Assembly (NCBI RefSeq): GCF_020042665.1
Contig: NZ_CP083376.1
Coordinates: forward strand, 2,764,001-2,828,000
Direction of reading: 5' to 3'
Source: Pseudoxanthomonas sp. X-1
GTDB taxonomy: Bacteria; Pseudomonadota; Gammaproteobacteria; Xanthomonadales; Xanthomonadaceae
DNA length: 64,000 nt
Below are positions 1 to 64,000 of this stretch, one piece after another. Within the stretch, counting starts at the first letter, position 1, and the number at the start of each line of letters is the position of its first letter. Under the pieces are notes generated by a model. That model searched no databases and had not been told where the DNA came from. It was given only the letters and a program-made list of their open reading frames with translations. Made by a program: the position numbers and the translations under genes.

Positions 1-97
1 GTTCGCCGGCTCGCTGCTGCAGCGCGCGCGCCTGGACAACCTGCGCCGCGAAGCCGGCAAGGACTGGGTGCTGCGGCTGGCGGAGGCGCGTCCGTGA
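1..97 (+). CDS. ccmC: Heme exporter subunit CcmC, C-terminal end only (partial)
   Basis: Only the last 31 codons are inside the window, ending in a TGA at 95-97. The visible tail ([14 protein letters not shown]...) is a basic helix with no membrane segment, as expected for the cytoplasmic C-terminus of CcmC, the membrane protein that loads heme onto CcmE. Identification rests on context: the next genes are ccmD, ccmE, ccmF, ccmG, ccmH and ccmI in the standard order, and the ccmD start codon overlaps this stop (GTGA, 94-97). The tail alone would not identify it. Confidence 0.7.
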
Positions 98-270
98 GCT
101 ACCTGCCCTACGTCATCGGCGCCTATGCGGTGTTCGCGATCGTGCTGGCCTGGGATTTCCTGCTGCCGCGCCTGCAGCTGCGCCAGCTGCTGCGCAACGC
201 CCGCCAGCGCCAGGCCCGCGCCCAGGCCCGGCGGGTGGCCGCGTCCACGCAGACCGAGTTGCCGCGATGA
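94..270 (+). CDS. ccmD: Heme exporter protein CcmD
   Basis: A 58-residue protein starting at GTG 94 inside the ccmC stop and ending at TGA 268-270, which overlaps the ccmE ATG at 267. It has one N-terminal membrane segment ([22 protein letters not shown], residues about 3-24) followed by a short, very Arg/Gln-rich cytoplasmic tail. This is the CcmD pattern, the small membrane peptide that helps release holo-CcmE from CcmABC. The family has almost no conserved residues, so size, topology and position carry the call. Confidence 0.85.
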
Positions 271-710
271 ATCCGGTCCGCCGCCGCCGTCTGCTGCTGG
301 TCTGCGCGCTGCTGGTCGCCGCGGGCCTGGCCACCGCGCTGGTCGCCGCGGCGCTGTCGCGCAACACCAACTATCTGTTCACCCCGGCCGAGGTGCTTTC
401 CGGCCAGGCCGGCGACCATGCGCGCTTCCGCCTGGGCGGCATGGTCGAGCGCGGCTCGTTCCAGCGCGCGCAGGGCTCGATGGAGGCGCATTTCCGCGTC
501 ACCGACGGCGATGCGCAGCTGCCGGTGGTCTATACCGGCATCCTGCCGGACCTGTTCCGCGAGGATCAGGCCGTGGTCGCCACCGGCTCGATGCAGGGCG
601 GCCAGTTCGTCGCCACCGAGGTGCTGGCCAAGCACGATGAGACCTACATGCCCAAGGAAGTCGCCGACAAGATGGGCAAGGCGCATCAGAAGCATCAGGT
701 GAAGCAGTGA
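267..710 (+). CDS. ccmE: Periplasmic heme chaperone CcmE
   Basis: 147 residues. An N-terminal membrane anchor (about residues 7-29, [20 protein letters not shown]) precedes an OB-fold domain with the CcmE markers [21 protein letters not shown] and the heme-binding segment [13 protein letters not shown]. The His of HDETY is the residue to which heme is covalently and transiently attached in this family, and the Tyr supports it. CcmE carries heme from CcmC to the CcmF/H ligase. Starts on ATG overlapping the ccmD stop (ATGA); ccmF follows after 37 bases. Confidence 0.96.
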
Positions 711-747
711 GGTCTCGCAGGGGCGGGACCGCGAACCCGGCTTTGCC

Positions 748-2667
748 ATGCTCCCTGAGCTAGGCCAGTTCGCCCTCATCCTGGCGCTGCTGGTGGCCGT
801 TGTGCAGACGGTCCTGCCGGCGCTGGGCGCGCACCGCGGGCGCGTGGCATGGATGGCGATCGCACGACCGGCGGCGATCGCGCAGCTGGCCGCGGTGTTC
901 GTCGCGTTCGCGGCGCTGACCGCCGCCTTCGTGGGGCAGGACTTCTCGGTGCGCTACGTGGCCGAGAACTCCAACTCGCTGCTGCCGCTGGTCTATCGCT
1001 ACACCGCGGTATGGGGCTCGCACGAGGGATCGCTGCTGCTGTGGGCGCTGGTGCTGGCCGGCTGGAGCGCGGCGGTGGCCTGCTTCTCCGCGCACCTGCC
1101 GCAGGTGGTGGTGGCGCGCGTGCTGGCGGTGATGGGCGCGGTGGCGGTGGGCTTTTTGTCCTTCCTGCTGTTCACCTCCGACCCGTTCGTGCGGCTGCTG
1201 CCCTCGCCCGGCGAGGGGCGCGATCTCAATCCGCTGCTGCAGGACCCGGGGATGATCATCCATCCGCCGATGCTCTACATGGGGTACGTGGGCTTCGCGG
1301 TGCCTTTCGCCTTCGCCGTGGCCGCGCTGCTGGACGGCACGCTGGACGCGCGCTGGCTGCGCTGGACGCGGCCGTGGACCAACGTGGCCTGGGCGTTTTT
1401 GACCGGCGGCATCGCGCTGGGCAGCTGGTGGGCGTATTCGGAGCTGGGCTGGGGCGGCTGGTGGTTCTGGGACCCGGTGGAGAACGCCAGCTTCATGCCC
1501 TGGCTGGCCGGCGCGGCGCTGATCCATTCGCAGGCGGTGACCGAGAAGCGGGGCAGTTTCCGCGGCTGGACGCTGCTGCTCGCCATCACCGCGTTCTCCC
1601 TGTCGCTGCTGGGCACCTTCCTGGTGCGCTCGGGCGTGCTGACCAGCGTGCATGCGTTCGCCGCCGATCCCACGCGCGGGCTGTTCGTGCTGGTGTTCCT
1701 TGGCATCGTGGTCGGCGGTTCGCTGCTGCTGTACGCGCTGCGCGCGCCGCAGATGGGCGACGGCAGGCCGTTCGCGGCCAGTTCGCGCGAGACCCTGCTG
1801 TTGGCCAACAACGTGCTGCTGGCCTGCGCCTGCGCGATGGTCGCGCTGGGCACGCTGTATCCGCTGCTGGCCGATGCGCTGGACCTGGGCAAGATCTCGG
1901 TGGGCCCGCCCTACTTCAGCCTGCTGTTCCTGCTGCTGATGGCCCCGCTGGTGCTGCTGCTGCCGTTCGGCCCGCTGTTCAAATGGCAGCGCGAACAGGC
2001 CTCGCGCGTGGCCGCGCTGCTGGCGCCATGGGCGGTGCTGGCCGTGGTCGGCGGCGGCGGCGCCTACTTCCTCGCGCCGCAGGGCCAGTGGAAGACCGCC
2101 GCCGGCATCGCCGGGGCGCTGTGGGTGGCCGCCGGCACGCTGCGCTTTGTCTGGCAGCGGCTGCGCGCGCAGGGCCGGATGACCGCCGAGATGCTGGGCA
2201 TGAGCCTGGCGCATCTTGGCATCGCGGTCTTCCTGGTCGGCGCGCTGCTGGTCGAGGCGCTCAACGTGCAGCGTGAAGTGGCGCTTAGGCCCGGCCAGAC
2301 CGTCGAGGTCGGCCACTACGGCTTCACCTTCGAAGGCGTGCAGGAAAGCCGCGGCCCCAACTACGTCGCCGACCGCGGCACGCTGCAGCTGACCCGGCGC
2401 GATGCGCCGCTGCAGACCCTGCATCCGGAGAAGCGCGCCTACGCCAGCGGTGGCCAGGTCATGACCGAATCGGCCGTGCGCCTCGGCGTGCTCGGCGATG
2501 TCTACGTGGCACTGGGCGAGCCGCTGGGCAACGGTGCCTGGGCGGTACGCATCCAGGTCAAGCCGATGGTGCGCTGGATCTGGGCCGGCGCGGTGCTGAT
2601 GGCCTTGGGGGGACTGGTCAGCGCCGGCGATCGCCGCTTCCGCCGCCGCCCGGAGGCCACGCCGTGA
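748..2667 (+). CDS. ccmF: Cytochrome c heme lyase subunit CcmF
   Basis: 639 residues, normal for CcmF, with about 15 hydrophobic segments. The tryptophan-rich WWD motif (WGGWWFWDPVENASFMPW, about residues 233-250), which sits at the heme site in this family, is intact, as are the upstream segments typical of CcmF (YRYTAVWGSHEGSLLLWAL and DLNPLLQDPGMIIHPPMLYM). It acts in the inner membrane with CcmH, taking heme from CcmE and attaching it to CXXCH motifs of apocytochromes. The start MLPELGQFALIL matches the usual CcmF N-terminus. The stop overlaps the ccmG start (GTGA). Confidence 0.97.
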   Translation: MLPELGQFALILALLVAVVQTVLPALGAHRGRVAWMAIARPAAIAQLAAVFVAFAALTAAFVGQDFSVRYVAENSNSLLPLVYRYTAVWGSHEGSLLLWALVLAGWSAAVACFSAHLPQVVVARVLAVMGAVAVGFLSFLLFTSDPFVRLLPSPGEGRDLNPLLQDPGMIIHPPMLYMGYVGFAVPFAFAVAALLDGTLDARWLRWTRPWTNVAWAFLTGGIALGSWWAYSELGWGGWWFWDPVENASFMPWLAGAALIHSQAVTEKRGSFRGWTLLLAITAFSLSLLGTFLVRSGVLTSVHAFAADPTRGLFVLVFLGIVVGGSLLLYALRAPQMGDGRPFAASSRETLLLANNVLLACACAMVALGTLYPLLADALDLGKISVGPPYFSLLFLLLMAPLVLLLPFGPLFKWQREQASRVAALLAPWAVLAVVGGGGAYFLAPQGQWKTAAGIAGALWVAAGTLRFVWQRLRAQGRMTAEMLGMSLAHLGIAVFLVGALLVEALNVQREVALRPGQTVEVGHYGFTFEGVQESRGPNYVADRGTLQLTRRDAPLQTLHPEKRAYASGGQVMTESAVRLGVLGDVYVALGEPLGNGAWAVRIQVKPMVRWIWAGAVLMALGGLVSAGDRRFRRRPEATP

Positions 2668-3239
2668 GCGCGCCGACCGAGCGCCGCGGCGTCTCGCGCG
2701 GCGCGCTGATCATCGGTGCGCTGTGCCTGGCCGCCCTGTTCGCGCTGCTGCTGGTGGCCGTGCAGCGCTCCGATCGCCCCGACCGCCAGGCCCTGCCGTC
2801 GGCGCTGATCGGCCGCCCCGCACCGGCCACGGTGCTGCCGCTGCTGCACGCCCCGGAGGGCACGCTGGACCTGGCCACGCTGCGCGGCCGGCCCTACGTG
2901 CTCAACGTCTGGGGCAGCTGGTGCCCGGAGTGCCGGGTCGAACACCCCACCGTCAGCGCGCTGGCGCGCTCGGGTCGGGTGCGCGTGATCGGCTATGCGC
3001 TGAAGGACGATCCCGCCGATTCGCTGCGCTGGCTGCAGCAGTTCGGCAACCCGTACGAGGCCGTGGTCAGCGACGTGGAAGGCAAGGCCTCGCTGGACTG
3101 GGGCATCTATGGCGCGCCCGAGACCTTCCTGGTCGACGCCGGCGGCATCGTGCGCTGGAAGCACGTTGGCCCGCTCGACCAGGCCATCGTCGAACGCGAA
3201 CTGCTGCCGGCGCTGGCCGCCGCGGAGCGTGCGCGATGA
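2664..3239 (+). CDS. ccmG: Thiol:disulfide oxidoreductase CcmG/DsbE
   Basis: 191 residues from a GTG start at 2664. One N-terminal membrane anchor (residues about 13-31) is followed by a thioredoxin fold with active site WGSWCPECRVEHP (the CXXC is CPEC), the CcmG-typical NVWGSWC, YGAPETFLVDAGG with the cis-Pro strand, and a C-terminal helix. In this family the protein keeps apocytochrome c cysteines reduced for heme ligation in the periplasm. It overlaps ccmF by four bases, and its TGA at 3237-3239 overlaps the ccmH ATG at 3236. Confidence 0.96.
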   Translation: MSAPTERRGVSRGALIIGALCLAALFALLLVAVQRSDRPDRQALPSALIGRPAPATVLPLLHAPEGTLDLATLRGRPYVLNVWGSWCPECRVEHPTVSALARSGRVRVIGYALKDDPADSLRWLQQFGNPYEAVVSDVEGKASLDWGIYGAPETFLVDAGGIVRWKHVGPLDQAIVERELLPALAAAERAR

Positions 3240-3676
3240 AGGCGCTGCTGCGTGCCCTGCTGCTGATCCTCCTGGCCGCGCCGCTGTTGGCCTGGGCCCA
3301 GGTCAGCGATCCCACGCCGCTGCAGTTCCGCGACCCGGCGCAGGAGGCGCGCTTCAACGCGCTCACCCACGAGCTGCGCTGCGTGATGTGCCAGAACCAG
3401 TCGCTGGCCGATTCCAACGCGCAGATCGCCCACGACCTGCGCCGTGAAGTGCTGCAGCTGATGAACGCCGGCCAGAGCGACGCGCAGATCAAGACCTACC
3501 TGGTCTCGCGCTACGGCGAGTTCGTGCTGTATCGCCCGCAGGTCGAACGCAGCACCTGGCTGCTGTGGTTCGGGCCGGCGCTGCTGTTGGCGGTTGGCGC
3601 GCTGATCGTCGTGCGTGTGGTGCGCCGGCGCAGCGCGCAGGCGGTGCCGCCGGCCGACGACGGGCAGGAGTGGTGA
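3236..3676 (+). CDS. ccmH: Cytochrome c maturation protein CcmH (CycL-like, short form)
   Basis: 146 residues. A cleavable signal peptide (LLRALLLILLAAPLLAWAQV, cut probably after AWA) is followed by the family's redox motif LRCVMCQNQSLADSNA (LRCXXCQ) and a C-terminal membrane segment (WLLWFGPALLLAVGALIVV). CcmH reduces or holds apocytochrome c next to CcmF. This is the short version lacking the TPR domain; that domain is encoded by the next gene, ccmI. Starts within the ccmG stop and ends within the ccmI start (3674-3678). Confidence 0.95.
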   Translation: MKALLRALLLILLAAPLLAWAQVSDPTPLQFRDPAQEARFNALTHELRCVMCQNQSLADSNAQIAHDLRREVLQLMNAGQSDAQIKTYLVSRYGEFVLYRPQVERSTWLLWFGPALLLAVGALIVVRVVRRRSAQAVPPADDGQEW

Positions 3677-4695
3677 TGACGGGCTTCGTGATCGCCGCCG
3701 CCGTGCTGACCCTGCTGGTGCTGGGCGGCGCGCTGTGGCCGCTGTGGCGCGGCGCGCCGAAGCTGGCTGCCGGCCTGCTGGTCGCCCTGGGCGTGTGCGC
3801 ATTCGCGCTGTACCGGCTGCTGGGCACGCCGCAGGCCCTGGCGCCGCAGGCCAGCCAGGCGCCGACCACGGTGGAGGACGCCATCGCCCTGCTCAAGGAG
3901 CAGCTGCGGCGCGATCCGCGGGCCGCCGAGGGCTGGCAGCTGCTGGGCCGCACGCTGGCCGCGCAGGGCAAGGCCGTCGAAGCGCGCGAGGCCTTCGCCC
4001 GCGCCGTGGCGCTGCTGCCGGAGGACGCGAACGCGCTGGTCGAGGCGGCGCAGTCGCGCAGCCTGGCCGATCCGCAGCGGCGCCTGGACGACCAGGCCGT
4101 GGCGATGCTCGAACATGCGCTGCGGATCGACCCGACGCAGCAGCGCGCGCGCTGGTTCCTGGGCGTGGCCCAGCGCCAGCGCGGCGCCGCCGCGCAGGCC
4201 GCCGCCACCTGGGAACCCCTGCTGGCCCGCGTCGACGCCGCCACCGCCAACAGCCTGCGCGAACAGATCAACGCGGCCCGCGCGGAGGCCGGCCAGCCGC
4301 CGCTGCCCGCCGCGCCGCCGGCATCCGCAGTCGCTGACGAGGCCAACGCGGTGCGCGTGCGGGTCACGCTGGACCCCGCGCTTCCGGCCGCCGCACGCCC
4401 GCCGGCCGACGCCACGGTGTTCGTCATCGCGCGCATGCCCGATGGCCCGCCGATGCCCGTGGCCGTGCAGAAGCACACGCTGGGTCAACTGCCGCTGGAG
4501 ATCGTCCTGAGCGATGCGGACAGCCCGATGCCCACGCAGAAGCTCTCCGCACTGCACGAAGTCGAACTCATCGCCCGCGTGTCGGCCAGCGGCAATGCGC
4601 AGCGCGGCGCCGGCGATCTGGAATCGGCGCCGGTGCGCGTGCGCCTGCCGGCCCAGGCGCCGGTGACGCTGGTGATCGGCAGCGGCGCGCGCTGA
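3676..4695 (+). CDS. ccmI: Cytochrome c maturation protein CcmI (TPR apocytochrome chaperone)
   Basis: 339 residues from ATG 3676, sharing one base with the ccmH stop. Two N-terminal membrane segments (about 4-22 and 32-48) are followed by tetratricopeptide-type helices (EGWQLLGRTLAAQGKAVEAR, DDQAVAMLEHALRIDPTQQR) and then a beta-rich C-terminal domain (VRVRVTLDPALP... VFVIARMPDGPP... LVIGSGAR). This is the CcmI/CycH layout, in which the periplasmic domains bind the C-terminus of apocytochrome c and hand it to CcmF/H. Last gene of the operon. A candidate stem-loop lies just after it. Confidence 0.9.
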   Translation: MTGFVIAAAVLTLLVLGGALWPLWRGAPKLAAGLLVALGVCAFALYRLLGTPQALAPQASQAPTTVEDAIALLKEQLRRDPRAAEGWQLLGRTLAAQGKAVEAREAFARAVALLPEDANALVEAAQSRSLADPQRRLDDQAVAMLEHALRIDPTQQRARWFLGVAQRQRGAAAQAAATWEPLLARVDAATANSLREQINAARAEAGQPPLPAAPPASAVADEANAVRVRVTLDPALPAAARPPADATVFVIARMPDGPPMPVAVQKHTLGQLPLEIVLSDADSPMPTQKLSALHEVELIARVSASGNAQRGAGDLESAPVRVRLPAQAPVTLVIGSGAR

Positions 4696-4704
4696 GGGCG
4701 CGCT

Positions 4705-4734
4705 GGATCATCGGCACGCTGCGTTGCCGGATCC
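4705..4734 (+). terminator. Stem-loop after the ccm operon
   Basis: Arms GGATC-CGGCA (4705-4709, 4712-4716) and TGCCGGATCC (4725-4734) pair with a two-base bulge and an 8-base loop. There is no T-run after it, so it would be at best a weak or factor-dependent end point for the ccm transcript. Confidence 0.3.
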
Positions 4735-4772
4735 ACGCAAGCCGCGCGACGCGTCACGATTTGCCCACCGGC

Positions 4773-4785
4773 TACACTGACGCGA
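4773..4785 (+). promoter_or_regulatory. -10-like TACACT placed for a leaderless metX-like mRNA
   Basis: The sequence GGCTACACTGACGCGATG puts a -10-like hexamer (4773-4778) seven bases before the ATG at 4785, so transcription would begin at or next to the start codon. No Shine-Dalgarno sequence is present upstream, consistent with a leaderless transcript. No convincing -35 is seen. This is inference from spacing only. Confidence 0.4.
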
Positions 4786-5900
4786 TGACCGAATTCATCC
4801 CCCCCGGCACGCGCTGGCACGCGCTGTCCTCGCCCTTCCCGATGAAGCGCGGCGGCGCCCTGCACGGCGCGCGCGTCGCCTACGAGACCTGGGGCACGCT
4901 GTCGCCCGGACGCGACAACGCCATTTTGATCGTCACCGGCCTCTCGCCCGACGCGCATGCGGCCTCCAGCGCGCTGGACGACACGCCGGGCTGGTGGGAG
5001 GCGATGCTTGGCCCGGGCAAGGCGATCGACACCACGCGCTGGTTCGTGGTGTGCGTCAACTCGCTGGGCAGCTGCAAGGGCTCGACCGGACCGGCGTCGA
5101 TCGACACCGCCACCGGCCAGCCGTATCGCCTCACCTTCCCCGACCTGTCGATCGAGGACGGCGCCGCCGCTGCCGTGGAAGTGGTGCGCGCGCTCGGGAT
5201 CGAGCGGCTGGCCTGCGTGATCGGCAACTCCATGGGCGGCATGACTGCCCTGGCCCTGCTGCATGCCCATCCCGGCATCGCGCGCAGCCACATCAACATC
5301 TCCGGCAGCGCGCAGGCGCTGCCCTTCTCCATCGCCATCCGCTCGCTGCAACGCGAGGCGATCCGCCTGGACCCGCTGTGGAACGGCGGCGACTACAGCG
5401 AGAACGCCTATCCGGAAAGCGGCATGCGCATGGCGCGCAAGCTGGGCGTGATCACCTACCGCTCGGCGCTGGAATGGGACGGCCGCTTCGGCCGCGTGCG
5501 GCTGGAATCCGACCGCCCGGACGAGGAACCGTTCGGCCTGGAGTTCCAGGTGGAGAGCTATCTGGAAGGCCATGCGCGCCGCTTCGTGCGCCGCTTCGAC
5601 CCCAACTGCTATCTGTACCTGAGCCGCTCGATGGACTGGTTCGACCTGGCCGAATACGCCCCGGGCGGCGACGTCCTGCAGGCACTGACCACGATCCGGC
5701 TGGAGAAAGCCATGGCCATCGGCGCCACCACCGACATCCTGTTCCCGCTGCAGCAGCAGGAACAGATCGCCTCGGGCCTGCGTGCCGGCGGCGCCGACAG
5801 CAGCTTCGTCCCCCTGCCCTCGCCGCAGGGCCACGACGCCTTCCTGGTCGACTTCGCCCGCTTCGATCCGGCGGTGCGGGGGTTTCTGGCGGGGCTGTGA
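4785..5900 (+). CDS. MetX-family acyltransferase, probable serine O-succinyltransferase
   Basis: 371 residues, alpha/beta-hydrolase of the MetX (homoserine O-acetyltransferase) family. The triad is visible: nucleophile Ser149 in the elbow GNSMGG, Asp317 in TTDILFP and His350 in GHDAFLVD. The family markers NSLGSCKGSTGPAS and SMDWFDLAEY are present. Known from published work on the family: the MetX homologue of Xanthomonas-type bacteria succinylates serine for cysteine synthesis rather than acetylating homoserine. That substrate is inferred here from lineage, not from a diagnostic residue I can verify. ATG 4785 was chosen because the homology to the family begins at MTEFIPPGTRWH; a longer reading from 4761 adds unrelated residues. 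Monocistronic. Confidence 0.85.
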   Translation: MTEFIPPGTRWHALSSPFPMKRGGALHGARVAYETWGTLSPGRDNAILIVTGLSPDAHAASSALDDTPGWWEAMLGPGKAIDTTRWFVVCVNSLGSCKGSTGPASIDTATGQPYRLTFPDLSIEDGAAAAVEVVRALGIERLACVIGNSMGGMTALALLHAHPGIARSHINISGSAQALPFSIAIRSLQREAIRLDPLWNGGDYSENAYPESGMRMARKLGVITYRSALEWDGRFGRVRLESDRPDEEPFGLEFQVESYLEGHARRFVRRFDPNCYLYLSRSMDWFDLAEYAPGGDVLQALTTIRLEKAMAIGATTDILFPLQQQEQIASGLRAGGADSSFVPLPSPQGHDAFLVDFARFDPAVRGFLAGL

Positions 5901-5928
5901 GCCCGCGCCCTCGATGCGTCATGAAAAG

Positions 5929-5949
5929 GCCGGGCATCGCCCGGCTTCT
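5929..5949 (+). terminator. Terminator-like hairpin after the metX-like gene
   Basis: Perfect 7-base arms GCCGGGC (5929-5935) and GCCCGGC (5939-5945) with loop ATC, followed by TTCT. The spacing, 28 bases after the stop, suits an intrinsic terminator, although the T-run is short. Confidence 0.55.
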
Positions 5950-6102
5950 GCATGGTTCTTCGCGGGAACGGGTGGCCGGTGAGGCCTTCGCAGCCGGCCT
6001 CGACCCGCATTGAGTAGGTCAGGACTCCTTCCGACACGAAGCCCATTCGCTCAAACGCTCGCGGCAGCGGGCCGGCAGGCGGTGGCCGCGCTTAGCGAGG
6101 CG

Positions 6103-6153
6103 GGACGCCGAGCGCCCGAATCAGGGCAGGATGCCCTGATTGGGGGACAAGCG
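6103..6153 (+). repeat. Dispersed intergenic palindromic repeat, copy 1
   Basis: A roughly 50-base element beginning GCCGAGCGCCCGAATCAGGG. Its core is the palindrome AATCAGGGCA / TGCCCTGATT with a central GGA, followed by GGGGGACAAGCGG. A second copy with only a few differences lies at about 32403-32453. Both copies sit between convergent genes and near a bidirectional terminator. The repeat looks like a REP-type extragenic palindrome. Confidence 0.75.
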
Positions 6154-6253
6154 GACACCGCCCGCCGGACCGCTACCCTCCCGAGGCCGGAACACCCTGC
6201 AATCCGAAGCCGCAGCGCCCAAGCACCGCAATGCGCCGAACAAGCTGAGAACC

Positions 6254-6290
6254 AAAAGAGAAACCGGCTCCTCGCGGAGCCGGCTCTTTT
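6254..6290. terminator. Bidirectional intrinsic terminator
   Basis: Arms CCGGCTCC (6264-6271) and GGAGCCGG (6276-6283) with loop TCGC, flanked by AAAAGAG on the left and CTCTTTT on the right. It works as a U-tailed hairpin in both directions and closes the TonB receptor transcript (-) 24 bases after its stop. Confidence 0.85.
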
Positions 6291-6313
6291 GCAGCTGCCG
6301 CAGTCGCGTCGGC

Positions 6314-9300
6314 TTACCAGTCGTAGGCCGCCGAGAACTGCACGTAGCGCGGGGACTGGAACGCATACGGCAGGCCGTAGGTGTTGGAAACGGTGTAGGC
6401 CGCCGTTTCCGAGGTCCAGCCCTGCGAGGTGATGCCGTGGGAATTGAACACGTTGAATGCGTTCAGACCCAGGCGCAGCTTGTGGTCGAAATAGCCGGGC
6501 GCGTACACCACGCCCAGATCCCAATCGTGCGTCCACGGCAGGAACTTGGTACCGGGAGAAGCCGATTTGCCGAAGCAGGTGTGGTAGGCCGCGCCATAGT
6601 TGCCCGCCGGATCGGCCGGGCCGCCGTCGGCGTTGTCGTTCTCGTTGATGCTGCCATCCGGGTTGTAGTAGCCGAAACAGTTGGCCGGCGCACCCGCCAT
6701 CAGGCGCGCACTGACCCCCACCGACCAGTCGTCGTTGAAGGCGTAGCTGCCATGCAGCTTGATCTGATGGCGATGGTCGTTGGCCAGATAGCCATCGGCG
6801 TACTTCATGATCGCCGCGATATCCCAGTTCTCCGAGGTGGAAACGCCGTTGTCGTGGCTGTCGCTGCCCTGCCCGGTGTCCGAATTGGCCGGACCCTCGG
6901 TGTTACCCTGCAGCTTGGAGTAGGTGTAGTCCACGCGGAACTCCCACTTGCCATCGAACGGATGCTCCAGGAACAGGTCGATGGCCTTGTAGGTGCGCTT
7001 CATCGGCGACGGCCAGCCCCAGTCGCTGGGGTTCATGGTCAGCTTGGTATAGGTGCCGGTGGGGTTGCCGTTGGCGTCGACGTTCTGCAGGTTGAAGGTG
7101 TTGCTGGCGCTGGGGTTGGCGAGGAAGCAGCCCGGAATGCTGACACCGTCCGCCACGGCCTGTCCCTGGGTCGCCGCGAGCTTGTTGTACATCGTGCCCG
7201 AATCGCAGATGTCGTCCACCGCCGACTTCAGATCGCGATAGGTGACCTTGGCGCCAAAGGCCCAGGACGCGCCGAGCGTCTTCTCGAATCCCAGGATGTA
7301 TTCGTCCTGGTACTCGCTCTTGAGGTTGGTCGGCGCGATCGTATTGGGATCGACGGGCTTGCCGTCCTCACCGTTGAGCACCAGCACCGTACTGGCCTGA
7401 TCGGTCACCGGGGCGCCGGTATTGGGATTGATGCCGGTGTAGGTGAAGTACTGGCGGGTGAAGGTGGAGGGCGAAGCGCCACGCAGCGCCACCGCATTGG
7501 GCAGCGCCAGGAAGTAGCGCCCCGCGTTGGCGAACAGCTTGAACGAGGAATCACCGAAGACATCCCACGCCGCGCCGATCCGCGGCGCCCACTGGTTGCC
7601 ACTGTCCACGTAGGGCTTGCCGACGTTGTTGTAGTTGGTGAACTTGTCGTTGCGCAGGCCCACGGTCAGCAGCAGGTTGTCCACGACCTGCCACTTGTCC
7701 TCCAGGTAATAGGCATCCTGCTTGAGGGACATGCTGCTGGCATCGCTGTAGAACGTGTTGCTAACGTAGTAGCCATTGGACGCGGCCAGGCTGGGAATGC
7801 CGTAGGCGGCCAGCGCCCCCATGTTGTTGGTGTGGGAGTAGCGCCAGTTGTTGACGTACTGGGTGATGCCCTCGTTGTCGGACGAGAACTTCATGTTGTC
7901 CACGCCCAGGGTGAGGGTGTGGTCGCCCACCACCCATTGCAGGTCCGCGCGCAGGCCATGGCTGCGATCGATGGCGTTGGTACCGCCGGCGGTGATCGTG
8001 TTGGGAATGGTGACACCGCTGATGTCGGCCACGGCCGGATTCACCGTGGCCTGCGACGCGGTGACCATGTCGATGCCGGCCGACACCTGGGGATTGATCG
8101 CCTTGTAGGCCTGACGCGTGCGGCCGTAGGTGGCGTCGAAGGTCAGGCTGTCGGTGAGATAGCCGGTGTACTTGATCACCGACAGGTCGTTGGTCAGGTA
8201 GGTCGGCGTGATGGGGTTGAGCGCGTTGCCGATGGCCTGGGTATCGAAGTCGTAGTCGTAATCGGTGCCGCGCTCGTTGGTCTTCTCGTGCAGATAGGTG
8301 TACTCGAGCAGGTTGCTGTCGTTGATGTTCCAGTTCAACTTGGCATACAGCTTGGGATTGGTGCTGCTGTAGCGCTCGTAGGTCGCCGGCGCGGCCTGGC
8401 TGGGCGAACCGGTCGCGGTATCGACCTTGTCGGTTTCGGCGGAGATGAAGCCGAACAGGGTGTCGCGGATCAGCGGACCGCTGACGTAGCCGCTGTAGGT
8501 GCTCTCCCAGCGCTCGTGCTGGTTGCCCTTGTCGTAGAGGGTGCCCGCCAGCTGGGGCGATTCGTAGCCGTACTGATAGGGCTTGCCGGTGTCCGGATTG
8601 ACCGGCATGTTCGGATTGGCGTTGGCCGCGCTGAAATCCATGTTCGGGTAGTAGCGATCCGGATTGTTGGAGCGCAGGCCCTTGGGCGAGAACGTGATCT
8701 GCCCGCCGAAATGCAGATCGTTGCTGCCGCTCATGCCGATGCCGTTGATCACGCCGCCGTCGGAACGACCGTACTTGGCGCTGTAGCCACCGGTATAGGT
8801 TTCCTGCTGGGCGATCGATCCATAGGGCAGCGTGTAGCCGCCGACGTTGGTCATCGGGTTGCCGGTGAAGAAACCGTTGATGTAGTAGGCGTTCTCCGCG
8901 ACCGAGGCGCCGCCGAAGGACACGCTGTTGCCGAAGTAGTAGCCGTTGCCCGACGCGGTCCCAGGCGCCAGCAGCGCGATGGCTTCGGCCGAGCGCGGGA
9001 TCGGCAGGCGCTTGAGCTGCTCGGCGGTGATCACGGTATGGGTATCGGTCGCGGTCACGTCGATCTTCGGCGCCGACGCGCCGGTGACCCGGACCGTTTC
9101 CAGCGTCGCGGCGTTGCCGCCGAAGGACGCATCGACCGCGCTGCCGACCGTCACGGTCACCGTCCTGCTGCCGCCGTCCTGCGCGGTGACGGTGTAGGAC
9201 CCCACCGGCAGCGAGCCCAGGCTGTAGCGGCCATCGGCATCGGCCGTGACCGTGCGGCTGAAGCCGCTGTTGTTGCTGATGATCACGCTTGCGCCGGGCG

Positions 9301-9412
9301 GGACGGTGCCGCGGATGCTGCCGCTGGTGCTCTGGGCGTAGGCGCCGCCGGCAAAACACATGCCCAGCGCCACACTCAACGCCGTGCGCTTCATGGTCTT
9401 GGCGAATTTCAT
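6314..9412 (-). CDS. TonB-dependent receptor, Oar-like, with N-terminal carboxypeptidase-regulatory-like domain
   Basis: 1032 residues. The signal peptide MKRTALSVALGMCFAGGAYAQ is followed by a carboxypeptidase-regulatory-like beta-sandwich (about residues 28-100, GSIRGTV...GRYSLGSLPVGSYTVT), a plug with VRVTGASAPKIDVTATDTHTVITAEQLKRLP (TonB-box-like start and plug), the RSDGGVINGIGMSGSN segment, and a long beta-barrel ending in an aromatic residue (YVQFSAAYDW). This is the Oar/OmpA-like adhesin-receptor layout of xanthomonads and myxobacteria; the substrate is unknown. ATG 9412 was chosen over an upstream ATG because the signal peptide and a purine-rich AGAGAG ribosome site fit it. The upstream region is unusually A/T-rich. 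Ends at the bidirectional terminator. Confidence 0.9.
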   Translation of the reverse strand: MKFAKTMKRTALSVALGMCFAGGAYAQSTSGSIRGTVPPGASVIISNNSGFSRTVTADADGRYSLGSLPVGSYTVTAQDGGSRTVTVTVGSAVDASFGGNAATLETVRVTGASAPKIDVTATDTHTVITAEQLKRLPIPRSAEAIALLAPGTASGNGYYFGNSVSFGGASVAENAYYINGFFTGNPMTNVGGYTLPYGSIAQQETYTGGYSAKYGRSDGGVINGIGMSGSNDLHFGGQITFSPKGLRSNNPDRYYPNMDFSAANANPNMPVNPDTGKPYQYGYESPQLAGTLYDKGNQHERWESTYSGYVSGPLIRDTLFGFISAETDKVDTATGSPSQAAPATYERYSSTNPKLYAKLNWNINDSNLLEYTYLHEKTNERGTDYDYDFDTQAIGNALNPITPTYLTNDLSVIKYTGYLTDSLTFDATYGRTRQAYKAINPQVSAGIDMVTASQATVNPAVADISGVTIPNTITAGGTNAIDRSHGLRADLQWVVGDHTLTLGVDNMKFSSDNEGITQYVNNWRYSHTNNMGALAAYGIPSLAASNGYYVSNTFYSDASSMSLKQDAYYLEDKWQVVDNLLLTVGLRNDKFTNYNNVGKPYVDSGNQWAPRIGAAWDVFGDSSFKLFANAGRYFLALPNAVALRGASPSTFTRQYFTYTGINPNTGAPVTDQASTVLVLNGEDGKPVDPNTIAPTNLKSEYQDEYILGFEKTLGASWAFGAKVTYRDLKSAVDDICDSGTMYNKLAATQGQAVADGVSIPGCFLANPSASNTFNLQNVDANGNPTGTYTKLTMNPSDWGWPSPMKRTYKAIDLFLEHPFDGKWEFRVDYTYSKLQGNTEGPANSDTGQGSDSHDNGVSTSENWDIAAIMKYADGYLANDHRHQIKLHGSYAFNDDWSVGVSARLMAGAPANCFGYYNPDGSINENDNADGGPADPAGNYGAAYHTCFGKSASPGTKFLPWTHDWDLGVVYAPGYFDHKLRLGLNAFNVFNSHGITSQGWTSETAAYTVSNTYGLPYAFQSPRYVQFSAAYDW

Positions 9413-9918
9413 CGAAGATCTCTCTGGTTGACAGGTAGGAGCAAGGCCACCCGGCTGCCTTTCGCACTTCACCCCAGCCGGGGCTGCGCGGGTCTTGGAA
9501 GCAACCTCCGCAACACGAGAGTAACGAGAAACTCACAAAAAATTACAGATTGGTCATCTTTTTTTTGTGGCTTATTTCGCTACATTTGACCGCTTTTTTC
9601 CAGACTTTGCCGGCGTGTCGCCGAAATGCAATCAGGATGGTTCCACCCGTCTCAAATGACATCCGCGGCCTGAAAAGACCAATACCGTCCCAGTTATGCA
9701 CCTAGGCACCGCTCATCCCGCAAGCCTCTGGCCTCCCTGAGCGCGCTGGTCCGCGATCGCGGTTGCTGGCGGGATCTTCGGTCCGGGCCAGCGGGACTCG
9801 GCCTCACCGGCGCGCGAGGCGCGCGCAACGAAGACAGGCGGTGTCGCCACGCGCCTGTTTCACATTCCGGAACGTCCCGGCAACTCCGTTCATCGGCGGC
9901 CGTAACGGCCGCCGGGCG
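9413..9918. other. Gap upstream of the TonB receptor gene, A/T-rich in part
   Basis: 506 bases between two leftward genes. Bases 9530-9600 contain long A and T runs that stand out from the GC-rich surroundings and lie 120-190 bases before the receptor start, so they probably hold its promoter region. No clear -35/-10 pair could be assigned. The left half also contains the GH3 stem-loop. No gene is seen. Confidence 0.6.
9894..9914 (-). terminator. Stem-loop after the GH3 gene
   Basis: Perfect 9-base arms CGGCGGCCG (9894-9902) and CGGCCGCCG (9906-9914) with loop TAA, starting five bases after the GH3 stop. No U-run follows, so termination efficiency is uncertain. Confidence 0.5.
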
Positions 9919-12480
<2,562 letters not shown>

Positions 12481-12504
12481 GCAGAGAACTCCTGGGAATG
12501 GGAT

Positions 12505-12534
12505 GCACGCGCCGGGCGTGCTGCGGTTGCAGCA
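12505..12534. promoter_or_regulatory. Candidate operators between GH3 gene and LacI gene
   Basis: Two inverted repeats lie in the divergent spacer: GCACG(12505-12509)...CGTGC(12517-12521), and TGCTGC(12519-12524)-GGTT-GCAGCA(12529-12534), the latter perfect. LacI-family dimers bind such sites. Which one is used, if either, cannot be told from the sequence. Confidence 0.4.
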
Positions 12535-12590
12535 GGCGTCGGCCGCGCGTTTTGGCAAGATGCGGCGACGGCGACAGGGGATGGCAGGCG

Positions 12591-13598
12591 ATGCGGGTGA
12601 GACTGGAGGACGTGGCCGAGGCGGCCGGCGTATCGATGAAGACGGTCTCGCGCGTGCTCAACCAGGAGCCGCGCGTGAGCGAACAGACCCGCCGCCGCGT
12701 GCAGGAAGTGGTCGACCGGCTGCACTACAAGCCCAACCTGTCCGCGCGCAGCCTGGCCAGCCGGCGCACCTTCGTGGTCGCGCTGGCCTACGACAACCCG
12801 TCGCGCAACTACCTGATGCAGATCCAGGGCGGGGTGCTCGAGGCCTGCCGCGAGCGGCATTACACGCTGGTGCTGGCGCCGGTGACCTATGGCGAGGGCC
12901 GCGCGATCGCCGAGCTGCGCGAACTGGCCAACCAGCATGGCGTGGACGGCTTCGTCCTCACCCCGCCGCTGACCGACGACATGGAGCTGCTCGGCTTCCT
13001 GGACGATGCCGCCCTGCCCTTCGCCAGCATCGCCCCGCGCACGCATCGCGGCCGCATCGGCGTGACCGTGGACGAGCACGCCGCGGTGTGCGAACTGATG
13101 CATCACCTGCTCGCGCTCGGCCATCGCCGCATCGGCCACATCAAGGGGCCGCCGACCCATGGCGCGGCCGAGTGGCGGCACGCCGGCTATCGAGAGACCC
13201 TGCGCGAGGCCGGTATCGCCTACGACCCGGCGCTGGTGGCCAAGGGCGAGTTCACCTTCGAGTCGGGCGTGGCCGCGGCCAACCAGCTGCTCGACCTGCC
13301 CGAGCCGCCCACCGCGATCTTCGCAGGCAACGACGACATGGCCGCCGGCGTGATCCGCGTGGCCGGCGAGCGCGGCCTGCGCATCCCGCAGCAGCTGTCG
13401 GTGTGCGGCTTCGACGACACCCCGATCTCGCGCCACATCTTCCCCTCGCTCACCACCGTGCGGCAGCCGACCCGCGACATGGGCCGCACCGCCACGCTCG
13501 AACTGATCAAGACCATCCACAGCCCGGACAGCGGCGAGATGGTGCAGATGCCCTATGCCCTGCAGCTGCGCGAATCGACCGCGGCCCCTTCGACCTGA
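12591..13598 (+). CDS. LacI-family transcriptional regulator
   Basis: 335 residues. The N-terminal LacI helix-turn-helix is textbook (VRLEDVAEAAGVSMKTVSRVLNQEPRVSEQTRRRV, with hinge YKPNLSARSLASRRT). It is followed by a periplasmic-binding-protein-like sensor domain with NYLMQIQGG, LALGHRRIGHIKGP, AIFAGNDDMAAG and LSVCGFDDTPISR. ATG 12591 starts directly before the helix-turn-helix; a reading from 12498 adds 31 unlike residues. Divergent from the secreted GH3 glucosidase, so it probably represses that gene in response to a glucan-derived sugar. This is an inference from position. Confidence 0.93.
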   Translation: MRVRLEDVAEAAGVSMKTVSRVLNQEPRVSEQTRRRVQEVVDRLHYKPNLSARSLASRRTFVVALAYDNPSRNYLMQIQGGVLEACRERHYTLVLAPVTYGEGRAIAELRELANQHGVDGFVLTPPLTDDMELLGFLDDAALPFASIAPRTHRGRIGVTVDEHAAVCELMHHLLALGHRRIGHIKGPPTHGAAEWRHAGYRETLREAGIAYDPALVAKGEFTFESGVAAANQLLDLPEPPTAIFAGNDDMAAGVIRVAGERGLRIPQQLSVCGFDDTPISRHIFPSLTTVRQPTRDMGRTATLELIKTIHSPDSGEMVQMPYALQLRESTAAPST

Positions 13599-13720
13599 CG
13601 CACGCACGCGCGCCGCGCCAGGGCGGCCCCGCAGTGCATGGACGAAACGCAGGTCTGGCAGGCGCATGGACGACAGGAGCCGGGCAACGAGGCAAGGGAG
13701 CGCCGCCTCCCGCGATCCCC

Positions 13721-13738
13721 GGTGACAGCGCTGTCACC
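13721..13738. promoter_or_regulatory. Perfect 18-base palindrome, LacI-type operator shape
   Basis: GGTGACAGCGCTGTCACC. Its centre TGACAGCGCTGTCA has the shape of LacI-family operators with a central CG/GC step. It lies 123 bases after the lacI-type gene and 256 bases before the next gene start, so it has no obvious target promoter. Confidence 0.5.
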
Positions 13739-13977
13739 ATACGAAGCCCGACCCCACCTTGGCATTCTGCGCCGCATCAATCTGGCGCGCTTGTCATCCC
13801 GCGGGCAGCGCGAGGCAGGCAGTTCGGGCTTGGCCTTTTGTCCACGCGAAAGGTGGGCACGAAGGCGGCCGCTTTCGCTCCCTCGCGCTCGGCGACCGAT
13901 TGTTGCCTTAAAGAAGTCGCCCTCCGGGCTGGGACGCGTCAACGCCGCCAGCCGCTCGTTCATGCGGTGGCCTCGGC

Positions 13978-13993
13978 TAAACTGCGGCCGCGC
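13978..13993 (+). promoter_or_regulatory. -10-like TAAACT before the response regulator
   Basis: GGCTAAACT places a -10-like hexamer (13978-13983) ten bases before the ATG at 13994. No ribosome site is seen in between, so the mRNA would be leaderless or nearly so. The context resembles the GGCTACACT box before the metX-like gene. Confidence 0.35.
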
Positions 13994-14704
13994 ATGACTT
14001 CCGATCCCGCTGCCACCGCCCTGCGCATCCTGGTCCTGGAGGACGATCCGATCCTGCGCGACCGCATCCTGGTGCCGGGACTGCAGCGCTTCGGCTTCGA
14101 CGTCCAGGGCTACGGCACCGGCGCGGAACTGCAGCAGCGCCTGCAGCGCGACGGCGCCGAGATCGTGGTGCTGGACGTCGGCCTGCCCGACACCGACGGC
14201 TTCACCCTGGCCGGCGCGCTGCGCCAGCAGGATCCGGACATGGGCATCGTCATGCTGACCAGCCTGGCACAGACCGAGGACCGCATCCGCGGGCTGACCA
14301 GGGGCGCCGACGCCTATCTGTCCAAGCCGGTGGAGATCGACCTGCTGGCCGCGACCCTGCACAGCCTGGCCCGGCGCGTGAGCGGGCGCCCGTCCGCGAC
14401 GCCGGCGCGCGGGCGCTGGCAGGTGAGCGAGGACGGCTGGTGCCTGCTGTCACCGTCCGGCGCCGCCGCGGCGCTGACCGGCAGCGAGCGCCGCCTGTGC
14501 ATGCGCCTGCTGGAGCAACCCGGACTGCTGGTCTCGCGCGAAGCGCTGATCGCGGCGCTGACCGACCGCGTCTACGACTTCGACGCGCACCGCCTGGACT
14601 CGATGGTGCACCGCCTGCGCAGCAAGGTGCAGCGCCGCTGCGGCGAACCGCTGCCGCTGGCCGCCGTGCACGGCCAGGGCTACGTCCTCGATCCGGCCAG
14701 CTAG
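13994..14704 (+). CDS. Response regulator, OmpR/PhoB family
   Basis: 236 residues. Receiver domain with acidic pocket E16/D17/D18, phospho-acceptor Asp61 (VVLDVGLPD), switch Thr in VMLTSL and Lys in YLSKPVE; then a winged-helix DNA-binding domain (LTGSERRLCMRLLEQPGLLVSR ... DSMVHRLRSKVQRR ... HGQGYVL). It should act as a phosphorylation-controlled transcription factor. The histidine kinase gene is convergent, and the two stop codons overlap in a shared CTAG (14701-14704), an uncommon arrangement for a cognate pair. Confidence 0.93.
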   Translation: MTSDPAATALRILVLEDDPILRDRILVPGLQRFGFDVQGYGTGAELQQRLQRDGAEIVVLDVGLPDTDGFTLAGALRQQDPDMGIVMLTSLAQTEDRIRGLTRGADAYLSKPVEIDLLAATLHSLARRVSGRPSATPARGRWQVSEDGWCLLSPSGAAAALTGSERRLCMRLLEQPGLLVSREALIAALTDRVYDFDAHRLDSMVHRLRSKVQRRCGEPLPLAAVHGQGYVLDPAS

Positions 14705-16071
14705 GGCACGGCCTGGGCCGGCGCCGCACCGGCATGCGGCAGCACGATGCGGAAGCGGGTGCCGACACCCACGCGGCTGTGCACCTGGATCTGCCCGCCG
14801 GCGCGCACCACTAGGTCGCGGACCACCGCCAGGCCCAGGCCGGTGCCGCTCTCGGCCGGCTTGGTGCTGTAGAACGGCTCGAACACCTGCGCGGCCACCT
14901 CCGCCGGCATGCCATGGCCGTCGTCTGCAACCTCGATGACGGTCAGGCCTTCGGCGCTGGACACGGCGATGTCGAAATGGCCACGGTCGGCGATCGCGTC
15001 GCGGCTGTTGGAGGCCAGGTTCAGCAGCATCAGGTCGAACTGGCTGCGCTCGAAGCGGATCGGCGCCGGCGCCGGCGGTAGCGCGCAGCGCAGCACGATC
15101 CGCGCTTCCAGCAGCTGCCGCAGCATCGGCTGCAGCGCCTCGACCGCGGCCGCCGCGTCGAAGCGCTCGGCGTGCTCGGCATCGCGGCGGCTGAAGCGCA
15201 GCAGGCGGCGCACGATGGTCATGCCGCGCTCGGCCGATGCCTCCACCGCCGCCAGGCTGTCCTCCAGCTGCGCGATGCGCTGCGCATCGCTGGCCAGGTC
15301 GTCGTCGTGGCGCGCGGCCGCGAAGCCGGACATCACCGCCAGGATGTTGTTGAAATCGTGGGCCAGGCCGCTGGCCATGCGCTCGGTGATCTCGCGCTTC
15401 TGCGCGTGGATCAGCTGGGTCTGCGCGCGCTCGCGTTCGTGCATCTCCTGCTGCAGACGCTGGCCGCGCGCATTGGATTCGCGCAGGCTCTCGCGCAGCG
15501 CCTCGGTGGTCCGGTCCAGCAACAGCGTCACCAGCAGGTAGCTGCACAGCACCGGCAGGACGTTGAAGAGCGCCTGCGCCGAGGTATCGGCGCGTTCGGC
15601 CAGGGCGTCGTGGCCGACGCCGACGCCGAGCGTCAGCAGCAGGACGGCGAAGGTCACCCACAGCGCGCGGCGCCCGAGCACCAGCCCGGCGAGGATCAGC
15701 ACCAGCATCTGCGCCAACTGGTCCGGCAGCTGCTTCTGGAAGCCGTGGATGGCGGCATTGACCAGCAGCGCGCCGAGCAGCGCACCGAGCAGCAGGCGCA
15801 CGCCGCCGCGCAGCGCGCCACGGCGCACGCGTACGAAACCGATTGCCGCGCACGCGCCGATCAGCAGGCTCATGGCCAGCGAGATCAGCATGCCCGGCGG
15901 CAGGGGATGCCCGCGCAGCTGCGGCCAGGCCAGGACCAGGGCAACCGCGAGGGTCGCCGGGATGGTCACCGCCAGGAACAACAGCAGCAGCTGGATCACC
16001 CGCGCATTGCGCCGATCCACTTCGTCCACCAGCGGCGCGCGGCCCAGCCACGTCCAGAACGCCTTCGCCAT
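14701..16071 (-). CDS. Membrane histidine kinase
   Basis: 456 residues. About six hydrophobic segments in the first 190 residues with little periplasmic sequence, then a coiled coil (LRESLRESNARGQRLQQEM), the phospho-acceptor region GLAHDFNNILAVMSG (His238, the HDFNN type), and a kinase ATPase domain with N-box LNLASNSRDAI, G1 VADDGHGMP, F-box FEPFYSTKPAESGTGLGLAVV and G2. Sensing is probably by the membrane part. ATG 16071 (MAKAFWTWLG) was chosen; an in-frame ATG 15 bases upstream is possible. Divergent from the trimeric autotransporter, convergent with the response regulator that is its likely partner. Confidence 0.9.
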   Translation of the reverse strand: MAKAFWTWLGRAPLVDEVDRRNARVIQLLLLFLAVTIPATLAVALVLAWPQLRGHPLPPGMLISLAMSLLIGACAAIGFVRVRRGALRGGVRLLLGALLGALLVNAAIHGFQKQLPDQLAQMLVLILAGLVLGRRALWVTFAVLLLTLGVGVGHDALAERADTSAQALFNVLPVLCSYLLVTLLLDRTTEALRESLRESNARGQRLQQEMHERERAQTQLIHAQKREITERMASGLAHDFNNILAVMSGFAAARHDDDLASDAQRIAQLEDSLAAVEASAERGMTIVRRLLRFSRRDAEHAERFDAAAAVEALQPMLRQLLEARIVLRCALPPAPAPIRFERSQFDLMLLNLASNSRDAIADRGHFDIAVSSAEGLTVIEVADDGHGMPAEVAAQVFEPFYSTKPAESGTGLGLAVVRDLVVRAGGQIQVHSRVGVGTRFRIVLPHAGAAPAQAVP

Positions 16072-16120
16072 GCCGCCGCGCCCCATCCCATTCGGTGAGA
16101 TTTCGATGATGATCGTGCGA

Positions 16121-16161
16121 GAACTTGCGGGTGACAAGCCGGTGACGGCCCGCCTAAGTTC
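16121..16161. promoter_or_regulatory. Direct repeats of GGTGAC and inverted repeat upstream of the adhesin
   Basis: In the divergent spacer between the kinase and the adhesin, GGTGAC occurs at 16130-16135 and again at 16141-16146, an 11-base period of the kind OmpR-family regulators bind. They lie inside a larger imperfect inverted repeat, GAACTTGCGGG (16121-16131) and CCCGCCTAAGTTC (16149-16161). GGTGAC also forms the arms of the palindrome at 13721. Suggestive only. Confidence 0.35.
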
Positions 16162-16281
16162 GCATGACGGAACGCGCCCGGGGACGACGGCGCGGCTCCC
16201 AGACCACGCTCGACCGATACGGAGGCGCACACGCGCCGCCGACGTCTCCTTCTGCCCGCCGTTTACGAACCCGAGATCGCC

Positions 16282-18627
16282 ATGAACGAACGCATTTCCC
16301 AGCGCGGCACCGCCGCCCGTCATCCGGCTCCCCGCGCCCGCACGCCCCTGGCGCTGGCCCTGGCCTGCGCGCTGTGCCTGACCTCGACGGCGATGGCGCA
16401 GTCCAGCAGCACCGCGCCCACGACGGCCGGCAGCGCCAGACCCGCGGCCGTCGCGACCCGCGGCGTGGACGCCAGCGCCAGCGACGCCAGCGCGACGCCG
16501 TACGATCCCAGCGTCTACTTCAAGGCCACCGGCAGCGCCGACAGCGATGCCGGCGCCGAGGCCGACGGCGACGAAGCGCTGGCCGCCGGCGAGGCCGCCT
16601 CGGCGGTCGGCACCGGCGCCATCGCGGTCGGCGGCGGCGCGGTCGGCTACGCCGACCATGCGCTCGCCGTGGGCCAGAACAGCCTGGCCACCGAGCTGTC
16701 CACCACCGCCGTCGGCGGCATGCTCGACGTGGACTACTCCTATCTGTCCGGCGGCGTGACGGTCCTGCAGCAGACCTCCGCCACCGGCCTGGCCGCGACC
16801 GCGATGGGCGCGGGCGCGCAGGCCAGCGGCAAGTTCAACGTGGCCGCCGGCGCCGGCGCGATCGCCAGCGACCGTTCCAGCGTCGCCATCGGCGGCATCG
16901 TCGACGTGGGCGAAGACGGCTTCAGCTCCGAAGGGATGCAGCTGCAGGCCACCCAGGCCACCGGACCCTTGTCCACCGCGCTGGGCGGCGGCGCGCTGGC
17001 GACCGCCTACAACGCCACCGCGGTCGGCGCGCTGGCCGAGGCCAGTTCCCAGCGCACCGTGGCCGTGGGCTCCACCGCGCTGGCTAACCAGTACGCCGCC
17101 GTGGCGGTGGGCGCCCAGAGCCAGGCCATCGCCGAGTGGGCGAGCGCCTTCGGCAACGGCGCACGCGCCTGGGGCGCCAACAGCGTGGCCGTCGGCGCCA
17201 GCGCGTTCGCGCAGAACGACTCCGGCACCGCGATCGGGCCGGCGGCGTTCGCGGGCGGTGTCGGCGCCACCGCGCTCGGCAACGGGTCCTGGGCCGGCGG
17301 CACGCGCAGCCTGGCCCTGGGCGGGGGCACGGTGTGGAACGGCGATTTCTTCCGCGATATCCCGGTGCTGTTCTACGACAGCGTCGCCATGGGCACCGGC
17401 GCCGATGTGTTCGGCGACCACTCCATCGCGATCGGCCCTGGCGCGCGGGTGGGCAACTCACAGTTCGTCGACGATCGACAGGTCATCACCAACAACAGCG
17501 TGGCGCTGGGCGCCGGCGCGATCGCCGAACGCGACAACACCGTGTCCATCGGCGCGGCGGGCGCCGAGCGCCAGCTCACCAACCTGGCCGCCGGCACCAT
17601 GGACACCGATGCGGTCAACCTGGCGCAGTTGCGCCAGGTCGCCACCGCGTTCGGCGCCGGCAGCGTGGTCGACGCCAACGGCAACCTGATCGGCGGCAAC
17701 TACCTGGTGCAGGGCACGCACTTCGGTGACCTGGGCTCGGCCATGGGGGCCATCGACACCGCGCTGACCGGGCTCGATACGCGCCTCAGCACCCTCGCCA
17801 GTTCCGACAGCGGCCGCGGCGTCAGCATCGGCGACGGCGCCGTGGCGCCGCCCAGCACCGGCGCCGGCACCAACGCGGTGGCCGTGGGGTCCGGCGCAAC
17901 CGCCAACGGCGACAACGGCGTGGCCGTGGGCGCGCAGGCGCTGGCCTACGGACCCAACGACACTGCGATCGGCGGCAACGCCACGGTCAACGCCGACGGC
18001 AGCACCGCGGTCGGCGCCAATGCCAAGGTCACGGCGGCGGCGACCAATGCGGTGGCGATCGGCGAAAGCGCGACGGCGGCCGCCGCCTCCTCCACCGCAC
18101 TCGGCCAAGGCGCCTCGGCCAGCGCCGCCAACGCCGTCGCACTGGGCCAGGGCGCGGTCGCCGACCGCGCCAACACGGTCTCGGTGGGCAGCGTCGGCAA
18201 CGAACGCCAGATCGCCAACGTCGCCGCCGGCAGCGCCGACACCGATGCGGTCAACGTGGCGCAGATGCGCGCCGGCGACAGCGCCACCCTGAGCAGCGCC
18301 AACGCCTACACCAACACCCGCGTCACCGCGCTGGACGACAACTTCAACCAGCTACGCGCCGACACCGAGCGTCGTTTCGACGGCATGGAACGGCGCATGG
18401 ACCGGCTCGGCGCGATGAGTGCGGCGATGCTCAACATGGCGGTCAATGCCGCCGGCACGCAGAGCCCGCGCGGACGCGTGTCGGTCGGTGCCGGCTTCCA
18501 GGGGGGCGAGCAGGCCGTGTCGGTCGGCTACGCCAAGAAGATCGGCGCGCGCGCCTCGTTCAGCCTGGGCGGCGCCTTCAGCAGCGGCGAGTCCTCGGCC
18601 GGCATCGGCGTGGGCGTGGACCTGTGA
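16282..18627 (+). CDS. Trimeric autotransporter adhesin (YadA-like)
   Basis: 781 residues. Extended signal peptide (about residues 1-40, ending STAMAQ), then many 14-residue YadA head repeats of the GTGAIAVGGGA / NATAVGALA type, two neck motifs (ERQLTNLAAGTMDTDAVNLAQ and NERQIANVAAGSADTDAVNVAQ), a short coiled-coil stalk (NFNQLRADTERRFDGMERRMDRL) and the C-terminal four-strand YadA anchor (GRVSVGAGFQGGEQAVSVGYAKKIG...). It should form a trimeric outer-membrane adhesin. Very Ala/Gly-rich. A GC hairpin terminator follows, then a secreted protease gene in the same direction. Confidence 0.93.
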   Translation: MNERISQRGTAARHPAPRARTPLALALACALCLTSTAMAQSSSTAPTTAGSARPAAVATRGVDASASDASATPYDPSVYFKATGSADSDAGAEADGDEALAAGEAASAVGTGAIAVGGGAVGYADHALAVGQNSLATELSTTAVGGMLDVDYSYLSGGVTVLQQTSATGLAATAMGAGAQASGKFNVAAGAGAIASDRSSVAIGGIVDVGEDGFSSEGMQLQATQATGPLSTALGGGALATAYNATAVGALAEASSQRTVAVGSTALANQYAAVAVGAQSQAIAEWASAFGNGARAWGANSVAVGASAFAQNDSGTAIGPAAFAGGVGATALGNGSWAGGTRSLALGGGTVWNGDFFRDIPVLFYDSVAMGTGADVFGDHSIAIGPGARVGNSQFVDDRQVITNNSVALGAGAIAERDNTVSIGAAGAERQLTNLAAGTMDTDAVNLAQLRQVATAFGAGSVVDANGNLIGGNYLVQGTHFGDLGSAMGAIDTALTGLDTRLSTLASSDSGRGVSIGDGAVAPPSTGAGTNAVAVGSGATANGDNGVAVGAQALAYGPNDTAIGGNATVNADGSTAVGANAKVTAAATNAVAIGESATAAAASSTALGQGASASAANAVALGQGAVADRANTVSVGSVGNERQIANVAAGSADTDAVNVAQMRAGDSATLSSANAYTNTRVTALDDNFNQLRADTERRFDGMERRMDRLGAMSAAMLNMAVNAAGTQSPRGRVSVGAGFQGGEQAVSVGYAKKIGARASFSLGGAFSSGESSAGIGVGVDL

Positions 18628-18632
18628 TCTCC

Positions 18633-18660
18633 CGCGGCGGCACGCGCCGCCGCGTTCTTC
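18633..18660 (+). terminator. Hairpin between adhesin and protease genes
   Basis: Perfect 9-base arms CGCGGCGGC (18633-18641) and GCCGCCGCG (18646-18654), loop ACGC, followed by the pyrimidine tract TTCTTCC. Likely a terminator or attenuator; the protease would then be read by readthrough or from its own promoter. Confidence 0.6.
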
Positions 18661-18689
18661 CTCCTCTCTCTCCTTTCCAGGACCCGCAG

Positions 18690-20576
18690 ATGATGTCTTC
18701 CACTCCGCTCGCCGCCGCCCTCGCCGCCATCCTGTTCGCCGGTGCCGCCCAGGCCGCCTCTCCCACCATCGGCCTGGGCCGCGTGCAGGGCCCCGCGCCG
18801 CAATCGGACACACCCACCGAGCTGGGCCAGCGCTTCATCGTCAAGACCCGCGACAGTGGCACCCAGGCGCGCAGCCTGCTGACCAGCACCCTCAACAGCG
18901 CGGTGGCGCGCAGCGGCATGCAGCGCGCGCTGCCCGCCAACGCCGGCGCACCGGCGCGCAGCGCGGTCAGCGCCAAGGTGCTGCGCGACATGGCGGTTCC
19001 GGGCTGGCACGTGGTGCAGACCTCGCGCCGCCTGAGCGACAGCGAGCGCACCGCTTTCATCAACGAACTCAGGGCCGACCCGTCCGTGGTGTCGGTGCAG
19101 GTCGACCGCCTCTACCGCCGCCTGGACGAAGCCAGCGTGCGCCTGCCGGCGGCGCGGGCGGCCGCGGCCTCCACCACGCCCAACGATCCGGCCTACGCCC
19201 AGCTGCAGTGGAACTTTCACGACCCGGTCGGCGGCGTCAACGCCGAAGCCGCCTGGACCCGCTCCACCGGCGAAGGCGTGGTGGTGGCGGTGATCGATAC
19301 CGGCGTGGTGCAGAACAATCCGGACCTGGCCGCCAACGTGCTGCCGGGCTACGACATGATCACCGACCACCGCGTCTCGCGCCGCGACAGCGACGGCCGC
19401 GTGCCCGGCGGCTACGACCTGGGCGACTGGGTCGAGGCCGACTACTGCACCGCGCTGGGCGCATCCGGCAACGCGCCGGAGCCCAGCTCCTGGCACGGCA
19501 GCCATGTCTCCGGCACGATCGCCCAGGTCACCAACAACAGCCTGGCCACCGCCGGCCTGGCGTACAACGCCAAGATCCTGCCGGTGCGCGTGCTCGGCTC
19601 CTGCGGCGGCTTCGGCAGCGACATCGCCGACGGCATGCTGTGGGCGGCGGGCCTGCCGGTGGCCGGCCTGCCGACCAATCCGAACCCCGCCGAGGTGATC
19701 AACATGAGCCTGGGCAGCGGCGCCCCGGACAACTGCCCGCAGCTCTACCAGGACGCGATCGACCAGGTCAACGCCGCAGGCACGATCATCGTGGTCGCCG
19801 CGGGCAACGCCAACGCCAACGCCGGCACCTACACCATGTCCTCCTGCAATGGCGTGATCAGCGTCGGCGCCACGCGCGTCAACGGCGGCCGCGCCAGCTA
19901 CTCCAACTACGGCAGCCGCGTGGACATCGCCGCGCCCGGCGGCGGCGGCGACGTGGACGGCAACCCGAACGGCTACATCTTCCAGGTGCTCAACGGCGGC
20001 ACCCAGGGCCCGACCAGCGACTGGCAGATCGGCGGCATGGCGGGGACCTCGATGGCCTCACCGCACGTGGCCGCGGCGGTGGCGATGGTGCAGAGCGTGG
20101 CCACGACGCCGTTCACCTGGACCGGCATGCGCGATCTGCTGCGCGCCAGCGCGCGGCCGTTCCCGGTGGCGATCCCGACCACGACGCCGATCGGCGCCGG
20201 CATCCTCGATGTGGACATGCTGCTGCAGATGGCCACCACCCCGCCGTGCCAGCCCTCCGACAGCAGCTGCGTGCCGCCGACCAAGACCCTGACCAACAAG
20301 GTCGAGCTGCGCGGCCTCGGCAGCCAGGGCGGCGATGCGCTGTACAGCTTCCAGGCCGCGGCCGGCACGGTGGTCAGCTTCATGACCTTCGGCGGCAGCG
20401 GCAACGTGGCGATGTACGTGTCGGCGGGCAGGACGCCGACCAGCAGCAGCTACGACGCGCGCTCCACCCGCGCCGGCACCACCCAGACCATCCGCATCAC
20501 CCCCTCCAGCGCCGGCACCTACTACCTGCGCCTGAGCGGCAGCTACAGTGGATTGACCCTGGTCGCACGGCAGTAA
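18690..20576 (+). CDS. Secreted subtilisin-like serine protease (S8) with C-terminal PPC domain
   Basis: 628 residues. Signal peptide (SSTPLAAALAAILFAGAAQAA), an I9-like propeptide (about 30-150, QRFIVKTRD ... FINELRADPSVVSVQVD), the S8 catalytic domain with Asp203 in VIDTG, His269 in HGSHVSG, Asn in VVAAGN and Ser454 in GTSMASPH, and a C-terminal pre-peptidase (PPC) domain (about 535-628, KVELRGLGSQ ... YYLRLSGSYSG). It is exported by Sec, and in related bacteria the PPC domain is cleaved on maturation. ATG 18690 is preceded by AGGA at 18679-18682; the next codon is also ATG. 62 bases after the adhesin stop. Confidence 0.94.
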   Translation: MMSSTPLAAALAAILFAGAAQAASPTIGLGRVQGPAPQSDTPTELGQRFIVKTRDSGTQARSLLTSTLNSAVARSGMQRALPANAGAPARSAVSAKVLRDMAVPGWHVVQTSRRLSDSERTAFINELRADPSVVSVQVDRLYRRLDEASVRLPAARAAAASTTPNDPAYAQLQWNFHDPVGGVNAEAAWTRSTGEGVVVAVIDTGVVQNNPDLAANVLPGYDMITDHRVSRRDSDGRVPGGYDLGDWVEADYCTALGASGNAPEPSSWHGSHVSGTIAQVTNNSLATAGLAYNAKILPVRVLGSCGGFGSDIADGMLWAAGLPVAGLPTNPNPAEVINMSLGSGAPDNCPQLYQDAIDQVNAAGTIIVVAAGNANANAGTYTMSSCNGVISVGATRVNGGRASYSNYGSRVDIAAPGGGGDVDGNPNGYIFQVLNGGTQGPTSDWQIGGMAGTSMASPHVAAAVAMVQSVATTPFTWTGMRDLLRASARPFPVAIPTTTPIGAGILDVDMLLQMATTPPCQPSDSSCVPPTKTLTNKVELRGLGSQGGDALYSFQAAAGTVVSFMTFGGSGNVAMYVSAGRTPTSSSYDARSTRAGTTQTIRITPSSAGTYYLRLSGSYSGLTLVARQ

Positions 20577-20762
20577 CGGGTCGTACATGCGGCGTGGCCG
20601 GGCGCGCCCATCTGGCCGGTCGGCCGGTCGCGGCGACCGGCGGACAGGGACGTCCAGCAGCGTCTGGCCATCGGCGGCGCGTGTCGGCCAAGACCCTCAC
20701 CGCGCTCGGCCGCCGCGTCCTCGCCGTGGCGCCGGGCGGCGCAACAAGCGACTGCTAAATAC

Positions 20763-20788
20763 AAAAAAAGCCCGCCAAGTGCGGGTTT
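20763..20788 (-). terminator. Terminator of tRNA-Leu(CAA)
   Basis: Read leftwards, arms around CCCGC / GCGGG (20771-20775 and 20781-20785, loop CAAGT) are followed by seven U's. A standard intrinsic terminator 30 bases after the tRNA. Confidence 0.85.
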
Positions 20789-20817
20789 GATTGGAGTTGA
20801 ACTGCCGGATAACCCCA

Positions 20818-20903
20818 TGGTGCCGAAGGTGGGACTCGAACCCACACGCTTTTAAGGGCGGCGGATTTTGAGTCCGCTGCGTCTACCATTCCGCCACTTC
20901 GGC
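20818..20903 (-). tRNA. tRNA-Leu, anticodon CAA
   Basis: 86 bases with encoded CCA (20818-20820). Acceptor arms GCCGAAG / CTTCGGC pair fully; the anticodon loop CTCAAAA gives CAA, which reads UUG; T-loop GGTTCGAGTCC. A long variable arm typical of tRNA-Leu is present. A -10-like TATACT lies 10-16 bases upstream (20914-20919), and a terminator follows. Confidence 0.97.
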
Positions 20904-20913
20904 GCGGCCGCGC

Positions 20914-20944
20914 AGTATAGCGGCCCGGCGCGATGCCTGTAAGC
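20914..20944 (-). promoter_or_regulatory. Promoter of tRNA-Leu(CAA)
   Basis: Reading leftwards: CTTACA, 18 bases, then TATACT at 20919-20914. The -10 is 5 of 6 and the -35 is 4 of 6 against the sigma-70 consensus, and the start would fall just before the mature 5' end at 20903. Confidence 0.6.
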
Positions 20945-21053
20945 CTGCGGGTCGCCGCGGCGCGCCCATGGCGGCATCCCGCGATGCATCACTGCCCCGC
21001 GGCTTTCCTTGTTAGATTGACGGCAACTGGCCAGCCGGATCCCCCCCTTGCCC

Positions 21054-21716
21054 ATGCTCGCTTCCAGACCCTCCCTTCCGGGCGTGCGCCCGATGCCCCA
21101 GGTCGAACTGTGCCGGCGCGGGGAACTGCGCGTGGAGAAGTTCCTCGACGCCGCCGCCGACGTGTTCGCCGAAAAGGGCTACCAGCAGGCGCGCCTGAGC
21201 GAGATCGTGGCCCGCGCCGGCGGCTCGCTGGCGACGCTGTACCGGGCCTTCGGCGACAAGGAGGGCCTGGCCTTCGCCATCGTCGAGCGTCGTCTGCAGG
21301 ACATGGCCGAACGCCTGCGGGCGATGGAACTGGAAGGCCTGCCGCCGCAGCAGGCGCTGCGCAAGGCCGGCCGCGAGATCGCCGCCAGCCTGACCACGCG
21401 CGACGCGCTGCTGGTCAACCGCATCGTCATCGGCGAAGGCCGCGCCTTTCCGCAGCTGCGCGACTTCTTCTTCGACAACGCCATTGCCGACACCCGCGGC
21501 TGCCTGGGCCGCTACTTCGAGCAGCAGGTCACCGCCGGCAGGCTGGTGCTGCACACCACGCCCGACCAGGCCGCGGGCCAGTTCTTCATGATGCTGTTCG
21601 GCGAACTGACCATCCGCACCGCCTGCGGCTACATGGCCAGCCCCGACGCCGAGGAATTGACCGGCTACGTGGACGCTTCGGTCGAACAGTTCCTCTACGG
21701 CGCGCTGCCGCGCTGA
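21054..21716 (+). CDS. TetR-family transcriptional regulator
   Basis: 220 residues. TetR N-terminal helix-turn-helix (KFLDAAADVFAEKGYQQARLSEIVARAGGSLATLYRAFGDKEGL), then an all-helical ligand domain with a TetR C-terminal region like the AefR/YsiA-type TetR_C families (LLVNRIVIGEGRAFPQLRDFFFDN, FFMMLFGELTIRTACGY). Ligand unknown. Starts at ATG 21054; a TTG at 21048 is a possible earlier start. The neighbours are a tRNA gene (divergent) and a small membrane protein gene (convergent), so no target is suggested by position; autoregulation is possible. Confidence 0.9.
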   Translation: MLASRPSLPGVRPMPQVELCRRGELRVEKFLDAAADVFAEKGYQQARLSEIVARAGGSLATLYRAFGDKEGLAFAIVERRLQDMAERLRAMELEGLPPQQALRKAGREIAASLTTRDALLVNRIVIGEGRAFPQLRDFFFDNAIADTRGCLGRYFEQQVTAGRLVLHTTPDQAAGQFFMMLFGELTIRTACGYMASPDAEELTGYVDASVEQFLYGALPR

Positions 21717-21723
21717 AGCCGGC

Positions 21724-22197
21724 TCAGCGGGCGGCGCGCCCACGGGCGAAGGGCCACCAGCCCGCGCCGGTCAGGGCATAGCGGTCGGCGGCGCGTTCGA
21801 AGCGGTTGCGCACGCTGATCCCGCCGCACAGCAGGTACAGCGGCAGGAACAGCGGCCCCAGCGCCATGTACTGCAGCACGTGCGCGCGTTCGTGATCGCC
21901 CAGGCGGATGGCCAAGTCGATGCAATGCCCGGCGCGATGGGCGTAGGTGTGACAGGCCACGTCCAGGTCGGGCCCGGTGTGCAGGATGGTGTTGCCGAAG
22001 GTGATCGCCCCGCCCGGTCCCCAGGGCCAGCGCGCGAATACCAGCGCATGTTCGCGCGCGCTCAGGTGCACGCGGGCGCCGCGCAGCAGGCCCGCCACGC
22101 CGAGCAGCAGGCCGATCAGGGTGTTGGGCGACGTCCACAGCGCACCCAGTGCCAGCAGCAGCGGATGCGGCGCGCGCGCGCTGGCGCGATCGCTCAC
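21724..22197 (-). CDS. Small membrane protein with HERAH (HExxH-like) motif, function unknown
   Basis: 157 residues from GTG 22197, which overlaps the stop of the PspC-domain gene (GTGA), so the two are translationally coupled. Hydrophobic segment near residues 14-35 (LGALWTSPNTLIGLLLGVAGLL) and another near 110-130 (LGPLFLPLYLLCGGI). Between them: HTGPDLDVACHTYAHRAGH, then LGDHERAHVLQYMALGP, and finally RFERAADRYAL. HERAH has the spacing of a zinc-protease HExxH motif and a downstream E is in FERAADR, but no protease family can be assigned. It does not resemble a family I recognise with certainty. Confidence 0.75.
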   Translation of the reverse strand: MSDRASARAPHPLLLALGALWTSPNTLIGLLLGVAGLLRGARVHLSAREHALVFARWPWGPGGAITFGNTILHTGPDLDVACHTYAHRAGHCIDLAIRLGDHERAHVLQYMALGPLFLPLYLLCGGISVRNRFERAADRYALTGAGWWPFARGRAAR

Positions 22198-22400
22198 GCC
22201 TCGTTGGGCATCAGCAGCCACAGCAGCAGATAGACCAGGATGCCCGGGAACGCCGCGGACGCCAGCGAGACGATGACGAACACCACGCGTACCAGCGTGG
22301 CGTTCCAGCCGAAGCGCCGGGCGATGCCGCCCATGACGCCGGCGATCATGCGGTCGTCCAGCGAGCGGGCCAGCGGACGGGGAGCGGTGGGCGTGTTCAT
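22194..22400 (-). CDS. PspC-domain small membrane protein
   Basis: 68 residues: LARSLDDRMIAGVMGGIARRFGWNATLVRVVFVIVSLASA followed by FPGILVYLLLWLLMP. This is a single PspC domain (amphipathic start, GVxGGIAxxFGxxxxxVRVxF, transmembrane helix), as in phage-shock protein C and its many short relatives that sense or stabilise the inner membrane under envelope stress. No pspA or pspB is nearby. Overlaps the HERAH-motif gene by four bases, so the two probably act together. Confidence 0.88.
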   Translation of the reverse strand: MNTPTAPRPLARSLDDRMIAGVMGGIARRFGWNATLVRVVFVIVSLASAAFPGILVYLLLWLLMPNEA

Positions 22401-22466
22401 GGCGGCACTTCGCGGACAGCGGTGGTGGTGGTGGGGAGTCTAGCGTTGTGGGGGGAAGGAGGGGGT

Positions 22467-22543
22467 GGGATTCGGGATTCGGGATTCGGGATTCGGGATT
22501 CGGGATTCGGGATTCGGGATTGGGGATTGGGGATTGGGGATTG
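22467..22543 (+). repeat. Heptamer tandem repeat, 7 x GGGATTC then 4 x GGGATTG
   Basis: Seven exact copies of GGGATTC (22467-22515) run directly into four exact copies of GGGATTG (22516-22543), then a degenerate GGGATGA. The unit length and perfect copies suggest slipped-strand copying. It lies 67 bases upstream of the PspC-domain gene start. Confidence 0.95.
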
Positions 22544-22599
22544 GGGATGAGGATGGGCGCGGTGCGGGCTTGGGATGCTTCAACCGCGATGGTCTGCCC

Positions 22600-22628
22600 C
22601 CCTCCCTTGCGCGCAGCGCGCGGGAGGG
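22600..22628. repeat. GC-rich hairpin repeat, copy 1
   Basis: Arms CCCTCCC (22600-22606) and GGGAGGG (22622-22628), with an inner GCGCGC-A-GCGCGC pair. It shares the core TGCGCGCA between CTCCC and GGGAG with the hairpin at 22718-22739. Confidence 0.6.
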
Positions 22629-22717
22629 TTGGGGGTTATCTGTTGCCCTTCGCTGCGGCTGTCAGCGCTTGCCGTTGCGGCTGGCTTTTCGACTCTTTTC
22701 GCTGGCCACGAGAGGCC

Positions 22718-22739
22718 CCTCCCCTGCGCGCAAGGGAGG
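22718..22739. repeat. GC-rich hairpin repeat, copy 2
   Basis: Arms CCTCCC (22718-22723) and GGGAGG (22734-22739) around CTGCGCGCAA. Related to the hairpin at 22600-22628, about 110 bases away. It lies 85 bases after the phaC stop and may also help end that transcript, though no U-run is present. Confidence 0.6.
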
Positions 22740-22824
22740 AGGCAGATCATGGGGCGCCCGCGATCTCGGCGGGACGGGGGGGGGCGCCTGGTCAGCGTTG
22801 CCGGACAGCCGGTCCCGCGATCCT

Positions 22825-23889
22825 TCAGCGCGCCGCCAGCCAGCCCGCGATGGCGCTGGGGACCTCGCGCTGGGCGCGGCTGGAGACGTAGATGCCGATG
22901 TGGCCGCCGCGGAAGCTCAGTTCGGAATAGTCCTGGCTGCCGACCAGCCCGCGCAGCGCCTTGGAAGCATCTGGAGGCACCAGGTGATCCTGCTCGGCGT
23001 AGATGTTGAGGATCGGCATCCGCAGGCGCGACAGGTCTACCGCCTCGCCATCCAGCGCGATGCCGCCTTCGACGAAGCCGTTGGCCTGGTAGAACTGCTT
23101 GGCGAACTGGCGGAAGGCTTCGCCCACCTGGTCGGGCGAGTCGAAAATCCACTTCTCCATGCGCAGGAAGTCCTGCACCGCGCGGCGGTCGTCGAGGATG
23201 TCGAGCAGGCCGACATACTTCTGCACGTTCAGCCGGAACGGCTTGAGCATCAGGTAGCTCAGGTTCATCAGGTCCGCCGGCACGTTGCCCAGCGTATCCA
23301 CCAGCAGGTCGACATCGACCATCCGCACCCAGTTGGACAGCATGTTGTCCGGGGTGTGGAAATCCACCGGCGTGACCATGGTGATCAGGTTGCGCAGCTT
23401 CTCCGGATGCAGCGCGGCATGGCACAGCGACAGCGCGCCGCCCTGGCAGATGCCGAGCACGTTGATCGCGTCCTCGCCGCTGGCCTGGCGCAGGTGATCG
23501 ATGGCGCCGTCGATGTAGCGGTTGACGTAGTCGTCCAGCAGCGCGAACCGGTCCGAACGATCGGGATAACCCCAATCGATCAGGTAGACGTCCTGGCCCT
23601 GCGCCAGCAGGCCCCGGACCAGCGACCGGTCCTCCTGCAGGTCGACCATGTAGGGCCGGTTGACCAGCGCATAGGTGATGAGCAGCGGCACCCTGGCCGT
23701 GGGCGCGGCGTCGCCGACGAAGCGGTACAGCACCACCTTGCCGTCGCGCCAGACCTCCTCGCGCGGGGTCACGCCGTAATGCACGTCGCCGACCTCGGGC
23801 AGCGTGCGCAGGCCGGCACCGAGCTTCTCCTGCAGGGCGATCGCCTCGGCGGCCAGCGCGTCGGCGGTGGCGCGGAACGGACTGCTCAT
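22825..23889 (-). CDS. phaC: Class III polyhydroxyalkanoate synthase, catalytic subunit PhaC
   Basis: 354 residues, the size of class III PhaC. Catalytic Cys148 in the lipase-like box GICQGG, Asp301 in YAEQDHLVPP and His330 in FRGGHIGIYVS; these fall within one residue of the triad described for the Allochromatium enzyme. It polymerises 3-hydroxyacyl-CoA into PHA at the granule surface, as a heteromer with PhaE. The ATG overlaps the phaE stop (ATGA, 23886-23889). No phaA, phaB or phasin gene is near, so precursor supply is encoded elsewhere. Confidence 0.96.
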   Translation of the reverse strand: MSSPFRATADALAAEAIALQEKLGAGLRTLPEVGDVHYGVTPREEVWRDGKVVLYRFVGDAAPTARVPLLITYALVNRPYMVDLQEDRSLVRGLLAQGQDVYLIDWGYPDRSDRFALLDDYVNRYIDGAIDHLRQASGEDAINVLGICQGGALSLCHAALHPEKLRNLITMVTPVDFHTPDNMLSNWVRMVDVDLLVDTLGNVPADLMNLSYLMLKPFRLNVQKYVGLLDILDDRRAVQDFLRMEKWIFDSPDQVGEAFRQFAKQFYQANGFVEGGIALDGEAVDLSRLRMPILNIYAEQDHLVPPDASKALRGLVGSQDYSELSFRGGHIGIYVSSRAQREVPSAIAGWLAAR

Positions 23890-25052
23890 GCGGTGGCCTT
23901 GCCGCGCTTGGCGCGTTTGGCGGAGGACTTCGCGGTGGACTTGCCGGGCGCTGTGGTGCGTCCGGCTTGCTTGGCCGCGTTCTGTTTCGCCGCCGCCGTG
24001 CCGGGATTCTTCTTCGCTGCGGCCCTGGCCGCCTTCTTGGCCGGCGCCTTAGACGCCGCGGAAGGCTTCGCAGCGGAGGACCTCTTGGCCGCCTTCGCCG
24101 GACGCGCGGGCGCCGGGCCCTGGGGCTGCGCCTCAGGCGCGGGCGAAGGGCCCGGCGCGGGTCGTTCCGCCGCCTGACCGCGCTGCATGCGCCGCAGGAT
24201 GCGCTCGAGCTCGGCGATCTTGCGATGCGCGGCATCCACCTCGGTGCGCGTGGGCAGGCCGAGCAGGCTGCCGAGCTGCTCAACCTCGCGCTGCACGCCG
24301 GCGCGCATGCGCATCTGCGCATTGGCCAGCGCGCCGTAGACCTCGCTGAATTCCTCGGACAGCGCCATGCGCGCGTAGGCGTCCTCGGCCGCGTCGATCC
24401 ACTCGTCGAACAGGGCCCGCGCGCTGTCCAGCGCGCTGCCCTCGCCCGCGCGCAGGTTCAACTTCTCCTCGAACAGCGCATAGGCCTGGCGCGAGGCGTC
24501 CTCCAGCAAGGTGCGATAGGCCTCGGCCGCCTCGCGCAGCGCATGCTGGGCCTGCAGCAGGCCCTTCCAGCGCTGCTGGTGTTCACGCGCCGGGCCGAAG
24601 GCCGGCGTCCTGGACCATTCCTCCAGCGGCCCGCGCAGCGATTCCAGCCACGGCAGCCACTGCTCGCCCAGATCGTCCAGCCCGGTGGCCTGGCCGAACA
24701 GGCTGCCGAACAGGTCCGGATACGGCTTGGCCTCGGTCGCGCCCAGCGCCTGGCGCCAGGCGGCGACGATGTCGGCCGGGGTGTTGTCGCGGTCGGCGAA
24801 CTGGGCGGCCACGTGCTGCATGCGCCCGAACCAATGGCGGGCCAGCCCGTCGAAGCGCTCCATCACATCGCCCGGCGCGCCGCCCTTGGGCGGCGTCCAG
24901 CCCGGCCAGCCGCCGGGAACCTGCTGCCAGGCCGGCGCGGCGGTCTCCAGCGGCACCGAGGCGAACTTGCGCAGCGCCTCGCCCCAGGTCTCCCAGACCT
25001 GGCGCGCCATCGCGTCCGCCCCTTCGCCCCAACCGCCCTGTGCACCTGCCAT
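23886..25052 (-). CDS. phaE: Class III polyhydroxyalkanoate synthase subunit PhaE with basic histone-like tail
   Basis: 388 residues. The PhaE body (about 1-290) is helical with FASVPLETAAPAWQQVPGGW, YPDLFGSLFGQATGLDDLGEQW and the family's C-terminal helix LLGLPTRTEVDAAHRKIAELERILRRM. From about residue 294 a Pro/Ala stretch leads into a low-complexity tail of Ala, Lys and Arg (AAKPSAASKAPAKKAARAAAKK and on to the end): 21 Lys/Arg and no Asp/Glu in the last 73 residues or so, like histone H1 or the PhaF nucleoid-binding tail. ATG 25052 has GGGAGGG upstream; an earlier in-frame start adds unlike residues. Promoter not identified; phaC follows with a four-base overlap. Confidence 0.93.
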   Translation of the reverse strand: MAGAQGGWGEGADAMARQVWETWGEALRKFASVPLETAAPAWQQVPGGWPGWTPPKGGAPGDVMERFDGLARHWFGRMQHVAAQFADRDNTPADIVAAWRQALGATEAKPYPDLFGSLFGQATGLDDLGEQWLPWLESLRGPLEEWSRTPAFGPAREHQQRWKGLLQAQHALREAAEAYRTLLEDASRQAYALFEEKLNLRAGEGSALDSARALFDEWIDAAEDAYARMALSEEFSEVYGALANAQMRMRAGVQREVEQLGSLLGLPTRTEVDAAHRKIAELERILRRMQRGQAAERPAPGPSPAPEAQPQGPAPARPAKAAKRSSAAKPSAASKAPAKKAARAAAKKNPGTAAAKQNAAKQAGRTTAPGKSTAKSSAKRAKRGKATA

Positions 25053-25131
25053 CGCGCCCTCCCGACCTGCCTGGATGATAGCAATCCCCCGGCGATCACC
25101 CGCGCGCGCGCTCACGCCATCGCCATGGGCC

Positions 25132-25752
25132 TCAGGGCTTGGGGATGCGCAGGGTCTTGCTGATCATCAGCGAGCCGGACAGCGCGAACAGCAGCACCAG
25201 CGGATGCAGCTGCCACGGCCCCAGCTGCCACTGGCCCCACCACACCTGCGCGCCGAGGCGGCCCTGCACCGCCGCCACCGCCAGCAGCACCACCAGCGCC
25301 AGGCTGGTGGGGATGGGCGTGCCCTCGAAGTAGGTCACCTTGCCCTCATCGCCCGAGAGCGCCTCGGCGGTGACGTTGTAGCGCGCCAGCCGGCTGACGC
25401 CGCAGCACACGAAGTAGCTCAGGATCAGCCAGTCCCAGCCGCCCTGCAGGCCGCAGGCGTAGGCCAGCGCCGCCGGCGCCACGCCGAAGGAGATCACATC
25501 GGCCAGCGAATCCAGTTCGCGTCCCAGGGTGGAGGCCGACTTGCGCCAGCGCGCCACCCGGCCATCGAGCGCATCGAAGATGAAGGCCAGCGGGATCAGC
25601 GCCATGCCGGCCAGCAGCACCCCCACCCGGCCCTGCTGCATGTAGTGCAGCGCGGCGAACACGGCACCGCTGCCGCAGAAGGCGTTGCCCAGCGTGAACC
25701 AGTCGGCCAGCTGGAAATCGCGCAGCATCGAGAAATGGCGGGGTCGTGACAT
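25132..25752 (-). CDS. pssA: CDP-diacylglycerol-serine O-phosphatidyltransferase PssA-type
   Basis: 206 residues with about six membrane segments. The CDP-alcohol phosphatidyltransferase motif is complete: DGRVARWRKSASTLGRELDSLAD (D-G-x2-A-R-x8-G-x3-D-x3-D), followed by VISFGVAPAALAY, the form found in membrane type II phosphatidylserine synthases. It makes phosphatidylserine, the precursor of phosphatidylethanolamine, at the inner membrane. Other CDP-alcohol transferases are possible but the DSLADVISFG version favours PssA. ATG 25752 was taken; upstream codons are Arg-rich and unrelated. 79 bases beyond phaE and in the same direction as it. Confidence 0.87.
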   Translation of the reverse strand: MSRPRHFSMLRDFQLADWFTLGNAFCGSGAVFAALHYMQQGRVGVLLAGMALIPLAFIFDALDGRVARWRKSASTLGRELDSLADVISFGVAPAALAYACGLQGGWDWLILSYFVCCGVSRLARYNVTAEALSGDEGKVTYFEGTPIPTSLALVVLLAVAAVQGRLGAQVWWGQWQLGPWQLHPLVLLFALSGSLMISKTLRIPKP

Positions 25753-26106
25753 GGCGCGCGTGCTCGCGACGGAAGACGGGCCGCCAGCCTGCCAAGGGCG
25801 GCGTCGCGCGGCGATCAAGACCGCTCGACGGCGCGCACGGCCGCTGGGGATGCGCGCATGGCCCGCCACGCATCACGCTGCGGTTTCCACGCGGATACGC
25901 CGCGGCTTTCCCCGGTCCTTCCCCGCTCGCAGGCGCCAGCGGGGGCGTACCGCCAGCTGAAGGGCCGCCGACGCGGTGGTTGGACGAAAGGCACCTGGAA
26001 GATTGGGCGTCTAGCGTGAGGGGTGGATGCAGCGGCCAAGGCCGCAGCGTGCGCTCCACCGACGGCGGGAGCCGTGTGGTGGCCTTCCCTTCCGCGGAGC
26101 ACTGCC
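25753..26106. other. Divergent spacer between pssA and the acyl carrier protein gene
   Basis: 354 bases of GC-rich sequence that must hold the promoters of pssA (-) and of the ACP/ketosynthase pair (+). I find no convincing -35/-10 pair, riboswitch-like fold or repeat in it, and the frames crossing it look like noise. Confidence 0.6.
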
Positions 26107-26379
26107 ATGACGCCGTCCATCGAATCGCAGATTCACAGCATTGTCGCCAAGGGGGCCGGGATCGACCCGGCGCGCCTGACCCCGGACACCAGACTGCAGG
26201 ACCTGGGCGTGGATTCGCTCGAGGCCATCGAAATCCTGTTCGACATCGAGGAGCACTTCGACATCACCTTCCCCCAGGGCGATCGGGGCGTGGACGACGG
26301 CGCGCTCGGCAAGCTGGTGCAGGCGGTCGAAGAGGCCCTGGCGGCCAAGGCGACGGCCACGGCCCAGCCGGCGCATTGA
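26107..26379 (+). CDS. Acyl carrier protein (stand-alone, non-FabD/FabF cluster)
   Basis: 90 residues of ACP fold: IESQIHSIVAKGAGIDPARLTPDTRLQDLGVDSLEAIEILFDIEEHFDITFP. Ser37 in GVDSLEA is the phosphopantetheine site. Unlike housekeeping AcpP it is not next to fabD, fabG or fabF, and the acidic helix II is replaced by the DSLEAIEILFDIEE version common in specialised ACPs. A ketosynthase follows after seven bases, so it probably carries the growing chain for that enzyme. ATG 26107 was chosen because the fold begins there. Confidence 0.92.
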   Translation: MTPSIESQIHSIVAKGAGIDPARLTPDTRLQDLGVDSLEAIEILFDIEEHFDITFPQGDRGVDDGALGKLVQAVEEALAAKATATAQPAH

Positions 26380-26386
26380 GGGGCGC

Positions 26387-27622
26387 ATGGACGCCTCTGC
26401 GCAGGCACGGCGCGTGGTGGTCACCGGCATGGGCGCGGTCAGCGCGCTGGGCCTGGGCGCGCCGGCGCTGTGGCGCGCGATGCGCGAGGGCCGCAGTGGC
26501 ATCGCCGCCCTGCCCTCGCCCGATCCGCACAGCCGCCTGAAGATGCGGGTCGCCGCGACCCTGCCGGGCTTCGCCCCGAAGGCGGCGCAGCTGGGCGGTA
26601 TCGCCCCCGGCCAGCTCGACCGCATGACCCAGATGGCCCTGGTCGCCGCCCAGGAAGCGGTGACCCAGGCCGGCCTTGGGCCCGATACCGCGCGCCGCGC
26701 GCGTTGCGCGGTGGTGGTCGGCACCGGCGTCGGTGCCGAGCTCAGCCGCGACGAGCAGTCGCGCCGGCTCTATCGCGAACAGGCCGAACGCCTGCATCCG
26801 CTGACCATCGTGCGCAGCATGAACAACGCCGCGGCCAGCCAGATCAGCATCGCCTTCGGCCTGCGCGGTCCGGCCTTCGCCGTGTCCAGCGCCTGCGCCT
26901 CGGCCAACCATGCTCTGGCCCAGGCCGCGCTGCTGGTCCGCCACGGCCTGGCTGACGTGGCCATCGCCGGCGGCAGCGAGGCCTGCCTGAGCCTGGCCCT
27001 GATCCGCGCCTGGGAGGCGATGCGCGTGGTCAGCGACGACACCTGCCGGCCGTTCTGCGCGCAGCGCAGCGGCCTGGTGCTGGGCGAAGGCGCCGGCATG
27101 TTCGTGCTGGAAAGCGCGGCCCACGCCGCGGCACGCGGCGCGCGGCCGCTGGCCGGGCTGGCGGGATTCGGCATGAGCGCCGATGCCGGCGACATCGTCG
27201 CGCCCAGCGTCGACGGCATGGCGGCGGCCATGCGCCTGGCGCTGGAGGATGCCGGCCTGGCGCCGGACCGGATCGACTACGTCAACGCCCACGGCACCGG
27301 CACCCAGGCCAACGACCGCTGCGAGACCCGCGCGCTGCGGCAGGTGTTCGGCGCGCACGCGCAGGCGCTGGCGGTCAGCTCGACCAAGGCGGTGCACGGC
27401 CACGCGCTCGGCGCCGCCGGCGCGCTGGAGCTGGTGGCGGCGATCGGCGCGCTGCGCGAACAGGTGGTGCCGCCCACCGCCAACTTCCTCGATGCCGACC
27501 CGGATTGCGACCTGGACTACGTGCCCAACCGGGCGCGCGCCCGCCCGGTGCGCGCGGTGCTGAGCAATTCCTTCGCCTTTGGCGGGCTCAACGCGGTGAT
27601 CGCGCTGCGCGCGGTGGACTGA
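26387..27622 (+). CDS. Beta-ketoacyl-ACP synthase (KAS II type, NodE-like partner of the preceding ACP)
   Basis: 411 residues. Full thiolase-fold ketosynthase: RRVVVTGMGAVSALG, active-site Cys170 in VSSACASANHA, His302 in NAHGTGTQAND, Lys334 in SSTKAVHGHALGAAGA with His339, and the C-terminal NSFAFGGLNAV. It condenses an acyl chain with malonyl-ACP. The pair ACP-ketosynthase, set apart from the fab genes, recalls rhizobial nodF-nodE, which make a special acyl chain; no other biosynthetic gene adjoins here, so the product is unknown. GAGGGG sits just before the ATG. Ends in front of a gene-free gap. Confidence 0.92.
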   Translation: MDASAQARRVVVTGMGAVSALGLGAPALWRAMREGRSGIAALPSPDPHSRLKMRVAATLPGFAPKAAQLGGIAPGQLDRMTQMALVAAQEAVTQAGLGPDTARRARCAVVVGTGVGAELSRDEQSRRLYREQAERLHPLTIVRSMNNAAASQISIAFGLRGPAFAVSSACASANHALAQAALLVRHGLADVAIAGGSEACLSLALIRAWEAMRVVSDDTCRPFCAQRSGLVLGEGAGMFVLESAAHAAARGARPLAGLAGFGMSADAGDIVAPSVDGMAAAMRLALEDAGLAPDRIDYVNAHGTGTQANDRCETRALRQVFGAHAQALAVSSTKAVHGHALGAAGALELVAAIGALREQVVPPTANFLDADPDCDLDYVPNRARARPVRAVLSNSFAFGGLNAVIALRAVD

Positions 27623-28214
27623 AGCGCTCGCCGCCGCGGTCGCCGGCGAGCGGACGGTGCGAACCGCGCAGCCTCGCTCGGCAGGCGGGCATCGGCCGCA
27701 AGGTTCCACGGCGCTGCGCGACGACGTGCGATCCGCCTGGTCATTTTTGTGCCAATCCGCTTGACACGCCTGCCCTGCAAGGCGCTCCTGCGCTTATCCA
27801 CATGTTTGTCCGGAGACCATCCACAGCCCCTGTGGATGAACCGTCGCGCGCTGGTCATTTTTTCGCCATGTCCGGCGGGGGCCGCGCCGCGTCTGGGCGT
27901 GCGCGGGTTATCCACACGCTTGCCCCAGCACTCATCCACACCGGCTGTGGAGAAGCACACGGGGCCGCATCAACGCGTCGAAAGCCGGTTCCACGGCCTT
28001 GCGGGCGGCGGAGCGCATCAGGGCGAGCCGCCGCCGCGGACGCTGTCCATGAATCGCGCGCTGATGCACTGCGGAGACCCGCGCCCGCATCGCCGTCCGG
28101 AATCACGACGCCGCCAGGACGCGCAGCGGAGGCATCCACCATCCCGGCGCGGCATGGAAGCGCGACCGCCGCGCCATCGGACGGCAGTCGGCCCGTTGCC
28201 TTGCCACGCGCGGA
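27623..28214. other. Gene-free gap between convergent genes
   Basis: 592 bases between the ketosynthase (+) and the Nudix gene (-). The left part has a GC hairpin without U-run (CGCTCGCCG 27625-27633, CGGCGAGCG 27644-27652); the middle holds the DnaA-box-like cluster; the right part (27960-28214) shows nothing I can name. Confidence 0.8.
27738..27955. repeat. Duplicated 114-base unit with six DnaA-box-like sites
   Basis: Two diverged tandem copies (from about 27738 and 27852) share the order GGTCATTTTT, TTATCCACA, CATCCACA, then inverted TGTGGA, with offsets of 114-115 bases. Sites: TTATCCACA at 27794-27802 and 27908-27916 (exact consensus), CCATCCACA at 27817-27825, TCATCCACA at 27932-27940, and inverted TGTGGATGA at 27831-27839 and TGTGGAGAA at 27946-27954. 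In copy 1 the second and third sites form perfect arms CATCCACAG / CTGTGGATG with a CCC spacer. dnaA is not nearby. Confidence 0.7.
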
Positions 28215-28703
28215 TCAGAAGCGGCTGAAGCTCCAGGACACCATGCGTCCGTTGCGATACGGCATCACGCCATGGAACGGGCGCGGGTCGCCATCGAACA
28301 CCAGCGGCAGGAAGTGACGATCGCCTTCCCACATGGGCAGCTCGCCGAGGCGCTCGATCGGCGCCCACTCCAGCGTGCCCTCCGGGTTGGAGGTCAGCGG
28401 CGTGCCGGTCCAGGCGGTGATGAGGAAGATGAAGCACAGCCAGTCCTCGCCGTTGCGGCCGAAGCCGGGCCAGCTGATGGTGCCGCGCAGCTCCATCGCG
28501 GTGCATGCGATACCGGCCTCCTCGGCGATCTCGCGCACCATGCCGGCGGCGATGTCCTCGTCGTTCTCCAGCTTGCCGCCCAGCCCGTTGTACTTGCCCA
28601 GGTGTTCGTCCTCGGGGCGCGCGTTGCGGTGGATCATCAGCACCTGCGTGCCGTCGGGCGAGAGCACGTAGCCGAGCGTGCCGGTGATCGGGGTGTAGGG
28701 CAT
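28215..28703 (-). CDS. Nudix hydrolase, MutT/8-oxo-dGTPase-like
   Basis: 162 residues. A perfect Nudix box, G-x5-E-x7-R-E-x2-E-E-x-G, is present in GKLENDEDIAAGMVREIAEEAGI (about residues 40-62). The preceding LGYVLSPDGTQVLMIHRN and the small GLGGK turn match MutT-type 8-oxo-dGTP diphosphatases, which clean the nucleotide pool, though other nucleoside diphosphate substrates are possible. ATG 28703 was chosen. On the coding strand a -10 TACAAT (28735-28730) stands 26 bases before the start. Monocistronic. Confidence 0.92.
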   Translation of the reverse strand: MPYTPITGTLGYVLSPDGTQVLMIHRNARPEDEHLGKYNGLGGKLENDEDIAAGMVREIAEEAGIACTAMELRGTISWPGFGRNGEDWLCFIFLITAWTGTPLTSNPEGTLEWAPIERLGELPMWEGDRHFLPLVFDGDPRPFHGVMPYRNGRMVSWSFSRF

Positions 28704-28844
28704 GGCGGAAGCGAGGCGGTCAAACGCGCATTGTAGTCGCGCCCGCGCCGGCATCATGCGCAGCGCGCGCGGCCGTGGCCGAGCGCTTCTTCGCCGCCAC
28801 GCGAGCCGCGAGGCGGTGTTCGTTGGCGATCCCCGCGCATGCCC

Positions 28845-30176
28845 TCACCGGTTGGGCGACGCCGGGGCCTGGCGTTCGGCCTCGGATCGACGACGCACGA
28901 CGCCGTCGGCCAGCTCCCAGCCCGCCGCCAGCGCCAGCGTCCATCCGGCGCCCTGGTAACGGCCGTCCACGGCGCTGGCAGGCCCGGCGACCGTCGCGGT
29001 CTTCCAGTCGCCCGCGAGCAGCACGCCGCGCTCGACCGTCAGCGTGCCCCAGTCGTCGCGGATGATCGCGTGCGGGTAGACCGTGCCGTGCGGCGGCAGC
29101 GGAAACACGGTGCGCGGGTCGAACTCGATGGTCATGTGCACCAGCGCCAGCCGCAGCAGCGGGCCGTCCACCAGCTGCGCGCGCCACTGCGCGGCCTGCT
29201 GGTCGTGCGCCTCGCGGATCGTGGTTTCCTCGCGGCGGATCGCCTCCTCGCCGTAGCGCTGGCCGGCCACGGCGGGATCGGGCAGCGGCGGGTCGCCGGC
29301 GGCGTGCCGCAGCAGCGTCCCCAGATCGCTGTCCGGCCGCAGGCCGCGGCGCCAGCCCGGCGCCAGCGCGTCCAGCAGCAGGCCATAGGCCGGCCCGGAC
29401 GCATAGGCGAAGCTGCGCACATAGCCGCGCCTGTGGTCGTAGTCCTCCAGCGTGGCGATGGCCGACACGGCGGGATCGCCCGCGTCGCCGAGGCGCCGGC
29501 CGGTGTATTCGGCCAGCCCCTCGTTGATCTCCAGCGCGTTCTCGCGCACGGCCGCGTCCTCGAAGCGCTGCCGCCGCCAGGCGCGGAACGCCAGCGCATC
29601 GGCGATGGCCGCCTGGCGCTGCGCGCCGCTGCTGCGCAGCGCCTGCGCGAGCGCCCGCCATTCCAGCCGCAACCCGACACGCCCGTCGAACTGGTCCAGG
29701 TGCTCGGGCAGCGGCGCGACGGGCGCTGGCAGGCGCTCCGGCTGGATGCGGTGGAAGGCCTCGTGCATCAGCAGCTCGGCACGCGCCTGCCGCTCCCGCG
29801 GCAACGGCAGCTGCAGCATCGTCCAGCGCAGCCCGGCCCACTCGGTGGCGGTGTTGGCGATGCCGATGTCCGCAGGCAGCTGGCCCACGAACACGCCGTG
29901 TCGCCGCTGCAGGCCCTGCCCGGGCACATCGCGGTCCACGAACAGCGCGCGCGTGTCGCGCTCGACCAGCAGGATCGGGCCGCACAGACTCTGGCCCCAC
30001 AGCCGCGCATGGTCGCGCTCGCACAGCACCCGGTACTCGGCGATGGCCGCCGCGGCAATCGATGCCGCGTCGTCCTGGCCGTCCGCCGTCATCGATAGCG
30101 CTTGCGCAGGGAGGACGGCAGCACCGCCGCCAAGTCCGAGCCAGCAAAGGGAACGGAACATCGCACGCAGGCGCAT
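28845..30176 (-). CDS. Secreted protein with HEAFH zinc-site motif, function unknown
   Basis: 443 residues. An N-terminal signal peptide (MFRSLCWLGLGGGAAVLPAQALS) indicates export. The central region has ELLMHEAFHRIQ (HExxH, about residues 141-145) and, some 80 residues on, ALEINEGLAEYTGRR, whose Glu is spaced as in gluzincin metalloproteases (HExxH ... E). The C-terminal third is beta-rich (WGTLTVERGVLLAGDWKTATV). So it may be a zinc metallopeptidase or a relative, but I cannot assign a family. ATG 30176 has GGAG upstream and begins the signal peptide; the much longer open frame upstream is unrelated. Divergent from a two-component system. Confidence 0.8.
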   Translation of the reverse strand: MRLRAMFRSLCWLGLGGGAAVLPAQALSMTADGQDDAASIAAAAIAEYRVLCERDHARLWGQSLCGPILLVERDTRALFVDRDVPGQGLQRRHGVFVGQLPADIGIANTATEWAGLRWTMLQLPLPRERQARAELLMHEAFHRIQPERLPAPVAPLPEHLDQFDGRVGLRLEWRALAQALRSSGAQRQAAIADALAFRAWRRQRFEDAAVRENALEINEGLAEYTGRRLGDAGDPAVSAIATLEDYDHRRGYVRSFAYASGPAYGLLLDALAPGWRRGLRPDSDLGTLLRHAAGDPPLPDPAVAGQRYGEEAIRREETTIREAHDQQAAQWRAQLVDGPLLRLALVHMTIEFDPRTVFPLPPHGTVYPHAIIRDDWGTLTVERGVLLAGDWKTATVAGPASAVDGRYQGAGWTLALAAGWELADGVVRRRSEAERQAPASPNR

Positions 30177-30243
30177 GGGTGACTCCAGGAAGTGGACGAG
30201 GCCGCCATTCCAGCGCCGCACCGTATCGCCTCGATGCCCGGCC

Positions 30244-30270
30244 TGTATCGCCACCGGCGATGGCGACACA
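30244..30270. promoter_or_regulatory. Inverted repeat between HEAFH protein and response regulator
   Basis: TGTATCGCCA (30244-30253) and TGGCGACACA (30261-30270) pair over 10 bases with one mismatch and a 7-base spacer, in the 126-base divergent spacer. A candidate operator for the neighbouring regulator or another protein. Confidence 0.4.
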
Positions 30271-30302
30271 ATCCCGATACGTCTCCGTTCTATCAAAGGC
30301 CC

Positions 30303-31007
30303 ATGGCAGGCAAGGACAACCGGATCGTCGTGGTCGAGGACGACGAGAGCGTGCGCGAGGCCATCGTGGCCTACCTGCGCCGGCACGGCTTCGACGTGCG
30401 CGCCACCGCGGACGCCGCGGGCCTGGATACGCTGTTGCTGCAGCAGCCGGCCGACCTGGTCATCCTCGACATCATGCTGCCGGGCGAGGACGGGCTGTCG
30501 ATCTGCCGGCGCCTGAGCCAGGACGGCCCGCCGGTCCTGCTGCTCAGCGCGCTGGTGGAAGTGACCGACCGCGTGGTCGGCCTGGAGGTCGGCGCGTTCG
30601 ACTACCTGGGCAAGCCGTTCGACCCGCGCGAACTGCTGGCCCGGGTGCGCGCCATCCTGCGCCGGCAGGCGCCGCGCGTACCGGCGCAGACGCGGCCCTA
30701 CCTGTTCTCGGGCTGGGTGTTCGACGCGGACGCCCATCGCCTGACCGCGCCCGATGGCGCGACGGTTCCGCTCACCGCCGGGGAGGCTCGGATGCTGCTC
30801 GCCTTCGTCCGCCACCCCGCCCGCGTGCTCAGCCGCGAGCGGCTGCTGGACCTGACCCATGAGGCGGCGGAAGGGCCGTTCGACCGCGCGATCGACCTGG
30901 CGGTCAGCCGCCTGCGCCGGCGCCTGGCCGCGGCGGGGGACGCTGCGCTGATCGAGACCGTGCGCAGCCTCGGCTACCGCTTCCAGGCGTCGGTGACGCG
31001 CGGATGA
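30303..31007 (+). CDS. Response regulator, OmpR family
   Basis: 234 residues. Receiver with acidic pocket E12/D13/D14 (VVVEDDESV), phospho-acceptor Asp56 (VILDIMLPGEDG), LLLSAL and Lys in YLGKPFDPRELLAR; then the OmpR winged helix (LTAGEARMLLAFVRHPARVLSRERLLDLTH ... RAIDLAVSRLRRRL ... SLGYRF). ATG 30303 begins the receiver; earlier in-frame codons are unrelated. Its stop overlaps the kinase start by four bases (ATGA, 31004-31007), so the two are one operon and a cognate pair. Confidence 0.95.
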   Translation: MAGKDNRIVVVEDDESVREAIVAYLRRHGFDVRATADAAGLDTLLLQQPADLVILDIMLPGEDGLSICRRLSQDGPPVLLLSALVEVTDRVVGLEVGAFDYLGKPFDPRELLARVRAILRRQAPRVPAQTRPYLFSGWVFDADAHRLTAPDGATVPLTAGEARMLLAFVRHPARVLSRERLLDLTHEAAEGPFDRAIDLAVSRLRRRLAAAGDAALIETVRSLGYRFQASVTRG

Positions 31008-32356
31008 GGCCGCCGCCCATCCTGGTCCAGGTGGCGGCGCTGGCGCTGGTCACCCTGGTGCTCGCCTTCGCCCTGTGCTTCAGCATCGTGCTGGCCACGC
31101 CCACGCCCGCGCCCATCCGCATGAGCGTGCGCGAGGCCGTGGCGGCGCTCGCCGGGCAGCACGGCGGCCGCTTCAGGATCGAGCCGCGCGCCGCCCCGCC
31201 CGGCTGTCCCGGCGTCGCCCCGGTGGAGGCCACGCTGGCGCAGGCCACACACACCCCGCCGGGGCGCGTACGGGCGTGCTGGCTGGACGCGGCGGGCACG
31301 GGCAAGGCCAGCGGCAACGGGCAGAGTGTGGTCCTGGTCGGCGACCGCACCCTGCTGGTGGACAGCGACGCGCGCGGCTTCCAGATGCGCTACGACGCCG
31401 ATGCGCGGGTCGGCATGGACACCTCGCTGCCCGCCTTCACCGCGGCGCTCCAGGGCAGCGACGGACGCTGGCGCACGCTGACGCCGATCGACCAGCGACT
31501 GGCGGGCTGGCGGCTGCGGATGACGGCGGCGTTCGGCGTGGCGATGGTCCTGCTGGCGCTGCCGGTATGGTTCGCCGCCAGGCGGCTGTCCCGGCCGATC
31601 CAGCGCCTGGCGCGGGCGGCGGCGGCAAGCGACCTGGACAGCGGCGCCGGCTTCCCGCTCGACGGCCCCCCGGAACTGCGCGCGGTCGGCGAGGCGATGA
31701 ACGCCATGCACGCCCGCCTGGCCCGGCATGCCGGCGAACGCCTGCAGGCCTTCGCCGCCATCGCCCACGACCTGCGCACGCCGCTGACCGGCCTGCGCAT
31801 CCGCGCCGAGCTCGTCCCCGGCGAGGACCGCCAGCGCATGATCGGCGACCTCGACCGCATGGCCGCCATGATCGAGCAGATGCTCGCCTACGCGCGCGCG
31901 CAGGCGCAGCCGGCGCGGCCGGAACCGGTCGACCTCGAGGCGCTGGTCGCCGCGATCGCGACGGACCGGCAGTCGCTGGGCCAGGACGTGGCCTTCCTGC
32001 CAGCAGGTTCGGACGCGCGCGTCCAGGCCGATGCCACCGCGCTGCACCGCGCGATCGACAACCTGCTCGACAACGCGCTGCGCTTCGCCGGCAGCGCGCG
32101 CCTGGGCATCGAAGCGCACGCGGACCGGATCGACCTGCACGTCGACGACGAGGGTCCCGGCATCCCGGAGGACCAGCTCGCCGGCATTACCACGCCGTTC
32201 AAGCGCCTGGAAACCTCACGCAGCCGCGCGACCGGCGGCGCCGGCCTGGGCCTGGCCATCGCCGAGCGCATCGCCGAAGCGCACGGCGGCCGGCTGCTCC
32301 TGGCCAACCGCACGCCACAGGGATTGCGGGCGACGATCCGCCTGCCCGTGCGCTGA
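31004..32356 (+). CDS. Sensor histidine kinase, EnvZ-like
   Basis: 450 residues. Two membrane segments (about 8-31 and 172-192) enclose a periplasmic sensor domain of about 140 residues. Then HAMP-like LSRPIQRLARAAAASDL, the dimerisation/phospho-acceptor box AIAHDLRTPLTGLR with His255, and an ATPase domain with N-box AIDNLLDNALRFA, DDEGPGIPEDQL, ATGGAGLGLAIAERIAEAHGG. It should phosphorylate the response regulator encoded just upstream. The signal is unknown. The gene ends in front of a dispersed repeat and a bidirectional terminator. Confidence 0.95.
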   Translation: MRPPPILVQVAALALVTLVLAFALCFSIVLATPTPAPIRMSVREAVAALAGQHGGRFRIEPRAAPPGCPGVAPVEATLAQATHTPPGRVRACWLDAAGTGKASGNGQSVVLVGDRTLLVDSDARGFQMRYDADARVGMDTSLPAFTAALQGSDGRWRTLTPIDQRLAGWRLRMTAAFGVAMVLLALPVWFAARRLSRPIQRLARAAAASDLDSGAGFPLDGPPELRAVGEAMNAMHARLARHAGERLQAFAAIAHDLRTPLTGLRIRAELVPGEDRQRMIGDLDRMAAMIEQMLAYARAQAQPARPEPVDLEALVAAIATDRQSLGQDVAFLPAGSDARVQADATALHRAIDNLLDNALRFAGSARLGIEAHADRIDLHVDDEGPGIPEDQLAGITTPFKRLETSRSRATGGAGLGLAIAERIAEAHGGRLLLANRTPQGLRATIRLPVR

Positions 32357-32402
32357 CACGACGCGGCCACCGCCCGTCGCGGGTCCAGCGCCAAGACAGC
32401 AA

Positions 32403-32453
32403 GCCGAGCGCCCGAATCAGGGCAGGATGCCCTGATTGAGGGAAAAGCGGCCC
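32403..32453 (+). repeat. Dispersed intergenic palindromic repeat, copy 2
   Basis: Begins GCCGAGCGCCCGAATCAGGG and continues through the same AATCAGGGCA / TGCCCTGATT palindrome, then GAGGGAAAAGCGG. It matches the copy at about 6103-6153 over roughly 50 bases with a few substitutions, in the same orientation, again between convergent genes. Confidence 0.75.
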
Positions 32454-32534
32454 CAGTTCACCGGAGCGCTGCCCCTCCGAAGCCCACGATCGCCCGCGCG
32501 CCGCGATCCCTCGATCAAGCGGGAAAAATCTCAA

Positions 32535-32567
32535 AAGAAGAAGGCGGGCCAAAGCCCGCCTTCTTCT
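32535..32567. terminator. Bidirectional terminator, kinase / pnp
   Basis: A perfect 14-base stem, AGAAGAAGGCGGGC (32536-32549) and GCCCGCCTTCTTCT (32554-32567), loop CAAA. A-rich on the left and pyrimidine-rich on the right, so usable from both sides. It ends the pnp operon (-) 22 bases after the stop and the two-component operon (+). Confidence 0.88.
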
Positions 32568-32588
32568 ACTCAAGCGCTGGCCAACCGA

Positions 32589-34694
<2,106 letters not shown>

Positions 34695-34806
34695 GTGGGT
34701 TTCCTAAGGGTCTCGAATCTGGTTGTCCCGGCCGACGGCCCCTGCCGTGCCCGGGCGGCCACCGTATGCGGCCACTTTGTTGCAGTGCGTCTTTTCCTGG
34801 CGCCGG

Positions 34807-34841
34807 AAAAAACGAACCGCGGCGCATCACTGCGCCGCGGT
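34807..34841 (-). terminator. Stem-loop with U-run between rpsO and pnp
   Basis: Read leftwards: arms ACCGCGGCGCA / TGCGCCGCGGT (34841-34831 and 34826-34816), loop GTGA, then after a few bases six U's (34812-34807). It lies 13 bases after rpsO and probably attenuates or processes the rpsO-pnp transcript. Confidence 0.8.
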
Positions 34842-34854
34842 CGGTCATCTGGTT

Positions 34855-35115
34855 TTAGCGACGCAGGCCCAGCTTCTCGATCAGGGCCTTGTAACGCGGG
34901 GCATCCTTGCGGTGCAGGTAGTCGAGCAGGCTGCGGCGGCGGTTGACCAGCTGCAGCAGGCCGCGACGGCTGTGGTGATCCTTCTTGTGGGTCTTGAAGT
35001 GCTCGGTCAGCATCTCGATGCGGGCGGTCAGCAGGGCGACCTGGACTTCCGGCGAGCCGGTGTCGTTGGCGCCGCGCTTGTTGTCTTCAATGACTTTCTG
35101 GGTGTCGATGGACAT
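34855..35115 (-). CDS. rpsO: 30S ribosomal protein S15
   Basis: 86 residues, the usual size: [68 protein letters not shown]15 binds the central domain of 16S rRNA early in 30S assembly. The motif [14 protein letters not shown] and HHSRRGLL are invariant. ATG 35115 begins the protein; the open frame extends upstream into the promoter region. It has its own sigma-70-type promoter just after truB and a stem-loop before pnp. Confidence 0.98.
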
Positions 35116-35241
35116 GTCGATTTCTCTTGGTTGATGCGCGACCTGCAGGAACGCGGGCTGTCCTCCGCGCGCACCGCCTGGTCCGCCGCTTGCGATGATG
35201 GTGAAGGCCGTGATCGGCCCGGGGCCTGAAAAGGCCGCAGC

Positions 35242-35270
35242 ATTGTAGGGGCCAGCACCCGGTGGCACAA
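35242..35270 (-). promoter_or_regulatory. Promoter of rpsO-pnp
   Basis: Reading leftwards: TTGTGC (35270-35265), 17 bases, TACAAT (35247-35242). Five of six at -10, four of six at -35, with ideal spacing. The transcript would start near 35235, giving a leader of about 120 bases. Confidence 0.8.
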
Positions 35271-35274
35271 GGTT

Positions 35275-36321
35275 TCAGGGCGATGACGCCGCGCCGTCGG
35301 TCGGCCAGTTGAACAGCCGCTGGGGCGAAAGCAGCCCATCCCTGGACAGCTGTCCCAGTCCCAGGACCTGGCCGGACCCGGCGAACACGGCCACGGTCCC
35401 GGCCGGCCCGGGCACGCCGGACAGGCGCTGGCCCTGCTGCAGGCGCGCGGCGGCCTCGTCGGTCAGGTCGATGCGCGGCAGGCCGACCATCCCGGCCTCG
35501 ACCGGCAGCAGGCAGGCGCGCAGGCTGCGCGGGTCGCGCTCGGCCAGGGCCTCGAGCTGCTCCAGGGTCCACATGCGCGGCTCGCGAAACGGGTCGACCC
35601 ACAGCCGGCGCAGCTGCGCCACGTGCGCGCCGCAGCCCAGCGCCTCGCCCAGGTCGCGCACCAGGCTGCGCACGTAGGTGCCCGAGCCGCATTCGACATG
35701 CAGGCGCAGCAGCGGCTCGCCCCCGTCGAGCAGGTCGGCGGCCGACTGCAGCTCGAAGGCGCGCACGTAGACGGGGCGGGATTCGACCTCCACCACCTCG
35801 CCGCGCCGGGCCTTGGCGTACAGCGGCTCGCCGCCGCGCTTGAGCGCCGAATAGATCGGCGGGCGCTGCTGCAGATGCCCGGTCAGCGCGCGCAGGGCCG
35901 CATCCAGCCGGTCGATCGGATAGGCCTGGACCGGCCGCTCGCGCAGCACCTGGCCCTCGGCATCGTCGGTGTCGGTGACCTGGCCCAGCCGGGCCACGGT
36001 GTCGTAGGCCTTGGCAGAGCCCAGCAGGCTGCCAGCGATCTTGGTCGCCTCGCCGAAGCACAGCGGCAGCAGGCCGGTGGCCAGCGGGTCGAGCGCGCCG
36101 GTGTGGCCGCCCTTCTCCGCGCCGAACAGATGCCGGGCCCGCTGCAGGGCCTGGTTGGAGCTCATCCCGCCAGGCTTGTCCAGCAGCAGGATGCCGTCGA
36201 CGCGTCTGAACTTGGTGCGCGGGCGCTGCGGACGCTTGCCGCGCGGCTGGTCGGCGCGCGCCGAACCGCCGCGTCCGGCACCGTCGGCGTCCGGCATCGC
36301 GGCGGCGTCGGTGGCGGTCAT
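35275..36321 (-). CDS. truB: tRNA pseudouridine(55) synthase TruB
   Basis: 348 residues. TruB core: [52 protein letters not shown], containing the catalytic Asp of GALDPLATG, plus [19 protein letters not shown] and [21 protein letters not shown]. It makes pseudouridine 55 in the T-loop of tRNAs. A 40-residue charged N-terminal extension ([19 protein letters not shown]...) and a C-terminal PUA-like part exceed the minimal enzyme. Its ATG shares one base with the rbfA stop (TGATG). Confidence 0.97.
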
Positions 36322-36695
36322 CAGTCCTGGTCGGACCCGGAATCGGACGGCAGCGGATTCTCGCGCAGCAGCGTCTCGATGCGCTCGCCGCGGTCGACCG
36401 AATCGTCGTAGTGGAAATGCAGTTCAGGCACGTGGCGCATCTTCACCGCACGCGCCAGGGCGTAACGGATCTGCGGCGCCAGTTCCTTCAGGCCCTTGAC
36501 CGCTTCGGTGGAGCGCTCGGCCATCAGGGCGGTGACGAACACCTTGGCGTGGGCCAGGTCGCGGGTGACTTCGACGTCGGACACGCTGACCGACGGCAGG
36601 CCGTGCTCGCGCACGGCTTCGTGCACCAGCGTGCCCAGCTCACGACGGAGCTGGGCGGCGACACGGTCGGTGCGATGGAAGGATTTGGTCGGCAT
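36321..36695 (-). CDS. rbfA: 30S ribosome-binding factor RbfA
   Basis: 124 residues of KH-like RbfA fold: [93 protein letters not shown]. It helps late 16S rRNA maturation and cold adaptation. It lies between infB and truB as usual. The 82-base infB-rbfA spacer contains a GC stem-loop (arms around 36732-36756) without U-run, perhaps an mRNA processing point. Confidence 0.97.
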
Positions 36696-36777
36696 GGCAA
36701 TGGGGCGATGCGGCGATCACGGCGCCTGCGCCGGCGGCGATTCCCTCGGGGAACCGCCGCGGCGCGGGCGGGCGCGA

Positions 36778-39486
36778 TCACAGCGTGCGCTGCACCTCGA
36801 TGCGCTCGAAGCACTCGATCTGGTCGCCGGCCTTGACGTCGTTGTAGGCCTTCACGCCGATGCCGCACTCGGTGCCGTTGCGAACTTCGTCCACGTTCTC
36901 CTTGAAGCGGCGCAGCGATTCCAGCTCGCCCTCGAAGATGACCGTGTTGTCGCGCAGCACGCGGATCGGCTTGGAGCGCTTGACCACGCCCTCGATGACC
37001 ATGCAGCCGGCCACCGCGCCGAACTTGGAGCTGCGGAACACGTCGCGCACCTGGGCGATACCGATGATCTCCTCGCGGATCTCCACGCCCAGCAGACCAG
37101 ACGCCACCTGCTTCACCTGGTCGATCACGTCGTAGATGATCGAGAAGTAGCGCATGTCCACGCCATTGGCTTCGACGATGCGGCGGGCCGAGGCGTCGGC
37201 ACGCACGTTGAAGCCGATGATCGTGGCCTTGGAGGCGACCGCCGAGTTGGCGTCCGACTCGGTGATGCCGCCCACGCCGGAGCTGATGATGTTGATGCGG
37301 ATGTCCTCGTTGGACAGCGCCACCAGCGAATGGCGCAGCGCTTCCACCGAGCCCTGCACGTCGGCCTTGACGATCAGGTTGAGGCTCAGCTGGCCCTCGC
37401 CCTTGCCCAGCTGGGCCATGATGTCTTCCATGCGGCTGCCGGCCGAGGCCACCAGGCGCGACTCGCGGCGCTTGGCGTCGCGCTGCTGGGCCACTTCCTT
37501 GGCCAGGCGCTCGTCGTCGACGACCACGAAGTCGTCGCCCGCGTCGGGCACGCCGGACAGGCCCAGGACCTGGACCGGGATCGACGGACCGGCCGAGGCC
37601 GGCTGGCCGCCGGTCTCGTCGAACAGCGCGCGCACGCGGCCGTACTGGATGCCGCAGACCAGGTAGTCGCCCTTCTTGAGCAGGCCCTGCTGGACCAGCA
37701 CGGTGGCGACCGGGCCACGGCCCTTGTCCAGCGAGGACTCGATGACCGTGCCGGTGGCACGGCCCTCGGGCACGGCGCGCAGTTCCAGCACCTCGGCCTG
37801 CAGGCTGATCGCGTCCAGCAGCGCATCCACGCCCTGGCCGGTCTTGGCCGACAGCTCGATGAACTGGGTGTCGCCGCCGAACTCCTCGGCGACCACGTCG
37901 TGGGCCAGCAACTCGTTCTTCACGCGCAGCGGGTCGGCGTCGGACTTGTCCATCTTGTTGATCGCCACGATCAGAGGCACGCCGGCCGCCTTGGCCTGCT
38001 GCACCGACTCGATCGTCTGCGGCATGACGCCGTCGTCGGCGGCCACCACCAGGACCACGATGTCGGTCAGCTTGGCGCCGCGCGCACGCATGGCGGTGAA
38101 CGCCGCGTGGCCCGGGGTGTCCAGGAAGCTGATGACGCCGTTGGCGGTTTCCACGTGGTAAGCGCCGATGTGCTGGGTGATGCCGCCGGCCTCGCCGGTG
38201 GCGACCTTGGTGCGGCGGATGTAGTCCAGCAGCGAGGTCTTGCCGTGGTCGACGTGGCCCATGATGGTGACCACCGGCGGACGCGGGGCCTGATCGCCCT
38301 GCACTTCCTCGGCGTGGGCCAGCAGCGCGTCCTCGGCCGAATCGGTATTGGCCTTGACCACCTTGTGGCCCAGCTCCTCGGTGACCAGCGCGGCGGTGTC
38401 GTGGTCGATGGTCTGGGTGATGGTGGCCATCACGCCCATCTTGAACAGCGCCTTGACCACGTCGCCGCCCTTGAGCGCGAGCTTCTGCGCCAGGTCGCCG
38501 ACGGTGATCGCATCGCCGATGGCCACTTCGCGCACGACCGGGGCGGTCGGACGCTCGAACTGGTGGCTGCCCGAACCGCCGCGGCTCTGCTCGAGCTGGC
38601 GGCGGGGCTTGGGCTTGCCGCGCGCGGCGCCGCGACGGGCGCGGTCGGCGGCCGACAGGTGCAGCTGACCGGCGAAGCGCTGGGTGCTGTCGTCGTCCTC
38701 GACGCCGGCGACCATCGCGTGCGAGCCGCGGGTCTTGTGCTTGGCCGCGGCCGCGCCGGCGCCACGCTCGGGCTCCTTGCGGGCCGGGGCCGGCGTGCTG
38801 CGCGGAGCGGTGGGCTTGGCCGGGACGCGGATGGAGGACATGCCGGCGATCGGGCCGTTGCGCTCGTCGATGGGCGTGCGCGCCGGCGGGGCCGACGGCG
38901 CCGCCGGCTCCTCGGCGACCGCCTCGTCGTCCACGGACTGCGCTTCGGCACGGGCCTCGGCCTCGGCGGCGGCGCGCGCGGCGAGCTCTTCCTGGCGCTT
39001 GCGCTCGAGTTCCTCGGCGCGCGCACGGTCGACCTCAGCCAGGCGCTGCTGTTCGGCCAGGTTGCGCTGGCGCGACTCTTCCAGCTTGCGCAGGATCTCG
39101 GCGCGCTCGTCGCCGCCGTTGGCGGCCGCGGCGCTGCCGGCGCGGCGCGCCTCGCTGGCCTGGGCCTCGGTCGGCTTGACGTAGGTGCGCTTCTGGCGCA
39201 CTTCCACCGCCACGGTGGAATTGCTGCGGCCGGACTTGACGGTCACTTCCTGCACCTTGCGACGGGCCAGGGTGATCTTCCGCGAGGCGGCGGCCTCCTC
39301 GGTCTCACCGTCGGCCTTGCCGTGGGTGCGACGCAGGAAGCCGAGCAGCTTCATCTTTTCGGTGCTGGACACTTCCTGGTCGGGGCCACTGAACTTCATG
39401 CCGGCCTCGGCCAGCTGTTCGATCAGTTTGTCGACCGGCGTGTTGACCAGTTCGGCGAGCTTGCGGATGGTGGTTTGCTGCGACAT
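36778..39486 (-). CDS. infB: Translation initiation factor IF-2
   Basis: 902 residues. N-terminal IF2_N domain ([32 protein letters not shown]), a long charged linker rich in Glu, Arg and Ala (about 130-300), a second IF2_N-like domain ([34 protein letters not shown]), the GTPase with [14 protein letters not shown] and NKMDK, and the beta-barrel and C-terminal fMet-tRNA-binding domains. It brings initiator tRNA to the 30S subunit; the initiator tRNA gene heads the same operon. ATG 39486 starts the IF2_N domain. Confidence 0.98.
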
Positions 39487-39547
39487 TCGGATCCTATGAT
39501 CTGGTTGGCGCCCCCTCGCCCAGAGCAAGGGAAACGCGAATTCTAAA

Positions 39548-39568
39548 CCCTGAAGGATTCAGGGCGAT
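39548..39568 (-). terminator. Weak hairpin between nusA and infB
   Basis: Arms CCCTGAA (39548-39554) and TTCAGGG (39558-39564), loop of three, followed on the minus strand by GTTTAG. A short stem and broken U-run make it a possible attenuator inside the operon. Confidence 0.4.
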
Positions 39569-39581
39569 GTTCATGGCCGGC

Positions 39582-41093
39582 TCATTCGCCACGCTCCAGG
39601 CGGGCGATCTCCTCGGCGCGGGCGGCCAGGATCAGGGCGGCGGCGTGGGCCTCGTCCATGCCCTCGATGCCGAACTCCATCACCTCGTCGGCCGCCAGGT
39701 CCGACAGGTCCTCGCTGGTACGCACCCCGTGCGAGGCCAGGGCGTAGGCGGTGGCCTCGTCCATGCCGTCCAGGGCCAGCAGGTCCTCGGCCGGGCCGTC
39801 GCCACCGGCGCTCTCCTCGGCGGCCAGCGCCTCGTTGAGCAGCGCGTCGCGTGCGCGGGCGCGCAGTTCCTCGACGATGTCCTCGTCGAAGCCCTCCACC
39901 GCCAGCAGCTCGCCGACCGGAACGTAGGCGATTTCCTCGACCGTGCTGAAGCCTTCGGCGACCAGGATCTGCGCGATCTCCTCGTCCACTTCCAGCTTGT
40001 CCATGAACAGCTGGCGGGCCACGCCCTGCTCGGCCTCGGACTTGGCCGCGACCTGGTCCTGGGTCATCACGTTGAGCTGCCAGCCGGTCAGGCGGCTGGC
40101 CAGGCGCACGTTCTGGCCGCCCTTGCCGATGGCCTGGGCCAGGCGGTCCTCGGCCACGGCCAGGTCCATCGAATGGCGGTCCTCGTCGACGATGATCGAC
40201 TGCACCTCGGCCGGCGCCATCGCGTTGATGACGAAGTTGGCCGGGTTGTCGTTCCACAGCACGATGTCCACGCGCTCGCCGTTGAGCTCGTTGCTCACCG
40301 CCTGCACGCGCGAACCGCGCATGCCGATGCAGGCGCCGATCGGATCGGTGCGGGTGTCGTGGGCCAGCACGGCGATCTTGGCGCGGTCGCCCGGATCGCG
40401 CGCGCAGGCCTTGATCTCGACCAGGCCCTGGCCCACTTCCGGCACTTCCAGCTTGAACAGCTCCATCATGAATTCCGGCGCGGCGCGGCTGATGAACAGC
40501 TGCGGGCCACGCGGCTCGGAACGCACGTCGAACAGGTAGCCGCGCACGCGGTCGCCGGCGCGCAGCACGTCGCGCGGGATGCCCTTGTCCTTGGCGATGA
40601 AGGCCTCGGCGTTGCCGCCCAGGTCCACGTAGATGTTGCCGCGCTCGGCGCGCTTGACGATGCCGGTGACCAGCTCGCCGACGCGATCCTTCCACGCATC
40701 GACCACCTGCGCGCGCTCGGCCTCGCGCACGCGCTGCACGATGACCTGCTTGGCGGCCTGGGCGGCGATGCGGCCGAAGTCGGGGTTCTCGATCTGCTCC
40801 TCGATGTAGTCGCCCACCTCGACGCCTTCGGCCTCGTCGACCGCGTCCATCAGGCGGATCTGGCGATCGGGCGACTCCATGACCACGTCGTCGGCCACCA
40901 CTTCCCAGCGGCGGAAGGTCTCGTAGGTGCCGTCCTTCTGGTCGATGGACACGCGCGCCAGCACGTCCTGGTCGGGGTAGCGCTTCTTGGCGGCGGATGC
41001 CAGCGCGGCCTCGATGGCCTCGAAGATCACCTCGCGCGGCACGCCCTTCTCGTTGGCGACCGCATCCACCACCAGCAACAATTCCTTACTCAT
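39582..41093 (-). CDS. nusA: Transcription termination/antitermination factor NusA
   Basis: 503 residues, the long form. N-terminal RNA-polymerase-binding domain (MSKELLLVVDAVANEKGVPREVIFEAIEAALASAAKKR), S1 (GELVTGIVKRAERGNIYVDLGGNAEAFI), two KH domains (PIGACIGMRGSRVQAVSNELNGERVDIV and AIGKGGQNVRLASRLTGWQL), and two C-terminal acidic repeats (LLAVEGFDEDIVEELRARARDALL, LLALDGMDEATAYALASHGV). It modulates pausing, termination and antitermination. Between rimP and infB as expected. Confidence 0.98.
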   Translation of the reverse strand: MSKELLLVVDAVANEKGVPREVIFEAIEAALASAAKKRYPDQDVLARVSIDQKDGTYETFRRWEVVADDVVMESPDRQIRLMDAVDEAEGVEVGDYIEEQIENPDFGRIAAQAAKQVIVQRVREAERAQVVDAWKDRVGELVTGIVKRAERGNIYVDLGGNAEAFIAKDKGIPRDVLRAGDRVRGYLFDVRSEPRGPQLFISRAAPEFMMELFKLEVPEVGQGLVEIKACARDPGDRAKIAVLAHDTRTDPIGACIGMRGSRVQAVSNELNGERVDIVLWNDNPANFVINAMAPAEVQSIIVDEDRHSMDLAVAEDRLAQAIGKGGQNVRLASRLTGWQLNVMTQDQVAAKSEAEQGVARQLFMDKLEVDEEIAQILVAEGFSTVEEIAYVPVGELLAVEGFDEDIVEELRARARDALLNEALAAEESAGGDGPAEDLLALDGMDEATAYALASHGVRTSEDLSDLAADEVMEFGIEGMDEAHAAALILAARAEEIARLERGE

Positions 41094-41142
41094 CTTTCAC
41101 TCCGAGCGCGACCGCGTGGGTCGTCGTTGGGTTGGGTTGGTA

Positions 41143-41706
41143 TCAATGCGCTTGCTTGGGCGCGGCAGGCTTCTTCTTGGCCTTGCCGGCACCCACGTCT
41201 TTCTTCTTCGGCTGCGGCGCCAGGCCCAGCGCGACCCAGTCGGGCATCAGCCGCGCCTTGTCCAGGTTGTCGCCGGCGATGGTCAGCTGCTGGTTGTCGA
41301 AGGCCAGCGTGATCGCCTCGCCCTCGATCGACACGATGCGGCCCTGCAGCCGACGGCGTCCGTCCTGCGGCAGCTTCAGCACGACCTTGGCGTCCTCGCC
41401 GATGAAGCGCGCGAACTGCGCCGCGGTGAACAGCGGGCGATCCACGCCGGGTGAGGACACTTCCAGCGTGTAGTTGCCGCTGATCGGGTCCTCCACGTCC
41501 AGCTGGGCCGAGACCTCGCGGCTGACGGCCTCGCAGTCGTCGATGTTGATCACGCGCGCCTCGCGCTCGGCCTCGACGACGTCGATGTAGAGGCGCAGCG
41601 TGGCGTTGCCGGCGGCCGGCAGGTATTCCACGCCCAGCAGTTCAAGGCCCAAGGCCTCGACGGTGGGCTGCAGCAGCTGTGCGATCTCGGTGGCCTTGTC
41701 GCTCAC
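41143..41706 (-). CDS. rimP: Ribosome maturation factor RimP
   Basis: 187 residues from GTG 41706: [79 protein letters not shown], then the Sm-like C-terminal domain and a Lys-rich tail ([22 protein letters not shown]). It helps 30S subunit maturation. An upstream ATG would add 31 residues translated from a terminator hairpin, so GTG at the conserved start is preferred. First protein gene of the operon after tRNA-fMet. Confidence 0.95.
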
Positions 41707-41743
41707 GTGGCGGAAGTCTCGTCGTAATGCGTTTTTCAGAAAC

Positions 41744-41770
41744 GGAAAAGGGCCCAATGGGCCCTTTTCC
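41744..41770 (-). terminator. Hairpin between tRNA-fMet and rimP
   Basis: Perfect 12-base arms GGAAAAGGGCCC (41744-41755) and GGGCCCTTTTCC (41759-41770), loop AAT, 37 bases before rimP. On the minus strand it reads as a hairpin containing a U-stretch. It likely limits readthrough from the tRNA into the protein operon. Confidence 0.7.
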
Positions 41771-41783
41771 GATGACGCTGGAT

Positions 41784-41809
41784 GTAGAAACGGGAACAAG
41801 CGTTTCTAC
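41784..41809. repeat. Inverted repeat in the metY-rimP leader
   Basis: Arms GTAGAAACG (41784-41792) and CGTTTCTAC (41801-41809), 8-base loop, between the tRNA 3' end and the rimP-proximal terminator. Possibly a processing stem for release of the tRNA. Confidence 0.5.
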
Positions 41810-41855
41810 GAGCCCAGGCTCCTGGCGATCGAAGCGGACTTCGATGCCGGAAACT

Positions 41856-41932
41856 TGGTAGCGGGGGCAGGATTTGAACCTGCGACCTTCGGGTTATGAG
41901 CCCGACGAGCTGCCAGACTGCTCCACCCCGCA
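41856..41932 (-). tRNA. metY: Initiator tRNA-fMet, anticodon CAT
   Basis: 77 bases with encoded CCA (41856-41858). Initiator features: the first base U cannot pair with U at position 72, the next pairs are GCGGGG / CCCCGC, and the anticodon stem has three G:C pairs around CTCATAA. It sits at the head of rimP-nusA-infB, the position of metY in E. coli, whose product is the same tRNA. A strong promoter lies directly upstream. Confidence 0.96.
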
Positions 41933-41943
41933 GCAGAAGCGGA

Positions 41944-41972
41944 ATTATGAAGAATCAGCGGGATTTATGCAA
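41944..41972 (-). promoter_or_regulatory. Promoter of metY and the rimP-nusA-infB operon
   Basis: Reading leftwards: TTGCAT (41972-41967), 17 bases, CATAAT (41949-41944), with the start expected near 41937, five bases before the mature tRNA. It falls in the short spacer after nuoN, where no terminator is seen. Confidence 0.82.
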
Positions 41973-41992
41973 GCCCTGAAACTTCTTTTGTA

Positions 41993-43462
41993 TCAAATGC
42001 CGAAGGCGGCCTTGCACCAGGTCAGCACCGGATTCCAGGCGATGCCCAGGACCAGCAGGCCCAGTGCATTGACACCAAACACCACGGGCACCAGTTTACC
42101 TGAACGCGGGGCCGGAAGGGAACCCACCGGCTCGTCGAAGTACATCACCTTGATCACCCGCAGGTAGTAGAACGCGCCGATCACCGCGCACACCACGCCC
42201 ACCAGCGCCAGCCACATCAGGTTGCCGTTGACCGCCGCGCGCAGCACCACCAGCTTGGCCCAGAAGCCCAGGAACGGCGGCACGCCGGCCAGCGAGGCCA
42301 TCACGCACAGCACCATGCCCGCCATCCACGGACTGCGCGCGCTCAGGCCCTTGAAGTCGTCGATCGTGTCGGCCTCGAAACCCGCGCGCGAGAGCACCAG
42401 GATCGCCCCGAACGAGGCCGCCGACATCAGCGCATAGGCGATGCCGTAGAACAGCGCCGCCGCGTAGCCTTCCGCGCCGCCGCCGGCCAGGCCCAGGATC
42501 AGGAAGCCCACGTGCGACACGGTCGAATACGCCAGCATGCGCTTGAGGTTGGTCTGGGCAATGGCGACCACGTTGCCGATCACCAGCGACAGCGTCGCCA
42601 GGGCGGCCATCAGCAGATGCCACTGCGGCTGGGTGGGACCGACGCCCTGCTCCAGCACGCGGTAGGCCATCGCGAAGGCCGCCAGCTTGGGACCGGAGCT
42701 GATGAACAGCGTGATCGGAGTCGGCGCGCCCTGGTAGACGTCCGGCAGCCACATGTGGAACGGCGCGGCACCCAGCTTGAAGGCGATGCCGCAGACCATG
42801 AACACCATGCCGGTCAGCAGCATCGGGCGATCGGTGATGCCGGCGATCGCGCCGTTGATCTGGGCCAGGTCCAGCGAACCGGTGGCGCCGTACACCAGCG
42901 ACATGCCGTACAGCAGCAGACCCGAGGCGATCGAGCCAAGAACGATGTACTTCATCGCCGCTTCGGTGGACAGGCCGTTGTCGCGGTTCATGCCGACCAT
43001 CGCGTACGAGCACAGCGACAGCAGCTCCAGGCCCAGGTAGACCATCACCAGGCTGCCGGCCGAGACCAGCATCATCATGCCGGCCGTGGCGAACAGCACC
43101 AGCACCGGCAGCTCGCCCGGATAGAGATTGCGCTCGCGCAGGTAAGGCCAGCCGTAGATCAGCGACAGGCCCGAGACCAGCACGATCGCGGCCTTGGTCA
43201 CATCGGCCAGGGCATCGCGCACGAACATGCCGTGGAAGACGTGGGCGGGACCCTGAGAAAGGTCCACGCCGGCGTGGCTGACCAGCAGCACGAAGGTCAC
43301 CGCCAGCACCAGCAGGGTCAGGCCATGGGTGATGGCGCGGCGGCGCGCGTCCAGGAACACGTCCAGGATCAGCAGCGCGAAGGCGCCGGCGACGACGACC
43401 AGTTCCGGAATGATCGGCAACAGGTCGGTGACGGGGGCGGAGGGAAGCATTGGAGCGGCCAT
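41993..43462 (-). CDS. nuoN: NADH-quinone oxidoreductase subunit N
   Basis: 489 residues, about 14 transmembrane helices, antiporter-like complex I subunit. Typical segments: ELLSLCSYAMVGMNRDN, FKLGAAPFHMWLPDVYQGAPTPITLFISSGPKLAAFA and NLKRMLAYSTVSHVGFLILG, with the channel Lys and Glu residues of the family. It moves protons in the membrane arm. Last gene of the nuo operon; the start is ATG 43462 (MAAPML), with a second in-frame ATG four codons later. No terminator follows before the metY promoter. Confidence 0.97.
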   Translation of the reverse strand: MAAPMLPSAPVTDLLPIIPELVVVAGAFALLILDVFLDARRRAITHGLTLLVLAVTFVLLVSHAGVDLSQGPAHVFHGMFVRDALADVTKAAIVLVSGLSLIYGWPYLRERNLYPGELPVLVLFATAGMMMLVSAGSLVMVYLGLELLSLCSYAMVGMNRDNGLSTEAAMKYIVLGSIASGLLLYGMSLVYGATGSLDLAQINGAIAGITDRPMLLTGMVFMVCGIAFKLGAAPFHMWLPDVYQGAPTPITLFISSGPKLAAFAMAYRVLEQGVGPTQPQWHLLMAALATLSLVIGNVVAIAQTNLKRMLAYSTVSHVGFLILGLAGGGAEGYAAALFYGIAYALMSAASFGAILVLSRAGFEADTIDDFKGLSARSPWMAGMVLCVMASLAGVPPFLGFWAKLVVLRAAVNGNLMWLALVGVVCAVIGAFYYLRVIKVMYFDEPVGSLPAPRSGKLVPVVFGVNALGLLVLGIAWNPVLTWCKAAFGI

Positions 43463-43474
43463 GGCGTGAAGTCC

Positions 43475-44995
43475 TTACAGCTTGCTGGTGGCGAGCTGCA
43501 TCGCCAGTTGCGCGATCGAGGGTTCCAGCAGGTCGGTCAGCGGCTTGGGATAGACACCCAGCGCCAGCGTGCCGGCCGCGAACACCCCCAGCACCAGCGC
43601 CTCGCGCCAGTTGATGTCGGTCAGCTCGGCCACGTGGCTGTTGGCGACCTCGCCGTACAGCACGCGCTTGACCAGCCACAGCGTGTAACCGGCGCCGATG
43701 ATCAGGGTCAGCGCGGCGATGAAGGCGATGTAGGGATGCTTCTGGAAGCTGGCCAGGATGACCATGAACTCGCCGACGAAGCCGCTGGTGCCCGGCAGGC
43801 CGGAGTTGGCCATGCCGAAGAACACGAAGAACACCGCGAACCACGGCATCACGTTGGCCACGCCGCCGTAGTCCTTGATCATGCGCGTGTGCATGCGGTC
43901 ATAGACCACGCCCACGCAGGAGAACATCGCGCCGGAGACGAAGCCGTGCGAGATCATCTGCACCATCGCGCCCTGCAGGCCCAGGCGCGCCGCGTCGACG
44001 TTGTCGTAGTCGCGCAGCAGGCCCGAGGCGATGAAGGTGCCCAGGGTCACGAAGCCCATGTGCGAGACCGACGAATAGGCGATCAGCTTCTTCATGTCCT
44101 CCTGGACCAGCGCCACCAGGCCGACGTAGACCACGCCGATCAGCGACAGCACGATGACCAGCGTGCCCCACTCGTGCGCGGCGTCAGGCGTGATGGGCAG
44201 CGAGAAGCGCAGGAAGCCGTAGCCACCGATCTTCAGCATGATCGCCGCCAGGATCACCGAGCCGGCGGTCGGCGCCTCCACGTGCGCGTCCGGCAGCCAG
44301 GTGTGCACCGGGAACATCGGCACCTTGACCGCGAAGGCGATCAGGAAGGCGAAGAACAGCCAGGTCTGCTCCTTGGCGGTCAGCGGCAGCACGTACAGGT
44401 CGGCGAACTGGAAGCTGGCATGACCCAGCTGGCCACCCTTGATGTACAGGTAGACCAGGCCGACCAGCATCAGCACCGAGCCGAGGAAGGTGTACAGGAA
44501 GAACTTGACCGAGGCGTAGATGCGGCGCGGACCGCCCCAGACACCGATGATCAGGAACATCGGGATCAGCATCGCCTCGAAGAACACGTAGAACAGCATC
44601 GCGTCGGTGGCGCAGAACACGCCGACCATCATGCCCTCGAGCATCAGGAAGGCGGCCACGTACTGGTTGACGCGCTTGTCCACCGCCGTCCAGGCGCCGA
44701 TCAGCGCCAGCACCGTGGTCAGCGTGGTCAGCACGATCAGCGAGACCGAGATGCCGTCGGCGCCCAGCGCGTACCAGATGTCGAAGGCCGGCACCCAGGC
44801 GTGCTTCTCGACGAACTGCATGTCCGCACTGCCCCACTGGAAGTGGATCAGCAGCGGCAGGCTCGCCAGGAAGGTCAGCAGGGCCACGACCAGCGCCAGC
44901 CAGCGGGCGGCCTGGGCGCGGCCGGTGCCCATCGCCAGTGCCAGGGCACCGCCGAGGATCGGCAGCCAGATCAGAATGCTCAGCAAGTTCGACAC
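43475..44995 (-). CDS. nuoM: NADH-quinone oxidoreductase subunit M
   Basis: 506 residues, about 14 transmembrane helices. Antiporter-like motifs: FFEAMLIPMFLIIGVWGG, VKVPMFPVHTWLPDAHVEAPTAGSVILAAIMLKIGGYG, LVQEDMKKLIAYSSVSHMGFVTLG. Proton-translocating membrane-arm subunit. GTG 44995 (VSNLLSILIWLP) begins the first helix; the earlier open frame adds 19 non-membrane residues. It starts 19 bases after nuoL and ends 12 bases before nuoN. Confidence 0.97.
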   Translation of the reverse strand: MSNLLSILIWLPILGGALALAMGTGRAQAARWLALVVALLTFLASLPLLIHFQWGSADMQFVEKHAWVPAFDIWYALGADGISVSLIVLTTLTTVLALIGAWTAVDKRVNQYVAAFLMLEGMMVGVFCATDAMLFYVFFEAMLIPMFLIIGVWGGPRRIYASVKFFLYTFLGSVLMLVGLVYLYIKGGQLGHASFQFADLYVLPLTAKEQTWLFFAFLIAFAVKVPMFPVHTWLPDAHVEAPTAGSVILAAIMLKIGGYGFLRFSLPITPDAAHEWGTLVIVLSLIGVVYVGLVALVQEDMKKLIAYSSVSHMGFVTLGTFIASGLLRDYDNVDAARLGLQGAMVQMISHGFVSGAMFSCVGVVYDRMHTRMIKDYGGVANVMPWFAVFFVFFGMANSGLPGTSGFVGEFMVILASFQKHPYIAFIAALTLIIGAGYTLWLVKRVLYGEVANSHVAELTDINWREALVLGVFAAGTLALGVYPKPLTDLLEPSIAQLAMQLATSKL

Positions 44996-45014
44996 GTGTT
45001 CGTATCCGTACAGA

Positions 45015-47210
45015 TCAGCGCCAGGCCCAAGACACGACGGCCAGCAGTGCAACCAGGCCGATGATCATGGCGAACGCGTAGTGGTAGAGGAAACCGGATT
45101 GGGTGCGGCGCAGCAGCTGCGAGGCCAGCTCGACCACGCGAGCGCTGCCGTTGACGAAGACGCCATCGATGATGCGGGTGTCGATCCAGCGCGAGATCCT
45201 GCCCAGCTGCAGACCGCCGCCGGCGAAGCCGTCGATCCACAGGATGTCGAAGCCGTACTTGGCCTCCAGGATCCTGACCAGACCGGAGAAGCGCTGGCGC
45301 AGCCTGGCCGGCCATTCCGGCGAGAGCACCAGGTACAGCACGGCGGCCAAGGCGAAGCCGGCCAGGGTCAGCCAGAACGGCGCGGCCAGGAAGCCGTGCA
45401 GCGCGAAGGCCACCGGGCCGTGGAACTCTTCGGCCAGCGCGCCAACCGTGTCGCGCGCGGGATCGTAGAAATCGATGATGCCGGTGAAGAACTTCAGCGT
45501 CTGGCCCGGCACGCCGCCCTCTGCGTGGTGGCCGGCCCAGTCGGTCCCGAACAGCATCGGACCGATCGTGAAGAAGCCGATCAGCACCGAGGGGATGGCC
45601 AGCAGGATTAGCGGCAGGGTCACCACCCAGGGCGACTCGTGCGGGATGTGCGGACCGTGGTGGCCGTGATCGCCGTGACCGTGGACCTGGGCCTCGGCAT
45701 CGGTGTGCTCGGCATCGCCGTGCGCGTCGTGATGCGCGTGGTCATGGCCATGGCCGTGATCGTCGTGCGCCACATCGCGGAAGCGCTCGGCGCCGTGGAA
45801 GGTCAGGAACAGCAGGCGGAAGCTGTAGAAGCTGGTGATCAGCACGCCGCCCAGCACCGCCCAGTAACCGTAGGTGGCGATCCAGCTGTGCGAGACGTGC
45901 GCGTGGTGCGCGGCGGCCTCGATGATGCTGTCCTTGGAATAGAAGCCGGAGAAGAACGGCGTCCCGACCAGGGCCAGCGTGCCGATGATCATGGTCACGT
46001 AGGTGATCGGCATGTACTTGCGCAGGCCGCCCATCTTGCGCATGTCCTGCTCGTGGTGCATGCCGATGATCACCGAGCCGGCGCCCAGGAACAGCAGCGC
46101 CTTGAAGAAGGCATGGGTCATCAGATGGAACACGCCGGCGCTGTAGGCCGACACGCCCAGGGCCACGGTCATGTAGCCCAGCTGGGACAGCGTGGAGTAC
46201 GCGACCACGCGCTTGATGTCGTTCTGCACGATGCCGATCAGGCCGGTGAAGAAGGCCGTGGTCGCACCGATGAACAGGATGAAGTTCAGCGCGGTCTGCG
46301 ACAGCTCGAACAGCGGCGACATGCGCGCCACCATGAAGATGCCCGCGGTGACCATCGTCGCGGCGTGGATCAGCGCCGAGATCGGGGTCGGGCCTTCCAT
46401 CGAGTCGGGCAGCCACACGTGCAGCGGCACCTGGGCCGACTTGCCCATCGCGCCGATGAACAGCCCGATGCAGATCACCGTCATCAGCGACCAGCCGCCG
46501 ATCCACTCGAACGCCTGCTGCAGGCCTTCGACCTGCGGCCAGACCTGCGCCAGCTTGGCGTTGGCGGCCAGCGGCGCGTAGGAGAACACGGTCGCGTAGT
46601 CCAGCGTGCGGAAGGCCATCAGTACCGCGGCGATGCCGAGCAGGAAGCCGAAGTCGCCCACGCGGTTGACCAGGAAGGCCTTGAGGTTGGCGAACACGGC
46701 CGTCGGGCGCTTGAACCAGAAGCCGATCAGCAGGTAGGACACCAGGCCCACCGCTTCCCAGCCGAAGAACAGCTGCAGGAAGTTGTTGCTCATCACGAGC
46801 ATCAACATCGAGAAGGTGAACAGCGAGATGTAGCTGAAGAAGCGCTGGTAGCCCGGGTCGTCGGCCATGTAGCCGATGGTGTAGACGTGCACCAGCAGCG
46901 AGACGAAGGTCACCACCACCATCATCATCGCGGTCAGGCGGTCGACCATGAAGCCGACATGGCCCTGGAAGCTGCCGACGTCGAAGAAGGTGTACAGGTT
47001 CTCGTTGAACGGCGATGCCCCGCCCCACACCAGCTGGTACAGCGTCCAGCACGACAGCGCGCAGCTGACGGCCACGCCCAGGATGGTGACGGTATGCGCG
47101 CCGGCACGGCCGACCTGCCGCCCGAACAGGCCGGCGATGATGCTGCCCAGCAATGGCGCGAGCACCACGGCCAGCAGCACGGACTTGGAAAGGAGAAGTT
47201 GGCCCGTCAT
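45015..47210 (-). CDS. nuoL: NADH-quinone oxidoreductase subunit L, with His-rich insert
   Basis: 731 residues, longer than the usual 610-650. It has the NuoL core (GWEAVGLVSYLLIGFWF, GKSAQVPLHVWLPDSMEGPTPISALIHAATMVTAG, DIKRVVAYSTLSQLGYM) and the long lateral helix near the C-terminus. Between helices, residues about 479-521 form a hydrophilic stretch with 16 histidines in 43 residues, rich in HDH, HGH and HHD, preceded by LLFLTFHGAERFRD. NuoL is the distal proton pump of complex I. The insert is probably a loop; metal binding is possible but unproven. Confidence 0.96.
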   Translation of the reverse strand: MTGQLLLSKSVLLAVVLAPLLGSIIAGLFGRQVGRAGAHTVTILGVAVSCALSCWTLYQLVWGGASPFNENLYTFFDVGSFQGHVGFMVDRLTAMMMVVVTFVSLLVHVYTIGYMADDPGYQRFFSYISLFTFSMLMLVMSNNFLQLFFGWEAVGLVSYLLIGFWFKRPTAVFANLKAFLVNRVGDFGFLLGIAAVLMAFRTLDYATVFSYAPLAANAKLAQVWPQVEGLQQAFEWIGGWSLMTVICIGLFIGAMGKSAQVPLHVWLPDSMEGPTPISALIHAATMVTAGIFMVARMSPLFELSQTALNFILFIGATTAFFTGLIGIVQNDIKRVVAYSTLSQLGYMTVALGVSAYSAGVFHLMTHAFFKALLFLGAGSVIIGMHHEQDMRKMGGLRKYMPITYVTMIIGTLALVGTPFFSGFYSKDSIIEAAAHHAHVSHSWIATYGYWAVLGGVLITSFYSFRLLFLTFHGAERFRDVAHDDHGHGHDHAHHDAHGDAEHTDAEAQVHGHGDHGHHGPHIPHESPWVVTLPLILLAIPSVLIGFFTIGPMLFGTDWAGHHAEGGVPGQTLKFFTGIIDFYDPARDTVGALAEEFHGPVAFALHGFLAAPFWLTLAGFALAAVLYLVLSPEWPARLRQRFSGLVRILEAKYGFDILWIDGFAGGGLQLGRISRWIDTRIIDGVFVNGSARVVELASQLLRRTQSGFLYHYAFAMIIGLVALLAVVSWAWR

Positions 47211-47217
47211 CAGTACA

Positions 47218-47523
47218 TCAGCCCTTGAGGGAGTCGACTTCGGCCACGTTGATCGTGCGCCGGCTGCGGAACAGCGCGACCAGGATCGCCAGGCCGATCG
47301 CGGCCTCGGCCGCGGCCACGGTGAGGATGAAGAACACGAACAGCTGGCCGGCCGTGTCGCCCAGCTGGCGCGAGAAGGCCACGAAGTTGATGTTGACCGA
47401 CAGCAGCATCAGCTCGATCGACATCAGCAGCACGATCACGTTCTTGCGATTGAGGAAGATGCCGGCCAGCGAGATGCAGAACAGCACCGCGCCGAGCGCG
47501 AGCAGGTGTCCGAGGGTGATCAC
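47218..47523 (-). CDS. nuoK: NADH-quinone oxidoreductase subunit K
   Basis: 101 residues with three membrane helices: [47 protein letters not shown] and [25 protein letters not shown]. The Glu residues in the second helix (SIELML) and third helix (AAEAAIG) needed for proton transfer are present. Its ATG shares bases with the nuoJ stop (47520-47523). Confidence 0.97.
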
Positions 47524-48179
47524 GACTTGGCCTCCTGGGCGCCGTCTTGGGCCGGGGGTTCGACGACCGGCGCCACCGGGCGCACGGCTTCCATGCGCAC
47601 CATGCGGAAGCGGTCGCGCGCCTTGACCCGGGTCTGTTCGGACGGGTCCTGCGTCTTGACGCCCTCGCGCTTGCGCAGGGTCAGCATCACCGCGGCGATC
47701 ACCGCCACGGTCAGGATCACCGCGGCGAACTCGAACGGCAGCAGGAACTCGGTGAACAGCGAACGCGCCAGCCAGGTGATGTTGGAGGTCTCGGCGGCCG
47801 CGGCGGCGGCGTTGTCCGGCAGCGCGGCGCCGGCCTTGGCCTTGACCCCGATCAGCACCAGCATCTGCACCAGCATGACCACGGCCACCAGCAGGCCGAC
47901 CGGCAGGAACCTGACCCAGCCCTGGCGCAGCTGGGCTACGTCGATGTCCAGCATCATCACCACGAACAGGAACAGCACCATCACCGCGCCGACGTACACC
48001 AGGATCAGGGCCACGCCGAGGAACTCGGCGCCGACCAGCAGCCAGACGCAGGCGACGCTGAAGAAGGTCAGGATGAGAAACAGGACCGCGTGCACGGGGT
48101 TGCGCACGCTGATCACCGCGGCGCCCGAGACAGCGGCGACGGCGGCGAAGATCCAGAAGCTGATGTTGATCCAGTCCAT
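47520..48179 (-). CDS. nuoJ: NADH-quinone oxidoreductase subunit J
   Basis: 219 residues with five membrane helices and a C-terminal tail rich in Arg and Pro ([42 protein letters not shown]). The conserved segment [33 protein letters not shown] is intact. ATG 48179 ([11 protein letters not shown]) starts the first helix; an upstream reading adds 36 unrelated residues. Overlaps nuoK by four bases. Confidence 0.96.
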
Positions 48180-48186
48180 CTCGTCC

Positions 48187-48675
48187 TCAGCGGAAAGCGG
48201 CGTCGGCGGCGCGGCGTTCGGCGATTTCCGACTCGAGTCGGTCGCCGATGGCCAGCAGCTGCGGCTTGGTGACGACGTTCTCGCCACGGTTCTCGAAGTG
48301 GTACTCCAGCACGTGGGTTTCCACGATGGAGTCCACCGGGCAGCTTTCCTCGCAGAAGCCGCAGTAGATGCACTTGAACAGGTCGATGTCGTAGCGCGTG
48401 GTGCGGCGGGTGCCGTCCTCGCGCTTGGTCGAATCGATGGTGATGGCCAGCGCCGGGCAGACCGCCTCGCACAGCTTGCAGGCGATGCAGCGTTCCTCCC
48501 CGTTGGGATAGCGGCGCAGCGCGTGCAGCCCGCGGAACCGCGGCGACTGCGGGAACTTCTCCATCGGGTACATCATCGTGTACTTGGGCTTGAACGTGTA
48601 CTTGAACGTCAGCCACAGGCCCTGCAGCAGTTCGAGCAGCAGCAGGCTCTTGAAGTAATGGGTGATCTTGTTCAT
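48187..48675 (-). CDS. nuoI: NADH-quinone oxidoreductase subunit I
   Basis: 162 residues. Two 4Fe-4S ferredoxin motifs: [12 protein letters not shown] and [12 protein letters not shown], preceded by the membrane-surface helix [20 protein letters not shown]. It carries clusters N6a and N6b, which lead electrons to NuoB. ATG 48675 (MNKITHYF) was chosen over a 21-residue longer reading. Between nuoH and nuoJ with short spacers. Confidence 0.97.
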
Positions 48676-48680
48676 GTCGG

Positions 48681-49772
48681 TCAGGCGCCTCGCTGGATGA
48701 CGCCGTAGAACACCATCAGCGCGGTCACGGCGATCCACACGATGGTCAGGGGGATGAAGATCTTCCAGCCCAGCCGCATGATCTGGTCATAGCGGTAGCG
48801 CGGGAAGCTGGCGCGGAACCAGATGTAGGCGCTCATGAAGAACACGACCTTGGCGAACAGCCACGGCCAGCCGCCCTTCCACACCCAGTCGATCCACGGC
48901 GAGACATCGGCGGTGACCCAGCCCTGGATCGGGCTCAGCCAGCCGCCCATGAAGAAGATCGAGACCAGGAAGCTGACCAGGATCATGTTGGCGTATTCGG
49001 CCAGGAAGAACAGCGCGAACGCCGAGCCGGAGTACTCCACCATGTGGCCGGCGACGATTTCCGATTCGCCTTCCACCACGTCGAACGGCGCGCGGTTGGT
49101 CTCGGCCACGCCGGACACCCAGTACACGATGAACAGCGGGAACAGCGGCAGCCAGTACCACTCCAGGAAGCCGGCGTTGCCGCGCTGGGCCTCGACGATG
49201 CTGGACAGGTTGAGGCTGCCGGCGGCGATCATCACGCCGACCAGGGCGAAGCCCATCGCGATCTCGTAGCTGACCACCTGCGCGGCCGAGCGCAGCGCGC
49301 CCAGGAAGGCGTACTTGGAGTTGGACGCCCAGCCGGCCAGGATGATGCCGTACACGCCCAGCGAGGTCATGGCCAGCAGGTACAGCAGGCCGGCGTTGGC
49401 GTTGGACAGCACCAGCTGCGCGTCGAAGGGGATCACCGCCCAGGCCGCGAAGGCCGGCGCCAGCGTGATCAGCGGCGCCAGGACGTAGATCGTCTTCTGC
49501 GCGCTGGCCGGCTGGATGATCTCCTTGAACAGCAGCTTGAACACGTCGGCGAAGGCCTGGAGGATGCCCATGCCCACGTACATCGGCCCGTGGCGCACGT
49601 GCATCCAGCCGATCAGCTTGCGCTCCCAGACCACGTAGAAGGCCACCGTGATGATCACCGGCAGGGTGATCACTAGGATCTTCAGCACGATCCACACGAT
49701 CAGGCCGCCCGCGCCCAGGCTGAGCAGCCAGTCGCGCAGGGGGCTGACGCCATTGATCAACAGCTCGTTCAT
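48681..49772 (-). CDS. nuoH: NADH-quinone oxidoreductase subunit H
   Basis: 363 residues, eight to nine membrane helices. Family markers: [53 protein letters not shown] sequence, and [31 protein letters not shown]. It forms much of the quinone chamber and connects the peripheral and membrane arms. Its ATG overlaps the nuoG stop (49769-49772). Confidence 0.97.
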
Positions 49773-52015
49773 GCAGCCACCACCTTCACCCGGCCGGCGC
49801 CGATCGGCGCGGTGGCGCCGTGGCCCGACTCGATCCACGCCGACCCCGGCGCGACACGGTCATTGATCGCCACCGGCAAGGTGGCCGTTCCATCGGCGGC
49901 CTGCACCTTGGCCACCTGCCCTTCGCCCAGGCCCAGCGCCTGCGCGTCCTGCGGATGCAGGCTGATGCCGGGCGCGGTGTTGAGCGGATGGGCCTGCAGC
50001 GCTTGCGCGCGACGCACGAAGCCATCGGTGCGGTAGATGCCGCAGGTGGCGACCACTTCCAGCCCCTCACCGGCCAGCGACGGCGCGGCCGAGGCCTTGG
50101 GCGTCACCGCGGCCGGGTTGGCCAGGCTGGCGCGCGCGCCGGCCAGGTCGGTGAAGTCGAAGCCCGGCAGGCCCAGCACGCCACCCAGGGCGCGCAGCAC
50201 CTTCCAGCCCTCGCGCGCCTCGCCCGGCAGCTTGCCGCCGGCCTGCGTGCGCTGCTCGATGCCATCGAGATTGGTCAGCGTGGCCTCGATTTCCGGCAGC
50301 GCGCCGATGGGGAGGATCACATCGGCCATGCGCCGCGTGGAGGCGCAGGCGAAGTGACTGAACGCCACGACCTTGGCCGCGGTGAGCGCCTTCTGCGTGG
50401 CGAAGCCGTGGGCGAAGTCCAGGCCCGGCTCGATCCCGTAGATCACATAGGCGGCGCGCGGCTGGGCGACCATGTCGGCCGCGTCGCGCGCGCTCGGCAG
50501 CACGCCGGCGCGGGCCAGGCCCACGGCGTTGGCGCCCTGCGGGATGCGGCACAGCGCCGCGCCGGTCGCCGCGGCGAAGTCGGCGGCGGCCTTGCGCAGC
50601 GCGGCGGCCTGCGGATGGTTCTCGGCCAGCGCACCGACGATCACCACCGCCGAGCTGGCGCCCTGCACCGCCTCGCGCAGCGCCGAAGCGCCCAGCGCGT
50701 CGGCCAGCTGCGACGGCGGCACGATGGTCTTGCTGGCCGCGCTGAAGGTGAAGTCGAAGTCCACCGGATTGACCAGGTGGACCTTGGCGCCGTTGCGCAC
50801 CGCCTTGCGGATGCGCTGGTGCAGCAGCGGCAGCTCGTGGCGCACATTGCTGCCGAACACCACGATCGCCCCGGCCTTCTCGATCTGCGCCAGCGGCAGC
50901 CCGAACGGCTGTGCGACGGCGGCGTCGGACAGGTCGTTGGCCAAGATGCGATGGTCGAGGTTGCCGCTGCCCAGGCCGGCGGCCAGGCGCGCCACCAGGC
51001 CACCCTCCTCGTTCGAGGTGGCCGGGTGGACCAGCACGCCGAGCTCGTCGCCGGCGTGGGCCTTGAGGATCTCGGCGGCGGCGGCCAGGCCCTCGGCCCA
51101 GCTCACTTCCTTCCACTCGCCATCGACCTTCTGCAGCGGCTTGACCGCGCGGTCGGCCGCATACAGGCCCTGGTGCGAATAGCGGTCGCGGTCGGACAGC
51201 CAGCACTCGTTGACCGCCTCGTTGTCGCGCGGCACGGTGCGCAGCACTTCGCCGCGACGCACGTGCACGTACAGGTTGGACCCCATCGCGTCGTGGAAGC
51301 CCAGCGACTCGCGCGCCTGCAGTTCCCACGGACGGGCGCGGAACTGGAACACCTTGTTGGTCAGCGCGCCGACCGGGCACACGTCGACCACATTGCCCGA
51401 CAGCTCGGTGGTCAGCGGCTTGCCGTCGTAGGTGCCGATCTGCAGGTTCTCGCCGCGGTACATGCCGCCCAGTTCGTAGGTGCCGGCCACTTCCGCGGTG
51501 AAGCGCACGCAGCGCGTGCACTGGATGCAGCGGGTCATCTCGGTGGCGACCAGCGGACCGATGTCCTCGTCGGGCACCACGCGCTTGCGCTCGTTGAAGC
51601 GGCTGACCGAGCGGCCATAGCCCAGCGAGACGTCCTGCAGTTCGCACTCGCCGCCCTGATCGCAGATCGGGCAGTCCAGCGGATGGTTGATCAGCAGGAA
51701 CTCCATCACGCTGCGCTGGTACTTGAGCGCCTTCTCGTTGCGCGTGAACACCTTGAGCCCGTCGCCGACCGGCGTGGCGCAGGCCGGGGACGGCTTGGGC
51801 GCGGCGCGACCGCCGACTTCGGTATCGACCAGGCACATGCGGCAGTTGGCCGCGATGGACAGCTTGTCGTGGTAGCAGAAGCGCGGGATCGGGATGCCGG
51901 CCTTGTCGGCGGCCTGGATGATCATCGAGCCCTTGGGCGCGTACAGGACGCGGCCATCGATCTCGATGGTGACGTGATCGGGCGGAACGTTGGGATCGAC
52001 CGGTTGGGCGCTCAT
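49769..52015 (-). CDS. nuoG: NADH-quinone oxidoreductase subunit G
   Basis: 748 residues. N-terminal 2Fe-2S ferredoxin ([21 protein letters not shown], then CATPVGDG), the HxxxC segment [19 protein letters not shown] for cluster N5, a 4Fe-4S pair [10 protein letters not shown] ... [11 protein letters not shown], then a molybdopterin-oxidoreductase-like domain without molybdenum ligation, ending in a beta-barrel. It relays electrons between NuoF and NuoI. ATG 52015 overlaps the nuoF stop; the long open frame upstream is unrelated. Confidence 0.96.
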
Positions 52016-53349
52016 GCGGCGGCCTCCAGCTGAGCGTCGACGATCGAGCGACCGTTGACGATGTAGTACTCGAACTCGTCCCAGAACTGGCGCAGGAAGC
52101 CCTGGATGGGCCACGCCGCCGCCTCGCCGAACGCGCAGATGGTGTGGCCTTCGATCTGGCCGGCCACGGCCTTGAGCTGGTGCAGGTCTTCCATCGTGCC
52201 CTTGCCGGCGACGATGCGCTCCAGCACGCGGTGCATCCAGCCGGTGCCTTCGCGGCACGGCGTGCACTGGCCGCAGGATTCCTTGTGGAAGAACTGGCTG
52301 ATGCGGCAGGCGAAGCGCACGCAGCAGACGCTGTCGTCCAGCACCACGATGGCGCCCGAGCCCAGGCCGGTGCCCAGCGCGCGCAGCGTGTCGTAGTCCA
52401 TCTGCAGGCCCTTGAGCTGGTCGGCCTTCAGCACCGGCATCGACACACCGCCGGGGACGGCGGCCTTGAGCTTGCGGCCCGGCTTGAGGCCGCCAGCCAT
52501 TTCCAGCAGCTCGTCGAAGGTGGTGCCCAGCGGCACCTCGAAGTTGCCGCCCTTGGCCACGCAGCCGGACACCGAGAAGATCTTCGGGCCGCCGTTCTTG
52601 GTCTTGGACAGGCCCAGGAACCACTCCGGACCGTTGCGGATGATCGCCGGTACCGAGGCGTAGGTCTCGGTGTTGTTGATCGTCGAGGGCTTGCCGTACA
52701 GGCCGAAATTGGCCGGGAACGGCGGCTTGTAGCGCGGCTGTCCCTTCTTGCCTTCCAGCGACTCCATCAGCGCGGTTTCCTCACCGCAGATGTAGGCGCC
52801 GGCGCCCAGCGCGGCGTAGATGTCGATGTCCACGCCCGAGCCGAGCACGTTCTTTCCCAGCCAGCCGTGCTTGTAGGCATCGGCCAGGGCCTGCTCGAAA
52901 TGCTCGAAGGGCTCGTGATGGAACTCGCCGCGCAGATAGTTGTAGCCCACGGTCGAACCGGTGGCGTAGCAGGCGATGGCCATGCCCTCCACCACCGAGT
53001 GCGGGTTGTAGCGCAGGATGTCGCGGTCCTTGCAGGTGCCCGGCTCGGACTCGTCCGAGTTGCAGAGGATGTACTTCTGCATGTCGCCCTTGGGCATGAA
53101 GGACCACTTCAGGCCGGTCGGGAAGCCGGCGCCACCGCGGCCGCGCAGGTTGGAGGCCTTGACCATCTCGACCACGTCGGCCGGGCTGATCTTCTCTTCG
53201 AGGATCTTGCGCAGCGCGGCGTAGCCGCCGGTCTTGAGGTAGTTCTCGTACGACCACGGGGTGTCGTAGTGCAGCGTGGTCAGGCACACCTGATGCGGCT
53301 GCGGAGCGGGACCGACCGGGCCGGTGGAAGCTGGGTGGGAATGTGCCAT
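52012..53349 (-). CDS. nuoF: NADH-quinone oxidoreductase subunit F
   Basis: 445 residues. NADH/FMN site [19 protein letters not shown], the [25 protein letters not shown]ossmann-like segment, and the 4Fe-4S (N3) motif [15 protein letters not shown] with the fourth Cys in [14 protein letters not shown]. It accepts hydride from NADH. ATG 53349 ([10 protein letters not shown]) was taken over a 10-residue longer reading. Four bases after nuoE, four-base overlap with nuoG. Confidence 0.97.
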
Positions 53350-53353
53350 GCGC

Positions 53354-53881
53354 TTACTCCAGGCCGTCCAGCAGCTCATCGACCTTTTCGGGCGTGAGGT
53401 GCTCGTGGTAGTGGCCGTTGATCACCATCATCGGCGCGGCCGAACATGCGGCCAGGCACTCCTCCTCGCGCTTGAGGAAGATGCGGCCGTCGACGGTGGA
53501 CTGGCCGCGCTTGCAGCCGAGCTTCTTCTCGGCGTACTGCGCCAGTTCCTCGCCGCCGTTGAGCCAGCAGCTGATGTTGGTGCAGAAGGCGACGTTGTGG
53601 CGGCCGACCTTCTCCAGCTCGAACATCGAATAGAAGCTGGCGACCTCGTAGGCCCACACCGGCGGCAGTTCCAGGTACTTGGCCACGCCGGCGATCAGCT
53701 CGTCGGTCAGCCAGCCGCCGTTCTGCTCCTGCGCGGCGTGCAGGCCCTGCAGCACGGCCGAGCGCTTGCGATCCGGCGGGAACTTGGTCAACCAGTGGTC
53801 GATATGGGCGCGCGTGGCGTCGCTCAGCACGACCATCGGGTCGACGTGGCGCGCGTTCTCGAAATTACCCGTGGCCCTCAT
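53354..53881 (-). CDS. nuoE: NADH-quinone oxidoreductase subunit E
   Basis: 175 residues. Thioredoxin-like 2Fe-2S protein with cluster N1a ligands in [11 protein letters not shown] and [18 protein letters not shown], after an N-terminal helical part ([59 protein letters not shown]). It partners NuoF. Its ATG overlaps the nuoD stop (53878-53881). Confidence 0.97.
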
Positions 53882-55203
53882 CGGTCCACCTCACCAAAGA
53901 CAAGATCATAGGTACCGATCATCGCCACCACGTCGGGCAGCATGTGCCCGACCACGATCGCGTCCATCGAAGAAAGGTGCACGAAGCCCGGCGCGCGCAG
54001 GTGCACGCGGAAGGGCTTGTTGGCGCCGTCGGAGACCAGGTAACAGCCGAATTCGCCCTTGGGCGCTTCCACCGCGCTGTAGGTCTCGCCGGCGGGCACG
54101 CAATAGCCTTCGGAGAACAGCTTGAAGTGGTGGATCAGCGCTTCCATGTCGTCCTTCATGGACTCGCGGCTGGGCGGGGCGACCTTGAAGTTCTCGATCA
54201 TCACCGGGCCCGGGTTGGCCTTCAGCCACTTCACGCACTGGGCGATGATGCGGTTGGACTCGCGCATCTCGGCGATGCGCACCAGGTAGCGGTCGTAGCA
54301 GTCGCCGTTGAGGCCGATCGGGATATCGAAATCCACCGCGTCGTACTTGGCGTAGGGCTGCTTCTTGCGCAGGTCCCACTCGATGCCCGAGCCGCGCAGC
54401 ATCACGCCGGTCATGCCCCAGGCGCGCGCCTGTTCGGGCGAGATCACGCCGATGCCGACGGTGCGCTGCTTCCAGATGCGGTTGTCGGTCAGCAGGGTCT
54501 CGTACTCGTCCACGCGCGACGGGAAGGTCTTGGTGAACTCCTCCAGGAAGTCCAGCAGCGAACCCTCGCGCGCGGCGTTGAGGTGCTTGAGCGCCTGGCC
54601 CTTGTGCCAGGGCGACTCCTTGTACTTGGGCATCTGCCCCGGCAGGTCGCGGTAGACGCCGCCCGGACGGTAGTAGGTCGCGTGCATGCGCGCGCCGGAG
54701 ACCGCCTCGTAGCAGTCCATCAGCTCCTCGCGCTCGCGGAAGGCGTACAGCATCACCGCCATCGCGCCCAGGTCCAGCGCGTTGGAACCGACCCACATCA
54801 GGTGGTTCAGGATGCGCGTGATCTCGTCGAACATCGTGCGGATGTACTGCGCACGCACCGGCGCCTCGATGCCCATCAGGGTCTCGATGGCGCGCACGTA
54901 GGCGTGCTCGTTGCACATCATCGACACGTAGTCCAGGCGATCCATGTAGCCGATCGACTGGTTGAACGGCTTGGACTCGGCCAGCTTCTCGGTGCCCCGG
55001 TGCAGCAGGCCGATGTGCGGATCGGCGCGCACCACCGTCTCGCCGTCCATTTCCAGGATCAGGCGCAGCACGCCGTGGGCCGCAGGATGCTGCGGGCCGA
55101 AGTTCATCGTGTAGTTGCGGATCTCCTGCCGGGCCTCGGCGGGATTGCTCGCGAACGGCGCATGCGCCTGGTTGACGTGCGATGGCTGGATCTGTGCGCT
55201 CAT
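53878..55203 (-). CDS. nuoD: NADH-quinone oxidoreductase subunit D
   Basis: 441 residues, the 49-kDa quinone-site subunit: [72 protein letters not shown] and [28 protein letters not shown]. The His and Tyr of the quinone pocket ([15 protein letters not shown]) are present. Separate from nuoC, not fused. ATG 55203 overlaps the nuoC stop; ends overlapping nuoE. Confidence 0.98.
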
Positions 55204-55952
55204 GACTTCGACTCCCGCGCCGCGGCTTCGCCGGCGGCGGTCTGGTAGCGCGCGTCCTCGCGGATCACGCGCGGCACGCCCACGCGCGGCTCGACCGAGG
55301 TCACCGGCTCGTAGACCACGCGCTTGCGCTCTTCGTCGTAGCGCACTTCGACATTGCCGATCAGCGGGAAATCCTTGCGGAACGGATGGCCCACGAAGCC
55401 ATAGTCGGTGAGGATGCGGCGCAGGTCCGGATGACCGGAGAAGACGATGCCGAACAGGTCGAAGGCCTCGCGCTCGAACCAGTTGGCGCCCGGCCAGATG
55501 TCGGTGACCGAGGCCACCACCGGCACGTCGTCGTTGGGCGCGTAGCAGCGCAGGCGCACGCGGCGGTTGTGCTGGTAGGAGATCAGGTGCGCCACCGCGG
55601 CGAAGCGGTTGGTCGGCACCGGGACCTCGCCGATGCCGCCGGCGTTGCCGTTCTCGCGGGTGGGGAACTCGCCCCAGGCGAAGCGGCCGACGGCCTTGCC
55701 TTCCACGCCGCGCGAGAAGCCCTGCGAGGAGACGTCCGAGGTATCCCACTCATCGCTGCCGTAGCCGAGGTAGTCCACGCCGCACAGGTCGGTGAGCTGC
55801 TCGAAGCCGAAGTCGTCGCGCAGCGCCAGGCACAGCTCGTGCCACAGCGCGTGCGGGACCTCGATGGTGGTCTCGCCCGAAGGCGAAACGGTCACGGCCG
55901 CGTCCGGGAAACGGGCGCGCAGCGTGTCGGTATAAAGGGCTTGCTCTGCCAT
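55200..55952 (-). CDS. nuoC: NADH-quinone oxidoreductase subunit C
   Basis: 250 residues, 30-kDa subunit. Family signature [43 protein letters not shown] middle insert ([57 protein letters not shown]) is longer than in many NuoC proteins. It links NuoB and NuoD in the peripheral arm. Starts 30 bases after nuoB. Confidence 0.96.
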
Positions 55953-55982
55953 GGGGGCTTTGCGTGCTCTGAAAGGAGTGGA

Positions 55983-56537
55983 TCAGCGGGCGATGGTCTG
56001 GGTGCGCCAGATCTTCTTCTGCAGCTGCAGGATGCCGTAGACCAGCGCCTCGGCCGTGGGCGGGCAGCCCGGCACGTAGACGTCGACCGGCACGATGCGA
56101 TCGCAGCCGCGCACCACCGAGTAGGAGTAGTGGTAGTAGCCGCCGCCGTTGGCGCAGCTGCCCATCGAGATGACCCACTTCGGGTCCGGCATCTGGTCGT
56201 AGACCTTGCGCAGCGCCGGGGCCATCTTGTTGACCAGGGTGCCGGCCACGATCATCACGTCGGACTGGCGCGGGCTGGGACGGAACACGACCCCGTAGCG
56301 GTCCAGGTCCAGGCGCGCGGCGCCGGCGTGCATCATCTCCACCGCGCAGCAGGCCAGGCCGAAGGTCATCGGCCACATCGAGCCGGTGCGGGCCCAGTTC
56401 ATCAGCGCATCGACGCTGGTGGTGACATAGCCTTTTTCCAGCAGCGGGTTGTCGCCTTCCGGCCGCAGGATGTCGTCCACCCGCCCTTCCGGGATCGGGT
56501 TGGTCATCAGCTTGTCGATGGTTTGGATCACTCCCAT
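55983..56537 (-). CDS. nuoB: NADH-quinone oxidoreductase subunit B
   Basis: 184 residues. Cluster N2 ligands are visible: paired Cys in [11 protein letters not shown], Cys in [42 protein letters not shown]2 reduces quinone at the NuoB/NuoD interface. ATG 56537 lies inside nuoA (10-base overlap), as is common. Earlier open-frame codons belong to nuoA in another frame. Confidence 0.97.
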
Positions 56538-56884
56538 TCGAGCGCTCCCTTCTTCCAGACGTAAATGAAGCCCAGGAACAGCATGCCCACGAACAGGCCC
56601 ATGGTGACCAGGGAGCGCGCACCGATATCCATGAACACCTGGGTCCACGGCACGATGAAGATGATTTCCAGGTCGAAGACGATGAACTGGATGGCGATCA
56701 GGTAGTAGCGCACATCGAACTTCATGCGCGCGTCCTCGAATGCCTCGAAGCCGCATTCGTAGGGGGAGAGTTTCTCGGCGTCGGGGCGACGCGGGCCGAT
56801 GAGGCGACCGATGATCATCAGCGCGATGCCGATGCCGGTGGCGACGATCAGGAAAAGCAGGTTCGGCAGGTAATTGGCCAGCAC
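56528..56884 (-). CDS. nuoA: NADH-quinone oxidoreductase subunit A
   Basis: 118 residues, three membrane helices; signature [42 protein letters not shown]. First gene of the nuo operon. It starts on GTG 56884 with a purine-rich GAGAGAAC just upstream. A -10-like TAGACT lies about 38 bases before the start. Nineteen codons from the end of the third helix to the stop match the family length. Confidence 0.97.
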
Positions 56885-56921
56885 TCGCAGTTCTCTCTTT
56901 TAATTCCCGCGACCGGGGCAC

Positions 56922-56927
56922 AGTCTA
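56922..56927 (-). promoter_or_regulatory. -10-like box upstream of the nuo operon
   Basis: TAGACT on the minus strand (56927-56922), 38 bases before the nuoA GTG. A GC dyad (GCCGCA / TGCGGC) overlaps the region where a -35 would be, and no good -35 hexamer is found. Confidence 0.4.
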
Positions 56928-57305
56928 CTGCCGCAGTGCGGCACAAGCGTGCAGAGGTCGCTGACGGGTCCAGCCTTGCGGATCCACCGTGTTGACGGGC
57001 CAGGCGCGGGACGTCGGCAGTGCCCTGCCGTCCCGATCCGGTCCGGCATGGCCGGGCGCTTCGCCGCGTGTCCTTCCGCTTCTCGTACCGGACATCGCTG
57101 CGAACCTGACAATTGTAGCGGTCACTGAACTGCCGAGTAAACGATTTCGAGGTTTCGGATCGTGCCGCGAATTCGCCATCCTTGCCGGCGCCGCGACAGG
57201 CCCGCCGCGCCGATCGCACCACCCGCAGCGGTAGGAACAACGCGACGTTTGGCGGAAGTGCGGGCACAGGAGCGGCGCATGGAGGACGTTGAGCGTCGAT
57301 ACGCG

Positions 57306-57396
57306 CACTTCGTCGCCCAGCCTCGACCGGGCTGGGCGGCTCCGCGGCTCGGCCCGCCCTCGCCGCAGATTCGCCGCCGCGGCCCCATCCAGGCCC
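57306..57396 (-). repeat. Dispersed repeat B, copy 1 (inverted relative to copy 2)
   Basis: On the minus strand it reads GGGCCTGGATGG..., GCGGCGGCGA, GGCCGAGCCGCGGAGCCGCC, GGTCGAGGCTGG and GACGAAGTG. The plus-strand segment at 60331-60428 aligns over its whole length with mostly substitutions and short indels. The two copies flank tRNA-Leu, secG, tpiA and the SDR gene in inverted orientation. Confidence 0.65.
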
Positions 57397-57501
57397 ACTC
57401 GCCGCGCGCCGGGCCGCCCTTCCGAAGCCGCAACGCGCGACTGCCGCGCGATCCGGGATCGCGAAAAACCTGGCCTTGGTGCTCCGAGCGAACGTCCCTG
57501 G

Positions 57502-57521
57502 GTTCCCGCGTTCGCGGGAAC
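57502..57521. repeat. Palindromic element
   Basis: Arms GTTCCCGCG (57502-57510) and CGCGGGAAC (57513-57521) with TT between. It is of the short GC palindrome type scattered in proteobacterial intergenic DNA (translates to the familiar PANAGTQ / SFPRTREP pattern). Single copy in this window. Confidence 0.55.
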
Positions 57522-57644
57522 GACGATAGACACATAGGCGGGGTCGATGATCCGACCGAGGGAGCGCGGACATCGCCCGCCGGCCCGCCGCCTTCCCGAA
57601 GCGGCAACACGCGCAGGCCGGGCCCCTGGATCGGAGGAAACCAA

Positions 57645-57673
57645 CGAAAAAGGGCCCGACAAGGCCCTTTTCG
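57645..57673 (-). terminator. Terminator of tRNA-Leu(GAG)
   Basis: Arms CGAAAAAGGGCC (57645-57656) and GGCCCTTTTCG (57663-57673) pair with one bulged A; read leftwards the second half ends in a U-rich stretch. It starts 15 bases after the tRNA. Confidence 0.7.
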
Positions 57674-57687
57674 TTTACCGCGTTGTG

Positions 57688-57772
57688 TGGTGCCCAAGAG
57701 GGGACTCGAACCCCTACGACTTTCGCCGCTACCACCTCAAGGTAGTGCGTCTACCAATTCCGCCACCTGGGC
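57688..57772 (-). tRNA. tRNA-Leu, anticodon GAG
   Basis: 85 bases with encoded CCA (57688-57690). Acceptor GCCCAGG / CTTGGGC (one G-U pair), anticodon stem CTACC/GGTAG around TTGAGGT, giving GAG, which reads CUU and CUC. T-loop GGTTCGAGTCC, long variable arm. Lies 46 bases after secG, in the same direction, with a stem-loop in between. Confidence 0.97.
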
Positions 57773-57783
57773 AAAGCTTGCCT

Positions 57784-57808
57784 GCCGGCCCGCATCGCGC
57801 GGGCCGGC
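57784..57808 (-). terminator. Stem-loop between secG and tRNA-Leu
   Basis: Perfect 10-base arms GCCGGCCCGC (57784-57793) and GCGGGCCGGC (57799-57808), 5-base loop, just after the secG stop. No U-run. It may be a processing stem or weak terminator. On the minus strand a -10-like TACAAT (57814-57809) lies just before it. Confidence 0.5.
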
Positions 57809-57818
57809 ATTGTACGTG

Positions 57819-58229
57819 TCACTGCGCCGGAGTGGGAGCCGGCTTGGCGGCGTCGGGCTGGGCTGGCGCCGAAGGCGCGGGCTGCGCGGCCGGCGCGGAG
57901 GCGGCCGGAGCGGCAACCTCGCCCGGCGCCGGGGCGACCGGCTGCTGCGACATGATGCCCAGATCCTGCTGCGCGCTGCCGGTGTGCGCCGTGCGCGAGG
58001 CGCTCCAGGCCATGAACAGGCTGATGGCGAAGAACGCCACGGCCAGCCACTTGGTGCTCTTGGACAAGAAGTTGGACGCGCCGCGCGCACCGAACACGGT
58101 GCCCGAAGCGCCCGCACCGAAGCCGGAGCCGGCCTGGGCGCCGGTCCCGCGCTGCATCAGCACCAGGCCGATGATGGCCACCGCCACCAGCACGTAGACC
58201 ACATTGAGAATCAGCATCAACATCGACAT
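57819..58229 (-). CDS. secG: Preprotein translocase subunit SecG
   Basis: 136 residues. Two membrane helices (about 3-23 and 53-72) with the SecG signature LVLMQRGTGAQAGSGFGAGASGTVFGARGASNFLSKSTKWLAVAFF. It assists SecYE during protein export. The C-terminus is extended by some 50 residues rich in Pro and Ala (PAPGEVAAPAASAPAAQPAPSA...), a low-complexity tail beyond the minimal SecG. ATG 58229 (MSMLML) chosen. Between tpiA and tRNA-Leu as in many proteobacteria. Confidence 0.95.
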   Translation of the reverse strand: MSMLMLILNVVYVLVAVAIIGLVLMQRGTGAQAGSGFGAGASGTVFGARGASNFLSKSTKWLAVAFFAISLFMAWSASRTAHTGSAQQDLGIMSQQPVAPAPGEVAAPAASAPAAQPAPSAPAQPDAAKPAPTPAQ

Positions 58230-58291
58230 GGATCGTGTTTCTCGTTGAAAGGCCCCGCCGCTTGGCAGCGACGGCGCCATGAAGTCTGTGT

Positions 58292-59044
58292 CTACCCGGC
58301 CGCCGCGCGGGCGATGGCCAGGAAGTCGGCGGCCACCAGCGAGGCGCCTCCGACCAGCCCGCCGTCGACATCCGGCTGGGCGAACAGCTCGGCGGCGTTG
58401 TCGGGCTTGACGCTGCCGCCGTACAGCAGGGGCAACGAATCGGCGATTCTAGCATCCACGCGCGCCACGACGCCACGGATGAAGGCGTGAACGTCCTGCG
58501 CCTGCTGCGGGGTGGCGGTACGGCCGGTGCCGATCGCCCAGACCGGCTCGTAGGCCACCACCGCGCCGTCGAAGCCGGCGCTGCCGGCCAGCGCCAGCAC
58601 GGGCTCGAGCTGGCCGGCGATGACCTGCTCGGTCTGGCCGGCCTCGCGCTGCTCCAGGGTCTCGCCCACGCACAGCACCGGCACCAGGCCGGCGTTGCGC
58701 GCGGCCATGAACTTGCGCGCGACCAGCGGGCTGCTCTCGTGGTGGTACTGGCGGCGCTCGGAGTGCCCGACCAGGCCGTAGGTGGCGCCGACGTCGACCA
58801 GCATCGCGGCGGAGACCTCGCCGGTGTAGGCGCCCTTCTCGTTGGCGCTGACGTCCTGGGCGCCGAAGGCGATCGGCCGGCCCTCGAAATCCTCGATCAG
58901 GTCGCCCAGGTAGGGCAGCGGCGGCAGCACCACCACCTCGACGCCCGGTACGGGCAGGGCCTCCGCCAGTTCTCCCACCAGAGCGGTGGCGAAATCGCGG
59001 CTGCCGTGCAGCTTCCAGTTTCCGGCGACGATCCTGCGGCGCAT
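58292..59044 (-). CDS. tpiA: Triosephosphate isomerase
   Basis: 250 residues, TIM barrel. Catalytic residues visible: Lys in GNWKLHG, His in YGLVGHSERRQYHHE, Glu in VAYEPVWAIGTGRTATPQQAQDVH, plus LLYGGSVKPDNA and the phosphate loop VGGASL. It interconverts dihydroxyacetone phosphate and glyceraldehyde 3-phosphate. ATG 59044 (MRRRIVAGNWK) is the conserved start. A 62-base spacer separates it from secG. Confidence 0.98.
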   Translation of the reverse strand: MRRRIVAGNWKLHGSRDFATALVGELAEALPVPGVEVVVLPPLPYLGDLIEDFEGRPIAFGAQDVSANEKGAYTGEVSAAMLVDVGATYGLVGHSERRQYHHESSPLVARKFMAARNAGLVPVLCVGETLEQREAGQTEQVIAGQLEPVLALAGSAGFDGAVVAYEPVWAIGTGRTATPQQAQDVHAFIRGVVARVDARIADSLPLLYGGSVKPDNAAELFAQPDVDGGLVGGASLVAADFLAIARAAAG

Positions 59045-59217
59045 GACAACTCCTATCGACTTCAGGCGGGGCAGGATACCTCCTCGTCCGTGGGCGCTCG
59101 CTGACGACTCCGGCCCGCGCGCGCCGGCGCGGCGCGCCCTGCCCTGCCATGCCCGGTTCGATGCGCGTGGATGCCGGCGCGTGCACACTGGCGCCCTCGT
59201 CCCGTCCCGCACCCGCC

Positions 59218-60036
59218 ATGTCTTCGACCGCCACGCCCGCGCAGGTTCCCGGCCATGCCCTGATCACCGGCGCCTCCGCCGGCATCGGGGCCGAATTCGC
59301 GCGCCAGTACGCGGCGCGCGGGGTGCCGCTGATCCTGACCGCGCGCCGCGCCGAGCGGCTGCAGGCGCTGGCCGCCGAGCTGGGCGCGCTGGTGGACGTG
59401 CAGGTGATCGCGGCGGACCTGGAGGATCCGGCGGCGCCGGCCGCCATCGCCGAGGAGGTCGCGCGGCGCGGGTTGCGGGTCCGGGTGCTGGTCAACAACG
59501 CGGGCTACGGGGTGCCGGGCCGTTACCTCACGCGCGACTGGGACGTGCATGCGCGCTTCATCCAGCTGATGGTGACCGCGCTGTGCGAGCTGACCTGGCG
59601 CCTGTTGCCGCAGATCGCCGCCAGTGGGTCGGGGCGGATCATCAATGTGGCGTCATTCGCCGCGCTGGTGCCCGGGGCCGACGGGCAGACGCTGTATGCA
59701 CCGGCCAAGGCGTGGCTGGTGGCGATGAGTCAGTCGCTGTCGCTGGAGTATGCCGACCACGGCGTGCGGGTGTGCGCGCTGTGCCCGGGCTTCACCTGGT
59801 CGGAATTCCACGATGTCACGGGCACGCGCGAGCAGATGTCGCGCCTGCCCGGGTGGATCTGGCTGAGCGCCGAGGAGGTGGTGCGCGAGGGCATCGAGGG
59901 GGTGGAGCGCGGCCAGGTGCTGGTGATCCCGGGCTGGCGCTGGCGGCTGCTGTACCACGTGGTGCGCCACCTGCCGCAATCCTGGCTGCTGGCGCTGATG
60001 GCGCGCAGCTCGCGCAAGGTGCGTGCACAGGTTTGA
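59218..60036 (+). CDS. Short-chain dehydrogenase/reductase
   Basis: 272 residues. NAD(P)-binding TGASAGIGAEFARQYAARG, the DxEDP acidic site AADLEDPAAP, NNAGYG, the catalytic Ser in INVASFAAL, and Tyr and Lys in YAPAKAW (YxxxK). The specific substrate is not deducible; the LTARRAERLQALAAEL and PGFTWSEFHDVTG parts resemble the DltE/YqjQ-like classical SDRs. C-terminal basic helix (LLALMARSSRKVRAQV). ATG 59218 was chosen at the start of the homologous region. It is the only rightward gene between nuoA and the end of the window, divergent from tpiA. Confidence 0.9.
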   Translation: MSSTATPAQVPGHALITGASAGIGAEFARQYAARGVPLILTARRAERLQALAAELGALVDVQVIAADLEDPAAPAAIAEEVARRGLRVRVLVNNAGYGVPGRYLTRDWDVHARFIQLMVTALCELTWRLLPQIAASGSGRIINVASFAALVPGADGQTLYAPAKAWLVAMSQSLSLEYADHGVRVCALCPGFTWSEFHDVTGTREQMSRLPGWIWLSAEEVVREGIEGVERGQVLVIPGWRWRLLYHVVRHLPQSWLLALMARSSRKVRAQV

Positions 60037-60501
60037 CCCTCTTCGCGCGCGGTGCGGCCCGCCTTGGGATTCTCGCTCATCGAGAGATGTAGACCCGCGG
60101 GCGTCCGGGCTTCGGAAGGGCAGCGCAGGAGAGCTCGAAATCGCGGCTAGCGATTGAGGGGGCGGCCGGGGCTTGACCGGCCAAGCCGCCGAAGCAAGAG
60201 CAAAGCACCCGCCCCCCCCCCCTTCGCCTGCGGCGAAAGGAAGGGGCAAAGGGCTGCTCGTGCCTTCGCGTCGAAAGGCGTCCTGTTCCATTCGCCATAG
60301 CGCCTCGACCCGGTCGGGCGCGTGGAGAGCGGGCCTTGGGATGGCCCGCGGCGGCGAGTCCGCCCTGGATGGCGGACCGAGCCGGGGAGCCGCCGCCCGA
60401 CCGAGTCGAGGCTGGTGGACGAAGTGGCGCTCGCCGCCCCCGCCCGCATCTCGTCAACAGCCGCTGGCGCCGGCGAAAACCGCGCGCGACGGCGAAGCGG
60501 C
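60037..60501. other. Gene-free gap between convergent genes
   Basis: 465 bases between the SDR gene (+) and the oxygenase gene (-). It contains copy 2 of dispersed repeat B, a run of 11 C bases near 60210, and GC-rich low-complexity sequence. No U-tailed terminator was identified and no frame resembles a gene. Confidence 0.7.
60331..60428 (+). repeat. Dispersed repeat B, copy 2
   Basis: Reads GGGCCTTGGGATGGCC, GCGGCGGCGAGTC, GACCGAGCCGGGGAGCCGCC, GAGTCGAGGCTGG and GACGAAGTG, aligning with the minus strand of 57306-57396. Together they make an inverted pair about 2.9 kb apart. Confidence 0.65.
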
Positions 60502-61455
60502 TTACTTCAGCTTGATCTCGCGCAGGCGCTCGTCCAGGTAGTCCTGGGCGGTGATGGCCTCGGGATAGCGCTTGGGGTTGTCCGGGGTGATGGTCGAAGG
60601 CAGCACGTCGATCAGGAAGTCCGGATTGGGATGCAGGAAGAACGGTACCGAATAGCGCGGCTTGCGCGCCTCCTCGCCCGGCGGGTTGGTGACCCGGTGC
60701 GTGGTCGAGGGATACACGTGGTTGGTCAGGCGCTGCAGCATGTCGCCGATGTTGACCACGATGGTGTCCGCGTCGCTGGTGAAGGGCACCCACTGGCCCT
60801 CGCGCGACTTCACTTCCAGGCCGGCGGCGCTGGCGCCGACCAGCAGCGTGATCAGGTTGATGTCCTCGTGGGCGCCGGCGCGCACGTTGGGGATGTCGTC
60901 GCTGGTGATCGGCGGATAGTGGATCGGGCGCAGGATCGAGTTGCCGGAATCGGTCTTGTCGGCGAAGTAGTCCTCCGGCAGGCCGATGTGCAGCGCCAGC
61001 GCGGCCAGCACGTGGCTGCCCAGCGCATCGAGCTGCCGGTACAGGCCGTAGGCGTGCTCCCGGAAATTGGGCACCTCGTCCGGCCACAGGTTGGCGGGCA
61101 TGACGCCGGCGTACCTGGAGTCGGCCGGGAGTTCGCGACCGACGTGCCAGAACTCCTTCAGGTCGAAGTGCTTGGAATCCTTGGCCGTCTCCACGCCGAA
61201 GGCGGTGTAGCCGCGCGCGCCGCCGATGCCGGGCACGCGGTACTTCAGCTTGGCCTCGTCCGGCAGGGCGAAGAAGTTCTTGAAGACCTCGTAGGCCGCG
61301 TCGATGTCAGCCTGCGGGATGCCATGGTTGCGGATGCCGGCGAAGCCCCACTCGCGGTAGGCGGCGCCCAGTTCGGCCACGAACGCCTCGCGGTCGGCGG
61401 CGCTGGCGGGCGAGATGAAGCGGGCGATGTCGAGGGTGGGGATGACGCTGCTCAT
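60502..61455 (-). CDS. 2-Oxoglutarate/Fe(II)-dependent oxygenase (isopenicillin-N-synthase-like)
   Basis: 317 residues. DIOX_N domain (IPTLDIARFISPASAADREAFVAELGAAYREWGFAGIRNHGIP) followed by the double-stranded beta-helix core with iron ligands His and Asp in AHEDINLITLL, the distal His in STTHRVTNPPGEE and the 2-oxoglutarate Arg in RYSVPFFLHPN. It oxidises an unknown small substrate with O2. A TTG two codons before ATG 61455 is a possible start. 47 bases after a tiny open frame that follows glmM, same direction, so it could be cotranscribed with accD-glmM. Confidence 0.9.
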   Translation of the reverse strand: MSSVIPTLDIARFISPASAADREAFVAELGAAYREWGFAGIRNHGIPQADIDAAYEVFKNFFALPDEAKLKYRVPGIGGARGYTAFGVETAKDSKHFDLKEFWHVGRELPADSRYAGVMPANLWPDEVPNFREHAYGLYRQLDALGSHVLAALALHIGLPEDYFADKTDSGNSILRPIHYPPITSDDIPNVRAGAHEDINLITLLVGASAAGLEVKSREGQWVPFTSDADTIVVNIGDMLQRLTNHVYPSTTHRVTNPPGEEARKPRYSVPFFLHPNPDFLIDVLPSTITPDNPKRYPEAITAQDYLDERLREIKLK

Positions 61456-61502
61456 GGGCAAACCGGAAGGCGAACCTGGCCTTCCAGTTTATCGCCTCGG
61501 CC

Positions 61503-61592
61503 CTAACGCAGCAGCAGGTACAGGGCCCAGAGCGTGAGCGCCTTGACGACGGCCACGCCCAGGGCGATCAGCACTTTCTCATGCCGCGGCAC
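61503..61592 (-). CDS. Possible 29-residue membrane peptide after glmM
   Basis: GTG 61592 to TAG 61503 encodes [22 protein letters not shown]... to ALYLLLR (29 residues): a charged start, then one continuous hydrophobic helix with a central Lys, and a terminal Arg. It overlaps the end of glmM by 14 bases and is preceded by GGCAGGGGCG, a fair ribosome site. A start at GTG 61574 would give 23 residues. No family is recognised. The uninterrupted helix supports a real gene, but at this length chance cannot be excluded. Confidence 0.4.
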
Positions 61593-62943
61593 GCACCGCC
61601 CCTGCCAGGGTGTCGAGCGTGGCCTGCATCAGCGCGTCGTCGTCGGCCTCCACCGTCACGCGCACCACCGGCTCGGTGCCGGACGGGCGCAGGAAGGCGC
61701 GCCCGCGCCCGGCCACGGCGGCCTGGGCCTGCTGGAGCGCGGCCTGGACGGCCGGCGCCTCGACCACGGCCCTGGCGGCCACGCCATCCAGCCGCACGTT
61801 GGTGGTGCGCTGCGGCAGCATGGTCAGGCCGGACAGGGCCTGGTCCAGGCGGCGGCCGGTGCGGTGCAGGACTTCCAGCACCTGCAGCGCGCTGACGATG
61901 CCGTCGCCGGTGTTGGCCCGGTCCAGGCACAGGATGTGGCCGGAGGCCTCGCCGCCGAGCACGCCGCCGCCCTCGACCAGGACCTGGTGCACGTAGCGGT
62001 CGCCGACCTTGGCACGGGTGAAGGCGATGCCCTGCTCGCCCAGCGCCTGCTCCAGCCCGTAATTGGTCATCAGCGTGCCGACCACCGCGCCGTGCAGGCG
62101 CCCGGACCGCTTCCAGTCGCTGGCCAGCACGTAGAGCAGGCCGTCGCCGTCGATCACGCGGCCATGGCCATCGACGAACAGCACGCGGTCGCCGTCGCCG
62201 TCGAAGGCGATGCCCAGGTCCGCGCCGGACAGCACCACGCGCCGGGCCAGGCCCTCGGGATGGGTCGAGCCGACGCCATCGTTGATGTTCAGGCCGTTGG
62301 GCGCATCGCCGATGACCTCCACGCGGGCGCCGAGTTCGCGCAGCACGATCGGCGCGACCTGGTAGGTGGCGCCGTTGGCGCAGTCGACCACGATCTTCAT
62401 GCCGGTCAGGTCGAACTCGCGCGGGACCGAGTTCTTGCAGCTTTCCACGTAGCGGCCGACCGCGTCGCGGGTGCGCACGGCCTTGCCCAGCGCCTCGGAG
62501 GCGACGGTGCGGAACGGCTGGTCAAGCGCGGCTTCGATCGCCAGCTCGGTGGCGTCGTCGAGCTTCTCGCCTTCCGCGGAGAAGAACTTGATGCCGTTGT
62601 CGTAATGCGGGTTGTGCGAGGCGGAGATGACGATGCCGCCGGAGGCGCGCAGCGCGCGCGTCAGGTGCGAGACGGCCGGCGTGGGCATCGGCCCCATCAG
62701 CTGCACGTCCACGCCGGCGGCGACCAGCCCCGCCTCGAGCGCGGCCTCGAACATATAGTTGGAGATGCGCGTGTCCTTGCCGATGATCACCACCGGCTTG
62801 CCCGCGCCGGCGCGGCGAACGCGCGCGGCCAGGGCGTGACCGTAGGCATTGCCCAGACGCAGCATGAAGTCGGCCGAGATCGGTCCCTGCCCCACGCGCC
62901 CGCGGATCCCGTCGGTGCCGAAGTACTTCCGGCTGGCGACCAT
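61579..62943 (-). CDS. glmM: Phosphoglucosamine mutase
   Basis: 454 residues. Markers in order: [14 protein letters not shown], the phosphoserine loop [19 protein letters not shown], the metal loop [14 protein letters not shown], sugar-binding [18 protein letters not shown] and phosphate-binding [15 protein letters not shown]. It makes glucosamine-1-phosphate for peptidoglycan and LPS. The Ser-His motif SASHNP and FDGDGDR match GlmM rather than PGM/PMM. ATG 62943 shares one base with the accD stop (TGATG). Confidence 0.96.
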
Positions 62944-63830
62944 CAGGCGACCTCGGGTTCGACCGGCCGCGTCTGCTTCATCATCAGCGCGCACAGATCG
63001 GCGAGGCGGTCGCGCAGTTCACGCCGGTCGCAGATCTGGTCGATCGCGCCGTGGTCGAGCAGGAACTCCGAGCGCTGGAAGCCCTCGGGCAGCGTCTCGC
63101 GCACGGTCTGCTCGATCACGCGCGGTCCGGCGAAGCCGATCAGCGCCTTGGGCTCGGCGATGTTGATGTCGCCCAGCATGGCGAAGCTGGCCGACACGCC
63201 GCCGGTGGTCGGATGGGTCAGCACCGAGATGTACGGCAGCCCGGCCGCGCGCAGGCGACCCAGCGCCGCCGAGGTCTTGGCCATCTGCAGCAGCGAGAAC
63301 AGGCTCTCCTGCATGCGCGCGCCGCCCGAGGCCGAGAAGCACACGAACGGGCAGCCCAGCTCCAGGGCCTTCTCCGCGCCCAGGGTGAAGCGCTCGCCCA
63401 CCACCGAGCCCATCGAACCGCCCATGTAGGCGAAATCGAAGGCGCTGGCGACCAGCGCGCGGCCCTTGACCTGGCCCTGCAGGGTGATCAGCGCGTCGCG
63501 CTCGCCGGTGGCCTTCTGCGCGGCCTTGATCCGGTCGGAATACTTCTTCTGGTCGCGGAACTTGAGCACGTCGGTCGGGCCCAGCGCCGCGCCCAGCTCG
63601 GTGGTGCTGCCGGCGTCGAACAGGGCCGCCAGCCGCGCGCGGGCGCGGATGGCCATGTGGTGGCCGCACTTGGGGCAGACCTCGAGGTTCTCCTCGAGCT
63701 CGGGCCGGTACAGCACCGCGCCGCAGTTGTCGCACTTCTCCCACAGCCCTTCCGGGACGCTGCGCTTGGGTTTCCGGGTCGCCGCGTCGGTGCGGATGCC
63801 CGAGGGCATCAGTTTGCTCAGCCAGCTCAT
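62943..63830 (-). CDS. accD: Acetyl-CoA carboxylase, carboxyltransferase subunit beta
   Basis: 295 residues. N-terminal zinc ribbon [26 protein letters not shown], then the carboxyltransferase crotonase-like domain ([79 protein letters not shown]). With AccA it transfers CO2 from biotin to acetyl-CoA to make malonyl-CoA. ATG 63830 ([11 protein letters not shown]) chosen. A -10-like TACACT lies on the minus strand near 63873. First gene of the accD-glmM unit. Confidence 0.97.
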
Positions 63831-64000
63831 CTTGTTCAGCTTGTCGGCGCCAGGAGGGCGCGAAGCGGCGAAGTGTAGCGCAGCGACCGTACGGCAAGCT
63901 TCGCGCCGGTATGTTCGGCCCACCCGCCGTGCCCAGGCGGGGCTTGTCTTTGGCCTGGGCATCCTGCCTGGCTTCAGCCGCTGGTGTACGGCCCTCGCCC
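63831..64000. other. Upstream region of accD, window end
   Basis: 170 bases. On the minus strand GCGCTACACTTCGCC gives a -10-like box about 40 bases before accD, similar in context to the boxes before the metX-like and response regulator genes. No gene is seen before the window ends. Confidence 0.45.

Follow-up and report, generated by a model that had tools for sequence, protein, structure and literature searches.

What is the function of a duplicated cluster of DnaA boxes that lies between two convergent genes, far from dnaA? This question is raised by a locus of Pseudoxanthomonas sp. X-1, which was analysed within a stretch of 64 kb (the window; C1:2764001-2828000 of a single-contig genome of 4,517,037 bp). 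A gap of 592 bp (27623-28214), flanked by the converging genes of a beta-ketoacyl synthase and a NUDIX-domain protein (Table 1), contains two diverged units in tandem, offset by 114-115 bp. This duplication had been reported in a first-pass annotation and was confirmed, as all six boxes are present, two of them being exact TTATCCACA, and the locus is indeed far from dnaA, the C-terminal domain of DnaA (ending at 4386579) being encoded 1.6 Mb away. Each unit consists, in order, of a 17-bp block A, 39 bp, TTATCCACA (box IV), 14 or 15 bp, nnATCCACA (box II), exactly 5 bp, and an inverted TGTGGAnnA (box I). Block A goes beyond the earlier description, in that the A/T block, with GGTCATTTTT at 27739 (copy 1) and 27853 (copy 2), extends into a near-palindrome of 17 bp. 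The explanation that we favour, with moderate confidence, is that the element is a tandem pair of lineage-specific variants of the DnaA-reactivating sequences (DARS) of E. coli, the units of which would recharge ADP-DnaA.

Table 1. Features of the element, its neighbours and related loci of the same genome. Positions are those of the window unless a contig is given; R1 is a sequence-only model built from 58 units, both window units being in its training set.
Feature	Position	Strand	Remarks
Beta-ketoacyl synthase gene	26387-27622	+	left neighbour of element
Unit 1 of tandem DARS-like element	27738..27839	+	model R1 match, E 2.9e-23
Block A copy 1, A/T near-palindrome TGGTCATTTTTGTGCCA	27738..27754	+	starts 79 bp before box II
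Box IV copy 1, exact TTATCCACA	27794..27802	+	14 bp before box II
Degenerate box III copy 1, TTGTCCGGA	27806..27814	+	2 bp before box II
Box II copy 1, CCATCCACA	27817..27825	+	
Box I copy 1, TGTGGATGA	27831..27839	-	convergent with box II across 5 bp
Unit 2 of tandem DARS-like element	27852..27954	+	model R1 match, E 2.6e-17
Block A copy 2, TGGTCATTTTTTCGCCA	27852..27868	+	
Box IV copy 2, exact TTATCCACA	27908..27916	+	15 bp before box II
Box II copy 2, TCATCCACA	27932..27940	+	
Box I copy 2, TGTGGAGAA	27946..27954	-	convergent with box II across 5 bp
NUDIX-domain gene	28215..28757	-	PF00293, E 2.3e-16; element at its 3' end
Solitary unit	G000:C1:2293969-2294071 (L212)	other strand	50 kb from putative dif
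Canonical DARS-core locus	G000:C1:971617-971651 (L010 from 1501, L192 from 1018)		upstream of priA; exact ->5<-3<- geometry

Exact TTATCCACA occurs twice in the window, both times in the element, and eight times in the whole genome; since a reversed-pattern control likewise gave eight occurrences genome-wide, the 9-mer itself is not enriched, and what stands out is how the boxes are arranged. The combination TCCACA-N5-TGTGGA was retrieved from only four places in the genome, and the reversed pattern from none. These places are the two units of the window, a solitary unit close to the presumed dif site, and a locus beside priA. In each of the six complete genomes of the genus, the pair is accompanied by one such single unit.

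A DNA search with the element gave a match in 38 of 81 genomes, strain X-1 included (E <= 0.001), and the 30 loci fetched from this search yielded 58 units. The CCACA of box IV, the CCACA of box II, and the TGTGGA of box I were each found in 58 of 58 units. Boxes II and I were separated by 5 bp in all 58, in a collection that did not require this gap, and boxes IV and II by 14 bp in 48 units and by 15 bp in ten. These counts were taken from alignment columns, an automatic gap tally having misplaced box II on another box-like 9-mer in 12 of the 58 units. In addition, 33 of the 58 units, copy 1 of the window included, have a degenerate box (<=3 mismatches) upstream of box II at a spacing of 2 bp, compared with 0.8% of shuffles. 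The comparison with relatives that the first-pass annotation had proposed showed that the boxes are conserved together with their spacing and orientation, whereas the remaining sequence drifts. Among the 30 loci, identity of the window to the four best-matching relatives was 0.83-1.00 in the boxes, 0.90 and 0.97 in block A, 0.73 in the rest of the element, and 0.43 in the rest of the gap.

DARS were reportedly first described by Fujimitsu et al. in 2009. According to excerpts of PMC5742627, the core common to DARS1 and DARS2 consists of three boxes, spaced alike in the two, with box I opposed to boxes II and III, and in the sequence of E. coli MG1655 both cores read ->5<-3<- (boxes as arrows, spacings in bp). 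The deletion primers in the available text of PMC4585315 confirm which stretch is the DARS2 core; the same text describes boxes I and II of DARS2 as crucial and box III as needed for full activity. On boxes I and II of DARS2, DnaA molecules are described as standing head to head via their AAA+ domains (PMC8682772, in extract). On the other strand, a window unit reads ->5<-14/15<-. The opposed box I/II pair with its fixed spacing of 5 bp is identical in E. coli DARS, in both window units, and in the complete set of units. Box III of E. coli DARS lies at 3 bp, whereas in the units a degenerate 9-mer lies 2 bp from box II and the strong box 14 or 15 bp from it, so that their third strong box sits one helical turn farther out; because of this difference in box III spacing, the window units are not classified as plain DARS.

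An exact counterpart of the E. coli core is nevertheless present elsewhere in the chromosome. Of the 81 genomes of the order, 78, strain X-1 among them, matched the core pattern TTATCCACA-N5-TGTGGATAA-N3-TGTG (<=2 mismatches), and none matched its reversed control. At the locus of strain X-1 (C1:971617), box III lies 3 bp from box II and points the same way, a match that is partly by construction, because the search pattern asked for TGTG at that place. The priA gene was beside the core in 31 of the 50 canonical loci examined, including 20 of 20 from the same family, the loci being only 2-3 kb long. A box-like 9-mer at the place of box IV occurred at 14 bp in one of the 50 and at 15 bp in another one of 50, and none of the 50 canonical loci read showed a tandem partner. 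The core locus beside priA is apparently the canonical DARS of this order. Canonical loci and window units have the box I/II pair, block A, and its distance in common; canonical loci also possess an IHF-like site and a box III spaced by 3 bp but lack box IV, whereas the window units have box IV and neither of the other two. To judge from these sequences, the units and the canonical locus would be two forms of one element, presumably by common descent.

Block A was located at -79 or -80 from box II in 32 of 32 window-type units (best score in a 40-bp scan), a set in which the 5-bp pair is not tested, because the units were collected by means of that pair. One of them (L220, which is L026) is also among the 58 units, and three loose-pattern matches devoid of the other unit features (L215 2238, L222 2919, and L228 1972) were left out. 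Similarly, block A of the 50 canonical loci scored best at -79/-80 in 37 cases, at -68 in six, and elsewhere in seven. What the sequences show is the geometry of the units, its strict conservation, and a block A spacing that they have in common with the loci of exact E. coli core. A strict Fis consensus was present in block A of two of the 58 units, in none of the 16 canonical loci of the genus, and in 18 of 34 canonical loci outside the genus. Block A appears Fis-like in its position and, in many genomes of other genera, also in its consensus. The genome of strain X-1 codes for a Fis homologue (45% identity, E 3.7e-21). The IHF consensus TAAnnnnTTGATW (<=1 mismatch, both strands) was absent from 27623-28214, and a scan of -125 to -95 in one orientation retrieved an IHF site from 0 of 58 units. 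At canonical loci, the IHF consensus (<=1 mismatch) was found at -112 to -99 in 42 of 50 cases, the shifted controls giving 0-5.

The IHF result bears on the chief alternative, which we regard as unlikely, namely that the boxes hold DnaA by titration or promote ATP hydrolysis in a datA-like inactivation, either of which would leave less free ATP-DnaA. Two of the eight exact TTATCCACA boxes of the genome do lie in the element, and box IV is both the best consensus match and strongly kept, as a sink would need. However, datA has an IHF site (PMC5742627, in the part available), whereas none (<=1 mismatch) occurs in the gap, and the box spacings differ. Moreover, pure titration leaves unexplained the fixed 5-bp convergent pair and the fixed distance of block A, which are common with the canonical DARS loci. 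The earlier suggestion of a DnaA-regulatory locus outside oriC holds as far as the sequence goes, but only one of its options is favoured: the 5-bp convergent pair of all 58 units argues for DARS, and the absence from the gap of the datA spacing and of an IHF site argues against titration or a datA-like role.

In the preferred reading of the units as variant DARS, ADP-DnaA on boxes I and II would meet head to head across the 5 bp, and this contact would, as in E. coli, loosen ADP, upon which DnaA could reload ATP. The strong box IV, one helical turn back, and the degenerate box III in between would accommodate tandem DnaA for full activity. Assembly may be aided by Fis, the likeliest candidate, or by a similar bending protein bound to block A at a distance of about 79 bp. 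The sequence relationship of the units to DARS is strong, and from it we infer the biochemical direction of their action, including DnaA binding, ADP release, and Fis as the protein on block A. The units look built like DARS and probably work like DARS. Points against this reading are the degenerate box III, the lack of an IHF site, the rarity of the strict Fis consensus in the genus, the displaced block A in seven of 50 canonical loci, the lack of the pair in eight of 38 genomes of the genus, and the weaker action of E. coli DARS2 when it is moved near terC (PMC5010248).

The position of the element in the chromosome may contribute to its function. A single match with two mismatches to the E. 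coli-type consensus was presumed to mark dif at 2344539. The pair of strain X-1 is located 447 kb to one side of this putative site and the solitary unit 50 kb to the other; the canonical locus lies at 0.45 of its arm. The pair occurs at 0.73-0.78 of the ori-dif arm in six of six single-contig genomes of the genus, and at 0.95 in G043, a genome of another genus; canonical loci occur at 0.19-0.48. The strand of the units is directed toward ori in seven of seven pairs, seven of seven canonical loci, and eight of 11 singles; these relations of position and strand are not independent evidence, because symmetric inversion and common descent can explain them. Being replicated late, at roughly three quarters of the distance to dif, the site would increase the dose of reactivation toward the end of the cycle, and its duplication could compensate for the low dosage of a late region. 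Extracts of PMC5010248 state that E. coli DARS2 works less well when moved near terC, and that datA functions weakly near terC as a single copy, a deficit compensated by a second copy there.

The same observations could point to an architectural element of the terminus half, with DnaA and a nucleoid protein organising or marking late-replicating DNA instead of exchanging nucleotides, an explanation to which we attach a low probability. It would account for the pair at 0.73-0.78 of the arm in six of six complete genomes of the genus and for the strand toward ori in seven of seven pairs and eight of 11 singles, including all seven units of G043. Yet symmetric inversions and common descent keep such relations for any gene, the canonical loci have the same orientation yet lie at 0.19-0.48, and three of the 11 singles point the other way.

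Model R1 matched 55 of 81 genomes at E <= 0.01, a number in which some weak matches represent the canonical locus (as does the only match of G031) and from which weak units can be missing, since the genome search used stricter filters. Tandem pairs were present in 30 of 38 genomes of the genus, in five of 11 from the rest of the family, and in two of 32 from other families, one of these two having the array of five units described below. The pair is not essential, as it is absent from eight of the 38 genomes of the genus, with G003 and G034 being fragmented assemblies. In G025, G026, G033, G031, and G002, the NUDIX gene was present and no such boxes were found in the scanned flank of 1.5 kb. 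In a tree of the 58 units, first and second copies separated only partly; the best clade (support 0.77) was free of first copies and comprised 15 of the 28 second copies. Tandem spacings of 115, 126, 136, and 148 bp resemble steps of one helical turn, but such phasing was unsupported when tested over eight spacing clusters (Monte Carlo p 0.84). An array of five units, with two subtypes alternating, was seen in another family (L213, G059:C24 near 27709-28337). In G004, the whole pair occurs twice, about 2 kb apart (G004:C13:171271-171487 and 173312-173528), near genes coding for a ketoacyl synthase and an acyl carrier protein.

The NUDIX gene adjoins the element in 24 of 30 loci, that of strain X-1 included, which might suggest a transcription-related DnaA/Fis site or a terminator region of this gene. 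This is very unlikely, as the element lies at the 3' end of the gene, the single units and the pair of G024 are located far from it, the pair of G005 is inverted beside it, and no Rfam family reached its gathering score in 27400-28300. The NUDIX gene is not part of the mechanism of the element. The absence of an Rfam match over the same interval also led to the rejection of an RNA element. Least probable of all is a mobile or REP-like repeat carrying DnaA boxes by chance. The several copies per genome (seven in G043, an array of five in G059) would fit such a repeat, but the copy number is low, the neighbouring gene is the same in 24 of 30 loci, and conservation is concentrated in the binding sites. 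Finally, an origin of replication consists of an A/T-rich unwinding element and DnaA boxes, usually by dnaA. The origin-like locus envisaged in the first-pass annotation was rejected, as the gap lacks a strong A/T-rich unwinding element, which that annotation had itself remarked (lowest 40-bp GC 0.525 in the gap versus 0.30 in dnaA-dnaN), dnaA is 1.6 Mb off, and some genomes of the genus do without the element.

Other repeats were seen in and around these loci. Repeats of GGTTCCACGG flank the element of the window at 27702 and 27987, and parS-like palindromes (GTTTCACG-GA-CGTGAAAC) lie between the units in the loci L025, L027, and L028 of relatives; both may be ParB half-sites or due to chance. 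Directly after dnaN, near oriC, L016 (2822-2837) contains tgttccacgtgaaaca, which we take to be parS-like from the parS consensus. A tandem array of GGGATTC (11.7 copies) occupies 22467-22548 of the window.

Taken as a variant of the DnaA-recharging sites of E. coli, which it resembles, the element probably helps to time chromosome copying in this group. The biology of DARS has been described for E. coli and its relatives, as far as the available parts of PMC4245941, PMC5742627, and PMC8682772 go, the last of which compares seven E. coli-proximal species. In the literature searched, which consisted mostly of open-access papers, none was found on DnaA-reactivating sequences in Xanthomonas or Stenotrophomonas. 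Similarly, titles and abstract beginnings on the DnaA box, oriC, or chromosome replication of Xanthomonas and on the DnaA box of Lysobacter, again mostly of open-access papers, contained nothing related. Given that the core pattern occurs in 78 of the 81 genomes from another order, and a second, doubled variant in most sampled genomes of the genus, DnaA reactivation would be older and more variable. This also provides natural variants in spacing, copy number, and position for testing what a DARS needs. A tentative idea is that a second class of DARS evolved besides the canonical IHF-type DARS by priA, consisting of tandem four-box units that lack an IHF site and lie late on the arms, with singles possible nearer to dif. 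Such units could sense the progress of replication, raising ATP-DnaA after the forks have passed most of the chromosome, and their tandem copies would offset the low dosage of late regions.

Among the known systems, E. coli datA resembles the units in being an intergenic cluster of DnaA boxes outside oriC. Excerpts of PMC5742627 describe it as boxes 7 and 2, an IHF site, and box 3, the IHF site being part of datA. In the E. coli stretch concerned, the boxes (<=2 mismatches) are 58, 153, and 3 bp apart. The gap of the window differs in its box spacings and has no counterpart of the IHF site between the essential boxes of datA. DARS1 of E. coli is like the units in having boxes I and II convergent across exactly 5 bp, in being short and intergenic, and in needing no IHF site; indeed, DARS1 works without IHF, whereas DARS2 does not. 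In contrast to DARS1, the units are doubled in tandem and possess an A/T dyad about 79 bp away and an extra strong box 14-15 bp back. DARS2 has the same box I/II pair as the units and a nucleoid-protein-type site on the side of box III, of which block A of the units would be a candidate counterpart. Its sequence contains the IHF consensus at -99 and -83 and the Fis consensus at -137 from box II, whereas in the units a Fis-like dyad lies at -79/-80 and no IHF site is recognisable. The IHF consensus of DARS2 at -99 (IBS2) has the same orientation as that of the canonical loci.
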